Assembly (NCBI RefSeq): GCF_024398035.1
Contig: NZ_CP073748.1
Location: 2,021,520-2,085,519, forward strand
Reading direction: 5' to 3'
DNA: 64,000 bases
Origin: Kordiimonas sp. SCSIO 12603
Lineage (GTDB): Bacteria > Pseudomonadota > Alphaproteobacteria > Sphingomonadales > Kordiimonadaceae
This document shows, piece by piece, positions 1 to 64,000 of the stretch. Made by a program: the position numbers and the translations under genes. Under the pieces are notes generated by a model. It saw only the letters and a list, made by a program, of their open reading frames with translations, had not been told where the DNA came from and did not search any database. Positions within the stretch are counted from its first letter, which is position 1. Each line of letters starts with the position of its first letter.

Positions 1-263
1 ATAACCGCTTTGATCTGGTTCTCGCTGCAGCACAGCGTTCTCGCCAGATTTCTTCTGGTGCACCGCTCCTTGTAGAGCGTGATAACGATAAAAACGCAGT
101 TGTTGCTCTGCGTGAAATCGCTGATGAACATATTCAGGCAAATGACCTGACAGAATCAGTAATTCACGGGATGCGTAAAGTTGTTGAATCTGATGAGCCG
201 GAAGAAGTGGATATGTCCATTCTTATGGCTGGTATGGAAGATCAGGCTCCAGCTTCAGAGTAA
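1..263 (+). CDS. rpoZ: RNA polymerase omega subunit, C-terminal part (5' end outside window)
   Basis: The open frame enters from the left edge (first full codon at base 3) and stops with TAA at 261-263, giving 87 residues. It begins [20 protein letters not shown], the conserved core of omega, which helps fold the beta' subunit and assemble RNA polymerase. The following '[11 protein letters not shown]' helix and acidic tail are usual for alphaproteobacterial omega. An intrinsic terminator follows directly, and rsh lies downstream, a linkage common in proteobacteria (rpoZ-spoT). The start codon cannot be seen. Confidence 0.93.
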
Positions 264-285
264 TTCTGAGTTCATATCTAAAGAA

Positions 286-310
286 AACCCGGCCTTGAGC
301 CGGGTTTTTT
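286..310 (+). terminator. Intrinsic terminator after rpoZ
   Basis: Eight-base-pair GC-rich stem AACCCGGC / GCCGGGTT with a 5-base loop followed by a run of T. It lies 23 bases after the rpoZ stop and just before the convergent end of the SDR gene. Confidence 0.9.
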
Positions 311-330
311 ATTGCCTGAAATTTGTTGGA

Positions 331-1152
331 TTATTTTGCTGGCTTGTGGAACTGGTCTGCCGCAAAGTTAAAGAGGCCAGATCCGCCAAGTGTTTGCCCG
401 CCACAAACAGGAAGTACGGCGCCTGTGATATATCCTGCGAGATTTGAGGATAGGAATACAGCTGCTTGGCCAATATCATTTACGCTACCTAGCCTGCGGG
501 CAGGTACGCTTTGTATAAGCATTGGAAGAGTTTCTGGAGAGCTAAGGCGTTTCATGCCCTCTGTGCCGTCAATAGGGCCGGGGATAATGCTGTTTGAACG
601 AATACCTTGTGGACCCCATTCAATAGCCAGTGTTTTCATAAGTTTATCGATGCCAGCCTTGGCTGCACATACATGCGCTTGATGACTGTAACCGTCGAGC
701 GATTGTCCTGCCGAGATAAAGATGATGGAACCTTTAGTTTCCTTGAGCTGATCATGGGCTGCTTTTGCTGTGTTGAATGATCCGATCAGGTCAATATCTA
801 CAACTGTTTTAAAACCATTATAGCTCAGGTCTTCTACCTTACTCATAAAGTTGCCGGCGGCACCTGCCACAACAATTGAAACAGTTCCCAGTGTCGCTTT
901 GGTTTCTGCGAAAGCTTTTTCCATGGCTTCAAGATCGCGTACATCGGCTGCAACTGGGAATACATCCACTCCGTATTCTCTGATTTCTTCTGCCGCTTTT
1001 TCCAGTTTTTCAAAAGTGCGGCCACAGATAGCTATTTTCGCACCTGCTGCTGCCATGTTTTTGGCAATGCCTAAGTTGATGCCGCTGCCGCCGCCGGTGA
1101 TGAATGCCACTTGCCCTTCGAGCATGCCTGTTTGAGGTTTGAGCTCAGACAT
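331..1152 (-). CDS. SDR-family oxidoreductase, peroxisomal 2,4-dienoyl-CoA reductase (DECR2)-like
   Basis: Short-chain dehydrogenase/reductase of 273 residues. A TGGGSGI dinucleotide-binding loop lies at 19-25. The usual Ser-Tyr-Lys triad is altered: Ser147 and Lys165 are present, but the Tyr position (161, in HVCAAKAG) is Val. That pattern, together with LAIEWGPQGIRSNSIIPGPI and the GTEGM segment after it, matches 2,4-dienoyl-CoA reductases of the DECR2/SPS19 type, which reduce dienoyl-CoA with NADPH in oxidation of unsaturated fatty acids. The role in beta-oxidation is inferred from family resemblance. The start is the ATG at 1152, preceded by GGAGGGA at good spacing; an upstream in-frame start at 1182 has no such site. 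Divergent from rsh. Confidence 0.85.
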   Translation of the reverse strand: MSELKPQTGMLEGQVAFITGGGSGINLGIAKNMAAAGAKIAICGRTFEKLEKAAEEIREYGVDVFPVAADVRDLEAMEKAFAETKATLGTVSIVVAGAAGNFMSKVEDLSYNGFKTVVDIDLIGSFNTAKAAHDQLKETKGSIIFISAGQSLDGYSHQAHVCAAKAGIDKLMKTLAIEWGPQGIRSNSIIPGPIDGTEGMKRLSSPETLPMLIQSVPARRLGSVNDIGQAAVFLSSNLAGYITGAVLPVCGGQTLGGSGLFNFAADQFHKPAK

Positions 1153-1294
1153 AAAGTCCCTCCGCTTGAAAATTTCCCACACTTCTTCGGTAACTGTTAA
1201 TGAATTTTACCATAGCATAATAAATGGGCTGAAATTCTTTCTCGAAAAGAGTATTGCTATCAGTTAGATGAATTAAAAGAGTAAAGGTTGCCGC

Positions 1295-3436
1295 GTGATC
1301 CGTCAGTTTGAGTTAGTTGATCTTGTAAGAGCCTACGATAAAAACGTGGATGAGGCTCTCCTTAACCGTGCCTATGTATTTGCGATGAAAGCTCATGGTA
1401 GCCAGACGAGGGCGTCTGGTGATCCGTATTTTTCGCACCCACTTGAAGTGGCTGGTATCTTAACGGATATGAAGCTGGATTGTGATACGATCGCTACGGC
1501 ACTTCTCCATGATGTGGTGGAAGATACAGTTGCAACCATCGAAGAAATCCACGAGCTTTTTGGCCCCAAGGTAGCTGAACTGGTGGACGGTGTTACCAAG
1601 CTCTCAAAAATTGAAATGCAGACCGAAAGCATGCGGCAGGCGGAGAACTTCAGGAAGTTTCTTCTAGCGATGTCGAATGATATCCGCGTGCTTCTGGTTA
1701 AACTTGCTGACCGTATGCACAATATGCGTACGCTGGGGCATATTAAGAAAATTGAGAAACGCAAGCGAATTGCCAAAGAAACGCTTGATATATACGCACC
1801 GCTTGCTGAACGCATTGGTATGCATGAGCTGAAAGATGAGCTTGAGCATCTTGCCTTTACGCATATGGACCCTGAGGCAATGGAATCCATCAATGCACGG
1901 CTCCATTATCTTATAGAAGAAAGCCCTAACCTTGAAGCTGACATGGTAGCAGCGCTAACGGAACTTCTTAAAGAAAATGGTATTGAAGCCAAGGTTAGTG
2001 GCCGTATCAAACGCCCATATTCCATCTGGCGGAAAATGGAGCGACAGAATATCAGCTTTGAGCAGCTTTCAGATGTGATGGCCTTCCGTATTATGGTGGA
2101 TGATGTTTCTACCTGTTACCGCACTCTCGGTATCGTCCACGGTGAATGGCCAATGGTACTAGGGCGCTTTAAAGATTATATCTCGCTTCCGAAACAGAAT
2201 TTCTACCGCTCGATCCACACAACAGTGATTGGTCCACATAACAACAAGCTTGAAGTACAAATTCGTACCCATGATATGCATGAAGAGGCGGAAATCGGGG
2301 TTGCCGCGCACTGGCAGTATAAACAGAAAGCTGAAAATGCTGAGGGTTCTCAATATCGCTGGATTAGGGAACTTCTTGAAATTCTTGATCATACACATGA
2401 CCCGGAGGAGTTCCTGGAGCACACCAAACTTGCGATGTATCAGGATAAAGTATTCTGCTTTACCCCGAAGGGGGAACTAGTGCCGTTGCCGCGTGGTTCT
2501 ACCACTGTGGATTTTGCTTATGCAGTACATACCGAGGTAGGAGATCACTGTGTTGGCGCGAAGGTAAACGGCCGTATGGTGCCCCTTCGTCACCAGCTTG
2601 ATAATGGTGATCAGGTTCAAATCTTGACGTCTAAAGGACAAGCGCCATCGCCGCGGTGGGATAGTTTTGTTGTAACAGGTAAAGCTCGTTCTGCTATTCG
2701 AAGGCATGTGCGCTTCCAGCAACATGAAGAATATAGTCAGCTAGGGAAAACACTTATCGAGAAAGCTTGCCGCCGGAACGGCCTTGATTTCTCAGGTAGG
2801 GTGATCGAAGAAGCGGCGAGTGTTCTTAACTTGTCTGACGCTGATATGCTCTTTGCTCTTGTCGGGCAAGGAACACTTTCTGAGGAAGAAATTTTGCGGG
2901 CCGCTTTCCCGGGCTTTAAGGAAGATGCTCGGAATGAGGGCCTTCCTAATGTTCACCAGGATTGGGAACAGGTGGATGATGGTGCTATTCCTATTTCCGG
3001 GATTACTCAAGGTTCAGCAGTTCAACTTGCTTCTTGCTGCCATCCGGTGAAAGGTGACCGTATTGTAGGTCTTCGCGTGCCGGGGCAGGGTGCTGCAATT
3101 CATACTATTGATTGCTCTAAACTTACAGAATTTGATGATCGGCCAGAAATGTGGCTCGACTTGCGCTGGGAAGAAGGTGAAGAAGATAGTGATGCCTTCT
3201 ACACTGGCCGTTTGCGCCTTGAAGTGGTGAACGAACGCGGTGCTTTAGCAGCGATTGCTGCAACAGTTTCCAAGACAGGTGGTAATGTCTCAAACCTTGA
3301 AATCCCACAGCGTGATCCCGAGTTTTATGTAATGATCATAGATATTGAAGTGAAAGATGTGAAACACTTGAATGATATCACCCGGGCCTTAAGGGTTAGC
3401 CGTGTAATCAGTAGAGTTGACAGGGTTTTGGGATAA
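1295..3436 (+). CDS. rsh: Bifunctional (p)ppGpp synthetase/hydrolase (Rsh, RelA/SpoT family)
   Basis: Full-length 713-residue Rsh with a GTG start. Domains in order: HD hydrolase (about 25-180, with the metal-site motif HDVVED at 72-77), nucleotidyltransferase synthetase (about 235-350), TGS (about 385-450), a helical/zinc-finger region containing SCCHPVKGD (about 570-590), and a C-terminal ACT domain (about 640-713). The synthetase carries RFKD at 291-294, the RxKD signature of bifunctional Rsh enzymes rather than the ExDD form of RelA, so both making and degrading (p)ppGpp is expected. Alphaproteobacteria normally have one such enzyme. It heads the cluster with pyrE and pdxJ. Confidence 0.96.
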   Translation: MIRQFELVDLVRAYDKNVDEALLNRAYVFAMKAHGSQTRASGDPYFSHPLEVAGILTDMKLDCDTIATALLHDVVEDTVATIEEIHELFGPKVAELVDGVTKLSKIEMQTESMRQAENFRKFLLAMSNDIRVLLVKLADRMHNMRTLGHIKKIEKRKRIAKETLDIYAPLAERIGMHELKDELEHLAFTHMDPEAMESINARLHYLIEESPNLEADMVAALTELLKENGIEAKVSGRIKRPYSIWRKMERQNISFEQLSDVMAFRIMVDDVSTCYRTLGIVHGEWPMVLGRFKDYISLPKQNFYRSIHTTVIGPHNNKLEVQIRTHDMHEEAEIGVAAHWQYKQKAENAEGSQYRWIRELLEILDHTHDPEEFLEHTKLAMYQDKVFCFTPKGELVPLPRGSTTVDFAYAVHTEVGDHCVGAKVNGRMVPLRHQLDNGDQVQILTSKGQAPSPRWDSFVVTGKARSAIRRHVRFQQHEEYSQLGKTLIEKACRRNGLDFSGRVIEEAASVLNLSDADMLFALVGQGTLSEEEILRAAFPGFKEDARNEGLPNVHQDWEQVDDGAIPISGITQGSAVQLASCCHPVKGDRIVGLRVPGQGAAIHTIDCSKLTEFDDRPEMWLDLRWEEGEEDSDAFYTGRLRLEVVNERGALAAIAATVSKTGGNVSNLEIPQRDPEFYVMIIDIEVKDVKHLNDITRALRVSRVISRVDRVLG

Positions 3437-3474
3437 TTCGCCTCAGTTAAGCGTATTTGACTTGACGAACCTTC

Positions 3475-3493
3475 GCGCGGGTACTATCCGCGC
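3475..3493 (+). promoter_or_regulatory. GC-rich hairpin upstream of pyrE
   Basis: GCGCGG and CCGCGC form a perfect 6-bp stem around a 7-base loop, 32 bases before the pyrE ATG. There is no T run, so it is not a simple terminator. It could be a leader structure. No pyrimidine attenuation peptide was identified. Confidence 0.3.
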
Positions 3494-3525
3494 AGATAAA
3501 TAATTTCACTTATCAGGAGCCAGCA

Positions 3526-4110
3526 ATGGATCAGGAAGCTGTATTGAATGAATTTCGCGCGGCAGGCGCTCTGCTTGAAGGTCATTTCAAGCTGTCTTCG
3601 GGCCTTCACAGCCCTGTTTATCTGCAGTGTGCAAAAGTTCTGATGGACCCGCAACGTGCTGGTCGCTTGTGTGCTGCTTTTGCTGAGAAACTTAAGGCAA
3701 CTGGTGTAGAAGTTGATCTTGTAGTGAGCCCGGCAATGGGCGGTGTTATCGTGGGCTATGAAGTTGCTCGCCAGCTTGGTGTTCTAGGCATTTTCACAGA
3801 ACGTGTTGATGGTGAATTCGCGCTTCGTCGTGGTTTTGAAATCCCAAACGGCGCGAAAATTCTGATGATGGAAGATATCATCACAACGGGCTTGTCTTCT
3901 CGTGAATGTATTAAAACCATCACTGAATGGGGTGGTGAAGTTGTGGCTGCTGGCTGTTTGATTAACCGTTCCGGTGGTCGGGCAGAAGTTGGTGCGCCGG
4001 TTACAGCACTGGCAACTATTGATGCGCCAACATATAAGCCTGAAGATGTACCTGCTGAACTTGCTGAAATTCCAGCAATTAAACCTGGTAGCCGTGGGCT
4101 GAAATCATAA
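3526..4110 (+). CDS. pyrE: Orotate phosphoribosyltransferase
   Basis: Cytosolic enzyme joining orotate and PRPP to give orotidine 5'-phosphate in de novo pyrimidine synthesis. It has 194 residues, within the usual range. The PRPP-binding loop is ILMMEDIITTG at about 112-122, and the N-terminal FKLSSGLHSPVYLQ segment is typical of the longer bacterial PyrE group. The ATG is preceded by CAGGAG. The DUF2062 gene begins 3 bases after the stop, so the two are probably cotranscribed. Confidence 0.96.
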   Translation: MDQEAVLNEFRAAGALLEGHFKLSSGLHSPVYLQCAKVLMDPQRAGRLCAAFAEKLKATGVEVDLVVSPAMGGVIVGYEVARQLGVLGIFTERVDGEFALRRGFEIPNGAKILMMEDIITTGLSSRECIKTITEWGGEVVAAGCLINRSGGRAEVGAPVTALATIDAPTYKPEDVPAELAEIPAIKPGSRGLKS

Positions 4111-4113
4111 TCC

Positions 4114-4713
4114 ATGGTATTTAAGCGGCGGACCCCACTTACTTTTTGGCAAAAAACGGTAGATTTTTTCTGGCCGCGCTCAGGCTTGAAAAGAGCGTGG
4201 CTTTATATCTGGTACCGTATCGCTCGGTTGCCGGGAACGCCTTATAGCATTGCTGCTGGTTTCGCTTCCGGTGCTGCTGTTTCCTTTACACCGTTTCTTG
4301 GCCTTCATTTCTTGATGGGGTTTGCAGTTGCCTGGATAGTGCGGGGTAATTTACTTGCGTCAGCCATCGGTACGGCTATTGGTAACCCATGGACATTCCC
4401 CTTTATTTTCGCGCTTACCAGCCAAATTGGCTCAGCCATACTGGGTACTGATGTAACAGCGGAAGTGCCGCCATGGGATATGGGCGCGATGGCCAATGAT
4501 CCGTTTGGGTATCTTGCCTCATTTTTGCCCGTTGTATTTCCTTTGATTGTCGGTGGTTTTCCAGTTGCAGTTATTGTTTGGTTCCTGTTTTACTTCGCCT
4601 TTAGAGGATTGATTTCAGGGTATCGTGATAGTCGCCGCTTGAAGATGGAAGAAAAAGCAAAAATAAGGTCCTCAGAAACAGTGATGAAAGAAGAGGAAAA
4701 GGATAGTGCATAG
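4114..4713 (+). CDS. DUF2062 membrane protein
   Basis: A 199-residue inner-membrane protein with hydrophobic segments at about 45-70, 75-100, 105-120 and 135-170 and a charged C-terminal tail. The [20 protein letters not shown] segment and the following GNPWTFPFI are diagnostic of DUF2062. Function is unknown in this family. In alphaproteobacteria it is often next to pdxJ, and here its 3' end overlaps the pdxJ start by 8 bases, indicating translational coupling. Confidence 0.88.
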
Positions 4714-5434
4714 ACTTCGCTTAGGTGTGAATATTGATCATGTAGCCACTATTAGAAATGCGCGTGGTATTCGCCATCCTGATCCAGTACGTGCTGCAGG
4801 CTTGGCAGTTAAAGCAGGCGCGGATGGCATTACTGCTCATCTGCGTGAAGATCGCCGTCATATTTCTGATGAAGATATTGCAACACTTGCTGATGTGCTG
4901 ACGGTGCCTCTGAATTTTGAAATGGCCGCGACTGATGAGATGCTTGAGATTGCACTACGTCATAAGCCACATGCTTGTTGTCTGGTGCCGGAAAAACGGC
5001 AGGAGCTCACAACAGAGGGCGGCCTTGACGCAGCAGGGCAACATAACCGTTTGAAGCATTATGTTTCAGAACTGAATAAGGCTGGTATTCGTGTGAGTTT
5101 ATTCCTGGATGCTGATAAAGCACAGCTTGATGCAGCGCTGTCTCTTGGTGCGCCAGTGGTGGAAATTCACACAGGTGCATACTGTGATCTTACAGGGCAA
5201 GCGCGTGAGGAAGAACTCATTCGTATCAAAGAAGCTGCGTCTTACGGTTATGAAAATGGCCTTGAAATGCATGCAGGCCACGGCCTCAGCTATGATACTG
5301 TTGGCCCTATTGCCGCGATTGCAGAATTACGCGAACTGAATATTGGCCATTTCCTTATTGGCGAAGCGATTTTCCACGGCCTTGAGGCATCTGTGAAAGA
5401 GATGCGCCGGCATATGGATGAAGCGAGAGCATAA
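4706..5434 (+). CDS. pdxJ: Pyridoxine 5'-phosphate synthase
   Basis: Condenses 3-amino-1-hydroxyacetone phosphate with deoxyxylulose 5-phosphate to form pyridoxine 5'-phosphate (vitamin B6). It has 242 residues. The N-terminal [18 protein letters not shown], the HLREDRRHI stretch and the C-terminal [13 protein letters not shown] are canonical PdxJ motifs. The start is a GTG inside the DUF2062 gene, with GAGGAAAAGG upstream. acpS, frequently the next gene in this order, is absent here; rnc follows after 6 bases. Confidence 0.96.
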
Positions 5435-5440
5435 AATAGA

Positions 5441-6103
5441 ATGGCACCACTGAAAAAAATCGCTGGATATACTTTTACTAAAGCAAGTTTGCTGGATGAG
5501 GCACTAACACACCCATCCTTGTCAGGTACATACAACTACCAGCGTCTTGAGTTTTTAGGGGACCGTGTTCTCGGTCTAGCAGTTTCCACATGGCTTCTCG
5601 AAGCATACCCGAGTGAAGCAGAAGGGCAGCTTAACCGCCGTTTTACTTCACTTGTGCGCAAGGAAACTCTGGCAGAGATGGCAAAGAAACTTGATCTTGT
5701 AAAAGCGATCAAGCTAACGCCAGGTGCTGAAACAGAAGGAACACGCGATAAAGAAGCCGTGCAGGCTGATGTATGTGAAGCCATTATTGGTGCCATGTAT
5801 CTAGATGCGGGCTTTGGTGTTGTAGAAGAATTTATCCGGAAGCACTGGATACCCATGATGAATGAAGATCAGGATGTTGTGAAAGACAGCAAAACCCTGC
5901 TTCAGGAATGGTGTCAGGCCCGTGCGACCGCACTTCCCAAATATGAGGTTGTTGAAAGATCAGGTCCTGATCACCAACCAATTTTTACAATTGAAGCGAC
6001 TGTAAAAGGCAAGGGTTCTGCCCGTGCACAAGGCAGCGCGAAAAGGATTGCGGAACAAGCTGCAGCAGCGGCACTGTTCAGTATCCTTGCAGGAGAGAAA
6101 TAA
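5441..6103 (+). CDS. rnc: Ribonuclease III
   Basis: Double-strand-specific endoribonuclease for rRNA and mRNA processing, 220 residues. The signature YQRLEFLGDRVLGL (about 31-44) gives the metal-binding Glu/Asp cluster; the second acidic site is DVCEAIIGAMYLD. A double-stranded-RNA-binding domain occupies about 150-218. It starts 6 bases after pdxJ with only a weak ribosome site and overlaps era by 1 base. lepB, usually just upstream of rnc in proteobacteria, is missing at this position. Confidence 0.96.
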   Translation: MAPLKKIAGYTFTKASLLDEALTHPSLSGTYNYQRLEFLGDRVLGLAVSTWLLEAYPSEAEGQLNRRFTSLVRKETLAEMAKKLDLVKAIKLTPGAETEGTRDKEAVQADVCEAIIGAMYLDAGFGVVEEFIRKHWIPMMNEDQDVVKDSKTLLQEWCQARATALPKYEVVERSGPDHQPIFTIEATVKGKGSARAQGSAKRIAEQAAAAALFSILAGEK

Positions 6104-7014
6104 TGTCTGAAAACCAGACAGCTGAGACTAAATGCGGTTTTGTGGCGCTAATTGGTGCGCCAAACGCAGGTAAATCAACGCTTTTGAACGCGCTTGTGGG
6201 TGCAAAGGTTGCGATTGTTACGCATAAGGTACAAACAACACGTACCCGCATTACCGGTATCGGTATGCATGAAGAAACTCAATTGGTGTTCATTGATACA
6301 CCGGGTATTTTTGCACCAAAACGCAGGCTTGACCGCGCGATGGTCAGCGCGGCCTGGAAAGGGTCTGAGGATGCAGAAACAACTGTTCTGATGATTGATG
6401 CTCGTAAAGGTATTACAGAAGAGGTTGAGCATATCATTGAAGGCCTCAAGAATGCTGGGCGTGAAGTTATTCTCGTGTTGAACAAAATTGATGGCATGAA
6501 AAAGGATGGCCTTCTCGCGCTTATTCAGGAATGTAACGAGCATGGCATCTTCACAGATACTTTCCTTATTTCTGCCCTTCACGGCGAAGGCGTTGCAGAT
6601 CTTAAAGCATTCCTTGCTGATAAAGCGCCAGCAGGCCCGTGGATGTACCCGGAAGATCAGCTTTCCGATACTACGATGCGTATTCTGGCGGCTGAGATTA
6701 CACGGGAAAAAGTATATCTTCGCCTGCATGATGAACTGCCTTACGCCACAACAGTGGAAACCGAGAAGTGGGAAGACCGCAAAGACGGTTCCGTACGCAT
6801 TGAACAGGTTATCCATGTTGAGCGTGAAACCCAGAAGGGTATTGTCATCGGTAAGGGCGGCAGTATGCTGAAAACCCTGGGCCAGATGGCACGCGAAGAA
6901 ATGGAAGAAGAGTTCCAACGCCGTGTGCATTTGTTCCTACATGTTCGAGTGACAGAACGTTGGGCCGATGATAAATCCATGTATGAAGGCATGGGTCTAG
7001 ATTTCGTAAAATAA
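6103..7014 (+). CDS. era: GTPase Era
   Basis: Ribosome-assembly GTPase binding the 3' end of 16S rRNA, 303 residues. P-loop GAPNAGKST (about 18-26), switch II DTPG (about 65-68), NKID (about 127-130), then a C-terminal KH domain with VIGKGGSMLKTLG. The start ATG overlaps the rnc stop (TAATG) with AGGAGAG upstream, so translation is coupled. Confidence 0.97.
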   Translation: MSENQTAETKCGFVALIGAPNAGKSTLLNALVGAKVAIVTHKVQTTRTRITGIGMHEETQLVFIDTPGIFAPKRRLDRAMVSAAWKGSEDAETTVLMIDARKGITEEVEHIIEGLKNAGREVILVLNKIDGMKKDGLLALIQECNEHGIFTDTFLISALHGEGVADLKAFLADKAPAGPWMYPEDQLSDTTMRILAAEITREKVYLRLHDELPYATTVETEKWEDRKDGSVRIEQVIHVERETQKGIVIGKGGSMLKTLGQMAREEMEEEFQRRVHLFLHVRVTERWADDKSMYEGMGLDFVK

Positions 7015-7036
7015 AGTAGAGATCAGGAACGTAGGT

Positions 7037-7783
7037 ATGGAATGGCAGGATGAAGGGATTGTTCTTTCTGCCACTCGCCTTGGCGAGAGTGATGCTGTTC
7101 TTGAGATTATGACCAAAAACCACGGGCGTGCTCGTGGTTTTATCAAGGGCGGTATGGGGCGCCGTAATAAAGCGAACCTTCAGCCTGGTAATTTCCTTTC
7201 CGTAAATTGGCGTTCAAGATTAGAAACCAATTTAGGCCGCTTCACCGTTGAACTGCTTCACAGCCCTCTTGGTAATATGCTTGGTGATGGTAACCGCTTG
7301 GCAGCGCTTGCGGCTGTTACATCTGTTGTGGTGACTACCATGACAGAACGTGAGCCACATCTGAGTGTTTATGAGGGGTTAAGCGCGATCGTAAAGCTTT
7401 TAGAAGCGTCTGATAGCTCCCTTGAAGGGTGGGGGGCGGCCTTTTCGCAGCTTGAACTCGGAATATTGCAGGAGCTCGGCTATGGCCTTGACCTGAGCGA
7501 ATGTGCAGGTACGGGTTCAACTGAAAATCTTATCTATGTTTCTCCAAAGTCTGGCCGTGCTGTTTCTGAAGAAGCAGGCTTTTTGTACCGTGACAAGTTA
7601 CTAAGTTTACCGGCATTTCTTGCTTCACCTGGTGAGGGTAAAATCGATATGCAGGCTAGTGTGGAAGCTCTTCGGCTTACCGGATATTTTCTGGATCGGT
7701 ATGTATGGGCTGTTCGAACTGGTGGGCAGCCAGCTGCTAGAGAGCGTTTTCTTTCAAGCCTTCAAAAGCATACCCTTTCCTAG
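7037..7783 (+). CDS. recO: DNA repair protein RecO
   Basis: RecFOR-pathway protein that helps load RecA on SSB-coated DNA; 248 residues. It begins MEWQDEGIVLSATRLGE, typical of the N-terminal OB fold, followed by GRARGFIKGGMG and a helical C-terminal domain with LELGILQELGYGLDL. The Cys cluster that binds zinc in some RecO proteins is reduced to a single Cys (in LSECAG), so zinc binding is unlikely. Last gene of the rnc-era-recO run; about 210 bases without a recognised feature follow. Confidence 0.93.
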   Translation: MEWQDEGIVLSATRLGESDAVLEIMTKNHGRARGFIKGGMGRRNKANLQPGNFLSVNWRSRLETNLGRFTVELLHSPLGNMLGDGNRLAALAAVTSVVVTTMTEREPHLSVYEGLSAIVKLLEASDSSLEGWGAAFSQLELGILQELGYGLDLSECAGTGSTENLIYVSPKSGRAVSEEAGFLYRDKLLSLPAFLASPGEGKIDMQASVEALRLTGYFLDRYVWAVRTGGQPAARERFLSSLQKHTLS

Positions 7784-7992
7784 TTAGGGTATTTTCTTCC
7801 AACTATTTCTCGTATTTTAGGGTTGATTTTATATCAATCGCCCAGTGTGTAAATGCACGACTATGCATCACATGGTTGTGATTTTTAGTGAGAAATACGT
7901 GTTTATTCGGTGTGTTACGCATATCACGAGGTAAAATTCCTCAACTATAAATATATAACTAAATACGACACGACAGTTAGGGAGAAAGCTAG

Positions 7993-9207
7993 ATGATTAG
8001 CTTAAAAATGGCCGCTCGCCGGGTTGCGAGTGCTGGCTTGTTGGTGGGATTAATAACCGCACCAGGTATTTCTTCAGACATAAATATTACAGCGAAGGTA
8101 ACAAGCGATGAAAAGCTGAAAAGCTTTTTGAATGAACATATTACTGAGGGGTTTTCTGGAACGTTACTTATTGCTAAAGACGGCAAGATCGTTCACGCAC
8201 AAGGCTATGGATTTGCTGACCGTGAAAACAAAATACCCAACACGCTAGATACCGTATATTCAACAGGTACGTTGACACGGTATTTTACGGCGGCTGCTAT
8301 ACTTAAGTTGGCGGAGCAGGGTAAACTAAGCCTCTCTGATACACTCAGTAAATTCTTTGATAATGTACCTGCTGATAAGCAGAATATTACTGTCCACCAT
8401 CTACTTACTCACACCCCCGGGCTGTTGAGTGTAGAAGAATGGGATGCCTTTGAAACTATTAATACGGATGAGTTTTTAAAGGATGTGTTTTCCGCAGAGA
8501 ATGAAATTAGCCCAGCTGTATATCTGCCTAAGTTTAGTTTCAAGCCGGGTGATAGGGTTATCGAATTTAGTGAAGGCTACGGTCTTCTAAGCCTTATAAT
8601 TGAAAAACAATCTGGCCAGTCATTTGAAGCGTTTCTCAAGGACAACCTTTTTGATCCAGCGGGTATTACCGATACCGGATATCTCCTGCCTGATTGGGAT
8701 AAGTCACGGATTGCAAATGGATATGTAGGTGAAGATGGAGAAAGCTGGGGTAATTTACCAGACCGCCTTAACAAATTAGGAAAGCTCCCACCTTATATAC
8801 AGGGAAGTATGGGCCTGCTATCAACTGCGAGCGATTTATATAAATGGCATACTGCACTATATGGCGGAAAAGTCCTTTCCGACGCTTCGCTCAAGCTTCT
8901 TCATAAAAGACATACCGCTATACCTGAAGCTTTTGAGGCAGATATCGATGCGGCTTACGGTATTCAGGTTTCTGAAACATGGTCTGGTACGCCGTGGATA
9001 TTTAATATCGGATCGAGCGTTATTCGCGCCAATATACCAGCCTTTAAGGTAACATATCACTATTTTCCAGTGGAAGACACTGTTGTTATATTTGCTGGCA
9101 ATACCCCGCTGAACCGTGAGGTTAGGCAAGCTTTACCAGCTTTTGTTCGGGTACTTTTAGAACCTGACTATAAACCTGTTTCATCAGATAATAAGCAAGC
9201 GCAGTAG
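7993..9207 (+). CDS. Beta-lactamase-fold (class C/serine hydrolase family) protein with lost catalytic motifs
   Basis: 404 residues with a hydrophobic N-terminal export signal (about 1-28) and a clear class C beta-lactamase/esterase fold: GTLLIAKDGKIVHAQGYG, HHLLTHTPGLLS, GYGLLSLIIEKQSG. The catalytic positions are changed. The SxxK site reads Thr93-L-T-Arg96, the YxN site reads Phe192-S-Glu194, and the late HGG-like site reads NIGSS. This points to a periplasmic non-hydrolytic member, with a binding or regulatory role as the inference. The ATG follows GGAGAAAGC. A lipoprotein hydrolase starts 7 bases downstream and is probably cotranscribed. Confidence 0.82.
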   Translation: MISLKMAARRVASAGLLVGLITAPGISSDINITAKVTSDEKLKSFLNEHITEGFSGTLLIAKDGKIVHAQGYGFADRENKIPNTLDTVYSTGTLTRYFTAAAILKLAEQGKLSLSDTLSKFFDNVPADKQNITVHHLLTHTPGLLSVEEWDAFETINTDEFLKDVFSAENEISPAVYLPKFSFKPGDRVIEFSEGYGLLSLIIEKQSGQSFEAFLKDNLFDPAGITDTGYLLPDWDKSRIANGYVGEDGESWGNLPDRLNKLGKLPPYIQGSMGLLSTASDLYKWHTALYGGKVLSDASLKLLHKRHTAIPEAFEADIDAAYGIQVSETWSGTPWIFNIGSSVIRANIPAFKVTYHYFPVEDTVVIFAGNTPLNREVRQALPAFVRVLLEPDYKPVSSDNKQAQ

Positions 9208-9214
9208 GGGAAGT

Positions 9215-10150
9215 ATGATGAAAAAAACAGTAAGAATCTTTGTTGCTTCCGTTGGTTTCTTTGCCTTGGCAGCTTGTGCTTCAGGTAATGAGAGTTTTTT
9301 TAAGGGTAACGAGTATGTAGAGCGCGGCTCAGTTGCCGCTGAAACCAGCGACGGTACATTTAATGTATCTTACCTGAAATCACAGAGCAGTGGTCGCAGA
9401 GTAATAATTCTGCACGGAACACCCGGCCAAGCGGCTGATTATTACCGTACTATTCGTAATGCACCCGCGGATATGGAATATGTGGTTGTCGACCGTCCGG
9501 GATACGGTGAAACAACGCCGTATAAGCTTCTAGCCTCTCTTGAGGCACAGGCTGATGCTATTGCGCCGTTACTGATAGAGAAAAATGGCCAGAAGCCAAT
9601 TGTTGTTGGGCATTCCTCTGGCGGCCCGATTGCTGCGATGGTTGCTATTCGTCACGGTAATAAAATAGGCGGGTTGATGCTGGCTGCTGCCTCTATGGAC
9701 CCAGAGTTGGAGCCTGATCCAGTTTTTGTTCAAAAGCTAGGTAATGCACCGGTTGTTTCATGGTTCGTGCCTAAAGATCTGCTTATCCTGAACCGGGAAC
9801 TTTTATCCCTTCCTAAGCAACTTGAAGAAATGAAGAGCAAACTTAGCACGATCACAGCGCCCACTATTATCATGCACGGTACTGCTGATCTGCTCGTTCC
9901 GTACGGTAATGTATCCTATATGGAAAACTATATCTCCAATGCTTCATATCGGGAGACGGTTAAGATTGAAGGTATGGGGCATGAAATTCCCTGGGCGCGG
10001 GAGATAACCTTTGCCAAAGGTATTCGTAAACTGGCTGATGAAGACTATACTATTCCAACTTCTGAAATCAGAATTGACCGCCGCGATTGGGCTTTCACTG
10101 CCGAAACTCGCCGAGAGGTTAGAGATCCCGCCAATAGATCTGAAAAATAG
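9215..10150 (+). CDS. Alpha/beta-hydrolase lipoprotein
   Basis: 311 residues with a lipoprotein signal (lipobox LAAC, Cys about 21), so probably anchored in the cell envelope. The alpha/beta-hydrolase fold is complete: oxyanion segment ILHGTPGQAADYY, nucleophile elbow GHSSGG (about 130-135), acid residue in MHGTADLLVPY, and His in GMGHEIPW. The substrate is unknown. ATG ATG doublet at the start; the first was taken. It follows the catalytically degenerate serine-hydrolase homologue by 7 bases, so the two may act together. Confidence 0.85.
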   Translation: MMKKTVRIFVASVGFFALAACASGNESFFKGNEYVERGSVAAETSDGTFNVSYLKSQSSGRRVIILHGTPGQAADYYRTIRNAPADMEYVVVDRPGYGETTPYKLLASLEAQADAIAPLLIEKNGQKPIVVGHSSGGPIAAMVAIRHGNKIGGLMLAAASMDPELEPDPVFVQKLGNAPVVSWFVPKDLLILNRELLSLPKQLEEMKSKLSTITAPTIIMHGTADLLVPYGNVSYMENYISNASYRETVKIEGMGHEIPWAREITFAKGIRKLADEDYTIPTSEIRIDRRDWAFTAETRREVRDPANRSEK

Positions 10151-10336
10151 AAGCTAATATTAACTTTTATGTTACAGCCTTGATGACCTGTATGGATGGT
10201 TTTATTGGGGCTGTGACAACGTTTTGAGGCTCTCTAATACAGCTTATCCGTTAAGCGGTTTTGTTGACTCCAAACAAATTGTGGAAAACAGCAAGATCAT
10301 AGTAGCCAAGCGGATTTTGATTGCTATAGTCACTGC

Positions 10337-12586
10337 ATGAGTAGTGAACCTAATTTCAGTGAAAACATTGTAGAGGCACCGTTTAGCGATGCCTTGAGCG
10401 AGCGCTATCTAGCGTACGCACTCTCCACGATTATGTCTCGTTCATTGCCTGATGTGCGGGATGGCCTGAAACCAGTACACAGACGCTTGCTTTATGCGAT
10501 GCGCCTTTTGAAGCTGGATCCAAAAACAGGCTACAAAAAATGTGCCCGTGTTGTTGGTGATGTTATCGGTAAATATCACCCGCATGGTGACCAATCTGTT
10601 TATGATGCCCTTGTGCGCTTGGCACAGGATTTCTCTGTTCGTTTCCCACTTGTGGACGGGCAGGGGAACTTCGGTAATATCGACGGCGATAACGCGGCGG
10701 CTATGCGTTATACAGAAGCCCGTCTCACCGAAGTTGCTGCCAAGCTTATGGAAGGGCTTGAGGAAGATGCGGTAGATTTTCGCCCGACATATGACGGTGA
10801 AGACGCAGAGCCTGTTGTTTTCCCTGGTGCATTCCCTAATCTTCTTGCGAATGGTTCCACTGGTATTGCGGTGGGTATGGCAACAAATATTCCGCCCCAT
10901 AATGTTGGTGAGCTTGTGGATGGTATGCAGCGTCTTATTGAAGCGCGCCGTAATCCAGCCATTGAAATTACCACGCGCGATCTTTTGGATAGCATTCAAG
11001 GCCCAGATTTCCCAACGGGTGGGCAGGTTGTTGAGCCCCGCGAAAATATCATTGCAGCTTACGAGCAAGGCAAAGGTAGTTTCCGCCTGAGAGCACGCTG
11101 GGAAAAAGAAGAACTGCCACGCGGCCTTTACCAAATTGTTGTTACAGAGATTCCGTATCAGGTTCAAAAATCAAAATTGATTGAGAAAATAGCTGATCTG
11201 ATTTCTGATAAGAAGCTACCAATCCTTACAGACGTTCGAGATGAATCTGCGGAAGATATTCGTATCGTTCTTGAGCCAAAGAACCGTACGATTGATGAAA
11301 ATATGCTGATGGAAAGCCTCTTCAAGTTGACTGAGCTTGAGGTGCGTTTTTCTCTCAACTTGAATGTCATCGCACTGGATAACCGTCCGAGAGTGCTATC
11401 ACTGAAGGAAACACTAGATAGTTTCCTTGAGCATCAGATTGAAGTTCTTCTGCGCCGTAACAGGTTCCGTCTTGAGAAGATTGAGCGCCGCCTTGAAATT
11501 CTTTCTGGTTATCTGATCGCCTATCTGAACCTAGATGAAGTGATCCGCATTATCCGTTTTGAGGATGATGCAAAAGGTGGCTTGATGAGCACCTTTAAGC
11601 TGACGGAAGTGCAGGCGGAAGCTATCCTTAACATGCGCTTGCGTGCACTTCACAAGCTTGAAGAAGTTGAAATCCGTTCTGAGCATGCGAAGCTTGAAGA
11701 AGAACGTGCTGGTATCTTGGCTCTTATTGAATCTTCAGATTTGCAGTGGATTGCTGTGGGTGAAAAGCTCACTGAGGTCAAAGAAAAATTTGGTCAGTCT
11801 ACCGAGCTTGGTAAGCGGCGCTCTACATTTGGTGAAGCCCCAATTGCTGAGGCCGTACCACTTGAAGCCATGATTGAGAAAGAGCCGATTACGGTTGTTT
11901 GCTCGAAGCGTGGCTGGATCAGAGCACTTAAAGGCCATACGAAGCCAGAGGAAGTCTTGAAATATAAGGATGGGGATGAGGAGCAATTCCGTTTCCATGC
12001 TTATACCACAGATAAAATCTTCCTCTTCGCTACGAACGGTAAGATATACACCATCGGCGGTGATAAGCTGCCGGGCGGACGCGGTAACGGTGAACCTGTT
12101 CGCTTGATGGTGGATATGGACCCGAACGATGAAGTGGTTGCGCTTATTCCTTATGTGCCGGGTGCGAAGATATTTGTAGCTTCCTCTATTGGTAAAGGTT
12201 TTGTTCTGGAAGCAGACCAAGCCGTAGCCATGAAGAAGGGTGGTAAGCAAATCCTGAATTTGCCGGGTGATGCTGTTGCAACCCACTGTTTCACTGTAGT
12301 GGGTGATAGTGTTGCCGTAATTGGCGATAACCGTAAGCTTCTGGTATTTGGCGTGGATGAAATTCCAACCATGAACCGCGGGCAGGGTGTTGCTCTCCAG
12401 CGCTATAAAGATGGCGGTATGTCTGATGTGATGATGTTCCACCGTGAAGAAGGCCTTACATGGCCCATGGGTGGTAGCAGTGATCGCTGGCGTACGGAAA
12501 CAGAGCTTGCTCCTTGGACAGGTAAGCGAGGCAACGCAGGTAGGCTTCCACCGATGGGTTTCCCGAGGAACAATAAGTTCAGATAA
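10337..12586 (+). CDS. parC: DNA topoisomerase IV subunit A
   Basis: 749 residues, the size expected for alphaproteobacterial ParC rather than the longer GyrA. The catalytic Tyr125 lies in [10 protein letters not shown], and the winged-helix segment [14 protein letters not shown] and HPHGD are present. The C-terminal blades are short. At the site equivalent to E. coli ParC Ser80 there is Gln86 ([11 protein letters not shown]), and the Glu84 equivalent is Asp90; these look native and might reduce quinolone sensitivity of topoisomerase IV. The 186 bases upstream contain no clear promoter. A strong terminator follows. Confidence 0.95.
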
Positions 12587-12590
12587 AATA

Positions 12591-12618
12591 AAGGCCGGAG
12601 AATACTCCGGCCTTTTTT
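12591..12618. terminator. Terminator between parC and the VOC gene
   Basis: Perfect 10-bp stem AAGGCCGGAG / CTCCGGCCTT with an AATA loop, followed by T on the plus strand; A residues before it give a T run on the minus strand too. It probably serves parC and the convergent VOC gene. Confidence 0.92.
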
Positions 12619-12657
12619 ATTGGCTCCTACCATATGGGTAAGGAATAAATGTGGGAA

Positions 12658-13050
12658 TTAGCCCTGAGGAGCCATGCAGAATGCATTTAGCTTGTTGCCG
12701 TCCAGATCACGGAAATATGCTGCATAGAAGCCCATGGATGGATCTCCGCGGAAGCCTGGCTCGCCTTCACATTTACCGCCTTTAGCGATGGCTTTATTGT
12801 AAACAGCGGCAACTTGATCCTGATCCTTGGCAAGAAGAGCAATCATCACGCCGTTGCCGACACTTGCGGCGTTACCGTCAAACGGTTTTGTAATGGAAAA
12901 ACCAGGTGAACCAGTTGGGTCACCAGAACCCCACACGATGAAACCATCAAATTCCATCGTGCGTTTTGCACCTAGCTCAGCAAGAACTGAATCGTAAAAA
13001 GCGGCACTCTTATCGAGATCGTTTGCACCTACTGTCGTATAGCCAATCAT
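12658..13050 (-). CDS. VOC-family (glyoxalase/bleomycin resistance-like) protein
   Basis: 130 residues in the single-module vicinal-oxygen-chelate fold: MIGYTTVGANDLDKSAAFYD opens it and FRDLDGNKLNAFC, with the characteristic DPDGN-like turn, closes it. Members are glyoxalases, dioxygenases or binding proteins; the substrate here cannot be told. A GAGGGAG ribosome site precedes the ATG. Confidence 0.88.
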   Translation of the reverse strand: MIGYTTVGANDLDKSAAFYDSVLAELGAKRTMEFDGFIVWGSGDPTGSPGFSITKPFDGNAASVGNGVMIALLAKDQDQVAAVYNKAIAKGGKCEGEPGFRGDPSMGFYAAYFRDLDGNKLNAFCMAPQG

Positions 13051-13165
13051 TTAAATACTCCCTCATGTATGTAAGTAATGCGCTTACTATAACGGAGTAT
13101 ATGCCAAAAATTGTCAGCAGGCTTCTTTAATCTCTTGAATAGCAATTATTCAGGATTGAATAGGG

Positions 13166-13606
13166 CTAAGAAACGCCATTTTCTGCAAGGAAGGCTGTAA
13201 TTTTATCACCTGTTACAAGGCCAGCAGCTCGTGCTTTCTCTTTTCCGTTTTCAAAAAGAATAAGCAATCCTGTACCGTGAAGATTGTGGGCCTGTCTGAA
13301 AGCTTCATTTGTATCAAAATCAACACGAATAGCGCGGATTTTTGGTGCTTTCCCTTCCTCAACTAAGCCTTCAAATGCTTTATGCTGCAGGAGGCATGTT
13401 GGGCACCATGATGCATAGACTTCAACGAGAAGCGGTTCACCACGTTCTTGAAGCTGTTCAAAGCGTGTTGGTTCATATTCTTCCCAGCCAGCTAGGATAG
13501 GGTCATCCGGGCGCAGGTTCATATAAATCAGGTTACCAAACAGCATCACCGCAATAACGCCAGTAACACCTAAACTCGCAATAATTTTCTTCATTGAAAT
13601 CTTCAT
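13166..13606 (-). CDS. Exported or membrane-anchored thioredoxin-like protein
   Basis: About 146 residues. A hydrophobic N-terminal segment (IIASLGVTGVIAVMLFGNLI) acts as export signal or anchor, followed by a thioredoxin fold with active site ASWCPTC. CPTC suggests a periplasmic thiol-disulfide role. I chose the ATG at 13606; a further ATG at 13594 and an upstream one at 13642 are also in frame. It ends the run of minus-strand genes that starts with the TRAP operon, but whether it shares their transcript is unclear because an inverted repeat lies just before it. Confidence 0.78.
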   Translation of the reverse strand: MKISMKKIIASLGVTGVIAVMLFGNLIYMNLRPDDPILAGWEEYEPTRFEQLQERGEPLLVEVYASWCPTCLLQHKAFEGLVEEGKAPKIRAIRVDFDTNEAFRQAHNLHGTGLLILFENGKEKARAAGLVTGDKITAFLAENGVS

Positions 13607-13608
13607 AC

Positions 13609-13644
13609 ATTTGCACCTAAGGCCTAAGGCTCTTTGGTGCAAAT
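13609..13644. promoter_or_regulatory. Inverted repeat upstream of the thioredoxin-like gene
   Basis: ATTTGCACC (13609-13617) and GGTGCAAAT (13636-13644) are perfect 9-base inverted arms 18 bases apart, with a CCTAAGG tandem repeat between them. It sits over the start region of the thioredoxin-like gene and could be an operator or leader hairpin. Confidence 0.4.
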
Positions 13645-13665
13645 GAAACGTTTGTGAAGAAAGCG

Positions 13666-15246
13666 CTAAAACAGTTGCTCAGGCAGCCATGTAACGGTTT
13701 CAGGGAAAGCTGCAATCAACGCCAAGGCAAGTATCTGGATGATAACAAAGGGTATCACGCCTTTGTAAATCGCTGATGTTGGTACAGTTTCTGGCACCAC
13801 GCCACGAAGGTAGAACAGCGCAAATCCGAATGGCGGTGTAAGGAAACTGGTTTGAAGATTCATAGCCATCAAAACACCTAGCCAGATAGGACCATATGTA
13901 CCGTCCATAGCAAGAAGAGCAGGTGCAACCACAGGAACCACAACAAAAGTGATTTCAATGAAATCAAGGAAGAACCCTAATACGAACATCAAAACCATTA
14001 CCAACAGAATAGCAGTAAATTGCCCACCAGGTAGGTTATGGAGCATACCTTCAATGATATCATCACCACCAAGCCCACGGAACACGAGTGCGAATAGCGA
14101 TGCTCCAATAAGGATGGCGTAAATCATCGTAGATATACGCACGGTGGATAGCATTACCTCATTCAGGATATTACTTTTATATGTTTTCCATAAAGCACGG
14201 GCAAGGCAGATGAAAAACGCTGCTGTTAGAATAATTGCTGCCCAGAATGCAATTACATCACTGGTTGGGACAATTTCTCTCGACTGACGTAGATCAAACT
14301 GGCTGGCGATGAAGAGCAGGGAAAGTAGAGCTGCAACCGCAACAAAGACAAACCTTCTTGTACCAGTATCCAAACGTGCAGCGCCTAGTAGGATAGCACC
14401 AATAGCCCCTACAGATGCAGCTTCTGTTGGTGTGGCAATGCCTGATAGAATTGAACCTAATACTGCAACAATCAGCACCAGTGGCGGTAGAAGTGCGATA
14501 AGAAGTTTGCCGTAAAACGCTTTATCTAGTGCTTCGCCTTCTTCACGAGGGATAGCAGGGCTGCTATCCGGTTTCAGAATAGCGATAACAACCTGATAAA
14601 GAATATAGAGACCAACGAGCACAAGGCCGGGCAAAAGCGCACCGGCAAACAGTTCACCTGCACTCATCGGAGTGGGAGAGAACACACCTTTATTCAACTG
14701 CGCTTGCTGCCATGCTGAAGAGAGTACGTCCGCTAACAGGATGAGCACAATAGATGGTGGGATAATTTGCCCAAGTGTGCCTGCTGCTGCGATAGAACCT
14801 GTAGCTAGCGATGTATCATATCCTCGGCGCATCATGGTAGGCAGTGATAGAAGCCCCATTGTAACAACGGTTGCTCCCACGATACCTGTGGATGCGGCGA
14901 GTAGTGCGCCAACAATGGTTACAGAAATACCCAAACCACCCCTGAGCGGGCCAAACAGGCGCCCCATATTTTCAAGTAGGTCTTCCGCAACGTTGGATTT
15001 CTCCAGCATTACACCCATGCTTACAAACAGGGGGATAGCAAACAGCAGTTCGTTCCTGATCACATTACTGAACAGGCGGTTGGGCAGGATTTCAAGAAAA
15101 GTAAAATCCAGTGTACCTGTAGCCATGCCAATAAGGCCAAACAACAAGCCGGTACCGCCAAGTGTGAAAGCAACAGGAAAGCCTGAAAGAAGAAACCCAA
15201 CCAGCGTTATAAACATACTGATGGTAAGAATAAGGGACATATCCAT
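13666..15246 (-). CDS. dctM: TRAP transporter large permease subunit
   Basis: 526 residues, highly hydrophobic, with the many-helix DctM architecture. Seen motifs: GFPVAFTLGGTGLLFG near the N-terminus, TLGQIIPPSIVLILLAD in the middle, FLDFIEITFVVVPVVAP and LTPPFGFALFYLRGV near the end. It is longer than the typical 425-residue DctM because of an extra loop and helices in the middle, as in the TRAP subgroup associated with 2-oxoacid or lactate binding proteins. Sodium-driven uptake across the inner membrane. Overlaps dctQ by 1 base. Confidence 0.93.
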   Translation of the reverse strand: MDMSLILTISMFITLVGFLLSGFPVAFTLGGTGLLFGLIGMATGTLDFTFLEILPNRLFSNVIRNELLFAIPLFVSMGVMLEKSNVAEDLLENMGRLFGPLRGGLGISVTIVGALLAASTGIVGATVVTMGLLSLPTMMRRGYDTSLATGSIAAAGTLGQIIPPSIVLILLADVLSSAWQQAQLNKGVFSPTPMSAGELFAGALLPGLVLVGLYILYQVVIAILKPDSSPAIPREEGEALDKAFYGKLLIALLPPLVLIVAVLGSILSGIATPTEAASVGAIGAILLGAARLDTGTRRFVFVAVAALLSLLFIASQFDLRQSREIVPTSDVIAFWAAIILTAAFFICLARALWKTYKSNILNEVMLSTVRISTMIYAILIGASLFALVFRGLGGDDIIEGMLHNLPGGQFTAILLVMVLMFVLGFFLDFIEITFVVVPVVAPALLAMDGTYGPIWLGVLMAMNLQTSFLTPPFGFALFYLRGVVPETVPTSAIYKGVIPFVIIQILALALIAAFPETVTWLPEQLF

Positions 15247-15746
15247 TAGCTAGCCCTCATTTGCTTGAAGCTTCTGATCGCATCCGCAATGCCGTGAAGG
15301 GTCATGGTAAGGGCAAATAATAAGAGTGTTGTTTTAAGAATATACACAAAAGGCAGACCGCTCGATTCCACACTGGTTTCCAGAATGCGCCAGCTATCAA
15401 GCACATAAGGCACGCCGGCAATCCACATGAGTGTAAGGAATGGGAACAAAAGGAATAAGGTGCCGAAGAAGTTCACTTTGGCTTTGCCTTGATCACTGAA
15501 TTTGCTGAAAAATAGGTCTACACGCACATGCTCGTTTTTAAGAGCTGTATATCCAGCACCGCCAAGGAACATAACGGCGTTTATATACTGCAGGCTTTCC
15601 TGTAACTGAATGCTGCCAGATGAGAATACATAAACAAGCAGTACTACTGCGAACTGTACGAGTACTAATAAAAGCGGAAGAACGGCCAACATTTGGCCGC
15701 TCTTTTCTAAAATCCCATCAATAAGGGTAACAACACGGTCGAGCAT
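15246..15746 (-). CDS. dctQ: TRAP transporter small permease subunit
   Basis: 166 residues with four hydrophobic helices in the DctQ pattern, including VLLVYVFSSGSIQLQESLQY and ENEHVRV-like KNEHVRVDLFFSKFSD. It pairs with DctM to form the membrane part of the transporter. It is 5 bases from dctP and overlaps dctM, so the three subunits form one operon. Confidence 0.92.
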   Translation of the reverse strand: MLDRVVTLIDGILEKSGQMLAVLPLLLVLVQFAVVLLVYVFSSGSIQLQESLQYINAVMFLGGAGYTALKNEHVRVDLFFSKFSDQGKAKVNFFGTLFLLFPFLTLMWIAGVPYVLDSWRILETSVESSGLPFVYILKTTLLLFALTMTLHGIADAIRSFKQMRAS

Positions 15747-15751
15747 AATGA

Positions 15752-16921
15752 TTATGTATCTAGGAGCCCACGTGCGTGAACGAAGGCTTGTTCCCCAATT
15801 TCACCCCACTGCATACCCGATGTACGGGATTCGCTAAAGCTTTTGAATACTTTCTGCGAAAGCTCATCCGTGTTCGCGGCATCTGCAATCACCTCAGCGG
15901 ATACTTCAGCTAAGCGCTTAAGAATAGTATCGTCAAAACGCTTCAATTCTACACCGTGATCATTAATGAGTGTATTAAGAGCACGGGCGTTATTCGCGTT
16001 AAATTCAGCGTGCATCATATCGTTTTCTGCCATAGAGGCGGAGCGAATGATTTCTTGCTCGCGAGGGCTCATATCTTCCCAAAGTTCTTTATTCAGACCC
16101 ATGCTAAGCGTTGTGCCCGGTTCATGAATACCTGGATAATAGTATTTTTTCACAATGGTATGGAAACCAAAGGCCAGATCGTTCCATGGACCGACCCATT
16201 CGGTAGCGTCAATATTGCCCTGGCTAAGTGCTTGAAAGATTTCGCCACCTTGTTTGGTAACAGGAGTGGCGCCAATACGTTTCATTACCTCACCGCCGAG
16301 GCCGGGCATACGGATACGCAAGCCTTGGAAATCTTCAATACTATTGATGTCTTTGTTGAACCAGCCACCCATTTGGGTGCTGCTGTTACCAGCTGCAAAC
16401 GGTTTGATGTTGAAGCCGCCGGAAAGTTCATCCCATAGTTCCTGGCCACCACCAAATTGAATCCAGGCATTCATTTCGTTTGCTGTCATACCCATTGGAA
16501 CAGCTGCGAAGAAGTTGAAAGCAGGGGATTTGCCTTGCCAGTAATATTCCGCGGCGTGATACATATCAGCCTTGCCCTGGCTTACAGCATCAAAACATTC
16601 AAGCGCACCTACAAGTTCACCTGCAGCATATAGTTTAACTTTAATAGCACCATCAGAGAGTGCCTCGATACGTTTTGCCAAACGATCAGCGCCAGTGCCG
16701 AGACCGGGGAAGTTCTTAGGCCAGCTGGTTACCATTTTCAGGTTACGTTTTTTGCCAACAATTGCTGGCGCGCCATCTGCTGTTGTGGTTGTTCCGCCAT
16801 CACAGGCTGCAATAATTGCAGCAGCACCTGCAACACCTGCGCCGCGCAATAATGCTCTGCGACCAAGGTCTGTTGCTTTGCCTTTATTTTCTGTGGCTTC
16901 TGAAGCGGCCTTTTTACGCAC
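15752..16921 (-). CDS. dctP: TRAP transporter substrate-binding protein (TakP-like), Tat signal
   Basis: 389 residues from the GTG at 16921, which has GGGGAAGAG upstream; a longer frame to 16984 is less likely. The N-terminus has a twin-arginine signal, GRRALLRGAGVAGAAAIIAAC, in which the final IAAC could serve as a lipobox. The mature part resembles TakP-type binding proteins: KMVTSWPKNFPGLGTGADRL, EYYWQGKSPAFNFFAAVPMG, and NIDATEWVGPWNDLAFGF. That group binds small 2-oxoacids or lactate; the ligand here is inferred only. First gene of the dctPQM operon. Confidence 0.9.
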   Translation of the reverse strand: MRKKAASEATENKGKATDLGRRALLRGAGVAGAAAIIAACDGGTTTTADGAPAIVGKKRNLKMVTSWPKNFPGLGTGADRLAKRIEALSDGAIKVKLYAAGELVGALECFDAVSQGKADMYHAAEYYWQGKSPAFNFFAAVPMGMTANEMNAWIQFGGGQELWDELSGGFNIKPFAAGNSSTQMGGWFNKDINSIEDFQGLRIRMPGLGGEVMKRIGATPVTKQGGEIFQALSQGNIDATEWVGPWNDLAFGFHTIVKKYYYPGIHEPGTTLSMGLNKELWEDMSPREQEIIRSASMAENDMMHAEFNANNARALNTLINDHGVELKRFDDTILKRLAEVSAEVIADAANTDELSQKVFKSFSESRTSGMQWGEIGEQAFVHARGLLDT

Positions 16922-17009
16922 TGTCTCTTCCCCTTTATCCCTTACTGGCGAATCTGATTCGCTGCCCGATAGTATAAGCAGCAACTATAAGGGAGCAAGC
17001 TTTCAGAGC

Positions 17010-17747
17010 TTATTTTATGGGTTTGTTCTCGGTATTTTGATACCAGCCGTTCGGACCAAGCTTTTCCAAAGGTTGGAAGCGGGCTTTATAGCGCATCTTT
17101 TGGCTACCTTCGACCCAATACCCAAGGTAAACGTAAGGCCGTTTAGCCGCTTGAGCGCGATTGATATGATCAAGGATCATATAAGTGCCAAGGCTACGTT
17201 TTTCTTCTGAAATGTCGAAGAAACTATAGATCATGGAAAGCCCATCACTGAGTTCGTCAGAAAGAGCCACAGCCATCAAATGCCCATCTATAGCTCTGCG
17301 GTATTCGATAAGAACTGTCGTAACCGGGCTGGTTTCCACCATATCTTTGAATTCCATGAAGGACATACCCGCCATGGTGCCATCTTGGTGGCGTGTATTC
17401 AAATACTGTTGCAGCAGAGCAAATTGTTCTTCTGTAACGAGAGGTGGCCTGATTTCACTGATTAGGTCACTATTGGTCTTAACAAGCCGTTTTTGCGATT
17501 TACGGATTTCAAACTCATCCGTGCGAACTCTTACTGAAATACATTCCGAACAAGCTTCGCAGGCAGGGCGATAAACAACTGATTGGCTACGCCGGAAACC
17601 AACTTTCCCAAGTGCTTCAGAAAGAGCAGGAGCATCAGGTCCTCTAAGTTCAGTGAAAACCTTCCGTTCAACTTTGCCTTCCAAATACGGGCAGGGTGAC
17701 GGTGCCGTCACGTAGAATTTTGGAAATTGCAAGCCCTGATCGGTCAT
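17010..17747 (-). CDS. bpt: Aminoacyl-tRNA--protein transferase (Bpt/Ate family)
   Basis: 245 residues. FPKFYVTAPSPCPYLEGKVE at the N-terminus, RPACEACSECISVRV, and the C-terminal GNAT-like part with GTYMILDHINRA and YVYLGYWVEGSQKMRYKA are characteristic. The enzyme attaches an amino acid from charged tRNA (leucine in Bpt) to N-terminal acidic residues, marking proteins for degradation by the N-degron pathway. Specificity for Leu versus Arg cannot be read from sequence alone. Confidence 0.92.
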   Translation of the reverse strand: MTDQGLQFPKFYVTAPSPCPYLEGKVERKVFTELRGPDAPALSEALGKVGFRRSQSVVYRPACEACSECISVRVRTDEFEIRKSQKRLVKTNSDLISEIRPPLVTEEQFALLQQYLNTRHQDGTMAGMSFMEFKDMVETSPVTTVLIEYRRAIDGHLMAVALSDELSDGLSMIYSFFDISEEKRSLGTYMILDHINRAQAAKRPYVYLGYWVEGSQKMRYKARFQPLEKLGPNGWYQNTENKPIK

Positions 17748-17768
17748 TGATGGTCCGTTTGATCTTAA

Positions 17769-19601
17769 TTATAGGAGACCATAATACCACGGAACGAAAA
17801 TAGTGAAAGTAGCCCACATAACAAAAATTAAGGGTGTCCCTACTTTCACGAAATCAATGAAACGGTAATGACCCGGTGCCATAACCAATAGATTGGTTTG
17901 ATAGCTCATCGGTGTAGCGAAACTACAGTTAGCGCCGAAGATAACCGCGAGCAAGAACGGCATCGCGTCTAATTGAAGCTCTGCGGCCAGTGAAACTGCG
18001 ATTGGTGTGAATAGAACGGCTGTCGCATTGTTGGATAGAACGTTTGTTAAAATCGCCACCAGCATAAAGAAACCGGACAGGAGTACCCATACGGGCGCAG
18101 CTGACATAGCTTCAATTGTGGTGTGGGCAAGCCAGCTAGCACCACCAGTTCCTTGCATAGCTGTGCCGAGCGCGAGCGCCGCACCAACAATTGTGAACAC
18201 TCTGCGGTCAATAGCCCGGCCAGCTTGGCGCACATTAATACAGCGAGTAGCAAGCATAAGTGTTGCACCAAGAAGAGCCGAGATAACGATTGGCAGAATT
18301 TCAAATGCTGCTGTGAATACGATACCTGCAAAAATCATGAGAGCTCGTACAGTATATTCCTTCATGGGAATATCTGTTGCTGAGGATTCCATCAGCATCA
18401 CATCACGGTTTTCTCTGAGCGCTAAAACGTTGTTACGCTTACCCATAACAAGTAGTACATCGCCAGCTTCAAGTCTAAGCTGGGAGATAGCAGCCCGGAT
18501 CATACGGCTCCGGCGCTGAACACCAAGTACATTACAGCCTGTTTCAGAGCGAAAACCTGTTTGTGCGATAGTGCGGCCATCCATGCGTGAGGCTGGCGCT
18601 ATAATCGCTTCAGCAATAACTCTGCGGCTACCTTTTTGTTCTTCTGTGTCTTCGCCTTCTGCGCTGGTTACGGCATCTGGTGTGGCGTTAAGGATTTCAG
18701 TCATTACGCTGCGAGTAGCGGCTACCAGAACAATATCACCATTCTGAAGGGTAATGTCATCGTATGGGGGCAGGAGTTTGTCTGGCCCGCGTTGGATCAT
18801 GCGAACTGTTACATCCTTAAGCCCTGGGAACATGCCTGCAATCGCCCTTTGGCCAACAAGGCCGTTGTCGTCATTCAATTCTAACTGGAACAGGAATTGT
18901 TTACCGCTCCGATTTGCCAGCTGCCCTGCCATATTTTCACGGGAAGTGAGCAGTTTGGGTGCGATAAGTACTACATATACAAGACCAACCATGGCCATGA
19001 CTGCACCGGGGATGGTGAAGTCAAAGAAACTGATAGTGCCGCCGCCAGCACTTTCAAAGGCACCTGCTGCGAGAAGGTTTGTACTGGAGCCAATTTTGGT
19101 CATGTTCCCGCCGAGGATAGCTGCAAAGCTAAGCGGCATCATGACCATAGCAGAACGCTTGCCTAGTTTTTCAGCGAGAGCCGCCAAAATAGGGATGAAA
19201 ATCACGACAACTGGCGTGTTGTTCATAATGGCTGAAATCAACATTACCACAATCAAGCAGGCAATGATAACAAGGCGAGGTGTGCTTTTCCCTACATTGA
19301 TAAGGAAACGAGCCGGCCCGTTTAAGGCACCTGTTTGCACTAGTCCTTGCCCCACAACAAGTAGTGCCATGATGGTAATAAGAGCGGGATCAGCAAAACC
19401 CATAAGCAAATCTTTGCTGGAGATTATCCGCTTGCCGCTATCATCAAGAATAGGGGCTACTTCAAACATAAGAAGTAGTGCGCCAACGGTTGCTATACTG
19501 GAAATCTCAAGTGGGATTTTGTCATACGCATAGGCACAGATAGCACCTGCAACGATCATGAATGTAAGCCACATTTGAATTGTTGGTTCAACCAGTTCCA
19601 T
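17769..19601 (-). CDS. SLC13-family permease with two RCK_C (TrkA-C) domains
   Basis: 610 residues. Two halves of hydrophobic helices (about 10-205 and 410-610) flank two cytoplasmic TrkA-C domains (about 230-310 and 325-405; the second contains QLRLEAGDVLLVMGKR). SLC13/DASS motifs include NNTPVVVIFIPILAALAEKL and, in the second half, NNATAVLFTPIAVSLA. Such proteins carry anions such as sulfate or dicarboxylates with sodium; the substrate is unknown. No gene nearby defines it. Confidence 0.9.
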   Translation of the reverse strand: MELVEPTIQMWLTFMIVAGAICAYAYDKIPLEISSIATVGALLLMFEVAPILDDSGKRIISSKDLLMGFADPALITIMALLVVGQGLVQTGALNGPARFLINVGKSTPRLVIIACLIVVMLISAIMNNTPVVVIFIPILAALAEKLGKRSAMVMMPLSFAAILGGNMTKIGSSTNLLAAGAFESAGGGTISFFDFTIPGAVMAMVGLVYVVLIAPKLLTSRENMAGQLANRSGKQFLFQLELNDDNGLVGQRAIAGMFPGLKDVTVRMIQRGPDKLLPPYDDITLQNGDIVLVAATRSVMTEILNATPDAVTSAEGEDTEEQKGSRRVIAEAIIAPASRMDGRTIAQTGFRSETGCNVLGVQRRSRMIRAAISQLRLEAGDVLLVMGKRNNVLALRENRDVMLMESSATDIPMKEYTVRALMIFAGIVFTAAFEILPIVISALLGATLMLATRCINVRQAGRAIDRRVFTIVGAALALGTAMQGTGGASWLAHTTIEAMSAAPVWVLLSGFFMLVAILTNVLSNNATAVLFTPIAVSLAAELQLDAMPFLLAVIFGANCSFATPMSYQTNLLVMAPGHYRFIDFVKVGTPLIFVMWATFTIFVPWYYGLL

Positions 19602-19724
19602 AAGCAGCTTTACAAAGCCCCCTGTAATAATTCAGCCAAAGAATGGCTCTCCCTTGGCTGTAATTGTTACAGTCGAAAAGGGGGTACCACAAGCTGGAAT
19701 CATGCAAATGGTGAAAATTACCTG

Positions 19725-20648
19725 TTAATAACTGCCACTTAAGCTTGGAGGAACAACAGGTGCTTCGCGAAGAACAAGTACTGTAATTCTGCGATTTTCT
19801 GTTTTTGTAGGTTGATCAGGATATAGAGGATCTGTACCTGCTTTGCCGATGACTTCAAAAATACGGTCTTCGGTAACACCAGAAGCATCTAAAACACGGC
19901 GTGCTGAATTTGCACGGTCAGCACTCAGTTCCCAATTAGTTGCACCGTCTGACCCTTGGTACCGGCCGCCATCTGTGTGGCCTTGAACCGTCAACCGATT
20001 TGGCAAATTCTGTACAGATTTACCAATTTCCATAATTAGTACGCGAGCATATTCATAAAGATCATCGGAGCCTGGGCGGAACATTGCACGCTGATCTTTA
20101 TCGATTAGCTGAATTTTAAGGCCGTCTTCAGTGATTTCCATAATCAACTGATCTTGCATTTCAGATAGGGTAGGGGACTGTTGTATAGCAAGGCGAAGTT
20201 GTTCCTGCGCTTGCTCAAAAGACATATCTTCACGCTCTTTGATACGTTCAGCCAGTTCTTCTATCCGTTCCTGTTCAGCTTGTTCAGCTGTCTTTCCATC
20301 TTGCCCCTGATCACGGTTTTCGTCTGTCGGTCCGCTTTGTGGTGGGCCTGGTATACTTATCGCCACGATTGGGGACGGGTTACTGCCTCGTGCGTCTTCA
20401 GAAGGCGGGTTGATCTGATCCGTTCCAGAGCTACCAACAACAGCTGCTGTTGTTGGAGAGAAATAATCAGCAAGACCTGCAAGAGTTTCTGGCGGAGCGA
20501 CATTAAGTAGCCATAGAAGCATGAAGAAGGCCATCATTGCGGTGGTGAAGTCAGCGTAAGCCACTTTCCACGCACCACCATAGGAGGCATCACCTTCGAT
20601 AATGATGATGTCATCAGCACTCAGTTGTTTTTCATCAATATCGGCCAC
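19725..20648 (-). CDS. motB: Flagellar motor stator protein MotB
   Basis: 307 residues from the GTG at 20648, chosen for its GGAG site; a TTG at 20690 lacks one. One N-terminal helix WKVAYADFTTAMMAFFMLLW carries the Asp that conducts ions, followed by the plug and a C-terminal OmpA-like peptidoglycan-binding domain (about 190-295, with QGHTDGGRYQG and NWELSADRANSARRVL). It anchors the stator to the cell wall. motA is not adjacent, which is unusual for gammaproteobacteria but seen in other alphaproteobacteria. Confidence 0.93.
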   Translation of the reverse strand: MADIDEKQLSADDIIIIEGDASYGGAWKVAYADFTTAMMAFFMLLWLLNVAPPETLAGLADYFSPTTAAVVGSSGTDQINPPSEDARGSNPSPIVAISIPGPPQSGPTDENRDQGQDGKTAEQAEQERIEELAERIKEREDMSFEQAQEQLRLAIQQSPTLSEMQDQLIMEITEDGLKIQLIDKDQRAMFRPGSDDLYEYARVLIMEIGKSVQNLPNRLTVQGHTDGGRYQGSDGATNWELSADRANSARRVLDASGVTEDRIFEVIGKAGTDPLYPDQPTKTENRRITVLVLREAPVVPPSLSGSY

Positions 20649-20725
20649 GCGCCAATCTCCGAAACTCTTGTTCTGAAAGTAATGGAACAATAGTCCTTAA
20701 AATATTGTAAATTCAAGCCTTATAA

Positions 20726-23191
20726 TCAATCTGCGGGTTTGAGTGTAAGCACATCCCTAGAGCTTTCCGGCACTCTTTTTCCTGCTTGTTCTTTAAAGCT
20801 ACTTGTCGGAATTTCAAAATATTCCACATCCCGCCAGAGAGGGAATAAATCCCGGTAATGGTTGGAAAATGGATTGCCCGACTGACCTGTTGGCTGCACA
20901 AAAAGGCTTTTGTCTGGCGCGCTCATGTCAAAAATGCCTCGGTAACTTGCGCCGAAACTTGATTGGTTCAAGCTCGCGGGATTGTTACTGATACCTGATA
21001 CATTCACTGTGTAACGACCGCCTCCAATCGGTGAAGCAACTTCAAACATATTTCGTAATTGCGGTACATTGCTAAGCGGGCGGTGGGTTTGGTGCAATAC
21101 ATGCTCTTTACCCCATGTCCAGTTTGTTGGGTCTATGCCGTGGCGCTCGCTTAACTCTTTTATCGTTGTTTCCATTGCTCGGTTTGTCATCGCCTCACAA
21201 GTTTCAGTTATATCGACTGTATTAATATCGTCGCACCAAGCAAGGGAGACATCTCGGCTAGACACTGGGATATCGAAATATGCAGGGTTTAAATCTGATG
21301 CTGTTTTACCTGAACCCCAGAAGAGAGAGCTTTTTACGAGAACGGGGCGCTGTGCAGAATATGGGGCATACAGTTCAGCCAGGTCGTCTGCCATCAATAG
21401 TCTTTGATAGTTGCGGAACCAGCTTTCGAAAATCAGCGGGCCGGCCTCAGATGTCAACATATTGCCGTCCCATTCAGCTAGAATGCTCTTAGCGCTACTT
21501 TCATCATCAAGGAGTGCTAGCAAGTGCGGTAATATATCACGTGCCATATCTGATACGATATCACTGTGGAGCCTCTTGAAAGAGGTAGCATCATGTTGGT
21601 CAGTTTGAGATAGCTGATCTCTGATCCGGTTACCTCGATAAGGCAAAGACCAATCCCGTGTGATGAAATATGGATAATCCTTATCCACGATTTTTTCATT
21701 CGCGGTGGCGATCACACCGTCTTCAGGATTGAACCTTGTAGGCAGTTCATCGAACGGCAAGTAGCCTTGCCAGTCATAAATAGGGTCCCAGCCCGGTGAA
21801 GGCAGGCGGCCATTAATTTTATTTTCGGGGTGGCGAACAGGAACAAGCGCGGGCGCATAATACCCAATATTACCTTCAATATCTGCGTAGATCATATTCT
21901 GTTCAGGGCCGAAATAATATTTCCCGGCAGCTTTAAACTCTTCAAAGTTTTCGGCGGCAGAAAGCTTTTCAAGTGCAACAACTGCCGTATCTGTTTCCTG
22001 AAGGGCTGTCCATTGAAGGGCAAGTACATAATCACCATCAATGAAATCTTTGTCGTCAGGTCGAATATCAGAAATAACCGGACCGTGGCGTGTTTCTCGC
22101 ACATCAAGAATAACGTCTTCTGCGCCTTTTACCTTGATGATTTCCTGCCTCTTCACGAATTCTGCGGGACCTGTTGGTGTAAGGTAATTGCCATTCTCAA
22201 GCAGTTTTTCAATAAACAGATCCTGGCTATCAGGGTAGGTGTTGGTGAAACCCCAAGAAATGGTATCATTGCGGCCCAGCACTACATAAGGAGAGCCCGG
22301 AAAGCCAACTCCAACAACATTTTTACCTGTTGCCGTGTTATGTGTGCGCATCAGATACCAAATAGACGGTGTGGTTAGACCGAGGTGCGGGTCGTTCGCT
22401 AGAAGTGGTTTGCCAGATTTGGTTTTACTGCCGTCTACAACCCAGTTGTTGGAGCCGTAACCTGCAGGCTTCTCAGCACCAATTACTTCAGCAATACCGA
22501 AGTGGCTTGCATCTGCAATTGCTTGTGTGATTTGGGGCAGAGGAAGCTCTTCCGGATCTCCAGGGTATGTTGGATAGATAGACAAAACCTGTTCAGGGCT
22601 TAGCTTAGTAAGCATGCGAGCTCGGGCGATTTCATGGCGCATATTACCTGAAAGATCGAGCCACATCAGTTTTTGCCAGATAATTGAATCGATAGGATGC
22701 CATGGCTCTGGTGTTACACCTGTAAGCAGAAATTCAGGAGGAAGGGCGCCGCTGTGTTGTTTTAGAAATGCGTTTACACCTGCGGAATAAGCCTCGAGGC
22801 GTTTCTTAGTATCGGCAGGAAGCGCTTCCCAAGCCGATGTAGCCCTTTCTGTAAAGCCGAGTGTGCGGAAGAATTTATCAAGAGGGAGAGCTTCTTTACC
22901 AAGAATTTCAGCAACGCGGCCATGCGCTATTCTGCGGTTCATTTCCATTTGCCACAAACGGTCCTGAGCATGAACAAAACCAACGGCAAAATTTATATCG
23001 TCGATAGATGATCCTAGAATATGAGGGACACCATGTTCATCTCTCGCAATCGTGACATCTTCTGAAATACCTGCAATGCGGATAGTGCCGTTAGTTTGCG
23101 GCAGGCTGCTTGTTAGCCATACATAGCCAAAAAGGCCTGCGGCGATCAGTAAGCCAATAATTGTAATTAGAATAAACTTTAACTTGCTCAT
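20726..23191 (-). CDS. Penicillin acylase family (Ntn-hydrolase) protein
   Basis: 821 residues from the ATG at 23191, preceded by GGAGGAAAC. An N-terminal hydrophobic segment (about 3-25) directs export or anchors it. The precursor alpha part (VTIARDEHGVPHILGSS and FVHAQDRLWQMEMNRR) is followed by the autoproteolytic site GSNNWVVDGSKTKSGKPLL, where Ser247 becomes the N-terminal nucleophile of the beta chain. Such enzymes hydrolyse amides such as beta-lactam side chains or acyl-homoserine lactones, so quorum quenching is possible but not shown. Divergent from the HIBADH-family gene. Confidence 0.92.
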   Translation of the reverse strand: MSKLKFILITIIGLLIAAGLFGYVWLTSSLPQTNGTIRIAGISEDVTIARDEHGVPHILGSSIDDINFAVGFVHAQDRLWQMEMNRRIAHGRVAEILGKEALPLDKFFRTLGFTERATSAWEALPADTKKRLEAYSAGVNAFLKQHSGALPPEFLLTGVTPEPWHPIDSIIWQKLMWLDLSGNMRHEIARARMLTKLSPEQVLSIYPTYPGDPEELPLPQITQAIADASHFGIAEVIGAEKPAGYGSNNWVVDGSKTKSGKPLLANDPHLGLTTPSIWYLMRTHNTATGKNVVGVGFPGSPYVVLGRNDTISWGFTNTYPDSQDLFIEKLLENGNYLTPTGPAEFVKRQEIIKVKGAEDVILDVRETRHGPVISDIRPDDKDFIDGDYVLALQWTALQETDTAVVALEKLSAAENFEEFKAAGKYYFGPEQNMIYADIEGNIGYYAPALVPVRHPENKINGRLPSPGWDPIYDWQGYLPFDELPTRFNPEDGVIATANEKIVDKDYPYFITRDWSLPYRGNRIRDQLSQTDQHDATSFKRLHSDIVSDMARDILPHLLALLDDESSAKSILAEWDGNMLTSEAGPLIFESWFRNYQRLLMADDLAELYAPYSAQRPVLVKSSLFWGSGKTASDLNPAYFDIPVSSRDVSLAWCDDINTVDITETCEAMTNRAMETTIKELSERHGIDPTNWTWGKEHVLHQTHRPLSNVPQLRNMFEVASPIGGGRYTVNVSGISNNPASLNQSSFGASYRGIFDMSAPDKSLFVQPTGQSGNPFSNHYRDLFPLWRDVEYFEIPTSSFKEQAGKRVPESSRDVLTLKPAD

Positions 23192-23316
23192 GTTTCCTCC
23201 CCCGAACCATGAATAGAATGCTGGACAGCTAAAAGAACTGCCCCTATGCACAAAAGTAGATTTATCGCAGTTAAAGTGAATTAGACTGAAGAGTCTAGTC
23301 ATCAAGGGGAATTAGT

Positions 23317-24201
23317 ATGGCAAAAGTTGCATTTCTTGGACTTGGAGTGATGGGATATCCGATGGCTGGGCATTTGGCGGCGGCCGGGAATGATGTAACT
23401 GTTTATAATAGAACCGCATCTAAAGCTGAAGCCTGGGTTGAGGAATATTCCGATAAATGCACTGGGGAACTTTATGCTGCTCCAACACCAGCAGGGGCTG
23501 CCGCGGATGCTGATTTTGTTTTTGCCTGCGTAGGTGCCGACAAAGATGTTGAGCATATCTGTGTGGGTGAGGAAGGCGCTTTTGCTGCAATGAAAAAAGG
23601 CGCCGTGTTCATTGACCATACTACAGCTTCAGCAGCTTGTGCACGTGAGATGGCGGATAAGGCCAATGAATACGGCCTGTCGTTTGTAGATGGCCCTGTT
23701 TCTGGTGGTGAAGCTGGCGCGGTTAACGGCGTACTTACTGTTATGTGCGGTGGTGATCGGGCAGCCTTTGATGCCGCGGAGCCTATAATGCAGGCTTATG
23801 CAAAATCTATTAAACTATTGGGTGAAGCTGGTGCTGGCCAGCTTACCAAGATGGCCAACCAGATTTGTATTGCAGGTACGGTACAAGGCCTCGCAGAGGC
23901 ACTTCATTTCTCCATGGAAGCCGGTCTTGATGCCAAGGGGGTAGTGGAAGTTATCAGCAAAGGTGCTGCGCAGAGTTGGCAGATGGATAACCGCGCCAAC
24001 ACGATGATTGACGGCGAATTTGATTTTGGCTTTGCAGTTGATTGGATGCGTAAAGACCTTTCTATTGTACTGGATGAAGCGCGCCGCTCAGGGCTTTCAT
24101 TGCCGTTAACGGCGCTTGTTGACCAGTTTTATGCAGATGTCCAAAAGATGGGTGGGAATAGAAACGATACATCCAGTCTTATCCGCCGTTTCCGCGATTA
24201 G
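23317..24201 (+). CDS. NAD(P)-dependent 3-hydroxyisobutyrate dehydrogenase family protein
   Basis: 294 residues. The N-terminal Rossmann motif FLGLGVMGYPMAGHLAAAG (6-24), the substrate motif DGPVSGGEAGAVNG (about 120-133), and the catalytic Lys in LTKMANQ (about 174) are all present, so it should be active. Family members oxidise beta-hydroxyacids such as 3-hydroxyisobutyrate or tartronate semialdehyde. No valine-degradation genes are adjacent, so the substrate is open. The ATG follows AAGGGG. Confidence 0.88.
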   Translation: MAKVAFLGLGVMGYPMAGHLAAAGNDVTVYNRTASKAEAWVEEYSDKCTGELYAAPTPAGAAADADFVFACVGADKDVEHICVGEEGAFAAMKKGAVFIDHTTASAACAREMADKANEYGLSFVDGPVSGGEAGAVNGVLTVMCGGDRAAFDAAEPIMQAYAKSIKLLGEAGAGQLTKMANQICIAGTVQGLAEALHFSMEAGLDAKGVVEVISKGAAQSWQMDNRANTMIDGEFDFGFAVDWMRKDLSIVLDEARRSGLSLPLTALVDQFYADVQKMGGNRNDTSSLIRRFRD

Positions 24202-24227
24202 GTAAAACGTGATTTGAAACTCGTCAT

Positions 24228-24267
24228 ACCCCCAGCTAAATACACTTAGCATTTGCTGGGGGTTTTT
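24228..24267 (+). terminator. Terminator hairpin overlapping the nrtS ribosome-binding site
   Basis: Perfect 9-bp stem ACCCCCAGC (24228-24236) / GCTGGGGGT (24255-24263) followed by TTTT just before the nrtS ATG at 24268. It ends the upstream gene, and its 3' arm contains the G-run that would serve as the Shine-Dalgarno of nrtS, so read-through transcripts would have that site paired. Confidence 0.75.
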
Positions 24268-24492
24268 ATGTTTTGGCAATTCGTATTTGAAAAGAAGACA
24301 GTGAAGCGCGCTTTGAAAGTAGCGCTTGTTGTCGGTACCATTCTCGTAACCATTAATCAGTGGCAAGCCCTTACGGGTGATGTTCCGCTTGATATTATCA
24401 AGGTTATCTTAACCTATATCGTGCCTTATTGTGTCTCCAGCTATTCAACTGCAACTGCTCTGCAGGAACAGCAAAACTCATCCGAGGAATAA
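24268..24492 (+). CDS. nrtS: NrtS-family small nitrate/nitrite transporter
   Basis: 74 residues with two hydrophobic helices (about 17-33 and 45-62). KRALKVALVVGTILVTINQW and LTYIVPYCVSSYS match the NrtS family, small membrane proteins first linked to nitrate and nitrite uptake in marine cyanobacteria. No nitrate-assimilation genes lie nearby. The ATG at 24268 is preferred to an upstream TTG because GGGGG precedes it, though that G-run is also in a hairpin stem. Confidence 0.8.
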   Translation: MFWQFVFEKKTVKRALKVALVVGTILVTINQWQALTGDVPLDIIKVILTYIVPYCVSSYSTATALQEQQNSSEE

Positions 24493-24519
24493 AGAATAGT
24501 GGCACGAGGGGGCCGAGTT

Positions 24520-25341
24520 ATGACAGAGACAAATCAAAACCTGAAAAATGCAGCAGAAACCGTGGGGGTTATCAAGGCTAATGCAGAGGCTGTAAATGCG
24601 GCATCTAAAGCCCGAGTTACGTTTATTGAAGAATTGGTATCCCAATCAGAGCGCATAACTGCAAGTGTTGCAGGTATTGAAGGTAATGCTAGAGAAAATT
24701 ATGACGTTCTTGAGGGCACATCCAGTGAAGTTCGTAATATCGTCAATGATGTGCAGTTGGTTATAAATGCTCTTAAATCCAGTTTAGATAATGCCCAACG
24801 AATGGCATCGGCTCTCCAAGCCTTTGAGCAGCGGTTTGAGCGGGTAGGGTTAATTTCCGATGAAATTACAGCCATTGCCAAGCAAACGAATATGCTAGCT
24901 CTAAACGCGATGATTGAAGCAAAACGGGCAGGTGAAATGGGGTTGGGCTTCGCGGTCGTTGCCCAAGAGGTTAGGGACCTCGCCAGCAGTACAAGCCAAT
25001 CTGCCAATGAAATTAGCGAGCTATCAAATGAGCTTACAGGTGGCATTGACGCGATGGTAGCAGATTGCAGCAGTTTGCAAACCAGTATGTCTGATAGCGT
25101 TGCGACGGGAGATAATAACCTCTCACAAATTGCTATGATTGGTGAATGTATTGATCGTGCAGTAAGCCAGTCTTCCCAAACCGCAGAAGAAGCATCCAGC
25201 CAGAGTAATGAATTTGCTTCACTGATAGGGCATCTAAGTCAGCTTAAAGCAGATACTGAGGCTGCAATCGCGGGGTCTTCAAAAAACATAGAACTGGCAA
25301 CCAATGTTTTGAACTTAATACAGCAGGGTAAAGCCTCTTAA
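24520..25341 (+). CDS. Soluble methyl-accepting chemotaxis-like signalling protein
   Basis: 273 residues from the ATG at 24520 (an in-frame GTG at 24499 is the alternative). There is no transmembrane helix or sensor domain, only long coiled-coil with the chemoreceptor tip: [20 protein letters not shown] followed by [20 protein letters not shown]. It should contact CheA/CheW in the cytoplasm or form mixed arrays. No cheW pentapeptide tether is evident at the C-terminus. Starts close behind nrtS. Confidence 0.85.
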
Positions 25342-25477
25342 CCGTTTAACGAGTGCTTTGATCCAGTTTTTAGCGCTTTTATGGGTTTTGCTGTTCACGT
25401 ACTTATTAGTATATTTGTTACCTGTATAGATAGCAATGTGAAGAGACGTTTTGTCTTTCGTTGACTATATTAAGTTT

Positions 25478-25978
25478 ATGGAAGCAAAATATATAAAGTT
25501 GATTGTTCCTACCCTGTTGATTGCGGGCTGGGTACAATATTCACCAGCTGTTGTCGCACAAGATACTATTGGCACAGCAAATGAAGCGCAGACCATTGCA
25601 GTGGCAATGGGCGGGTTTGATCCAACCAGCTATTTCAGTGGTGATTTACCTGTAGCGGGCCAACAAAATATTTATCACATTCATCAGGGGCAATATTATT
25701 ATTTTGCCTCTATTGAAAATAGAGATGCCTTTGTTGCTAATCCTGTAAAATATTCACCACAATATGCAGGACATTGTGCACACTCTTTTTCACAAACTAT
25801 CGAAAGGCTTGGTGATCCCAGCGTTTTTAATGTGGATAAGGATGGTAAGCTCTTTTTGTTTGCCGATAAGGGGGCAAAGGAAGCTTGGCTGAAGAATGTA
25901 ACTGAATATAAAGAGTTGGCTGATAAAAGGTGGCAAATCCGCCAGGAAAACATCACCAAGTACAAAGTGACATTCTAA
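25478..25978 (+). CDS. Exported YHS-domain protein
   Basis: About 166 residues. The N-terminus has a signal sequence (IKLIVPTLLIAGWVQYSPAVVAQ) and the rest a YHS-like domain: GFDPTSYFSGDLPVAGQQ, YYYFASIENRDAFVANPVKY, PQYAGHCAHSF. YHS proteins are often linked to metals or heme, and exported ones are common in marine bacteria; the function is unknown. The ATG at 25478 was chosen for its fit to the signal peptide, and its ribosome site is weak. An upstream TTG at 25451 is in frame. Confidence 0.75.
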   Translation: MEAKYIKLIVPTLLIAGWVQYSPAVVAQDTIGTANEAQTIAVAMGGFDPTSYFSGDLPVAGQQNIYHIHQGQYYYFASIENRDAFVANPVKYSPQYAGHCAHSFSQTIERLGDPSVFNVDKDGKLFLFADKGAKEAWLKNVTEYKELADKRWQIRQENITKYKVTF

Positions 25979-26046
25979 AAGTGAGATTGCTTGGCTTTGG
26001 TAATGCCTTGTAAGTTAAGTATATAGCCGATTATAGGCTAATTCGT

Positions 26047-26075
26047 TTGACTTTTCGCTTAATCAGTTATATGCA
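26047..26075 (+). promoter_or_regulatory. Candidate sigma-70-type promoter of rpsD
   Basis: TTGACT (26047-26052), a 17-base spacer and TATGCA (26070-26075), about 115 bases before the rpsD start. Agreement with consensus is good at -35 and moderate at -10. Confidence 0.45.
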
Positions 26076-26189
26076 CGCCCAGTTAATGAATGGGGAAGCC
26101 AATTGGTGGCACGCCCCGCGCAGGCAATATAGTGCACTCGTTTTCGGACCGCACACCGCCTGTGGCGCTTAAAAAGAGGAGCGATTCGC

Positions 26190-26801
26190 ATGTCCAAGCG
26201 TATTCAAGCGAAATACAAAATCGACCGCCGTATGGGCGAAAACATCTGGGGCCGCGCTAAGTCTCCAGTGAACACTCGTGAATATGGCCCAGGTCAACAC
26301 GGTCAGCGCCGTAAAGGTAAGCTTTCTGACTTCGGTATTCAGCTACGTGCTAAACAGAAGCTAAAAGGCTATTACGGTAACATTCAGGAAAAGCAGTTCC
26401 GTCGTTACTACGATGAAGCTGTACGTCGTAAAGGTGATACAGGTGAAAACCTAGTTGGTATTCTAGAATGCCGCCTAGACGCTCTTGTATACCGCGCGAA
26501 GTTTGTTCCTACAGTGTTTGCTGCTCGTCAATTCGTAAACCACGGCCACGTTCTTGTTAACGGTCAGCGTTGTAACATCCCATCACGTATGGTTAAGCCT
26601 GGTGATGTTGTTGAGATCCGCGAAAAATCTCGCCAGATCCCAATGGTTATTGAAGCTGCTGGTAGCCCAGAGCGTGAAATTCCTGAGTATGTAACAGTTG
26701 AAGGTGCTAAAGCTACTTTCGTACGTGTTCCTACTCTTGATGAAGTTCCATACCCAGTAATCATGGAACCGAACCTAGTGGTGGAATTCTACTCTCGTTA
26801 A
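26190..26801 (+). CDS. rpsD: 30S ribosomal protein S4
   Basis: 203 residues, primary 16S rRNA-binding protein of the small subunit. [20 protein letters not shown] and [18 protein letters not shown] are typical alphaproteobacterial S4; the S4 RNA-binding domain ([20 protein letters not shown] then [11 protein letters not shown]) lies at about 93-155. It is a single-gene unit here, away from the alpha operon, as is normal in this class. GAGGAGCG precedes the ATG. A strong terminator follows. Confidence 0.97.
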
Positions 26802-26828
26802 TTTTAACGAGACAAGGACAGTTTCCAG

Positions 26829-26864
26829 AAAGGCCGTGGGCATTTTGCCTGCGGCCTTTTTTTA
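26829..26864 (+). terminator. Terminator after rpsD
   Basis: AAAGGCCG ... CGGCCTTT stem with a nested GC/GC pairing around an ATTTT loop, followed by seven T residues, 28 bases past the rpsD stop. Confidence 0.9.
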
Positions 26865-26928
26865 TGGAATCTACTTCTATGCAAAATATGAATAATAAAA
26901 ATTGATCAATGACGTTTTACTCTTATGG

Positions 26929-27072
26929 TTAAGCCAGGCTTAACCTTCACTCAAGAGTTGCTTTTTAAATATTCTACGCTGTGATTAGCCCGAAAAAATA
27001 TCAAATAACATAAGTTTATGGTTAATGAATTATTAAAAATCTAATGATTTCAATGATTTAACCTATTATTAA
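26929..27072 (+). promoter_or_regulatory. Three CtrA-type boxes (TTAA-N7-TTAA) upstream of the chemoreceptor gene
   Basis: Perfect TTAA-N7-TTAA sites at 26929-26943, 27022-27036 and 27058-27072 in the 428-base gap between rpsD and the chemoreceptor gene. The first is embedded in a 19-base palindrome (GGTTAAGCC-A-GGCTTAACC). TTAA-N7-TTAA is the binding motif of CtrA, the alphaproteobacterial cell-cycle and motility regulator. The rest of the gap is AT-rich, with small hairpins TGCAC/GTGCA at 27105-27118 and AGGGTA/TACCCT at 27134-27157 in the presumed leader; no gene is seen in it. Confidence 0.6.
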
Positions 27073-27229
27073 AATTTTATCTATTATCCTCGGTGTAGGA
27101 GCGGTGCACAAAAGTGCAGGCCAAATTACATTTAGGGTATTTGTGAGAGGTTACCCTGTTGGGGCAGTAGATTTGGACGAGCCTAAAAGTGAATGAAGCG
27201 TGTAGGGCGCTTTTGCGAAGGGTGAATCT

Positions 27230-29479
27230 ATGTTAAATCTAAAGCAGCTGAACATTTCTGTTCGGCTACCGTTAGTCATCTCAATTATTGTGATCATCAC
27301 AAGTGGTGTAGTTTCCTTCTCTGCTTTCTTAAGCGCAGGGAACGAAGTAGAGGCACAGGTGCAGGACCGACTGGAAGCGGTACTTGTTTCAAGAAAATCA
27401 GAACTTGGTACATACCTGGCTTCTATTCAGGAAGATCTTAAGCTTGTTGCAGAGAACAGTAACACACTTAATGCGCTCAAAGCTTTCTCTGATGGTTGGG
27501 CGCAGCTTGATGGTGCAGCAGAAGAAGAACTCCAGCGCTTATATATTCAGGATAACAAGCATCCGACTGGTGAAAAAGACAAATTGTATGATGCGCTTGA
27601 TGGGTCAGCATATAGCGAAGCGCATGCAAAACATCACCCCTGGTTCCATGCTCTACAGCAGAGCAGGGGATATTATGATGTTTTCCTGATTAACCCAGAG
27701 GGCGATCTCGTTTATTCGGTTTTCAAGGAACTGGACTATGCAACAAATCTGGTATCCGGAAAATGGCGGGCATCCGATTTAGGCAACGTTTTTAGAGATG
27801 CGGCAAATATGAGCCGGGCACAGGATGTTTTTTATGATTTCCGCCCATATGCTCCAAGCCACGGTGCTGCGGCAAGTTTTATTGCGCGTCCTATCTTTGA
27901 TGATGGTGGCGTACTGGCTGGTGTACTGGTTTTCCAAATGCCGATTGAGCGTATCGATGGGATCATGCAGAAAAGCGAAGGTATGGGAGAAAGCGGTGAG
28001 ACCTATATCGTCGGTACCGACAATCTTATGCGTTCGAATTCTCGGTTTTCTGAAGAATCTACAATTCTTGACCCGGAAAAACGTGTTGTTGGGGCAACGG
28101 TTTCAGGTGCTTTAGCTGGAAGAGCTGGTCTTGAAGTTGTTGAGGATTATCGAGGCATTGATGTTGTCTCAGCCTATGCCCCGATTGAATTCCTGGGAAC
28201 CAAGTGGGCGTTGCTCGCTGAAATTGATGTAGCAGAAATGCGGCAACCGGTGAATAGTCTTGCCTGGATGATGTTAGGGCTTGCCGTTTTCATTTCTGTT
28301 TTGATGGCGGTGGTAAGCACCTATTTTGCCAGAGGTATCACAAAACCCATCAATGAAATGGTTGGCGCAATGGGTAGCTTGGCTGACGGGGACAATACGA
28401 TTGAAGTCCCTCATCAGGAGCTGACTGATGAAATAGGCCATATGGCTAAAGCTGTTAACGTGTTCAAGCAGAACTCTATAGAACGCCGTCGTCTTGAAGC
28501 TGAAAGCAAGGCTGCTGAAGAGGCAAGAGTTCAAGAGGAACATGAGCGGCAGGAGCGAGAAGCTAAAAGACGTGAAGAAGAACTCGAGCGCCAGCGCGAG
28601 GAAGCTGAAGAACGTGAAAAACGCATCATTGAGATGACAGAGTTGATCTCTAACTTCGATGTAACAACGGAAGAGCTTCTTAAAACGGCGTCATCGGCTG
28701 CAACTCAGCTTGAAAGTACGGCTCAGTCCATGAGTGGTACAGCAGGGCAAACCAATGAACAGTCTGCCACAGTGGCATCAGCAGCTGAAGAAGCCACGGT
28801 GAATGTACAGACTGTGGCCAGCGCTACCGAGGAATTAAGCGTTTCTATCGCTGAAATCGGTGAGCAAATCAAACGCTCGAATGAAGCGAATAGTGCGGCT
28901 GCGGGTAAGGCAGATGAAGCTGGTGCTGTGATGCAGCAGTTAAGTGATGCATCCCAGTCGATTACTGACGTAGTGAAGCTTATCAACGACATTGCAGAGC
29001 AAACAAACCTGTTGGCGCTGAATGCCACCATCGAGGCTGCCCGAGCGGGGGATGCTGGTAAAGGATTTGCTGTTGTGGCAAGCGAAGTGAAATCGCTTGC
29101 GGGTCAAACAGCACAGGCAACTGAGCAAATTGAAGAGCAAATTCAATCTGTTCAGGAAAAAACGACCATCGCAGCTGGATCAATGAGCCAAATCCAGGAT
29201 GCTGTAACCATGACAAGTGAGCTCGCCTCGGCTGTCTCCTCCTCTGTTGAAGAGCAAGGGATTGCTACCGAGGAAATCGCCCGCAACGTACAGGAGGCTG
29301 CAGCGGGCACCAATGAAGTGAACATAAACATTTCACAAGTTGCGCAGGGAGCTGCTGACACCCAGGCGGCGTCTTCTGAGGTGCTGAGTGCATCACAGGA
29401 AGTCGCACGAGTGTCGACACATTTACAAACATCTGTAGAGCAGTTCCTGAAAGACGTAAGGCGTGTAATGGAACAGTAA
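27230..29479 (+). CDS. Transmembrane methyl-accepting chemotaxis protein
   Basis: 749 residues. TM1 at about 13-33; a large periplasmic sensor region (about 35-340, dCache-like, with [20 protein letters not shown] and [20 protein letters not shown]); TM2 at about 343-365; HAMP (about 368-420); a highly charged coiled-coil rich in Glu and Arg (about 425-470); and the signalling domain (about 480-749) with tip [20 protein letters not shown] and [15 protein letters not shown]. The ligand is unknown. GAAGGG precedes the ATG, and three CtrA-type boxes lie upstream. Confidence 0.93.
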
Positions 29480-29507
29480 TTTCCCTAGTTAAAACAGGAA
29501 TATACTT

Positions 29508-30227
29508 ATGAAACTTCATCAGAATACTAACCGTAATGCTGTATCTAGTAAAACAACCTTAGGTCTTTTTGCATTCGCTCTAGGTGTATTTTCGGCGCCA
29601 GCTTTGGCGCAAAACTCAGGGAATGATTTTTCATTTTCTGGAAGTGCTACCTTTGTGAGCGATTACAGGTTCCGTGGTCTTTCTCTGTCAGACAAAGATT
29701 TTGCAATTCAGGGCGGCTTGAACCTTAACCATAAAAGCGGCTTTTATGTGAGCACATGGGCTTCTTCCATTCAAGAGTTCGCAGGGTCTGAAACTGAGCT
29801 CGATCTCTATGGTGGATATAGCGGGTCAATCGGCAACCTTTCCACAAATGTTGGTATAATTGCTTATATTTACCCGGGGTCTGATAACACCACATATTAT
29901 GAGGTTTATGGGTCTGTAAGTGGCACCATGAAGAATATTTCATGGACACTGGGTTCGGCATATGCGTGGGACCAGAATAATATCGGTGGGCAGGATAATA
30001 TCTATGTTTACCTGAGCGGCAGCAGGCCACTGGGCAACAGTGGGGTCTCGGTAAATGGGTATATAGGTTATGAAGATGGCGCGTTTGGCACTGATAAATG
30101 GGATTGGAACGCTGGGCTTTCCTATAGTTTCCAGAGGTACACCCTCGGTGTTTCTTATGTGGATACCAACACCGGAAGCGGTACAGGCTCTGCCGGTGTC
30201 ATAGCCAGTATTTCAGCAAGTTTTTAG
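29508..30227 (+). CDS. TorF-family putative outer-membrane porin
   Basis: 239 residues with a signal peptide (TTLGLFAFALGVFSAPALA, cleavage after ALA) and a beta-strand-rich barrel: SGSATFVSDYRFRGLSLSDK is the conserved opening of the TorF/gcw_chp family, and the protein ends in Phe (IASISASF) as outer-membrane barrels do. Members are proposed porins of unknown substrate. It starts 28 bases after the chemoreceptor stop and may be expressed with it. Confidence 0.88.
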   Translation: MKLHQNTNRNAVSSKTTLGLFAFALGVFSAPALAQNSGNDFSFSGSATFVSDYRFRGLSLSDKDFAIQGGLNLNHKSGFYVSTWASSIQEFAGSETELDLYGGYSGSIGNLSTNVGIIAYIYPGSDNTTYYEVYGSVSGTMKNISWTLGSAYAWDQNNIGGQDNIYVYLSGSRPLGNSGVSVNGYIGYEDGAFGTDKWDWNAGLSYSFQRYTLGVSYVDTNTGSGTGSAGVIASISASF

Positions 30228-30241
30228 TCGAACCTCCACCA

Positions 30242-30321
30242 GGGCACGGTTTTGGGCATACGCTGTATTATGCCTCAAAAAATGCAGAAAAAGGGCCAAC
30301 CCTGTGCCCAAAACTGTGCCC
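30242..30321 (+). repeat. Long inverted repeat between torF and the TPP riboswitch
   Basis: GGGCACGGTTTTGGGCA (30242-30258) pairs with TGCCCAAAACTGTGCCC (30305-30321) over 17 bp with one G-T wobble and a 46-base loop. The motif GGGCA/TGCCC recurs further at about 30329 and 30380. No long T run follows, so it is a weak terminator candidate; it may be an RNA stem at the end of the torF transcript. A second GC-rich hairpin lies at about 30408-30426. No gene is seen in 30228-30452. Confidence 0.6.
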
Positions 30322-30452
30322 CTCTTTATGCCCCTGTTGGGTATCTTCCATAATGCCGCTTCTGCTCAATCGGGCATTTTCCTGAAAAGTGAACCGAAAC
30401 TGCTTGCGTGCGGGCGCGCCCCCGCGTAAACCTGTTCTTCACACAACGTGTT

Positions 30453-32419
<1,967 letters not shown>

Positions 32420-32450
32420 TTGAAATACTATTTAAAAGTTGTATTTATTA

Positions 32451-32480
32451 AAGCCGAGGCAATTACGCCTCGGCTTTTTT
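32451..32480 (+). terminator. Terminator after thiC
   Basis: Perfect 10-bp stem AAGCCGAGGC / GCCTCGGCTT with a 6-base loop, followed by TTTT. It isolates thiC from the following AT-rich gene. Confidence 0.93.
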
Positions 32481-32522
32481 ATTAGCTAATTTAAACGATT
32501 GCATAATATACGGGGGAATAAG

Positions 32523-33977
32523 ATGCGATTTTCACAGGCATTTGGATTAAATAAGAGGCAATCTCAGTTGGATTTCGTTGATATTGATGTATCGCGCGAC
32601 TTCCCTTTATATATTGATCCTGCAACCTTTTTATCCAGAGATGATGAATTCAGTATTAAGTGTAGTACTGATATAGCAGATTTTTTCGAACACATTTTTG
32701 AGGCTATTAAGCAGAAGAAATTTCGGAAGGGGCTAAAGTTACTAGAAGGATTGCGGGAGCCTAATGAGGTTTATTTGGGTGTTTCTAAGGGGAAGCCTAA
32801 TGGACGTGGTGTCGGTAAGGTGCAAGCCCAAGCAATCTTTCAGAGCTTAGTTAACAGTAAAGCAGCAAGTACCGGTTTATTAACTGACTTATCTGATTGT
32901 GCGCTATTTGTCCCTGGTATTGGCCCCGATAAAATTTCAGATATAACCACGAATATTATTAGAAGACATTTGATTGAATACACTCAAAATCAATGTCGGC
33001 TTCACGGCATTGATCTTGATGATGAAGTTCCTTCGGGAATTTTTTGGGACTATGAAAAAGGTTGTTGGCATACTGGCGAGTATGTCAACTTGCCATTGGT
33101 TGATGGGAACGTGGTTATTCTTGTGCCAAAAAGGTTTGTTAAGTGGCCAGGTTCAATGCAATCTTTGAGCAATAAATACTATACACATTTTGTATCCAAC
33201 TTCATTCGTGAAGAACAATTGGAAACGAATGGCGCGTTAGTGCAAGTCGCTCAAACCACAAAAAGACGTTATGTACTAAAAAAAGATATTGAGAAGACAT
33301 TCCCTCAAACAAAGGGTTTTTTGGTCGACTTTTCTGAGGAAAATCCCAAAGTTTTTAGACAATTTAAAGAGAGTTTAGGGCTTACTAATCCGATATCGGA
33401 TAAGGAATTTCTAGCTAAATATGAAGAAGATTATTCGCCAGTAGATTTTGGTGATGTTTTAATCAAAAGGCTTGGAGAGATACCGGCAGGTAGAGCTTCG
33501 GCAAATGAATATCATCGTTTTATAGCGGGGGTGTTAAGCTATTTATTTTACCCTGATTTAGTATGCCCTGAAATCGAATACTCAATACATTCCAGTCGAA
33601 AAAAAATAGATATTAAATACACTAATGCAGCTGATAAAGGTTTCTTTCGAAGGGCTTTTCTAGACTCAAAAATTCAAGCTCGGAAAATTATGATCGAGTG
33701 TAAGAATTATTTCAAAGACATTGAAAACCCTGAGATAGACCAGATGTCAGGGCGGTTTAGTACATTAAGAGGTCAGCTTGGGTTTTTAATATTCCGGTCG
33801 AGCGATAATATGGAAACCGTTTTAGCTCGATGCCAAGATACAGCTCGCGATGGTAGAGGTTTTATCATTCCTATCTGTGACGAAGATATTATTTGTATGA
33901 TTGGCTACGCGCAGAAGGTTGATGGCCGTAAATTGGATAGATTCCTACAAAAACGCTTTAACGAACTTCTTAAGTAG
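32523..33977 (+). CDS. Unknown protein with C-terminal PD-(D/E)xK-like nuclease motif
   Basis: 484 residues from the ATG at 32523, chosen for CGGGGGAATAAG upstream. I do not recognise the family. The N-terminal two thirds are soluble, with a recurring acidic segment (PLYIDPATFLSRDDEF) and VPGIGPDKISDITTNIIRRH, a possible helix-hairpin or DNA-binding piece. Near the C-terminus, RKKIDIKYTN (Asp363) is followed by KIMIECKNYF (Glu392-Cys-Lys394), the D...ExK spacing of restriction-type nucleases, and then by QLGFLIFRSS. It stands alone, is AT-rich, and has no obvious methyltransferase or ATPase partner. A defence or restriction role is inference. Confidence 0.65.
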   Translation: MRFSQAFGLNKRQSQLDFVDIDVSRDFPLYIDPATFLSRDDEFSIKCSTDIADFFEHIFEAIKQKKFRKGLKLLEGLREPNEVYLGVSKGKPNGRGVGKVQAQAIFQSLVNSKAASTGLLTDLSDCALFVPGIGPDKISDITTNIIRRHLIEYTQNQCRLHGIDLDDEVPSGIFWDYEKGCWHTGEYVNLPLVDGNVVILVPKRFVKWPGSMQSLSNKYYTHFVSNFIREEQLETNGALVQVAQTTKRRYVLKKDIEKTFPQTKGFLVDFSEENPKVFRQFKESLGLTNPISDKEFLAKYEEDYSPVDFGDVLIKRLGEIPAGRASANEYHRFIAGVLSYLFYPDLVCPEIEYSIHSSRKKIDIKYTNAADKGFFRRAFLDSKIQARKIMIECKNYFKDIENPEIDQMSGRFSTLRGQLGFLIFRSSDNMETVLARCQDTARDGRGFIIPICDEDIICMIGYAQKVDGRKLDRFLQKRFNELLK

Positions 33978-34006
33978 CTGGGTGAATCCGAACAAATGTA
34001 GGCTAC
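32523..34006 (+). other. AT-rich island holding a solitary nuclease-like gene
   Basis: From 32523 to about 34006 base composition is visibly more AT-rich than thiC before it, with frequent ATA, AGA and TTA codons. The island contains one gene. No integrase, repeats or tRNA were seen at its edges, so transfer is inferred from composition only. Confidence 0.4.
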
Positions 34007-34064
34007 GCTCGTGTATCATGCGATAATGTGTGTATTTTATCATTATTGTGATGTTGAATATGAA

Positions 34065-34088
34065 AAGGGTGCAAATGTTTGCACCCTT
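34065..34088 (-). terminator. Terminator-like perfect inverted repeat (minus-strand reading)
   Basis: AAGGGTGCAAA / TTTGCACCCTT is a perfect 11-bp stem with a 2-base centre. On the minus strand it is followed by TTTTC, so it can end transcripts of the minus-strand genes to its right. The core GGTGCAAA also occurs in the inverted repeat at 13609-13644. Confidence 0.6.
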
Positions 34089-34107
34089 GATGAAGTTATT
34101 TCTAGAG

Positions 34108-34230
34108 TTAGGCCGCAGCGCGCTTTGAGCGTTCCTCTCGCTGGAGCATAAACCATTCTACAATCAGCAGGTTTGGTACCCAGCTTATCCAGGCCAGCAA
34201 GGGGTGAAGCTCCCTGAAAATACCTTGGTA
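34108..34230 (-). pseudogene. 3' remnant of a second DUF2306 gene
   Basis: The minus strand reads FRELHPLLAWISWVPNLLIV then EWFMLQREERSKRAAA and a TAA stop at 34108-34110. This matches the C-terminus of the intact DUF2306 protein 850 bases to the right (SEFYPVLAWISWVPNLLIVE and so on), with several substitutions. The first 170 or so residues are missing; the neighbouring gene 34239-34829 occupies that place. Bases 34135-34191 are identical to 34985-35041. Confidence 0.8.
34135..34191. repeat. 57-bp direct repeat, copy 1 (inside DUF2306 remnant)
   Basis: Identical, in the same orientation, to 34985-35041. Sequence similarity outside the 57 bases drops sharply on the right side and is patchy on the left. 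Confidence 0.92.
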
Positions 34231-34238
34231 CAGTTTTT

Positions 34239-34829
34239 CTATTTCACTTTGCCTTGCTGTATCATTTTACTGATATGCTTGGTTACCAGTCTGGTGGTCG
34301 TGTCGAAGGATAAACGCATTTTGCGGCTCTCCCGGCCTCCAAATTGCGATTTCACCTTTCTTTCTTCGAGCAGACGAATGTCGCTATCGATAGAGAAATA
34401 AGCTTCTGCGCCGCTTTTATCCAGCGTTATAAACTCTTCTTTCAGGGATGGTTTGGAGTTTTTGATGGTATCATATGTAATGTAGGTGCCGTTTTTGTAG
34501 GTTTTCAAATTGAAAACCACAAAGCGCACTACGCGGTCATGGAAGAAAAGGCGGCCATTTGAATCTATTTCTGACCATGTTCTGTATATATAGCCTCTGT
34601 CTTTCTCGGTCGTATTAGCGGGCCTGTATAGTTGATAGAGAGTACGAATGTTTTCGTTCCGGCCCGATACAATTTTACTATAGGCACGCCCAATAAAACG
34701 AAGGTCAGCTTCATCATCGCAGGAGAATTCAAGCAGGCCGCAATCCTGATCTTTTGCCGTGGCAGCAGCTAGGCCGGGACCAGTGAAAAGGATTGCCAGT
34801 GATAGAAATAGCAGTTTGGCTTTGTGCAT
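34239..34829 (-). CDS. Exported protein of unknown function, outer-membrane lipoprotein-sorting-like
   Basis: 196 residues from the ATG at 34829, which has GGGGGAATACATC upstream. A signal peptide (LLFLSLAILFTGPGLAAA) is followed by a mature part that is probably beta-rich: YIYRTWSEIDSNGRLFFHDR, RFVVFNLKTYKNGTYITYDT, RKMRLSFDTTTRLVTKHI. The pattern faintly recalls LolA-like or DUF4292-like folds, but I cannot assign a family. It lies between two 57-bp direct repeats, in the place of the lost 5' part of a DUF2306 gene. Confidence 0.65.
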   Translation of the reverse strand: MHKAKLLFLSLAILFTGPGLAAATAKDQDCGLLEFSCDDEADLRFIGRAYSKIVSGRNENIRTLYQLYRPANTTEKDRGYIYRTWSEIDSNGRLFFHDRVVRFVVFNLKTYKNGTYITYDTIKNSKPSLKEEFITLDKSGAEAYFSIDSDIRLLEERKVKSQFGGRESRKMRLSFDTTTRLVTKHISKMIQQGKVK

Positions 34830-34957
34830 GATGTATTCCCCCAATGACGCATGCTTCATGAATTAAACTATGTGCATAATAGTTATTTCAATTTAAATAC
34901 CTATCAAGAAAACATATTCATAGCCCCATTATGCCAGCATAAAGGGGCATGTGTTTT

Positions 34958-35569
34958 TTATGCCGCAGCGCGCTTTTCGCGTTTCTCTCGCTGGAGCATA
35001 AACCATTCTACAATCAGCAGGTTTGGTACCCAGCTTATCCACGCAAGCACAGGGTAAAATTCACTGAATTTCATGCCTGCGGCGAAGGAAAGGCCCAGAT
35101 AAATGCGGAGTGTTACACCTGAGAGGGTGAGCGCATAGCTGCGGATCATCCAGCGGCGATGCTCCGCCACATTCTTGGCGCGGATGCTGGTATAGGCCAT
35201 GCTCACTGACCAGAACCAGATGATTGCCATCAGCCCAAAACCCACTTTTGCCACGAGCCCGCCATACGCGCTCAGCGCCAGTGCAAAGCCCGCAACTGCG
35301 CTCAAAAGTACAGAAAGCACATACACGCGGCCCATCCAGCGGTGCAGGTTTATGCGTTTGGCGCGGAAGCCCTCAAGGAACTGAAATGGCCCGATTGCCA
35401 TGGCAAGAAAGCCAAAGAACAGGTGCCCATATGCTGCCACAGGGGTGGTTTCAAACATGTTTGATGCAAAATTAGAGCGCAGGTCTGGCGCAGCTACATT
35501 CGTGAGCGCATAGCCTGCTACACCGAGTGCGAGCACGGTCATGGTAAGCCACAGAATTTTCCGGGTCAT
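34958..35569 (-). CDS. DUF2306 membrane protein
   Basis: 203 residues from the ATG at 35569, preceded by GAGGAGGAACC; longer upstream frames were not used. Six or so hydrophobic helices; AAYGHLFFGFLAMAIGPFQF-type opening and NLHRWMGRVYVLSVLLSAVA are typical of DUF2306, and HRRWMIRSYALTLSGVTLRI follows. Function is unknown. Its last 57-bp stretch is repeated in the remnant at 34108-34230. Confidence 0.85.
   Translation of the reverse strand: MTRKILWLTMTVLALGVAGYALTNVAAPDLRSNFASNMFETTPVAAYGHLFFGFLAMAIGPFQFLEGFRAKRINLHRWMGRVYVLSVLLSAVAGFALALSAYGGLVAKVGFGLMAIIWFWSVSMAYTSIRAKNVAEHRRWMIRSYALTLSGVTLRIYLGLSFAAGMKFSEFYPVLAWISWVPNLLIVEWFMLQREKREKRAAA
34985..35041. repeat. 57-bp direct repeat, copy 2 (3' end of intact DUF2306 gene)
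   Basis: Second copy of the direct repeat described at 34135-34191. The two copies flank about 790 bases containing the unknown exported protein. Confidence 0.92.
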
Positions 35570-35694
35570 GGATTGGTTCCTCCTCAAGCTGTCGTTATTG
35601 CTTTGCATATGTGTGGCGGTGTTTTCACCGCTCTTATGCATGTTACGCTAACTGAGCTGTTGTGGATTTGCAACCATTCGCTCTAAACCAAAGG

Positions 35695-36111
35695 TTAGGC
35701 CTGTTTTGGTTTGAGCATATAGCGGCTCACCTTCCAGTAGCTGATACCGCAGATAAGCCCGGTAATTATATAAGGCATAGATGTGCCGAAGGGGAAAAAG
35801 ATACCAAAGCTGATGCCGATAAGACCGCCAAAAGCTGTGGTGGTGACTGGGCTTTCCCAGAAAACTTCCCGAACCAGCAGCCAGAGCCCCAATATAAACG
35901 GGGTAAACAGGAGACCAATAAATGAGGTTACAAGGAATAGATCGGTGAATTTATCAAGCACCGAAGAAAAGAGCGTGGGGCCAATACGGTCAAGCTCATA
36001 ATCAACAACATGATATATACAGAACCCCACCATGCCCACAAGCCATGACAGGCAAATGGCCCCATATGTTTTGAAAGCGCCCAGATGCTGTTTTTGCGTG
36101 CCCTCTGCCAC
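35695..36111 (-). CDS. Small membrane protein of unknown function
   Basis: 138 residues with four hydrophobic helices (about 14-34, 55-82, 90-106, 108-125). No family recognised. It starts with GTG, which overlaps the stop of the SemiSWEET gene (TAGTG), so the two are translationally coupled. Confidence 0.7.
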   Translation of the reverse strand: MAEGTQKQHLGAFKTYGAICLSWLVGMVGFCIYHVVDYELDRIGPTLFSSVLDKFTDLFLVTSFIGLLFTPFILGLWLLVREVFWESPVTTTAFGGLIGISFGIFFPFGTSMPYIITGLICGISYWKVSRYMLKPKQA

Positions 36112-36383
36112 TAGCCTTCACCCCGCCGTGTGTTGTTTATTTTTTTAACGAGTATGCTGCTGGCAAGGACAAGAGTGAAGCTGTTGGCGGCAATAAGCGG
36201 ATAGCTCATCAGCATAAAGCCATATGTAAGCCAAAGTGCTACGCCAAGTGTGAACAGGCTATACATACCAAGGGATATGCTTTTCGTATCATTCGTGCGC
36301 CATACCATCAGCGCTTGCGGCAAAAAGGCAAAGCTGGTGAGAAAGGCGGCGACATAGCCGATAAGCTCAATAGATAATGGCAT
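36111..36383 (-). CDS. SemiSWEET-type sugar transporter
   Basis: 90 residues, three helices, a half-size SWEET that works as a homodimer. IGYVAAFLTSFAFLPQALMV contains the PQ loop, and NDTKSISLGMYSLFTLGVAL and NSFTLVLASSILVKK complete the fold. Such proteins allow passive passage of small sugars across the inner membrane. GGGGCCAAATCACC precedes the ATG. Operon with the small membrane protein gene. Confidence 0.9.
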   Translation of the reverse strand: MPLSIELIGYVAAFLTSFAFLPQALMVWRTNDTKSISLGMYSLFTLGVALWLTYGFMLMSYPLIAANSFTLVLASSILVKKINNTRRGEG

Positions 36384-36561
36384 GGTGATTTGGCCCCGAA
36401 CGCGGTGTAACTGTTACTGTGCCTTTCATAGCAGATTTCCCCCCGCCTACAAGCATGTTGCTGGTTACCTCTATATACATTCTAAAATAGAATAACACTC
36501 GCATATGCTTTTTTTCTTTGGGCTTTTGCGAAGCTCCTGTACCCTCTGGTGTGTGTTGTTG

Positions 36562-36571
36562 AGAGTACTCT
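36562..36571. promoter_or_regulatory. Perfect palindrome upstream of the reb operon
   Basis: AGAGTACTCT, a perfect 10-base palindrome 26 bases before the first reb ATG. It could be an operator. It is short enough to be chance. Confidence 0.3.
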
Positions 36572-36596
36572 TAATGATTTTTTTGGGGAATTTATT

Positions 36597-36803
36597 ATGG
36601 CAGTGCCAACACCAGTGAATGGTCAGATTACAGATGCGGTAACTCAGGCTAATATTACAGTTCTTGCGCAGGCCCCGGCAATGGCGATGGGTTCGCTTTA
36701 TCAGGCTCAGGCTAATGCGCTTTCCATTTTATTTGCAAATTCTGTGGATGCACAGGCCAAACTCGCGGATAGTTTTGAAGCCATTACCGACGAACGCACA
36801 TAA
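36597..36803 (+). CDS. rebB: RebB-family R-body protein (first copy)
   Basis: 68 residues. VNGQITDAVTQANITVLAQA then PAMAMGSLYQAQANALSI matches the RebB family, whose members polymerise into R-bodies, ribbons that coil in the cytoplasm and extend like springs. These were described in the Paramecium symbiont Caedibacter, where they act in killing, and are widely found in free-living proteobacteria. The ATG at 36597 follows TTGGGGAAT. First of three consecutive reb-like genes. Confidence 0.88.
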   Translation: MAVPTPVNGQITDAVTQANITVLAQAPAMAMGSLYQAQANALSILFANSVDAQAKLADSFEAITDERT

Positions 36804-36838
36804 TTTCCGGCGTTAACGACAACGCATAAGGATTTTTT

Positions 36839-37102
36839 ATGGCGGATAGTTCAGGCAGTTTGAACAGGCAAATCACAGAAGCAGTGGATTATGCGAACCA
36901 GCGGGTGCTGGGTGAAAGCGGGCGCGTGGCCTCTGGTGTGCTTCAGCAATCTGCGGCGACATCACTTTCGGTGTTGTTTGCAAGCAGCGTGCAGGCAAAC
37001 CAGAGGCTCCACTTGCTGGCAGACCAGATTACCGCCGAGAGTGCAGCGCGCATGCGGATTGGTGCTGTAGCTTCTTCAGGTAAGGCGAAAGGCAAAGCAT
37101 GA
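36839..37102 (+). CDS. RebB-family R-body protein (second copy)
   Basis: 87 residues; begins NRQITEAVDYANQRVLGESG and continues LQQSAATSLSVLFASSVQAN. It aligns along its length with the first copy (QIT-AV-AN-VL ... A-LS-LFA-SV-A ... IT-E), so it is a diverged paralogue with a longer basic tail (SGKAKGKA). It lies 35 bases after the first gene and overlaps the third by 4 bases. Confidence 0.85.
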   Translation: MADSSGSLNRQITEAVDYANQRVLGESGRVASGVLQQSAATSLSVLFASSVQANQRLHLLADQITAESAARMRIGAVASSGKAKGKA

Positions 37103-37764
37103 CACAGGAAAATGATGCAGACCTTGTTGAAGAAAACATAAATGCTGATACAGCCGATGCACCTGAGGCAGAGGCGTCTTCCGGTGATGATAATGTGGTT
37201 GATATCGCTGAAAATATTTCGGCGGACGCGAATGATCGAGAGGAGGCATTCGCGGACCATGCCGAAGTGGGAGAAGACCACGAGCTCGCAGAAGAAGCCT
37301 TACGGGCTGCAGAACATGCCACAGCGAGTTCAGAGGATAATGTAGCGACCATGGCTGCAAGCCCTGAAGAGGCGCAGGCCCAGTTTGCTGAACTGGCGGG
37401 TAGCATTGCAACGGGCGAAGGGGCCGCTGATTTAGCGCTTTCGAGCCTCTGTCAATCATACGCGCATGCGCTCTCTCTCGCTTTTCATGATGCGGTGCTT
37501 AACCAACAGCGGCGGTCAGCCTTAGGGCAGGCCGCAGTTGCACGGGCAGCGGAAACCATTCAGGACGCAAAGCCTGAAGACTTTGAAACCCAACTCTCCC
37601 AACTGGTGAAAGGGCTTGATGCGCTTGGTGTTTCCGCCTCCCGTGAAATGGAAACATTTATGGGGCTTTCAAAGCAGTTCAGCGTCGCGACAGAGCAGTT
37701 GATGCAAGTGCGGCAGATGACAGAAGCGTCGACGAACACGTCAGACGCAGTGGCCGCTGAATAG
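37099..37764 (+). CDS. Acidic protein with C-terminal RebB-like domain
   Basis: 221 residues. The first 100 are very rich in Asp, Glu and Ala and probably disordered. From about 115 a RebB-like segment follows (AADLALSSLCQSYAHALSLA then FHDAVLNQQRR), then a helical tail. It overlaps the second copy by 4 bases (ATGA). The acidic N-terminus with a Reb domain suggests a variant assembly or regulatory subunit; this is inference. Confidence 0.75.
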   Translation: MTQENDADLVEENINADTADAPEAEASSGDDNVVDIAENISADANDREEAFADHAEVGEDHELAEEALRAAEHATASSEDNVATMAASPEEAQAQFAELAGSIATGEGAADLALSSLCQSYAHALSLAFHDAVLNQQRRSALGQAAVARAAETIQDAKPEDFETQLSQLVKGLDALGVSASREMETFMGLSKQFSVATEQLMQVRQMTEASTNTSDAVAAE

Positions 37765-37796
37765 ACCCGATACTAATTTCATTAGCCAAGCCAACA

Positions 37797-37821
37797 TCAG
37801 AGCGGAGAATATTCGCTCTGA
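37797..37821 (+). terminator. Probable terminator of the reb operon
   Basis: TCAGAGCG / CGCTCTGA 8-bp stem with a 9-base loop followed by ATTTCT. The T run is weak. Confidence 0.55.
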
Positions 37822-37893
37822 ATTTCTACATCTCCCTTTAAGTTTGGATTCTCATACCCATATCAAATTCCTGAGGATTTGAGGGAGAGTTTT

Positions 37894-38364
37894 ATGCCAC
37901 ACGGAAACACGCCTGCGTATCATCTGGCACAGTTGAATATTGCCACCATTAAATATCCGAAAGAAAGCGAAGAAATGAAGGACTTCATGGATGCGCTTGA
38001 CGGCATTAACTTGCTTGCGGAATGCTCTCCGGGCTTTGTTTGGCGGTTGAAGGACGATACAGGCAATGCCACCGATTACACTATGTTTGATGACAAAACA
38101 CTGGTGAATATGAGCGTATGGCAGGATGTGGCGAGCCTTCATAAGTATGTTTATAAATCTGGGCACACGCATTATATCGGACGGCGAAAAGAATGGTTTG
38201 AAATGCCAGCTGAGGCACACATGGTGCTTTGGTGGGTGCCTGCGGGACACCAGCCAACAGTTGAGGAAGCCACGGAACGTTTGCTTCATCTCCGTAATCA
38301 CGGCCCAAGCGCACAGGCCTTTACGTTCAAACAAGCTTATGATGCTGAAGGCATAGAGCTTTAA
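37894..38364 (+). CDS. DUF3291 protein
   Basis: 156 residues from the ATG at 37894 with GAGGGAGAG upstream. YHLAQLNIATIKYPKESEEM and KTLVNMSVWQDVASLHKYVY then WFEMPAEAHMVLWWVPAGHQ match DUF3291, a ferredoxin-like (dimeric alpha-beta barrel) family related to small monooxygenases. No substrate can be named. Stands between the reb operon and the methyltransferase trio. Confidence 0.83.
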   Translation: MPHGNTPAYHLAQLNIATIKYPKESEEMKDFMDALDGINLLAECSPGFVWRLKDDTGNATDYTMFDDKTLVNMSVWQDVASLHKYVYKSGHTHYIGRRKEWFEMPAEAHMVLWWVPAGHQPTVEEATERLLHLRNHGPSAQAFTFKQAYDAEGIEL

Positions 38365-38564
38365 TTTCCGGCGTGGTGCCTGAGCGGTTGTTTGTCACGC
38401 CCGGGCGCTCATTTGTCAAAAACAGGTCAAATTCTGGAAAACTTTAGTTTAATATCAATCACAAGTTTTTGATGCTCTGACTGCTTTTGTCACCTTGGCA
38501 CAAAATGGCTTGGGCCCTAAGGTCAGTCGGGAATGTTAACGCATAACAAGTGGGGAACTGATCC

Positions 38565-39458
38565 ATGAAGAAACTACTGACAGCGGTTGCTGGTGCCGCG
38601 CTGCTTGCAACAAGCTCTTTAGCGCTTGTGCCGAGCACAACAGCAGATATGCAGGCTGGCCACGTTGAAAGCGCCAAGCTTGATAAAATTCTTGCAGCAC
38701 AGCCAGAGGCAACAAAGGCGCGCTATCCTTTCCGTCATCCTAAAGAAACACTTGAATTTTTGGGTATCGCACCTGGTATGACAGTGGTTGATGCTCTGCC
38801 GGGTGGTTATTACGGCAACATCCTCGTGCCTTACCTAGGCGATGAAGGTGCCCTTTACGGTGTTCAGTATTCCCTGAAGCACCGCGGTACTGATTGGGCA
38901 ACACGCGAAGATAAAGATCAGCGCCTTGCAAACCATAAAGCTTGGCCAGAGCGCTTTGCGAAAAATGTTGCTGAATGGACCGGCGACAGCAAAATCAAAA
39001 CAGGTGCTTTCCTGTTCGGTGATGTACCAGCAGACCTTGAAGGCAAGGTTGATGCATTCCTTCTATTCCGCGCGATGCACCACCTGAACAAGCATGAAGA
39101 CACAACAGGTACCCGCACAGATGCGATTGCTGATATCTATAAAGTGCTTAAGCCGGGCGGTATTGTTGGTATCGTTCAACACCGCGCACCGGAAGATGCT
39201 GATGATGATTGGGCAAAAGGTTTCAACGGTTATGTGAAGCAGTCCACAATCATTGATGCAATGAAAGCTGGTGGATTTGAACTTGTTGATGTTTCAGAAG
39301 TGAACGCAAACCGCAAAGATCAGCCTGTAGAAGGTGATTTTGTTTGGCGTTTGCCTCCAGTGCTTGCAGGTTCACGTGATGATGCTGAAAAGCGTGCGAA
39401 AATGCAGGCGATCGGTGAAAGTGACCGTATGACACTGAAGTTCCGTAAGCCAAAATAA
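38565..39458 (+). CDS. Exported SAM-dependent methyltransferase-like protein, copy 1
   Basis: 297 residues with a Sec signal peptide (KKLLTAVAGAALLATSSLAL). The methyltransferase core follows: ETLEFLGIAPGMTVVDALPG then GYYGNILVPYLGDEG (motif I is DALPGG rather than DxGxG), and a later KPGGIVGIVQH strand. COG4798-type predicted methyltransferases often have such signals. SAM is not thought to be in the periplasm, so either the protein acts before export or it has another ligand. First of three paralogues. Confidence 0.8.
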   Translation: MKKLLTAVAGAALLATSSLALVPSTTADMQAGHVESAKLDKILAAQPEATKARYPFRHPKETLEFLGIAPGMTVVDALPGGYYGNILVPYLGDEGALYGVQYSLKHRGTDWATREDKDQRLANHKAWPERFAKNVAEWTGDSKIKTGAFLFGDVPADLEGKVDAFLLFRAMHHLNKHEDTTGTRTDAIADIYKVLKPGGIVGIVQHRAPEDADDDWAKGFNGYVKQSTIIDAMKAGGFELVDVSEVNANRKDQPVEGDFVWRLPPVLAGSRDDAEKRAKMQAIGESDRMTLKFRKPK

Positions 39459-39483
39459 GCGCTTAGCGAATTGTGAATTAAGG

Positions 39484-39512
39484 AGGCGGGGGCATACACT
39501 CTCGCCTTTTTT
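39484..39512 (+). terminator. Terminator after methyltransferase-like copy 1
   Basis: AGGCGGGG / TCTCGCCT stem (two G-T pairs) with an 8-base loop and TTTTTT tail. Confidence 0.8.
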
Positions 39513-39572
39513 ATTTTGTATCGGTGGTTGTCCGTGTACACTCGGCAAAAATCAGGCGAGAGGGAATATATA

Positions 39573-40331
39573 ATGAAACTGAATTCTATTTCGAAATTGG
39601 CTCTGGCAAGTGTTGTTTTTTCAACAGTGGCTTTTGCTGGTGTTGTTGCCGATGACCATATTAAAGCCGCAGTAGCCCATAAAGACCGGCCTGCAGATGA
39701 TGTTACCCGGGACCAGTTCAGGAAACCAGCTGAGGTACTTGAATTTATTGGTATCGCCCCAGGTATGAAAGTTGTTGATGTAAATTCCGGTGCTGGATAC
39801 TACACAGAAATTCTCGCGCGTGCTGTGGGGATGGAAGGAACCGTTATCGCCCATAACGGCCCTGTTTACTGGGATTTCGTGAAAAACAGCATTGGTGAGC
39901 GGTATGAAGGTCGCCTCGGAAATGTTAGAAATATCTATACAGGTTCTGAAAATGTTGCAGCTGCTGAAGGGACAGTGGATGTAGCGATGGCTGTGCTGTC
40001 TTATCATGATTATTTCTTCAAACACAAAGCCCGTAAGGGTGATGAGAACATTCCCGAAATACTGGCGTCTATCCGTAAGGTGCTAAAGGATGATGGTGTG
40101 TTTGTCGTGGTTGATCATGTGGCGCCAGCAGGAAGCGGTACAGAAGCCGGTAATACTCTTCACCGTATTGATCCTGAACTTGTGAAAGAACAGGTATTGG
40201 CGGCTGGTTTTAAGCTGGTGGAAACAAGTGATATTCTTGCGAATTCTGAAGATCCACATACGATCTCGCCATTTGCTGAGGGTATTCGCGGTAAAACAGA
40301 TCGTTTCATTTTCAAATTTATGAAAAAATAA
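39573..40331 (+). CDS. Exported SAM-dependent methyltransferase-like protein, copy 2
   Basis: 252 residues from the ATG at 39573 (GAGAGGGAATAT upstream). Signal peptide ISKLALASVVFSTVAFAGVV; core EVLEFIGIAPGMKVVDVNSG then AGYYTEILARAVG, a standard DxGxGYYT motif I, and KDDGVFVVVDHVAPAG. This copy keeps the best SAM-binding motif of the three. It follows the terminator of copy 1, so it probably has its own promoter. Confidence 0.8.
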   Translation: MKLNSISKLALASVVFSTVAFAGVVADDHIKAAVAHKDRPADDVTRDQFRKPAEVLEFIGIAPGMKVVDVNSGAGYYTEILARAVGMEGTVIAHNGPVYWDFVKNSIGERYEGRLGNVRNIYTGSENVAAAEGTVDVAMAVLSYHDYFFKHKARKGDENIPEILASIRKVLKDDGVFVVVDHVAPAGSGTEAGNTLHRIDPELVKEQVLAAGFKLVETSDILANSEDPHTISPFAEGIRGKTDRFIFKFMKK

Positions 40332-40405
40332 CGCTAACACCATCGTTACTGGGATGTGTGTGAAAATGCTGTACCTTCCTGTCGAAATGACGGGAGGGTA
40401 TTTTT

Positions 40406-41188
40406 ATGTCTGAAACAGATCAAGAGAAACGCAGTTTTTTTAAGGGCTTTGGTGGGTTTGCATTGTTGATAATCGCTATTGGTTCGGCAACAGCTATATT
40501 TTCTGAGCGTGATAAAGACTATTCGGAAGCAGGTCCACAAAGCTTGATGGCACTGGTGACAAGTGAAGATCGTCCTGAAAACCATAAGGCCCGTGATCAG
40601 TATCGTCACCCGCTTGAAACGCTTACTTTCTTTGATGTACAGCCTGAAATGAAAGTTGTGGAAATTTTCCCGGGTGGTCCGGGTGGTTTCTACCGCCGGA
40701 TTATCGAACCTTATATTGAAGGTGCAGGCAAGGGTGGTGCCTATTACCCTGTGAATGGCGGTATCGGCTGGCCATCCGAGCAGGTAGAAGATCTTCCGTA
40801 TGGTGAGATTGATATGGCGCTTGTGTTCCGTGCCCATGGTTTCTTGATTTATGGTGATCCAGCACAGGATCATGTGGATGATCTTTTCAAAATGCTGAAA
40901 CCCGGTGGTTACCTTGGTATTGTGGATCACGCAGGTGATGAAAGTATCCCGCAGGACCCGGAAGCTGAAAGCGGTTATGTTAATGCCAGTTATTTCCGTG
41001 CAATGGCAGAGAAGGCGGGTTTTGAATTCGTAAAAGAAAGCGATGTAAACAGAAACCCTAAGGATACCAAAGACCATCCGGATGGGCTTTATTCACTTCC
41101 GCCAAGCCTCAGAAGCGGTGATGAAGATAAATATCGCGCGATCGGTGAAAGTGACCGCTTTACGCACCTATACCGCAAGCCGGGCTAA
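40406..41188 (+). CDS. Membrane-anchored methyltransferase-like protein, copy 3
   Basis: 260 residues. Instead of a cleavable signal there is a charged N-terminus and one helix (FGGFALLIIAIGSATAIF, about 15-32), then the core ETLTFFDVQPEMKVVEIFPG and GPGGFYRRIIEP, and KPGGYLGIVDHAG. Motif I is changed to EIFPGGPGG. Its stop codon overlaps the stop of the convergent response-regulator gene (shared CTAA), so the two transcripts end on each other. Confidence 0.78.
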   Translation: MSETDQEKRSFFKGFGGFALLIIAIGSATAIFSERDKDYSEAGPQSLMALVTSEDRPENHKARDQYRHPLETLTFFDVQPEMKVVEIFPGGPGGFYRRIIEPYIEGAGKGGAYYPVNGGIGWPSEQVEDLPYGEIDMALVFRAHGFLIYGDPAQDHVDDLFKMLKPGGYLGIVDHAGDESIPQDPEAESGYVNASYFRAMAEKAGFEFVKESDVNRNPKDTKDHPDGLYSLPPSLRSGDEDKYRAIGESDRFTHLYRKPG

Positions 41189-41832
41189 ACCAGCTTATTC
41201 CGCCAAGCGTAGATGGCCGCCTGTGTGCGGTCAGAGAGATAGAGCTTGCTAAGGATCGAGCTGACGTGGGTTTTCACAGTCTTTTCGCCAATAGAGAGCT
41301 CTTCCGCTATCTCGGCATTAGAGAAGCCTTTTGCGATGGTCTGCAATACTTCGAATTCTCTTTTAGTGAGCTGCTCATGGGGCGGCTCATCTTCTTTGGA
41401 GCTAGCAATCTGTTGCATCAGGGATTTAGCCAAACGTGGGCTGAGAGTTGTCTCTCCGCGGTGGCTGCTTTTGATGGTTTTTACCAGCTCTTCTGGCGGA
41501 ATATCTTTGAGAAGATAGGATGTGATCCCCGCGTTAGTTGCTTCTACAAGAAACTCATCACCCTCGTGGCTCGTTAGCATGATGATATTGGCTTGAGGGC
41601 AGGTTGTTTTGATTTTCTGTGCTACTTGAACACCCGAGATATCAGGTAGAAATAAATCCATTAAAATAATATCGGGGGTATGCCGGGCGCAAAACTCAAG
41701 GGTTTCTGCACCGCTACCAGCTTCTCCGATGACGCAAAACTCAGGAATGGTTTTTAAAAGAGAAACCAGCCCGCGCCGTACGATAGCGTGATCATCAACA
41801 ATCAGAATGGAAATCTGGTTAGCGGGTTCCAT
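41185..41832 (-). CDS. NarL/LuxR-type response regulator
   Basis: 215 residues from the ATG at 41832; a GTG at 41859 is an alternative. Receiver domain (about 7-120): SILIVDDHAIVRRGL, phospho-acceptor in DIILMDLFLPDISG, and LLKDIPPEELV. C-terminal LuxR HTH: LTKREFEVLQTIAKGFSNAE then IAEELSIGEKTVKTHVSSIL. It is cotranscribed with the sensor kinase upstream (overlap of 14 bases). Target genes are unknown; the methyltransferase trio is convergent. Confidence 0.93.
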   Translation of the reverse strand: MEPANQISILIVDDHAIVRRGLVSLLKTIPEFCVIGEAGSGAETLEFCARHTPDIILMDLFLPDISGVQVAQKIKTTCPQANIIMLTSHEGDEFLVEATNAGITSYLLKDIPPEELVKTIKSSHRGETTLSPRLAKSLMQQIASSKEDEPPHEQLTKREFEVLQTIAKGFSNAEIAEELSIGEKTVKTHVSSILSKLYLSDRTQAAIYAWRNKLV

Positions 41833-43252
41833 AGGTTTGTCCGTTATTTGCTGTCGCACGCCAGCTTATTTCAATACAGGTGCCTTTTCCGGTGCCCGTG
41901 ATGATGGCAACTTCTGCACCAATTTTGCTGGCACGTTCTTTCAGATTGGTTAAACCAAACTGGTTTGGTTTTATATTGGTTTCATCAAAGCCTTTGCCGT
42001 CATCACAAATGCTGAGCACCCAGCGGTTACCTTTAAGGGCTAAAGTGATTTCAGTATCGGTTGCTGAGGCATGTTTCCATATATTGTTTAGGCTTTCCTG
42101 CACAATACGCTTAATATGGTGCGCTTCATTTTCCGATACTTTTACGGTGGTTGCCTGAAGCCTGATGGATAGGTCTTTCTCTTCACGGAATTTAGCAGTT
42201 ATGGATTCCAGAGTTTCCGCCAAATTGCTTGTCGCGCTTGCATCAGTTTTTAAATTGTTGAGGAGAGTGACAATTTCCTTGTTGATTTCCTCAACGGTTT
42301 TACTGGCTTCTTCGATTTGAACTGAAACCTCGTTCGGCAAGTTCTGATTTGCTTTCAGAGCACCCAGCTGCATGGAGAGGCCAAATACATTCTGCTTTAC
42401 TGTATCGTGTAACTCGCTTGCGAAAAAATCACGCTCATTACGCGCTGAGATCAACTGCCTCAACTGAACAATTTCCTGAAGTTCTTCTGCCATTTCGTTC
42501 AGCCGTTTCATATGGTCTGTAATTTCATCAGACCCTTTTTCCTGAATGCGTTTGGAGAAATCACCCGCTGACCAGCGGTCTGTTACTTTTACAATTTCAC
42601 TGAGGCGAGAGGAATACCCAGAAGCTGTAAGTAGGGCACTTATCACACCTGCGAAAATAGCAGAAAACAACAATTCCCAAAGGTAATAGGGAAAAGTAAG
42701 GCCGCATTGAAGAGCTCTTAAAAACTCAAAAGGGGCATATATCTGATATTGGGCGGAGCCAATTTCTTCACCTTGTTCAGTGATAACTGGAAGCGTGAAA
42801 GAGCGGTAATAAATATGATTTTTTTTATTAAGTTCTTCAACTTCTCTAGGCCAGAAAGCGGTTGTGCTTTTATCCTGAATATAATTGGTGATGGTAAGTT
42901 TTGTATAAACTCTTCCGCTACGGGCTTTGTTAAAATAAAAGCCCAGCGGATCTTTGCTCCATGGCACGCGGGTGTGGTAATGGTCAAAAGTGCTGGCTGC
43001 GGTATTGATTGCTTCTTCTGATAATGGCTGACCAGTTTCCATTGCATGAGCGAGGTGAGGTAGGGCTTCTTCGGTCACCCATTTTTGCAAGTGGTGATGC
43101 TGAAGCGCCGTATGGTGATCATGATAATTGGTAACCATAAAGGTACCAAGATTAATCACAAAGAAGACAAAGACGAATGCGAGCACGCTGTTACGCGCCA
43201 TACGCCACCAAAGCTTTGATCTGGCTTTATTAATGTTCTGTACCCTAAACAT
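41819..43252 (-). CDS. NarX/LiaS-type sensor histidine kinase
   Basis: About 477 residues from the ATG at 43252 (a GTG at 43261 also fits). TM1 at about 17-40; periplasmic domain (about 42-180) with HHHLQKW; TM2 at about 190-215; HAMP; HisKA_3 region with FFASELHDTVKQNVFGLSMQ, where the His of HDTVKQ is the phosphorylation site; then the ATPase domain ESLNNIWKHASATDTEITL, CDDGKGFD, QFGLTNLKERASKIGAEV. Pairs with the NarL-type regulator. The signal is unknown. Confidence 0.9.
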   Translation of the reverse strand: MFRVQNINKARSKLWWRMARNSVLAFVFVFFVINLGTFMVTNYHDHHTALQHHHLQKWVTEEALPHLAHAMETGQPLSEEAINTAASTFDHYHTRVPWSKDPLGFYFNKARSGRVYTKLTITNYIQDKSTTAFWPREVEELNKKNHIYYRSFTLPVITEQGEEIGSAQYQIYAPFEFLRALQCGLTFPYYLWELLFSAIFAGVISALLTASGYSSRLSEIVKVTDRWSAGDFSKRIQEKGSDEITDHMKRLNEMAEELQEIVQLRQLISARNERDFFASELHDTVKQNVFGLSMQLGALKANQNLPNEVSVQIEEASKTVEEINKEIVTLLNNLKTDASATSNLAETLESITAKFREEKDLSIRLQATTVKVSENEAHHIKRIVQESLNNIWKHASATDTEITLALKGNRWVLSICDDGKGFDETNIKPNQFGLTNLKERASKIGAEVAIITGTGKGTCIEISWRATANNGQTYGTR

Positions 43253-43307
43253 AGCCCCCACTGCCGTTTATTATTTTTTATGTCTATAGCGCTTTTGGCG
43301 GAGCTTG

Positions 43308-43484
43308 ACCTCCGTCTTAAGGCGGAGGTGTGGTGCGTCCTGTGCCCGATGTGCTACCCGAGCATACTGAATATAGTGGGGGCAACCAATGAAAACTATC
43401 TGCTAGTCGGGTCTCGTTTCCCGATTTAGTTTTCTTGGGAAATATACTGTTTCACCGCCTGATCATCGCTCAGGCGGTTTTTTT
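43308..43484 (+). ncRNA. Candidate structured small RNA with intrinsic terminator
   Basis: Between two minus-strand genes the plus strand shows four consecutive stems: ACCTCCG/CGGAGGT (43308-43329); TGCCC/GGGCA (43343-43384) closing a region with two inner hairpins, TGCT/AGCA and ACT/AGT; CCAA-GAAAACTA / TAGTTTTC-TTGG (43386-43438) with an inner TCGGG/CCCGA; and ACCGCCTGA/TCAGGCGGT with seven T (43454-43484). The final T run exists only on the plus strand. No open frame accounts for it. No match to 6S, tmRNA, SRP or RNase P was seen. The promoter is not identified, so the 5' end is uncertain. Confidence 0.55.
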
Positions 43485-43510
43485 ATGGGAATTAGTTTCC
43501 GGAAGAATGC

Positions 43511-44569
43511 TTAAGGGCACGGCATCGGGTATTTGGTCTCAATAGCGTCGATTTCTTTCATCAGCTCTTTTGGGAGCACCATATCATGGGTATCAAGCGC
43601 CGTTTTAAGCTGCTCAAGGCTCGTTGCACCAATGATATTGGATGTAAGGAACGTTTGCATATTCACAAAGGCATTTGCCATTTGCGCTGGATCAATACCG
43701 TGTTTGCGGGCGAGAGCCACATATTCTTCCATCGCGGCAGTGCCTGCTTCATTCAGGTAACGACCAAAAGTACCGCCCCAGCGGGTTAGGCGAGCGCCTT
43801 CTGGGCGAGCGCCATCACAGTATTTACCAGTAAGGAAACCTGACGCCAGTGGTGAGTATGCTAGCAGGCCGCAGTCTTCACGTTCTGAAACCTCTGCAAG
43901 GCCCACTTCGTATGAACGGTTCAAAAGGTTATAAGGGTTTTGCACGCTTGCGACACGTGGCAAGCCTTTGGTATCGGCGAGATTAAGCGCGTGCATAGTA
44001 CCCCAAGCCGTTTCATTGGAAAGACCAACAGCACGGATTTTTCCTGCATCAACCAGTGTTTTCATTGCTGACAGCGTTTCTTCAAGCGGAACGCTATCAT
44101 CAGTTTTTGGCTGTCGGTAACGCAGTTTACCAAAGAAATTGGTTGGTCGGCTTGGCCAGTGAATTTGGTATAGATCAATATAATCAGTACCAAGGCGTTC
44201 GAGGCTGGCATCACAGGCTTCGATCACTGCATCATATGACAGATCATTTCTGCCGTTTCTGTGCAAGTGAGGGCGCATGTATTTCAGGTTTTCACCTGGT
44301 CCTGCAACTTTGCTGGCAATCACCACCTTGTCGCGTTTGCCAGTTTTTTTGAGCCAAGAGCCAAGCACGCGTTCAGTGGCGCCGTAAGTTTCCTTGCGTG
44401 CAGGCACTGAATATAATTCAGCCGTATCAAGGAAATTAACGCCATATTCAAGCGCCATATCTATCTGGGCGTGGCCTTCTGCTTCTGTGTTCTGTTCGCC
44501 CCATGTCATGGTGCCAAGGCAGATTTTGCTTACACTGATACCAGTGCGGCCAAGTTTACGCATTTCCAT
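43511..44569 (-). CDS. Aldo/keto reductase, Tas-like
   Basis: 352 residues, an NADPH-dependent (alpha/beta)8 barrel. MEMRKLGRTGISVSKICLGT opens it, NFLDTAELYSVPARKETYGA carries the catalytic Asp and Tyr, VVIASKVAGPG the Lys and DLYQIHWPSRP the His. This pattern is that of the E. coli Tas group. The substrate is unknown; a detoxification role is only general family knowledge. Cofactor motif near the end: IIGATSLEQLKTAL. Confidence 0.9.
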   Translation of the reverse strand: MEMRKLGRTGISVSKICLGTMTWGEQNTEAEGHAQIDMALEYGVNFLDTAELYSVPARKETYGATERVLGSWLKKTGKRDKVVIASKVAGPGENLKYMRPHLHRNGRNDLSYDAVIEACDASLERLGTDYIDLYQIHWPSRPTNFFGKLRYRQPKTDDSVPLEETLSAMKTLVDAGKIRAVGLSNETAWGTMHALNLADTKGLPRVASVQNPYNLLNRSYEVGLAEVSEREDCGLLAYSPLASGFLTGKYCDGARPEGARLTRWGGTFGRYLNEAGTAAMEEYVALARKHGIDPAQMANAFVNMQTFLTSNIIGATSLEQLKTALDTHDMVLPKELMKEIDAIETKYPMPCP

Positions 44570-44620
44570 AAGAACACGCCCCTATAGGATGTTTGAAAAA
44601 TATCTAGTGCTGTTAGAAGC

Positions 44621-44953
44621 TTATGCTTCGATCAGGTTGTTGTCTTTCAGCAGCTGCTGCAGCTCACCTGATTCAAACATTTCTTTCACAATATCACAGC
44701 CGCCAACGAACTCGCCTTTTACGTAGAGCTGAGGGATTGTAGGCCAATCTGAATAGGCTTTGATACCTTCACGGATTTCCATGTCTGAAAGCACGTTGAA
44801 ACTTTGGAACTTTACACCAAGGTGCATCAGAACCTGACTTACTACAGATGAGAAACCACACTGCGGGAAAGTTGGATCACCCTTCATAAACAGAAATACA
44901 TCATTTTCTGATACGAGGCTTTTGATTTGATCAAACGCTGGGTTATCACTCAT
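44621..44953 (-). CDS. grxD: Monothiol glutaredoxin, Grx4/GrxD type
   Basis: 110 residues with the CGFS active site ([20 protein letters not shown]) and the [20 protein letters not shown] segment for glutathione and Fe-S binding. Such proteins bind a [2Fe-2S] cluster, often with BolA. A bolA-family gene lies 123 bases upstream on the same strand, supporting joint action in Fe-S trafficking. Between them is a long inverted repeat (ATTTTAGCT 44979-44987 / AGCTAAAAT 45027-45035). Confidence 0.95.
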
Positions 44954-45076
44954 TACTTTATTCCTTAAATTTTGCCGGATTTTAGCTGTAAGATAAGGGC
45001 TTGATGCCTCTTTTCCAAGGGGAGAAAGCTAAAATCATACTATTTTGGTTAAATTTCTAAAAACAGGGCTTAAAGC

Positions 45077-45310
45077 CTATTCAGGTACAGTTGTCTGAAG
45101 GGCAAGGGCGTGGAGCTCACCACCCATGCGGCCTTTCAGGCTTTTATAAACCATCTGGTGTTGCTGTACGCGGGATTTGCCGCGGAAACCTTCATACTCA
45201 ACAAACGCAGCATAATGATCACCATCACCGCGCAGGTCTTCGATGCGCACTTTCGCACCTGGCATATCTTCCTTGATAAGGGCGATAATATCGTCTGACA
45301 GCATTGCCAT
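45077..45310 (-). CDS. BolA-family protein
   Basis: 77 residues, close to the short BolA2/IbaG form. EDLRGDGDHYAAFVEYEGFR contains the His/Cys-region loop of the family and SRVQQHQMVYKSLKGRMGGE the conserved helix. Expected to partner the monothiol glutaredoxin downstream in iron-sulfur handling. I took the first ATG of MAML; the second is 6 bases later. Confidence 0.93.
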   Translation of the reverse strand: MAMLSDDIIALIKEDMPGAKVRIEDLRGDGDHYAAFVEYEGFRGKSRVQQHQMVYKSLKGRMGGELHALALQTTVPE

Positions 45311-45481
45311 AATAAAAATACCTCTAACTTCCTAAGTTTGGAATCAGTATAGCAGGGCAGAAATGGCTTCGTCACCTATTAAGCGAGGCGAAAGCGCTAA
45401 CTTAACGAAAATAATTATTAAATCCGGTGTTAATCATATTTTCATCTGCTATGGTTCCCCTGAGTTTTCGGAGCGATTGGT

Positions 45482-46690
45482 ATGAAATGCCTTTTGGTTA
45501 CAACACATTACAAGCCACTCATTGGGGGCGCTCTAACAGTTTATGATGCACTCGCTAGCCACGCTGGCGAGGCTATTGAAGTGCTTACAGCGCACACAGA
45601 TTACGTCGATGGCTCTGAGGTTGAAGGCTGGCAGGAATTTGATGAGGCTGCATCATACAAAATTCACCGTATTAAAGAATTAAGGCCTATCAGGGACAGG
45701 GAACCCTCACTCCGAAACAGGGTTTTAGGCAAAGTAAGTGCGTGGCAGCTTAATCGCATCGTCCTTGAAAAGACCTTGGAACTAATTGATGAGGGCGGTT
45801 TCGACACGCTCTGTATAGGCGCGCTTGATACACTTGGATGGCTAGGCTCTGCGGTTAAAAAGCAGCGTAATATTAAAGTAACTTTGTTTATTCACGGTGA
45901 AGAAGTTTCACAGGAAGCTTATTCTGCCCGGGCAATGGAACGCCGCTTTGCGAGCCTTGCGAGTGTGGACCGTATTTTTGCTGTAAGTAGCTTTACAGTG
46001 GGTATTCTTAAAGCCAGATACGGTATTTCTGAAGAAAGCATTCGCCTGCAATCAAACGGTGTTGATCTAGATCTCTTTGATGGCACTGATATGAGTAACG
46101 TGCGTGCAACACATAAGCTGACAGATACTCCGTTGGTGTTCGCATGCGGTTGGCTTGTTGCCCGGAAAGGCTTTGACAGGCTTATAGAAACTTGGCCTGC
46201 AGTGCTTGAAAAAGTACCAGGTGCGCAGTTAAAAATTGCTGGCGGTGGCCCGCTTGAAGAAAAGCTTTCCTCTCAAATCAAAACTCTGGGGCTCGATAGC
46301 AGTGTGGAGCTTCTGGGATGGGTAAATACTGATAACCTGAAAAAATGGTACGGTATGGCTGATATTTTTATTATGCCAAACCGCACTATGCCTGATGGAG
46401 ATACAGAAGGATTTGGGTTGGTGTTTCTCGAAGCCGCTGCAATGAGAACTCCAAGCATTGGGGGGAATGCCGGAGGTGTTGTTGATGTGATTATCCATGA
46501 ACAAACTGGCCTTTTAATTGATGCCGAAGATCCGGTGAACATTTCTGAAGCGCTTATTCAATTGCTGACGAATGAAGAATATCGCGAAAAGCTAACCATT
46601 CAGGCATATGAGCATGCGCAAACTCAAGGATGGCAGCAAAAAACAAACGACTTTATCGCTGAACTTAAAAAGCTGGTAGCAGATAATTAG
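45482..46690 (+). CDS. Glycosyltransferase family 4
   Basis: 402 residues in GT-B fold. The N-terminal domain starts MKCLLVTTHYKPLIGGALTV; the C-terminal domain has FACGWLVARKGFDRLIETWP, and MPDGDTEGFGLVFLEAAAMR with the conserved E(x7)E nucleotide-sugar motif and GGVVDVI. It should transfer a sugar from a nucleotide sugar during polysaccharide or glycoconjugate synthesis. GGAGCGATT precedes the ATG. A flippase gene starts one base after its stop. Confidence 0.9.
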   Translation: MKCLLVTTHYKPLIGGALTVYDALASHAGEAIEVLTAHTDYVDGSEVEGWQEFDEAASYKIHRIKELRPIRDREPSLRNRVLGKVSAWQLNRIVLEKTLELIDEGGFDTLCIGALDTLGWLGSAVKKQRNIKVTLFIHGEEVSQEAYSARAMERRFASLASVDRIFAVSSFTVGILKARYGISEESIRLQSNGVDLDLFDGTDMSNVRATHKLTDTPLVFACGWLVARKGFDRLIETWPAVLEKVPGAQLKIAGGGPLEEKLSSQIKTLGLDSSVELLGWVNTDNLKKWYGMADIFIMPNRTMPDGDTEGFGLVFLEAAAMRTPSIGGNAGGVVDVIIHEQTGLLIDAEDPVNISEALIQLLTNEEYREKLTIQAYEHAQTQGWQQKTNDFIAELKKLVADN

Positions 46691-46691
46691 C

Positions 46692-48167
46692 ATGGCTGTA
46701 GCTAAAGAAAATATTGGAGATAAAGTAGCCCGTGGTGCTATTTGGGCGGTAAGCATGCGCCTTATTGTACGGCTTTTGGGGCTCGTTAACGTAGCTATAT
46801 ATGCCCGTATCCTTACTAAAGCTGAAGTAGGGTTGATTGTTCTTCTTATCTCTCTTGTGGCTATTTTACAGTTGCTCCTTGATAGCATGGTTCGCACTTC
46901 TCTTGTGCGTATTCAAAATCTAAGAGACGAACATTATGGGGCAGCTTTTAAACTTCGCCTGTTAGGCGGTTTGGTGGCAGGTGTTATTGTTGCGCTCGCG
47001 GCTGGACCTGCTGCTAATTTTTACGCAGAAGAAAGCTTGAAGAACTCCCTTTATGTTCTTGGCGCGGTTTTAGTTTTTGAAGGTTTAGCAAGCTCTTGGG
47101 TAGTTTCGTTCCAGCGTGAACTTCAATATCATAAAGACTTTATTTTTGAGACAGTGGTTGGTGTAGGCCGCATTTTGGTAACTATTGCACTGGTCGTGTG
47201 GCTTAGGAATATTTGGGCGATTGTCTGGGGATTTGTTGCAGCTGGTATTTTGCGGGTTGTTTTAAGTTATATCATGTGTTGGGGGCGATCGTTTAAATCT
47301 GACAAGCAGGCAGAACGCGAAATTTGGCAGATTACCAAATGGATAAGTGTTGAAGCGATCGCAAAATTTGCGGAAGACCGGATCGACCGTATTTCAATTG
47401 CCAAGGTTGGTACAACGGGCCAATTGGCCGTTTTCTCTCAGGCGTTGGATTTGGTGATGTTGCCAATTGGCAATTTGATTTTACCAATTGGCCGCGCTTT
47501 TTTGCCGGGCCTGCACAAACTCCGAGAGCAGGGCGAAGAATTTATTGCCGAGACATACGCAAAAGCAGTTGGAGCGATGATCGCGCTTTGCTTTCCTATC
47601 GCATTTGGGCTTGTACTAATTGCTGATCCTTTTGTTCTTTCCTTGTTTGGGGACAATTGGCCTGAACTTATATTTGCACTACAGTTAGCGGCACCGTTTG
47701 CGCTTGCTGAAGGTGTGTATGCCAGCCTTGGTCAGGTGTATCAGGCTGAAGGGCATATTAAAATGCTCTCTCTCTTACAATGGGTGAGAGTGATTGTTTT
47801 TGTGCCATCCGTAATCTGTGGCTATTTGTTTTTCGGTATCTACGGTGCAATAGCAGCTAAATCTATTGCCTCATTCGCACTGCTTTTGCCTGCATTCTAC
47901 TTCATTATAAAAAATGTTCATGTGAAGTGGCGTTTTGCAATAACCCAGATATCTAGATCCTTAGTTGCGTCTATGGTTATGGCAGTGATTTATTTGTTAG
48001 CCACAGGGCCTATTTTTACTCATGTCCCGGAATCCTGGCTCCAGTTTGTGATTGGAGGAGTTATCGGAGGTTCGGGTTATGCCGTGGCACTGTATTTGAT
48101 TTGGATGATTTCCGGAAGGCCCGATGGTTTGGAACAGAAAGCCTTCAAGATGTTGAAGCTTGCGTGA
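46692..48167 (+). CDS. Oligosaccharide flippase (Wzx/MATE-like family)
   Basis: 491 residues with about 12-14 helices. KVARGAIWAVSMRLIVRLLG opens it and VNVAIYARILTKAEVGLIVL is typical of lipopolysaccharide/polysaccharide exporters of the MVF superfamily. It moves lipid-linked saccharides across the inner membrane. Directly after the glycosyltransferase, so the pair probably builds and exports the same glycan; no polymerase or other transferase is near, unlike a full surface-polysaccharide cluster. Confidence 0.9.
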   Translation: MAVAKENIGDKVARGAIWAVSMRLIVRLLGLVNVAIYARILTKAEVGLIVLLISLVAILQLLLDSMVRTSLVRIQNLRDEHYGAAFKLRLLGGLVAGVIVALAAGPAANFYAEESLKNSLYVLGAVLVFEGLASSWVVSFQRELQYHKDFIFETVVGVGRILVTIALVVWLRNIWAIVWGFVAAGILRVVLSYIMCWGRSFKSDKQAEREIWQITKWISVEAIAKFAEDRIDRISIAKVGTTGQLAVFSQALDLVMLPIGNLILPIGRAFLPGLHKLREQGEEFIAETYAKAVGAMIALCFPIAFGLVLIADPFVLSLFGDNWPELIFALQLAAPFALAEGVYASLGQVYQAEGHIKMLSLLQWVRVIVFVPSVICGYLFFGIYGAIAAKSIASFALLLPAFYFIIKNVHVKWRFAITQISRSLVASMVMAVIYLLATGPIFTHVPESWLQFVIGGVIGGSGYAVALYLIWMISGRPDGLEQKAFKMLKLA

Positions 48168-48213
48168 TACATCCTGTATGAACGATCAGGTTTATGAAGT
48201 AGGGAGTTGAGGT

Positions 48214-49275
48214 ATGTCAGCGTTAGAGGCAATTTATCAGGAATTTGGAGCTGATGTAGCACCTTTTATGCATAGGCTTCGCGATGAGGTGCAAGATACG
48301 AAGCCTTATAAAGGGTTGCGTATCGCTCATGATATTCCGCTTACACGTACGACACTTATCAAGGTGGATAGCCTGTTAAAAGGCGGTGCTGACTTACTGG
48401 TTTCAAACTTTAGCTTTTGCACACCTGACGCTTATGCGCTCAAGGTGCTTGAAGAAAACAAAATTCCATACAAGCCTGTTCATGAAATAAGTGGCGAATT
48501 TGATGTGTTGATGGATTGTGGGGCTGAACTTCTTGAAAACTGTACGGCCAAACTAGGCGCTGTAGAACTGACTCGTACAGGTGCCGTAGCTTACCAAAAT
48601 GCTCATACGCCTTACCCTGTTATCTCTGTGGATGATACACGCCTGAAGCAGCTTGAAACCTGTCTGGGAACAGGAGAGGGGGTGCACCGGGCGATTGTGA
48701 ACCTTGCAGGACGTGATTTGACGGATGCAAAGGTCATGATCTTCGGGTTTGGTAAGGTTGGCCGCGGGATTGCGCATTATTTTAAAACCATCACTGATGA
48801 TATCACTATTGCTGAGATGGATGAAAAGCGGCTGAAGGTGGCTACAGATCGTGATCTGAAGGTTGTAAGCGCTGATCAGGCCGATGAAGTGGAGACATTA
48901 GCGCGTTCTGCTGATGTAATTATTACAGCCACAGGTCTGAAAGACATTATTAGTAGAAGCTATGATACTTCGGCATTCTTGAATGGCCCACTGCTTGCCA
49001 ATGCTGGCGCTGAGGACGAGTTCGGCTATGACTTTAAAGATAGCGATATTCTGGGTGCTAAGGTACCAGTGAATTTTACCGAAAATGAACCAACCCTGAT
49101 GAAGTTTCTGGATCCGATTTTTTATGCTCATACTGTGGCACTAAATGATCTTTTGGAAGGACGTGCCCCAGGTTTTCATGCACTTAATAGAGTAACGGAT
49201 AATGCTGTGATGGCAGATTGGTGCCGTTTTCATAACCGTACCGAAGAAGAACTTGAGGCGATCTTCGGCCCATAA
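48214..49275 (+). CDS. Adenosylhomocysteinase-like protein (short, divergent)
   Basis: 353 residues, where normal adenosylhomocysteinase has 430-470. The NAD-binding region is recognisable (DAKVMIFGFGKVGRGIAHYF, then ADVIITATGLKDIIS), and the N-terminus resembles the substrate domain (PYKGLRIAHDIPLTRTTLIK). The C-terminal cap seems reduced, and the usual HPDGPTL-like and catalytic Asp/Lys elements are not obvious. It may be an NAD-dependent enzyme of a different reaction. Good ribosome site AGTAGGGAG. It has the same direction as the flippase but a separate start. Confidence 0.72.
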   Translation: MSALEAIYQEFGADVAPFMHRLRDEVQDTKPYKGLRIAHDIPLTRTTLIKVDSLLKGGADLLVSNFSFCTPDAYALKVLEENKIPYKPVHEISGEFDVLMDCGAELLENCTAKLGAVELTRTGAVAYQNAHTPYPVISVDDTRLKQLETCLGTGEGVHRAIVNLAGRDLTDAKVMIFGFGKVGRGIAHYFKTITDDITIAEMDEKRLKVATDRDLKVVSADQADEVETLARSADVIITATGLKDIISRSYDTSAFLNGPLLANAGAEDEFGYDFKDSDILGAKVPVNFTENEPTLMKFLDPIFYAHTVALNDLLEGRAPGFHALNRVTDNAVMADWCRFHNRTEEELEAIFGP

Positions 49276-49328
49276 CTTGCCAAGTGAAGTCCTCCCTCTA
49301 GTTTACGAATAGATAGAGGGAGAACCCA

Positions 49329-49742
49329 ATGAAACATGTCGACCCGGAACGCGAAGCTTTCGATGCCTTTAAAGCTTTACCACGTGACGTACCTGTTAAT
49401 ATGCTCAATCTTATCAAGCTTAAAGAGATAGCTAAATATGAGGATGGTACCGAGTGTTCAGGCGCTGAAGCTTACGCGGCCTATGGCCGTGATAGCGGTC
49501 CGATCTTCAGGCGTGTAGGGGGTACAATTATTTGGCGTGGTGAGCCCAAAGTTATGTTGATTGGGCCATCGGCTGAGGCATGGGATATAGCTTTTGTTGC
49601 ACGTTATCCGACGGCGAGTGCTTTCCTTGAAATGGTAACAGACCCTGACTACCGCATTGCAGTGAAACACAGGCAAGCTGCGGTAGCAGACAGCCGTTTG
49701 CTTCGCACCCATGAAGTGGAAGGCGAGGATGTTTTTGGTTAG
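49329..49742 (+). CDS. DUF1330 protein
   Basis: 137 residues. VNMLNLIKLKEIAKYEDG, GAEAYAAYGRDSGPIFRRVG and ARYPTASAFLEMVTDPDYRI are characteristic of DUF1330, dimeric ferredoxin-like proteins without defined function. AGGGAGAACCCA precedes the ATG. Confidence 0.85.
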   Translation: MKHVDPEREAFDAFKALPRDVPVNMLNLIKLKEIAKYEDGTECSGAEAYAAYGRDSGPIFRRVGGTIIWRGEPKVMLIGPSAEAWDIAFVARYPTASAFLEMVTDPDYRIAVKHRQAAVADSRLLRTHEVEGEDVFG

Positions 49743-49782
49743 TGTCTGAATGCTAAATGAAGCTATGGATTATGTGGCAAAC

Positions 49783-49989
49783 TCATTCTTCTTCATAATC
49801 CATAATATCCCCCGGCTTACACTTTAAATATTCACATATTTTTTCAAGGGTAGAAAAGCGCATTCCCTTGATCTTACCGGTTTTTAATATCGATAGATTT
49901 TGTTCGGACATACCGATGTAGGCGGCGAGTTCTTTGGATTTCACATTACGCTGCGCCATCACGACATTTAAGGTCACTTTGATGGGCAT
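49783..49989 (-). CDS. XRE/Cro-type small DNA-binding regulator
   Basis: 68 residues, a single helix-turn-helix domain: RNVKSKELAAYIGMSEQNLS then ILKTGKIKGMRFSTLEKICE and KCKPGDIM, as in YozG-like proteins. It overlaps the upstream DUF2975 gene by 1 base (TAATG), so the pair is cotranslated. Such pairs are common in Bacteria; the HTH protein probably controls its own operon. Confidence 0.9.
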   Translation of the reverse strand: MPIKVTLNVVMAQRNVKSKELAAYIGMSEQNLSILKTGKIKGMRFSTLEKICEYLKCKPGDIMDYEEE

Positions 49990-50483
49990 TAGTAAAACTC
50001 CTTATTTTCTGCCTCAATATCTCTTGCCTCATTCAGCAGTGTAGCAACAAGCGTAAATGCCAAGCTGATCAAAAGTAAAAGGCCATGATTTTCCAGTAGC
50101 TGAACGAATGCACCAACAAGTGATTGGTTGCTGATTACAGGCTCTACAAGCCAGGAAATTACTACGCCAATTACGAAGAGAAATGATGCTTTGCGCAAGC
50201 TGTCACTAACGGCTTTTGTGAAACGCCCGCCCAGCGTCAAATGCTTACCGAACAGGGATAATTGAACAAGTCCCCAAGCTACGATTGCATTAGGCAGGAA
50301 GCTTAAAATGGCTTTCCACCAAGTTATCTCCGCAGGGGATCTGAAAACCACCGGCCCTAGGTCTACAGTTTCAGCACCTATCGTAACTGCTGCGAGTGTA
50401 AGCGAAGGCTGCAGAAGAACAAATATAGCCCCGAATATTGATAACAGTCTTAGAAGTCTTGCTATCACAGAAAAGTGACTCAT
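49989..50483 (-). CDS. DUF2975 membrane protein
   Basis: 164 residues with four hydrophobic segments (about 6-30, 48-70, 88-110, 130-155). TWWKAILSFLPNAIVAWGLV and RFTKAVSDSLRKASFLFVIG fit DUF2975. Function is unknown, but it is regularly paired with the XRE regulator found here. Confidence 0.85.
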   Translation of the reverse strand: MSHFSVIARLLRLLSIFGAIFVLLQPSLTLAAVTIGAETVDLGPVVFRSPAEITWWKAILSFLPNAIVAWGLVQLSLFGKHLTLGGRFTKAVSDSLRKASFLFVIGVVISWLVEPVISNQSLVGAFVQLLENHGLLLLISLAFTLVATLLNEARDIEAENKEFY

Positions 50484-50575
50484 GATTAATGTCCTTTATA
50501 TAAAAATTCATGTTTTATATTAATTTATAATTATTAAGCATGAAGTAACCTGTATAATAACTGCGAGGATAAAAA

Positions 50576-51832
50576 ATGCAATGCTACCGGCGTAGTAAGA
50601 TTATTAAGGTGCCATTTTTAATGGGCCTTATGGTGATTTTCACTGGTTGTTCGGATTTAGATAATCTGGATATTGAAATCACACCCCAACCACTTGCGGC
50701 ACCAATTGTGCTGAAAATGGAGGAAGATCCAAGATTTCCAGTGGTCACAGCATCAGTAAATGGGAAGCCCGGTTTTCGGTTTGTGCTTGATACCGGCTCA
50801 ACACTCACGGGACTGTTTATGCATGAAAAGGCACAATCCTTAGGTATCAAGGGTGTTGAAAGCGTTTTTGCTCCAAATGGTTCAGGAGAGGGAGAGAAAC
50901 CAAAAACCAAAAAGGTGAAGGACATAACCATTAGTTTTGGGGAACTGAAATTTGAGGGAATGACAGTTTTAGCGTTTCCCGCAAGCGTTTCGGAAGGTCT
51001 TGCACTAGGGCGGCAATATCCTATTGATGGGGTTATTGGCTATGACCTGTTTTCTCGCTACATGGTTACGTTTGATGCGCAGGCAAAAACTGTAACGCTG
51101 TCAAACCCTGAAACTTATAAGCCTGATGACGCTTTTGATGTATTTCCTCTTTCAGTGAATGGTGCGACCGCATTCTCAGGCGGGCGAACATCATTTGTTG
51201 ATATGCCGTTAGCGCAGGAGGACGGTGTTTTCTTTGATGCCAATTTGCATCTTGATACGGGATCGTCTTTTTTTCTTTCTCTTATTCCCGGGAGTAATCC
51301 AGCCATTAAGGCCATAAAAAATGGCTGGATAAGTAGTTCCCGTGGTATTCAAGGGAAAGCGAAGGTGGTGTGGCGTGCTTCAACCGATGCCATTCTATTA
51401 GGTCAACGGCTAGAGAACATTCGCACAGTTTACGCGCCAAAAGGCAGCTCTACCAAAGGCAGGCATGGCAGAATAGGGCATGGTTTCTTAAAACGCTTTA
51501 GGTACACGGTGGATTATTCTGGTGAGAAACTTATCATTGAGGCGCTTGAGGATAGCTTTAAACCATATGCAACAGGCTATACCGGGATATCAGCTTATCC
51601 GCATGAACAAGGGATGCATGTAACAAGCATTAAACCGAGTTCACCTGCCGAGAAAGCTGGGGTTCAGGCTGGTATCTATACTCATGTAAACGGACATAAT
51701 GTGGCGGGTTTCTCCAAACACGAAATTGATAAGCTCTTGAATGTTGAGGCCAGCGAAATACTGGAAATTTGCAATGCTGACCTCTGCTATAAATTGCAAG
51801 CTGCGAATGTACTGAACCCTCCGGTAAACTAG
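50576..51832 (+). CDS. Lipoprotein aspartyl protease with two DTGS motifs and PDZ domain
   Basis: 418 residues. The N-terminus is a lipoprotein signal (GLMVIFTGC, Cys25). Two retropepsin-like lobes follow, each with a DTGS: VNGKPGFRFVLDTGSTLTGL (Asp72) and LHLDTGSSFFLSL (Asp227). A PDZ domain at about 340-405 contains MHVTSIKPSSPAEKAGVQAG. Retroviral-type proteases dimerise to form the active site; two lobes in one chain would make a pepsin-like pair. Envelope location and peptide substrate are inferred. Confidence 0.82.
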   Translation: MQCYRRSKIIKVPFLMGLMVIFTGCSDLDNLDIEITPQPLAAPIVLKMEEDPRFPVVTASVNGKPGFRFVLDTGSTLTGLFMHEKAQSLGIKGVESVFAPNGSGEGEKPKTKKVKDITISFGELKFEGMTVLAFPASVSEGLALGRQYPIDGVIGYDLFSRYMVTFDAQAKTVTLSNPETYKPDDAFDVFPLSVNGATAFSGGRTSFVDMPLAQEDGVFFDANLHLDTGSSFFLSLIPGSNPAIKAIKNGWISSSRGIQGKAKVVWRASTDAILLGQRLENIRTVYAPKGSSTKGRHGRIGHGFLKRFRYTVDYSGEKLIIEALEDSFKPYATGYTGISAYPHEQGMHVTSIKPSSPAEKAGVQAGIYTHVNGHNVAGFSKHEIDKLLNVEASEILEICNADLCYKLQAANVLNPPVN

Positions 51833-51949
51833 AGGTGGATTTTAAAGCCAGTTAACATCACCCGCTCAAAACTAGATCAATGGACTGTGAGAAAAGATTA
51901 TAGATATCAATGTTTAGAAATGAAAATAGAGAGCTAATAAGGCCTTAAT

Positions 51950-52552
51950 CTATTTCGATACAGCTTTACAGTAGTTGAGACCAACTTCAGCTGAACTCAA
52001 ACATTTAAATCGAGCCTTATTGGTTACATTTTTTTGGAAATCGAAATGAAGGGCGTTGCCTTTCACCTTGCCGGGCTTATCATTGCTTTCGAAATAAGCT
52101 AAACAACCTGCATAGTTGTCCCAAAGATTCATGGTGATTTCATCTTTCGTTTCGATATCTACTCTGGGTACAGGAATGGCCGAACATTGGATATTTTTGT
52201 CTTTTAATGTATATTGAATCCATAAGCCGTTAATACGAGTGTTTTCCTGAGAAAGTCTATCATTCCTATCAAGCAGTTTCTGTCGAGCTTCAATTTCCGA
52301 CTGAGTTTTATCTAAGCGTTGCTGGGTCGAAGTAATAGATGTTTGTGAATCTTTGATTTCGGTCTGCTTTTGACTGTTCTCCATCTGCTGCCATAAGGCT
52401 ACGCTACCCGCTATCAGTGCTATAACGGAGCTTGCAGTTTTTAAGAAGTCATTTACATGGCTGGCTTTTGAGCGAGGTTTGTCGCGGTCTTTTAAGTCTC
52501 TTTCTTTCTCGTCAATTTCCAGCTTAAGTAGTTTTTCTTCCAGTTCTTCCAT
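51950..52552 (-). CDS. Membrane-anchored coiled-coil protein of unknown function
   Basis: 200 residues. A cytoplasmic charged N-terminus (MEELEEKLLKLEIDEKERDL) leads to a helix (about 36-52, TASSVIALIAGSVALW), a coiled-coil (about 55-100 with Gln/Glu/Lys repeats) and a C-terminal domain with Cys119, 150, 184 and 193 suited to disulfides. Not recognised. GGGGGAAACC precedes the ATG. Confidence 0.7.
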   Translation of the reverse strand: MEELEEKLLKLEIDEKERDLKDRDKPRSKASHVNDFLKTASSVIALIAGSVALWQQMENSQKQTEIKDSQTSITSTQQRLDKTQSEIEARQKLLDRNDRLSQENTRINGLWIQYTLKDKNIQCSAIPVPRVDIETKDEITMNLWDNYAGCLAYFESNDKPGKVKGNALHFDFQKNVTNKARFKCLSSAEVGLNYCKAVSK

Positions 52553-52683
52553 GGTTTCCCCCTTTGAGTAATACTCGAAACAATGGATAAAAAATATTAG
52601 AAGAAGAGTGGTAGCATAAATTCTCTTTTCTGGCGAGTCGCGAGTTTGCTTTGAAAAAGGGAAGGCATCAGGTAATAAGATTT

Positions 52684-53088
52684 TCAGCCTTTAAAGGCTT
52701 CCATATGCTGTTTCCCTAAACCGCCTATTTCATCCCAGCCAGCCTTTGAGCCCACCCATATGTGATGGGTCACTTTCAGATGATCTATGTCCTCACCAAA
52801 CAGGCCCGCGGGGACAAATATATGAGCGTCATCATTTTTGCCGGGTAAGGGCGAGCCGCAGGTTCTGCAGAACCAGCCTTCCCAATCATGAGCATCAGGT
52901 TTTTTCCAGTGTGTGATATTGTCTTTGCCGCTCAGCCAGTGAAATTCTGTATTTGGCACAATGACGACTGCAATACCGTTACTGCCAGAGGATTTGCGGC
53001 ATATAGAGCAGTGGCACATAAATATCTGTGTGAGCTCCGTCTCCACTCTAAAGTTAACGGTGCCGCAATTACATTTCCCTTGTGGCAT
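52684..53088 (-). CDS. GFA-family (Gfa/CENP-V) zinc protein
   Basis: 134 residues, Gfa domain with zinc ligands in CNCGTVNFR, FMCHCSICRKSSGSNG and FCRTCGSPL. The family is named for glutathione-dependent formaldehyde-activating enzyme, but many members have unknown substrates. Stops 17 bases after the MarR-family gene upstream, possibly cotranscribed. Confidence 0.9.
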   Translation of the reverse strand: MPQGKCNCGTVNFRVETELTQIFMCHCSICRKSSGSNGIAVVIVPNTEFHWLSGKDNITHWKKPDAHDWEGWFCRTCGSPLPGKNDDAHIFVPAGLFGEDIDHLKVTHHIWVGSKAGWDEIGGLGKQHMEAFKG

Positions 53089-53104
53089 ATCTTTGGCCCT
53101 CAGC

Positions 53105-53554
53105 TTATTTGGATGCTTTTATGAGCTTTTTACAGAGAGAAATAAGGTTTTCCGCTTCACTGTCTGTAAGGCCAGTTTCTGAAAATACCTTATCAGTTAC
53201 ATAGCAACTGCCCTCAAGAGAGGTTAATCCAGCATCAGTTATCTCAATGATTTTTTGCCGTTCGTTACCTTCCGGAATTGTACGTGAAATTAAGCCTTTA
53301 TCATCCAGGCGGCGCAGAAGAGGGGTCATGGTCGCTTTGCCCACGCCAATTCTTGTAGCCAGTTCTGTGATTGTGATGCCGTCTTCTTCAGCGAGCGCCA
53401 TCAGAGTGATATATTGGGTGTACGTCAGACCATGTTCATTCAAAAGCGGTCGATACAGTTGATCAATAGCGTTCGAGGCTGAATGCACAGCAAAACAAAG
53501 CTGCTTATCCAGCGTTAGATCATCAGGGATATTGGGCTGTGGGTGTCTGCTCAC
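53105..53554 (-). CDS. MarR-family transcriptional regulator
   Basis: About 149 residues from the GTG at 53554 (AAGGACA upstream); longer frames reach 53617. Winged HTH with ELATRIGVGKATMTPLLRRL and DDKGLISRTIPEGNERQKI. One Cys lies near the N-terminus (KQLCFAVHSAS), as in OhrR-type peroxide sensors. It is divergent from a catalase-like peroxidase gene, so it probably represses that gene and itself in response to peroxide or organic oxidants. Confidence 0.9.
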   Translation of the reverse strand: MSRHPQPNIPDDLTLDKQLCFAVHSASNAIDQLYRPLLNEHGLTYTQYITLMALAEEDGITITELATRIGVGKATMTPLLRRLDDKGLISRTIPEGNERQKIIEITDAGLTSLEGSCYVTDKVFSETGLTDSEAENLISLCKKLIKASK

Positions 53555-53626
53555 AGTGTGTCCTTTGTATAAACTCAACCTTCCATTTTTAGTTAGCATT
53601 TGATTATTGATATTCAAAATGTTTAT

Positions 53627-53639
53627 ATACGAATAGTAT
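53627..53639. promoter_or_regulatory. Candidate MarR-family operator
   Basis: ATAC-GAATA-GTAT inverted repeat between the divergent MarR and peroxidase genes, 29 bases before the first start codon of the peroxidase. Position and symmetry suit a MarR operator. Confidence 0.4.
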
Positions 53640-53667
53640 GTACACGAATTAAGTGGAATAACTGATC

Positions 53668-54621
53668 ATGTTAAAAGGAAGTACAATGGCACTTTCAGTG
53701 GCGCTGGCCTCTATGCCCATTGCAGCAGATGAGCGTGTAGCTGCACAGAAAAATCTTGAAGCGTTTGAGCAGTTGTTTGGCGTAACAAACGGCAAGCGCC
53801 GTAACCATACCAAGGGTTTTTGCTTTACGGGTGAGTTTATACCCCAAGGAAGTGCTATCCAAGAACATAGCAACAGTCCTATTTTTAGGGAAAAATCTAC
53901 TGTCAGGGGACGCCTTTCCCATAAAGGCGGTAAGCCGAACCCCGCGGATGATACGCCCGGCCATTATGGTTTAGCTTTTGAAATTTCAGCGCCGAATGGT
54001 GAAAAGCATATCATGAACATGAATACGGAACATTTCTTCCCCGTTTCAACGACAGAAGCTTTTATTGAATTATTGAGAGCTAAAGCGGCGGGGCCAGAAG
54101 CCACGGCAGCATTTGCGGCAAAGCACCCTGAGCTTAAATTCTATAATGCTTACCATGCTGAAATAACGAAAAAACTGAAAACCTATGAAGGTGCTGTGTA
54201 TAACAGCATTAACACATTCCATCTGGTGGCTAAGGATGGCCGCAGGTCCGCAGTTCGGTGGTCATTTGTACCGTCAGGCGAGCAAGGGCTTGTTATTGAA
54301 CCTACAGAAAGCTTCTTTTTTGAAAATATACAGGCCAATCTGAAAAAGGGGGAAGTGGTTTGGGATATGCTGATTTCCTTTGCTAGCGAAGGGGATGATA
54401 TCCTTAACCCAGCTATTAAATGGTCTGACGACAACACCAAGATACTTGCTGCAAAGCTGAAGGTCACCAATGTAATGCAGGAAGAAGATGGTACGTGTGA
54501 CCGCATGAACTTTGACCCAACACTGGTGACTGAGGGCTTTGATGCTTCAGAGGATCCCATGCTTCGTGTAAGGTCTGCTATTTATGCTGTTGGTGCAGAG
54601 CGGCGGCTTTCAGAAAAATAG
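53668..54621 (+). CDS. Exported catalase-related heme peroxidase (SrpA-like)
   Basis: 317 residues. A short signal-like N-terminus (MALSVALASMPIAA) is followed by the mini-catalase core: RRNHTKGFCFTGEFIPQG (active-site His), FEISAPNGEKHIMNM, HFFPVSTTEAFIELL, and near the end DPMLRVRSAIYAVGAERRLS, where RxxxY fits the heme-binding Tyr. Family members use heme to break down organic or hydrogen peroxide. Divergent from a MarR regulator. In-frame ATG codons at 53668 and 53686. Confidence 0.88.
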   Translation: MLKGSTMALSVALASMPIAADERVAAQKNLEAFEQLFGVTNGKRRNHTKGFCFTGEFIPQGSAIQEHSNSPIFREKSTVRGRLSHKGGKPNPADDTPGHYGLAFEISAPNGEKHIMNMNTEHFFPVSTTEAFIELLRAKAAGPEATAAFAAKHPELKFYNAYHAEITKKLKTYEGAVYNSINTFHLVAKDGRRSAVRWSFVPSGEQGLVIEPTESFFFENIQANLKKGEVVWDMLISFASEGDDILNPAIKWSDDNTKILAAKLKVTNVMQEEDGTCDRMNFDPTLVTEGFDASEDPMLRVRSAIYAVGAERRLSEK

Positions 54622-54703
54622 TATGATTGGGTAATAAGTTGCTCACTACGCCTCTGCATGGAAGGCGCAGTGAGCATGCACTTGTTTGAGTTAAAGGAAG
54701 AGT

Positions 54704-55807
54704 TTACTCAAACAAGGTGCGGAGAGATTGTAGTTCCTGGCTTTCAGGATACATGGTGGTGGCGCGGTTGAATTCAGCATGGGCTTTATCTGGGTAACCT
54801 TGTTCATTGAGGGCCTCGATTAAGCCATAGGAATACATGGGATGACTGAAGTGCCTGCTAACGGCCTGCATGATTTCAAGCTCAAGTTTCTTGGCTTCAT
54901 CACTTTCCGCAAGTTTGTAACTGTAGAAACCATACAGCGCTAAATAGTTAAGATCATAAAGCTCTGGCGATTTCTTCAAGGCAACATCAATAAGGTATGG
55001 GCCAGATATGCGTGCTTCCTGCACCAGTTTCATGGTTGCTTCATCCTTGAAAAGCTGGCGTTCTTTCGGTGTGATACCAAGCTGTACAAGCAAAGCTTCT
55101 GCAGCGTTTGCAACAGCCATTGGGTTTTGGGCGGTGATGAGCGAACCATCTACCGCCACATATGGCAGCATAGGTGCATTTTTCATATAAATGGCGCCGC
55201 GTTCCTTGAGCTTGTCTTCAAGCAGGAAAGGAAGCTGATCAATAACGTCTCCACCAAATGCCTGTTCTTCAAGGTTGGTAAAACTGTTTACGTGTCTGCC
55301 AGAAACAAGATAGCTGCCATCAGCAGCTTTTGCGTTCACAAGAGCTGCAGGCCCGTGGCATACAGCAGTGATAGGTTTGTTAATTGCTGCGAATTCATTG
55401 ATCAGAAATGTTGTTGGTTCATGGACTGGTAGATCAAACATGGCACCGTCACCGCCAACCACCAGAATACCATCATAATCTTCGCTCGTTACAGTATCGC
55501 TGGCGAGTGTTGCGCCAAGCTGTTTCAGGGCAGGGGTTTCGTTTTTGAATTTTTGGATGTACGGCAGATCATCCTTTTTATTATGCACAAGAACAGGGCC
55601 GCCTTTTGGGCTGATAATATCTATCTTTACGCCATTTTCATAAAGAACCAGATAGGCTTGCGCGAGTTCTTCTAAATCATAGCTCAGGTTTTCACGGCCT
55701 TCTTCGCCGTAGCTTGAAACAAGTATCGCGACACGTCTCTCTTGCACTGAAGCTGAGCTAGCGAATGCCGTGCAAAGCAATATAAACAGGGATAATATAT
55801 ACCGCAT
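54704..55807 (-). CDS. DJ-1/PfpI-family exported protein
   Basis: 367 residues. Signal peptide (SLFILLCTAFASSASV), then a type 1 glutamine-amidotransferase-like fold: AILVSSYGEEGRENLSYDLE, DGILVVGGDGAMFDLP, and nucleophile elbow VCHGPAALVNA. A helical C-terminal part (about 240-367) with YPDKAHAEFNRATTMYPESQ resembles a TPR tail. Family members are chaperones, deglycases or hydratases. GGAGGAACCC precedes the ATG. It closes the S41-regulator-kinase-DJ-1 run on this strand. Confidence 0.85.
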   Translation of the reverse strand: MRYILSLFILLCTAFASSASVQERRVAILVSSYGEEGRENLSYDLEELAQAYLVLYENGVKIDIISPKGGPVLVHNKKDDLPYIQKFKNETPALKQLGATLASDTVTSEDYDGILVVGGDGAMFDLPVHEPTTFLINEFAAINKPITAVCHGPAALVNAKAADGSYLVSGRHVNSFTNLEEQAFGGDVIDQLPFLLEDKLKERGAIYMKNAPMLPYVAVDGSLITAQNPMAVANAAEALLVQLGITPKERQLFKDEATMKLVQEARISGPYLIDVALKKSPELYDLNYLALYGFYSYKLAESDEAKKLELEIMQAVSRHFSHPMYSYGLIEALNEQGYPDKAHAEFNRATTMYPESQELQSLRTLFE

Positions 55808-55870
55808 GGGTTCCTCCTTTTCTGTCGTTCTGAAGATGGTAGAGGAGGGTGTGTCGAGCTTATGTGAAGG

Positions 55871-57115
55871 TCAGGGTGTTTTATATTTGAGATGTACTGA
55901 GAACATATTGTTTTCTGTAGAAACAGATACTGTCCAGCCAAACAAGGTGCAGATGCGCTCAACTAGATAAAGCCCAAGCCCGAGCCCGCTACTATCATTT
56001 CTTTTGCTGCGATCGTGAAGAGGGTTTTCTACCGGATATATTGTAGTTGGATTTTCAAAGATAATTTCATCACCATCCGTGCGGATTGTAAGCTGTTTTT
56101 CTGCGCTGTGAGCCAGCACGTTTGAAAGCAGGTTATTGATAAGCAGGGAAAGGAGCTGTTCGTTAGCTGTCACTGCCAGGGTATCCGGCACTTCAATATG
56201 CAGTTGAAATGCTTCTGTGTTGGCAATTTCGGTGTTTTTGAGAATAGCGTTCTCTAGTGCATGAAGGAACGTTATGGTCTCAAGCTTTTGAGTTTCCTCT
56301 CTCGCTAGCGCAAGCAGAGTATCAATCGTTTGCTCTAAATCTTTTACAGCGTTAGTAAACTGGGCATGCTGCTTCGCGGACAGAGGTGTATTTGTTTCAA
56401 TCTGAGCCGCAAGGTTTTTAAGGATAGTGGTTGGTGTCCTCAGTTCGTGACTTGCATCGCGGGTGAAATCAGTCTCTCGTTTTAAAACAGTTTGAATATG
56501 CAGCATGCTGCGTTCAATTTCACTGGCGAGATAGCCAATTTCATTATCTGGAAATGGCTTGGCAAAACCCGGTTTAAATGCTTTTAAATTAAGGGTTTCT
56601 ACTTTTTCCGTAAGTTCGATAAGCGGTTTGGAAGCAGCACTTGCAACGGGCCAAGCGAATGCGATAGCAAGCGCTGAAAAAATGGCCAACACAAGAATAA
56701 GCGATAAGGAAACATAGGGTAGATATTCTCCTCCCACCTCAAAAGCACTGACATCAGCGACAAGGATATAGGTATCTTGTCCGAGCGTTAGTGGGCTTAG
56801 ATGCAAGGTGTTGCCTGCATAGGTGAATTCTATTTTGTCGGGGTCTTTAAGATGCTCTTTATAGATTGGTTCGGGGAGTTTGTTCCAGCCTTCATAGAGC
56901 ATTAAAAATTGCGATCTGGGTGCATTGATTAAGCCGGTTTTGGCGAACTGCTGTTCAATGTATTGAACTTCATCTGATACGATGCGGTTAAAGACATTAT
57001 CCTCGACCACCCATGAATATGCGAGTAATAGCATGCTGTATACAAGGCAGGTAAACAGTGTGAAGCTGGCAAATAGAAGATAGATACGCCTTTGAATACT
57101 ATGCTTTTTTACCAT
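55871..57115 (-). CDS. OmpR-group sensor histidine kinase
   Basis: 414 residues from the ATG at 57115, which overlaps the response-regulator gene by 17 bases; a longer frame exists upstream but is within that gene. Two helices (about 12-35 and 136-160) flank a periplasmic sensor; HAMP; HisKA FTRDASHELRTPTTILKNLA (phosphorylated His); HATPase LINNLLSNVLAHSAEKQL, DSSGLGLGLYLVERICTLFG. The signal is unknown. Operon with the OmpR-type regulator. Confidence 0.92.
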   Translation of the reverse strand: MVKKHSIQRRIYLLFASFTLFTCLVYSMLLLAYSWVVEDNVFNRIVSDEVQYIEQQFAKTGLINAPRSQFLMLYEGWNKLPEPIYKEHLKDPDKIEFTYAGNTLHLSPLTLGQDTYILVADVSAFEVGGEYLPYVSLSLILVLAIFSALAIAFAWPVASAASKPLIELTEKVETLNLKAFKPGFAKPFPDNEIGYLASEIERSMLHIQTVLKRETDFTRDASHELRTPTTILKNLAAQIETNTPLSAKQHAQFTNAVKDLEQTIDTLLALAREETQKLETITFLHALENAILKNTEIANTEAFQLHIEVPDTLAVTANEQLLSLLINNLLSNVLAHSAEKQLTIRTDGDEIIFENPTTIYPVENPLHDRSKRNDSSGLGLGLYLVERICTLFGWTVSVSTENNMFSVHLKYKTP

Positions 57116-57794
57116 CAGTCGCTTCCAGTTTGAAACCAACCCCGTGAATGGTTTTAATAAGAGCAATATCATATGCCTTATCAACGGATTTGCGAAGGGT
57201 ATAGATATGAGAGCGTAAAACGTCGCTATCAGGGAAATCATCACCCCATACCTTGCTGACAAGTTCATTTCGGCTCACTGCATTGGGGTATGCTTCTGCA
57301 AGGTGCCATAGGATTTCATAATCTGTAGCGCTAAGCTCAATGATGTGTCCTGCACGGGTTACAGAGCGTTTTCCTGGGTTAATCACTAGATCGCCGACCG
57401 TGATGAGGGATGATTTATGCAGTTGGTGTCGCCGGGAAAGGGCTTCGCACCGCATGGCAACTTCTGCAAGCTCGAAAGGCTTGGTTAGGTAATCATCAGC
57501 GCCGGCTGCAAAACCGTCGCCCTTGTCAGACAGGCTATCGCGCGCCGTTAACATAAGAACAGGCATATTAATGCGAGATTGCTGTTTGAGCTGACTGCAG
57601 AGATCAATACCGTCTATATCAGGCAACATTAGATCAAGCACGACCACATCAAAATCGTGTGCCTGTGCAATAGAGAGCGCCCGGTGCCCATTTTCCGCAT
57701 AATCAACTATATGCCCTTGATCGCTGAGATAGTCATAAAGCTGCTCTGCGATAGCGGAGTTGTCTTCAACGATTAGAATGCGTAGATGGCTCAC
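57099..57794 (-). CDS. OmpR-family response regulator
   Basis: 231 residues, GTG start with AGGGAAC upstream. Receiver with RILIVEDNSAIAEQL, DVVVLDLMLPDIDGIDL (phospho-Asp), LMLTARDSLSDKGDGFAAGA; C-terminal winged helix with ELSATDYEILWHLAEAYPNA and DVLRSHIYTLRKSVDKAYDI then IKTIHGVGFKLEA. Coupled to the downstream kinase gene. Confidence 0.95.
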   Translation of the reverse strand: MSHLRILIVEDNSAIAEQLYDYLSDQGHIVDYAENGHRALSIAQAHDFDVVVLDLMLPDIDGIDLCSQLKQQSRINMPVLMLTARDSLSDKGDGFAAGADDYLTKPFELAEVAMRCEALSRRHQLHKSSLITVGDLVINPGKRSVTRAGHIIELSATDYEILWHLAEAYPNAVSRNELVSKVWGDDFPDSDVLRSHIYTLRKSVDKAYDIALIKTIHGVGFKLEATDGKKA

Positions 57795-57830
57795 GAGCGT
57801 TCCCTTATTGGAATGATCATCATAGTTAGA

Positions 57831-59231
57831 TCATTTGCTTCTAATAAGTTCAAGGGCTTGATTTAGCTCTACATCTTCGCCGGCTTGAAGACTTGCCTGT
57901 GTTGCATGTACTTCATAATCAGGCTTGATACCGCCGGGCGTGTTGGCCCCGCTTGGGCGCACGAGCATGCGTGTAGTTATATAGGCACGCAATTGGGAAT
58001 GAGGCAGGTTGAAGAGATTACCTTGGGCGGTTTGGTTGGCATTGCCGCCAGTTTCTTGCCCGATTAGTGTCGCAAAGCTAAAATCTTTCATGGTAGACGC
58101 GAACACAATACCTGATGAATAGGTGATAGGGCTGATCAGCACATATTTTTCGCCTCTGAAGCGCTTGCCCTCAGGCATAGGGTCAATCCAGTCGTCCCAA
58201 TCAGTATCAATAATATCGCCTGCGTTGCCTTTATAATTGAACCAGCCACGGTTATCGGAATTCAATTTTTCCCGAACTTTAGAAACCATACGAAACGGTT
58301 TATTTGCCAGATAACGAGAGAGATAAAGGGCGGTATCAGTATTGCCACCAGTATTTGCTCGAACGTCGACAACAAGAGATGTTGCCCCAGTGTTTGTATA
58401 GCTTTCAAAGGCTTCATCAATGAATTCTTCAAACCAGTCTGGGTCAATATCAAAATGGCCAACATGAAGGTAAGCTGTGTTGTTACCTAGATTTTTATAG
58501 TAGAAATCACGGCTTTCTTCTTCCGTTTCACCGATCTCCTGCCATGCCTGATTTTTTGATATGGCCAGTGAATAAGTGCCGCCGTTCTCTGTTTCCAGAT
58601 TAAGGGTAAAGTCGTTCATCACATCGTGAACTGCCCATATGTAAATGGGGAAGCGCGCTGCAACAAACTGCTTCCGCAGGTATTCAGTTTCTCCGCCAAC
58701 ATACCGCTGCATGCTATCAATTAAGGTTTCTGCTGATATGCCGTTTATTGCTGTAATGCGGCTGCCAGCAGTAATATTCTCTCCGGAGAGTGTTTGGTAA
58801 TTGTTCTTGATCAGTAATTGATTTTCCTGATCAATATGAACTCGGAAAGGGAAGGGTTTGTTGCCTGTTTCCTGTAACCGTTCATATTCCTGATAGGGCC
58901 AGATAAGCATGGAATGCCCATCACCAAAAGTATGTGTGAGTTGCCCAACGGTTCTGAAAAATTCAAGGCGTGTTAAAGGCTTTGTAATATTGGCTTTCAA
59001 AGAGCTGCTTAATGCTTCGAGAGCTGGAATATCAGCATAACCTACTAGATCAGGGTGCCTTTCAAGCGCACCAAAATAAAAGGCATCAATATCTTCTCTA
59101 AGATCAACAGGTGCTATTTTCTTCTCTATAAGGGCCGGATCGTCAAGTGGAGGGAATATCTCTAAATGTGGTTCCGAGCAGCCCGTTAAAAAGCATGCTG
59201 TTATCATCAATGAAAAGGCTGTGCGCCGCAT
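57831..59231 (-). CDS. S41-family peptidase-like lipoprotein
   Basis: 466 residues from the ATG at 59231 with CAGGAGAC upstream. The lipobox FLTGC (Cys about 18) predicts envelope anchoring. A central PDZ-like segment (ITAGSRITAINGISAETLID) precedes the S41 domain, with TSLVVDVRANTGGNTDTALY, the nucleophile region SPITYSSGIVFASTM, and GQETGGNANQTAQGN. C-terminal processing proteases of this group act on envelope proteins. Its position next to a two-component system and a DJ-1 protein suggests an envelope-stress role, an inference. Confidence 0.87.
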   Translation of the reverse strand: MRRTAFSLMITACFLTGCSEPHLEIFPPLDDPALIEKKIAPVDLREDIDAFYFGALERHPDLVGYADIPALEALSSSLKANITKPLTRLEFFRTVGQLTHTFGDGHSMLIWPYQEYERLQETGNKPFPFRVHIDQENQLLIKNNYQTLSGENITAGSRITAINGISAETLIDSMQRYVGGETEYLRKQFVAARFPIYIWAVHDVMNDFTLNLETENGGTYSLAISKNQAWQEIGETEEESRDFYYKNLGNNTAYLHVGHFDIDPDWFEEFIDEAFESYTNTGATSLVVDVRANTGGNTDTALYLSRYLANKPFRMVSKVREKLNSDNRGWFNYKGNAGDIIDTDWDDWIDPMPEGKRFRGEKYVLISPITYSSGIVFASTMKDFSFATLIGQETGGNANQTAQGNLFNLPHSQLRAYITTRMLVRPSGANTPGGIKPDYEVHATQASLQAGEDVELNQALELIRSK

Positions 59232-59489
59232 TGCCAAGTCTCCTGTCGTGGAATTCTCGACGATGCTAGCCGCCGGGGTGTGAAGCTTTTGTCAAGAATG
59301 ATCACAGCAGAACACAAATGATTTATTCTTATAAAACAAAGATAAAGCCCGTTGAACTTTCCTTAAGTAATCACAAAGTATGGTTGCGTACGAAACTAAT
59401 TTTGCAGAAATTGAAAGCTGCAATTGAACAAAGCTATTACCCAAAATTGGCGTTGGGGGTTATAGGCAGCTAAAGAAAGCGATACCAAT

Positions 59490-60833
59490 ATGTATGACGA
59501 TTTAACCATCGAAAATTTCATGAGCGGGTTGGTCAAGCGTAATCCTAACGAGCCTGAATTTCATCAGGCAGTTAAGGAAGTTGCTGAATCTGTTATTCCC
59601 TTTATCAACGCTAATCCAAAATATAAGGATGCCCATATCCTTGAGCGCATGACTGAGCCGGATAAAGTGATTTCTTTCCGTGTGGTTTGGGAAGATGATG
59701 AAGGCAATGTGCGCATTAACCGTGGGTATCGGGTGCAGTTCAATAACTCAATTGGGCCCTATAAAGGTGGTCTTCGTTTCTCTCCAACAGTGAACTTAAG
59801 CGTGCTTAAGTTCCTTGGGTTTGAGCAGACATTTAAAAATAGTCTGACAACGCTTCCGATTGGTGCGGGTAAAGGTGGTTCTGATTTTAATCCTAAGGGT
59901 AAATCAGACAGCGAGATTATGCGTTTCTGTCAATCTTTCATGACACAGCTTTACCAGCATATTGGTGCCAATACAGATGTGCCGGCAGGAGATATCGGGG
60001 TAGGTGCTCGCGAGATCAGCTATATGTTTGGCCAGTACAAGCGCCTCACACACCAGTTTGAAAGCGTACTAACAGGTAAGGCTTTGGAATTCGGCGGCAG
60101 TTTGATCCGTACAGAAGCGACAGGGTACGGCAATGCTTACTTTATGGAAGCAATGCTGAAGCAGCACGGCGGGTCTATTAGCGGCAAGAAATGTCTGGTT
60201 TCAGGTTCCGGTAATGTGGCGATTTTCTGCGCAGAGAAAATCATGCGACTAGGAGGCACGGTTCTTACTCTTTCAGATTCTGGCGGTGGTATCTATTTTG
60301 AGAATGGCCTGACGCAAGACCTGCTTGAGATCATTAAAGACCGGAAGATCAACAAACGTCAGCGTCTGTCTGAAATTGCTGTGGAACTTGGTGCACAATT
60401 CCTTGAAGGGCAAAAACCTTGGGGTGTGGCAGCTGATCTTGCCTTCCCGTGTGCAACTCAGAATGAGCTTGATGAAGCAGATGCCAAATCACTTGCTGCA
60501 AATAACTGTATTGCGGTTTCTGAAGGCGCAAATATGCCGTGTACGCCAGAGGCAGTACATTTGTTTGCTGAAAACAACATTCTTTATGCTCCGGGTAAAG
60601 CTTCAAATGCAGGCGGTGTGGCCGTTTCAGCGCTTGAAATGTCTCAGAACAGCATGCGCCTTGCGTGGTCAAGCGAAGAGCTTGAGAATAAGCTTCTGGG
60701 CATCATGAATGATATCCACGGCCAGTGTGTGAAACACGGAGAACGTGACGGTAAGGTTGATTACGTTCAAGGTGCTAATATCGCGGGCTTTATTAAAGTG
60801 GCAGATGCAATGCTTGCATACGGTATTGCATAG
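59490..60833 (+). CDS. gdhA: NADP-type glutamate dehydrogenase
   Basis: 447 residues, hexameric type. Seen motifs: GYRVQFNNSIGPYKGGLRFS, KFLGFEQTFKNSLTTLPIGA then GKGGSDFNPKGKSDSEIMRF, and CLVSGSGNVAIFCAEK (Rossmann loop). Catalytic Lys is in the GAGKGGSDF stretch. It makes glutamate from 2-oxoglutarate and ammonia with NADPH. 258 bases upstream show no gene or clear promoter. Terminator at 60861. Confidence 0.96.
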   Translation: MYDDLTIENFMSGLVKRNPNEPEFHQAVKEVAESVIPFINANPKYKDAHILERMTEPDKVISFRVVWEDDEGNVRINRGYRVQFNNSIGPYKGGLRFSPTVNLSVLKFLGFEQTFKNSLTTLPIGAGKGGSDFNPKGKSDSEIMRFCQSFMTQLYQHIGANTDVPAGDIGVGAREISYMFGQYKRLTHQFESVLTGKALEFGGSLIRTEATGYGNAYFMEAMLKQHGGSISGKKCLVSGSGNVAIFCAEKIMRLGGTVLTLSDSGGGIYFENGLTQDLLEIIKDRKINKRQRLSEIAVELGAQFLEGQKPWGVAADLAFPCATQNELDEADAKSLAANNCIAVSEGANMPCTPEAVHLFAENNILYAPGKASNAGGVAVSALEMSQNSMRLAWSSEELENKLLGIMNDIHGQCVKHGERDGKVDYVQGANIAGFIKVADAMLAYGIA

Positions 60834-60860
60834 CTTTTAAAAATATAATCTATGAACAGG

Positions 60861-60882
60861 CGGCCCTGAGGGGCCGTTTTTT
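60861..60882 (+). terminator. Terminator after gdhA
   Basis: CGGCCC / GGGCCG stem with a TGAG loop followed by TTTTTT, 28 bases after the stop. Confidence 0.9.
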
Positions 60883-61072
60883 ATAAAATTATAAGTTTGC
60901 GCTTTTGATTGAAAATATGTTCTAAGTGTCAGCAGTTTTGCAGCGATAACATAGTGTTTAATTTATATGCTGGCGCATATTAGGTATCACTTACCGAATT
61001 ATTCGTATGGATTAGCTTCATCATTGCTGAATAACGAGCAATGACAAATGTAAAAATTAGTGTGTGAGTATA

Positions 61073-62458
61073 ATGGAACAAACTCTAGAGATTTTTAACA
61101 GGTTGGTGGGTGAACTATTGGCCGATGAAGCCAAGAACCCAATGGCAGAACATATTCCGTCAGCTTTGTTATATGAACATCTCGATCTTAAATTACAGAA
61201 AGAAGGGATCAGTTCTGCGGAGCTTGAGAAATCTCTGAAAGAGCTTGTTTTTGCGACACCTCGTACAGCTACGAACGCCTTTTTTAATCAGCTTTTTGGT
61301 GGGCGTCAGGATAAAGCAATCCTTGGGGATCTGCTCTCTGTTATCCTCAATAATAGCATGTATACCTATAAGGCCGCGGGCCCTCAGATTGGCGTAGAGA
61401 AAACCATCGTGCGGGAAATGTGCAAGATGGTTGGCTGGGGCGATGCATCAGACGGTACGCTGGCTCCTGGTGGTTCCATGACCAACTTTATGGGCATGGT
61501 GATGGCGCGTGATGCTTTCAGTGAAAAAATCCGATATGAGGGCATGCAGCAGAAGTTGACAGTTTATACCTCTGCGGACAGCCACTATAGCATCCCTAAA
61601 AATGCAGCTTTCTCTGGCATTGGCCGCAAGAATGTTCGTGAAATTAAAACCGATGATAAAGGGCGGATGGATATGGCCGCTCTCCGGAAAGCTATTCAGG
61701 ATGATATTGAGGCGGGTTGCCAGCCGGTGTTGATCAACTGTACGGCAGGAACAACGGTTCTTGGTTCATATGATAATCTGGTTGAAGCCGGGGCAATTGC
61801 AAAAGAGTTTGATATTTGGCTACATGTTGACGGCGCCTATGGTGGGGCTGTTCTGTTCAGCGATAAATATAGACACTTGATTGAAGGTATTGAGGGTGTT
61901 GATTCATTCTCAGTGAATGCGCACAAAATGCTTGGCACGCCGCTCAGTTGTTCGCTGATTTTGGTGAAGGATAAGAAGCATCTTTATGATTCCTTTTCTA
62001 ATGACGCATCATACCTATACCAAACCGATCATGATGAATTTAATCTGGGTAAAAAATCTATCCAGTGTGGACGCCGGAATGATGCGCTGAAGTTTTGGGT
62101 GCTTTGGAAGAGCGTTGGTACAAACGGTTTGGCACAAATCGTTGATAAGCAATTTGAACTGGCAGAGGCTGCAAAACAATATATCAGTGAAAACCCGGAT
62201 TACGTTGATTACAGCGTGGATGATACGGTTTCTGTATGCTTCAATTATAAAGGCATACCAGCAGAAGATATCTGTACGCTGCTGTATGAAAAATCAGAAT
62301 TATCAGTAGGTTATGGTTCCTCTGAGGGTAATACTTTCATTCGTCTTGTTACTATCAATGCAAACAATGAAAAAGAAGACATCATGAACTTCTTTAAAAC
62401 GATTGAAGCCTTTGTTGAAAAGCACAGCCTCGCGCCCAAGCAAGCTGTAAACTACTAA
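61073..62458 (+). CDS. Group II PLP-dependent decarboxylase (glutamate/cysteine-sulfinate decarboxylase-like)
   Basis: 462 residues from the ATG at 61073 (GTG at 61064 also in frame). It resembles animal-type GAD/CSAD more than bacterial GadB: GTLAPGGSMTNFMGMVMARD, YTSADSHYSIPKNAAFSGIG (PLP-stacking His), WLHVDGAYGGAVLFSDKYRH, and SVNAHKMLGTPLSCSLILV (PLP Lys). The substrate could be glutamate, aspartate or cysteine sulfinate. Aspartate would provide beta-alanine for pantothenate. Follows gdhA, which makes glutamate, after its terminator; the link to gdhA is only suggestive. Confidence 0.88.
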   Translation: MEQTLEIFNRLVGELLADEAKNPMAEHIPSALLYEHLDLKLQKEGISSAELEKSLKELVFATPRTATNAFFNQLFGGRQDKAILGDLLSVILNNSMYTYKAAGPQIGVEKTIVREMCKMVGWGDASDGTLAPGGSMTNFMGMVMARDAFSEKIRYEGMQQKLTVYTSADSHYSIPKNAAFSGIGRKNVREIKTDDKGRMDMAALRKAIQDDIEAGCQPVLINCTAGTTVLGSYDNLVEAGAIAKEFDIWLHVDGAYGGAVLFSDKYRHLIEGIEGVDSFSVNAHKMLGTPLSCSLILVKDKKHLYDSFSNDASYLYQTDHDEFNLGKKSIQCGRRNDALKFWVLWKSVGTNGLAQIVDKQFELAEAAKQYISENPDYVDYSVDDTVSVCFNYKGIPAEDICTLLYEKSELSVGYGSSEGNTFIRLVTINANNEKEDIMNFFKTIEAFVEKHSLAPKQAVNY

Positions 62459-62467
62459 GGATTATAG

Positions 62468-62484
62468 GCGGCCCTGAGGGCCGC
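62468..62484. terminator. Hairpin between convergent genes
   Basis: GCGGCCC / GGGCCGC 7-bp stem with a TGA loop, between the decarboxylase stop and the end of the membrane-protein gene. T runs are lacking, so termination would be weak. Confidence 0.45.
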
Positions 62485-63060
62485 TTATCCAAGCTCTTTT
62501 GCGAGTGTCTGCAACGAGGCAAGGCTGCGCCGGGCACGGTCAATTAAAATGCCTAATGCGATGATAAAACCACTGATATACACGAGTGCGAACACATAGA
62601 GGCTTATGGAGGCTTCGTATTCTTCCAAGGTTGGTGTGCTCAGTATGAATTGGTTAAACATTAACCCAGCCACAAATAGGACAGCAGCAGCACATACGAA
62701 AACACCGCTCCAGGCCCAGCGGTACCTGCGTTCTGCGATAGTTAGTGCTCGTGCAAGTTCTGCTTTAACAGCTCCTGTAGCCACACTGTGTTCAACAAGT
62801 CTGGCCCATAAGCTGAAACCCAGCGCGGTAAGTGAAAAAGCAGTTACGCTCAGGCCAACAAAAAGGCTGCCTTTGATGATGGCTAAATAGAGGCCAAAGC
62901 CAAAACCTGCCAATGAAATCATGGTTTCAAGTGCGAATACCCAATATTGAGCCCACAGGGAAAGTCTAACATCTTTACCGGTTATGGTTTCGTCTGAGGT
63001 TTCGTTCGTTTGCCATAACTGAGCAATATCATCAAAATTGTTGGTATCATTTTCAGTCAT
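62485..63060 (-). CDS. Membrane protein, probable partner of the adjacent ECF sigma factor
   Basis: 191 residues with four helices (about 33-58, 65-85, 115-135, 148-172) and a soluble N-terminus of about 30 residues. It lacks a recognisable zinc anti-sigma HxxxCxxC motif. Because it overlaps the sigma-factor gene by 8 bases in the position usual for anti-sigma factors, that role is inferred. Confidence 0.75.
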   Translation of the reverse strand: MTENDTNNFDDIAQLWQTNETSDETITGKDVRLSLWAQYWVFALETMISLAGFGFGLYLAIIKGSLFVGLSVTAFSLTALGFSLWARLVEHSVATGAVKAELARALTIAERRYRWAWSGVFVCAAAVLFVAGLMFNQFILSTPTLEEYEASISLYVFALVYISGFIIALGILIDRARRSLASLQTLAKELG

Positions 63061-63586
63061 TTGCGAGTGCCTTTAGATCATGGCGCAACATTTGTTTCGC
63101 GCGAGTTAGTCTGATGGATACTGTATTGGCGTTTTCGCCAAGTACGTCAGCTATCTCTCTCGGGGCAAAACCTTCGAGGGTGAGAGTGATAACCTGCCTT
63201 AGGTTGATTGGGAGCTGATGAACGGCTGCCATAAGTAAGGTTAGCCTGTTTCCTGCCACAGCTTCTTCAAGCGGACTGGGTTGATCGGAAGGAAAGCCGG
63301 GATCAATCTCCACGCTCGTAGGGCTGGAGGCTTCCTTAGCTACATGGCTAAGGCCCCGGTTATGGGCGATACGAGCCAAAAAAGTACTTAGCTTGGAATC
63401 TGACCTGAATTTAGGAAGAGCACGCCAGACGGCTGTCAGTACTTCCTGATGTAATTCCTGCTGCAAATCCGGGTTACGTTCATAGCTACAGGAAATTCGC
63501 CATAAAAGGCCCCCATGCTCTTGAACTACCTCTTCAAATTTAACCGCTTCTTTCACGTTTTCAGCCCTGTGACCTTGTTCCGACAC
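63053..63586 (-). CDS. ECF-type RNA polymerase sigma factor
   Basis: 177 residues, GTG start. Region 2 at about 20-85 (ELHQEVLTAVWRALPKFRSD then KLSTFLARIAHNRGLSHV); region 4 at about 112-172 with LPINLRQVITLTLEGFAPRE and IADVLGENANTVSIRLTRAK. It redirects RNA polymerase to a small regulon, unknown here. The gene overlaps the membrane protein gene downstream. Confidence 0.92.
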   Translation of the reverse strand: MSEQGHRAENVKEAVKFEEVVQEHGGLLWRISCSYERNPDLQQELHQEVLTAVWRALPKFRSDSKLSTFLARIAHNRGLSHVAKEASSPTSVEIDPGFPSDQPSPLEEAVAGNRLTLLMAAVHQLPINLRQVITLTLEGFAPREIADVLGENANTVSIRLTRAKQMLRHDLKALAND

Positions 63587-63676
63587 ATTATTAGTCTGCT
63601 GAAGAAAAAAATCCTTTCAAATGAAAGAAACTTTTTTTCGGGCTGACTGTTTTGGGCAGACACGAAGGAGTTAGTC

Positions 63677-64000
63677 ATGAAGTATAAAGCTATAATTTTT
63701 ACCGTGAAAATATGCGTATGCCTATTATCTTTTGCAGTGCGATCAACCGCCATGGATGAACCTGCTCGGAAAGCGAAAGACGATGTGCTTGTTATCACCA
63801 ACGCGCACGTCATCGTTGGGGATGCCAGCGATGTGAAGCAAAATCAGGCTGTTACCATTAGTGCAGGGCGTATACTTAAAATTCAGAGCATGCGGAATTT
63901 TGTCAGAACGAATACAGAGGCAAAAATTCTTGATGCGCAGGGTGGGTATCTTATCCCAGGGTTGATCGATACCCATGTTCATACAGCTGTGGGGCCTGTT
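63677..64000 (+). CDS. Exported amidohydrolase, N-terminal part (cut by window end)
   Basis: 108 codons are visible from the ATG at 63677 (AAGGAGTTAGTC upstream) to the window edge, with no stop. Signal-like hydrophobic start (IIFTVKICVCLLSFAVRS) is followed by VLVITNAHVIVGDASDVKQN and the metal-site motif GYLIPGLIDTHVH, which with IDTHVHT defines the amidohydrolase/imidazolonepropionase-like superfamily. The substrate cannot be told. It is divergent from the ECF sigma-factor operon. Confidence 0.88.
   Translation, partial: MKYKAIIFTVKICVCLLSFAVRSTAMDEPARKAKDDVLVITNAHVIVGDASDVKQNQAVTISAGRILKIQSMRNFVRTNTEAKILDAQGGYLIPGLIDTHVHTAVGPV

Follow-up and report, generated by a model that had tools for sequence, protein, structure and literature searches.

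A compact, lineage-specific RebB-family operon in Kordiimonas that probably represents a minimal R-body locus

Our analysis of a 64,000-nucleotide stretch of DNA (the window) from the complete 3.85-Mb genome of Kordiimonas sp. SCSIO 12603 revealed three clustered, co-directional genes, here called reb1, reb2 and reb3, whose products all belong to the RebB family. The original prediction of a compact RebB-family operon in an alphaproteobacterium was borne out by Pfam matches and by the Kordiimonas origin of the DNA, and the three adjacent genes, encoding 68, 87 and 221 residues, had been placed correctly (Table 1). The stop codon of reb2 and the start codon of reb3 overlap by 4 bases (ATGA), and the gene order in the window is SemiSWEET (minus strand), reb1 to reb3, DUF3291 and a methyltransferase-like gene (all plus strand). 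R-bodies are ribbons of protein able to spring open. We consider it probable that this is a compact, lineage-specific minimal R-body locus, in which two ribbon subunits would be joined by a co-assembling accessory subunit. Kordiimonas would then be a likely R-body maker; our literature search found no paper mentioning both Kordiimonas and R-bodies.

Table 1. Coordinates of the reb operon in the window and of E2p genes carrying Reb peptides in other Kordiimonas genomes (L, locus; G, genome)
Feature	Position	Strand	Description
Presumed promoter and leader	36504..36596	+	93 bp before reb1, identical in K. laminariae
reb1	36597..36803	+	Short primary Reb protein, 68 aa, PVNxQITDAVTQ signature, without C-terminal tail
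reb2	36839..37102	+	Divergent Reb protein, 87 aa
reb3	37099..37764	+	221 aa; Reb domain 2-3 core, acidic N-terminal arm, Kordiimonas-specific tail
reb3, arm-coding part (residues 1-100)	37099..37398	+	Acidic, probably disordered
reb3, Reb-core-coding part (about residues 108-156)	37420..37566	+	PF11747 match, profile comparisons
reb3, tail-coding part (about residues 157-221)	37567..37761	+	Lineage-specific
Tagged E2p genes	L041:3333-4652 (G015), L040:1-1191 + L130 (G010), L127 (G006), L128 (G014), L129 (G018), L131 (G012), L059 (G002)		E2p, by domain plan presumably the pyruvate dehydrogenase dihydrolipoamide acetyltransferase

In a profile HMM search, all three proteins scored above the curated cut-off of the Pfam RebB family (PF11747, 24 bits), with 63.4 bits for Reb1, 24.8 bits for Reb2 and 27.6 bits for Reb3; the Reb2 protein of K. 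laminariae scored 22.8 bits, slightly under it. No further place in the complete genome exceeded the cut-off, and the one extra match at an E value of up to 1 reached 12.9 bits. At the same threshold, none of the three proteins matched NCBIfam, and no PDB chain matched Reb1 or the Reb3 alignment by sequence. A Pfam match of Reb1 to ptaRNA1_toxin (E value of 0.018, 15.6 bits) lay under the cut-off of 27 and was discounted. As predicted, Reb1 aligns to Reb2, with 45% over 60 residues (E value of 2e-10). Their profiles matched with a probability of 99.3%, and a profile of three Reb2 orthologues matched the primary Rebs with 99.6%, both figures coming from comparisons in which the HP1.2 set possibly contains a wrong row and other sets possibly miss rows. 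The HP1.x and S4 labels of our examples were assigned by length and gene order following PMC3583457 and PMC13430693, not from the authors' sequence lists.

Reb1 carries the complete domain 1 signature (QITDAVTQ), Reb2 only QITEAVDY, and Reb3 is without the QITD domain. The NAV/QQQ motifs of domain 3 are only partial in Reb1 and Reb2, and Reb3 has AVLNQQRR. Relative to canonical Rebs, Reb1 ends ahead of the domain 3 region and is 28-43 residues shorter than five of them in the same alignment; its orthologues in three other Kordiimonas genomes are equally short (67-69 aa). Reb2, whose orthologues measure 87-94 aa, has lost the APAMAMG stretch. Structure prediction rendered Reb1 as a single helix (residues 7-67, mean pLDDT of 78), and a 2026 survey of the family likewise predicts helical Rebs (PMC13430693). 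Such small helical proteins could serve as the ribbon subunits, with Reb1 and Reb2 polymerising into a sheet that would roll up in the cytoplasm and unroll on a trigger.

The PF11747 match of Reb3 spans residues 110-154, and the whole Reb-like part aligns to Reb residues 27-78, which correspond to the middle and QQQ region, not to the QITD region. Reb3 had been described as an acidic extension fused to a RebB-like C-terminal segment. The extension and the homology held; the placement did not, since the Reb-like part is internal and is followed by about 65 residues. Homology beyond mere composition was evident from a single-pass profile search with the Reb3 core against 1732 ORFs, the remainder of 2150 once E2-type ORFs and nine loci had been removed. 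The best 30 matches were the three Reb3 orthologues and 27 other Rebs, at E values from 3e-9 to 3.3e-5, and the best reversed-sequence control reached only an E value of 1.1. Neither of the two outcomes that would have overturned the prediction, a missing RebB hit for Reb1 and Reb2 or a Reb3 resembling RebB in composition alone, was observed. Loci L001-L031 and L050-L094, for the most part fragments of these regions and E2p or DUF3291 loci, were outside the searched set. Single-pass searches alone were used because iterated ones drifted, pulling in E2 proteins with Reb peptides and merging families. In profile comparisons, the Reb3 core matched primary Rebs with a probability of 95% and HP1.4-type Rebs with 82%, against 0.08% for the reversed control.

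Residues 1-100 of Reb3, which we call the arm, contain 30 Asp/Glu, 2 Lys/Arg and 2 prolines, in agreement with the predicted acidity; the predicted disorder corresponds to a pLDDT under 50 at residues 1-64 in a model that is weak as a whole (mean of 48, from four sequences). The arm is variable in length and charge across the four Reb3 orthologues: in two it is acidic (29-30 acidic against 2 basic residues per 100), in one mixed (MAG OFTM305, G015, locus L034; 119 residues, of which 14 are acidic and 18 basic) and in one nearly absent, with only about 19 residues in the arm region (MAG HF-Din21, G005, locus L033). The acidic N terminus is thus not a conserved feature of Reb3. An extended N terminus rich in proline and charge is known from the published description of group S4 (PMC13430693). 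A function of the arm as a pH switch was set aside, as the orthologues do not keep the acidity. All four orthologues share the tail that follows residue 157, which is predicted, with low confidence, to form helices. In a search that scored at most 7 candidates in each genome, the whole-protein Reb3 profile found matches at an E value of up to 0.01 in 9 of 385 genomes of the class, our own included; outside Kordiimonas these matches ended at model position 174 of 213 at the latest, and the tail was not matched there. A match in G249 (E value of 0.009, in a 310-residue frame) was probably due to chance. By its sequence, Reb3 thus appears to be a reshaped Reb subunit, so far found only in Kordiimonas. 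We propose that it might join the sheet of Reb1 and Reb2 through its Reb-like core while the charged arm and the helical tail stay outside, and that as an accessory subunit it might set ribbon width, curling or solubility, a role comparable to that of RapA or of the short HP1.4-type Rebs.

Long N-terminal stretches were also seen in Reb proteins of other loci. A protein of 177-190 aa at L035 and L036 (G001 and G012) has a long low-complexity N terminus, made of Pro/Glu/Ser repeats or of Gly/Ser, ahead of its Reb-like part, and is another case of a freely varying N-terminal arm. At L124:4518-4982 (G433), a Reb ORF carries an acidic, proline-rich stretch ahead of the canonical MADNTPVNSQITD start, which is either an extension or a sign that the true start lies further downstream.

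We compared the trio with that of K. laminariae and computed dN/dS, taking nine neighbouring genes (dN/dS of 0.01-0.26) for comparison. In reb1, all 7 changes were synonymous and none was non-synonymous (dN/dS of 0). In reb3, 19 synonymous and 8 non-synonymous changes gave 0.12 (0.15 in the arm and 0.04 in the rest), with 7 of the 8 amino-acid-changing differences falling within the arm and a single one outside it. The value of reb2, 0.33, was the highest of the trio and came from two changes only, one synonymous and one non-synonymous. Collectively, purifying selection acts on reb1 and reb3, with Reb1 and the core of Reb3 constrained and the arm less so; the changes in reb2 are too few to judge.

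To place the operon in its lineage, we used a sample of 59 genomes of the genus, family and order, 19 of which are Kordiimonas (our own and 18 others). RebB matches at an E value of up to 0.001 occurred in 10 of the 59, our own included; because the matches of G010 lie only inside an E2 protein, the number of genomes with reb loci is 9. All of these are Kordiimonas, which makes 9 of the 19 genomes of the genus. The trio itself is present in 4 of the 19 (G000, G016, G005 and G015), with identical order, orientation and close packing throughout. Their Reb3 proteins are 40-96% identical to that of the window, the closest being from K. laminariae 5E331 (G016), the nearest relative of the host among the compared genomes. 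A species-genome scan, which detects near-exact peptides only, placed relatives of Reb3 at three loci, those of K. laminariae and of MAGs OFTM305 and HF-Din21, which the genome set assigns to the same genus.

The surroundings of the trio are less constant. In G002, an incomplete genome with the region on one contig, the three flanking genes are likewise grouped, the aligned ends of DUF3291 and SemiSWEET being 568 bp apart, and the search gave no reb match at an E value of 1e-4. The distance from reb3 to DUF3291 is about 2.5 kb in G005; in G015, SemiSWEET and DUF3291 are about 1.5 kb and about 8 kb away from the trio. Since the flanks occur without the trio in one genome and are shifted in two others, the operon looks like a module that an old Kordiimonas locus has retained, lost or gained by insertion. 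Reb loci of a third kind in the genus, with two RebB matches, were seen at L037, L038 and L039 (G003, G006 and G018; 2 matches each), where the recurring neighbours include proteins of about 500 and 730 aa. Two further relatives, G001 and G012, carry 11 RebB matches each, and one could therefore regard the trio as a decaying remnant of such a larger cluster, with three genes left by chance, a reading to which the single synonymous and single non-synonymous change in reb2 would lend itself. We find this very unlikely: four genomes share the trio, its order and its open frames, its neighbours differ from those of the large clusters, and reb1 and the reb3 core are under purifying selection.

Across the class, 18 of 385 genomes matched RebB at an E value of up to 0.01 (with up to 15 candidates scored in some genomes), 14 of them with two or more matches. 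Among these 14, 11 genomes had 4-11 matches, two had three (our own and G433) and one had two (G302). The smaller number of genes here than in those 11 genomes, together with the shortness of Reb1 and its orthologues, the missing domain 1 of Reb3 and the conserved residues lost from Reb2, would fit a trio that makes Reb-derived filaments or small assemblies, the coiling spring having been lost with the C-terminal domains. Short Rebs, however, also belong to other clusters, as described for RebD (PMC8322103) and for HP1.4 proteins of 60-80 aa (PMC3583457), and selection on reb1 is strong. We therefore regard non-coiling filaments as a minority prospect, to be taken seriously but rather unlikely. 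Formation of R-bodies, the reading that we prefer, is also in line with the survey, which takes clusters with three or more reb genes as keeping all potentially functional ones (PMC13430693). Weighing against it are the presence of three genes only, the end of Reb1 ahead of domain 3, a Reb2 barely over the cut-off, with the highest dN/dS of the trio and the loss of APAMAMG, the lack of a recognised S4, HP1.1 or HP2-type protein in the window, and the need in Azorhizobium for three Rebs plus a non-Reb protein (PMC5527310). With one subunit lacking the C-terminal domains and another the N-terminal domain, the three-gene locus would lend itself, as a minimal system, to finding out what in a Reb protein is required to polymerise, coil and spring open.

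The absence of a separate reb regulator had been noted from the sequence, and Pfam recognised none from 29.5 to 41 kb. The scan covered the products of the likely genes between 29.5 and 44.6 kb (17 proteins including the trio), and the only regulators recognised were a response regulator and a kinase at 41185-43261. A role of this pair in reb control is unsupported: it lies 3.4 kb off and is found in one of three fetched trio loci, being present in K. laminariae and absent from the loci of G005 and G015. Proteins without any family above its cut-off are encoded at 32499-33977, 34239-34859, 35695-36111 and 40406-41188. Three consecutive genes at 38565-41188 encode mutually similar products (29-31% in K. 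laminariae); the first gave weak methyltransferase matches, the second matched PCMT above the cut-off and the third matched none. A missing local regulator is not odd, since in Azorhizobium the general regulator PraR dominantly represses reb, and its homologues are said in the same report to be widespread in Alphaproteobacteria (PMC5527310). The operon may likewise be controlled by a regulator encoded elsewhere in the genome. No PraR or RebR consensus site with up to one mismatch was found at 36384-36596, where weaker sites are possible; for PraR this is a weak test, as the Azorhizobium sites themselves deviate from the consensus by two or three bases. The sigma-70 consensus had no match in the 93 bp before reb1. 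A 15-base palindrome at 36479-36493, about 100 bp before reb1, is common to K. laminariae, and its core pattern also appeared in 20 of 100 shuffles, not rarer than chance.

Reb peptides were also seen outside reb loci. Of 20 E2p genes in the 19 Kordiimonas genomes, 8 (in 7 genomes) carry either the Reb N-terminal signature (G002, G006, the second copy of G010, G012 and G015) or the Reb C-terminal tail (G010, G014 and G018), always at the same spot, the linker end ahead of the subunit-binding domain. The E2p of our own genome is untagged. Each of the eight tagged linkers outscored all 100 of its shuffled versions. Among E2p proteins of other genera in the family, 1 of 10 (G024) scored above its shuffles through a Gly/Ser-rich stretch, which we read as low complexity and discounted; among those of other reb-bearing Alphaproteobacteria, 0 of 12 did, a thirteenth genome (G156) being without an E2p hit at an E value of 1e-90. 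Over the 19 genomes, exact matches to a degenerate N-signature pattern fell only in reb loci (19 of 22) or E2p (3), and those to a C-tail pattern were confined to reb loci (6 of 9) and E2p (3). The tag of G014 is identical over 23 residues to the Reb tails of G001 and G012 while 13-15 of the 23 codons differ, so the peptide seems to be constrained as protein. In the E2 tree, neither tag type formed one clade; each required 3 changes, 2 of them forced by well-supported branches.

If functional, the tags would hint at what the Reb end-peptides bind. One could go further and see the trio as the smallest self-sufficient R-body machine, made of two truncated or divergent ribbon subunits and one Kordiimonas-specific subunit, with the arm as a freely evolving brush that tunes coiling and the Reb end-peptides as portable docking tags joining R-bodies and pyruvate dehydrogenase; if true, the two would have a binding partner in common or attach to one another. 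We consider this combination improbable. Reb is present in 4 of the 7 tagged and 5 of the 12 untagged Kordiimonas genomes, and three of the tagged ones have no reb locus (G002 and G010, both incomplete, and G014, rated complete); this missing association counts against a simple docking story. A literature search listed no work that links reb genes or R-bodies to pyruvate dehydrogenase; one of the listed papers, on cyst formation, mentions both R-bodies and the enzyme.

In a comparison with the RebB family groups 1-6 and S1-S4 as outlined by Dorr et al. (2026; PMC13430693), homology to primary Rebs spans domains 1-2 in Reb1 and Reb2 and domains 2-3 in the Reb3 core, yet Reb1 ends before domain 3, and Reb3 is without domain 1 and carries extensions particular to it. 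Separate genes of the HP1.1 to HP1.4 types, which mark group 1 synteny, were not recognised at the locus. Profiles of the HP1.2-HP1.4 types matched only trio members among 344 window ORFs, and weakly (E values of 3e-5 to 0.026); those of the S4, HP1.1 and HP2 types gave nothing convincing there (HP1.1 at best an E value of 0.14). An HP1.1 type was not found in our own genome at an E value of up to 10 in a search run without a positive control. Group S4 has, according to the survey's description, an extended N terminus rich in proline and charge (PMC13430693), a plan similar to that of Reb3, whose arm in contrast holds 2 prolines per 100 residues and is nearly absent in one orthologue.

This resemblance raises the idea that Reb3 is a true orthologue of RapA (group S4) and the locus a stripped group 2 cluster. 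The two proteins share an N-terminal extension, a Reb-like middle and a C-terminal extension at similar length, and among plasmid records Reb1 is closest to the Rebs of Ruegeria and Burkholderia, which we take as group 2 by gene order. Yet Reb3 matched three S4-type proteins with a profile probability of 0.06%, against 95% for primary Rebs, in a comparison whose S4 examples were chosen by size and gene order, not by PA14 sequence, PA14 RapA itself lying outside it. The S4 profile gave an E value of 0.22 at best over the 344 window ORFs, and the Ruegeria and Burkholderia clusters hold Crp and sigma genes inside, which were not recognised here. Orthology with RapA is thus the reading to which we give the least credence.

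Other reb loci of the same genus and family (G001/G012 and G003/G006/G018) differ in gene content and neighbours. The reb operon of Azorhizobium caulinodans, also alphaproteobacterial, shows with its dominant repressor PraR that a general regulator can govern such an operon; as reported, it comprises four rebs, an essential non-Reb gene and rebR, unlike the three-gene trio, and three of its Rebs as well as the non-Reb AZC_3784 are essential (PMC5527310). The cluster of Pseudomonas aeruginosa PA14 (rebP1, rebP2, rebD, rapA, rcgA and fecI2) likewise combines two ribbon subunits with a ribbon-associated protein (PMC8322103), although no Crp-type regulator or sigma factor was recognised beside the trio. 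In the published account, R-body preparations contain about as much RapA as RebP1 and RebP2, and RapA co-localises with RebP1 (PMC8322103). By analogy, Reb3 could act like RapA without being its orthologue.
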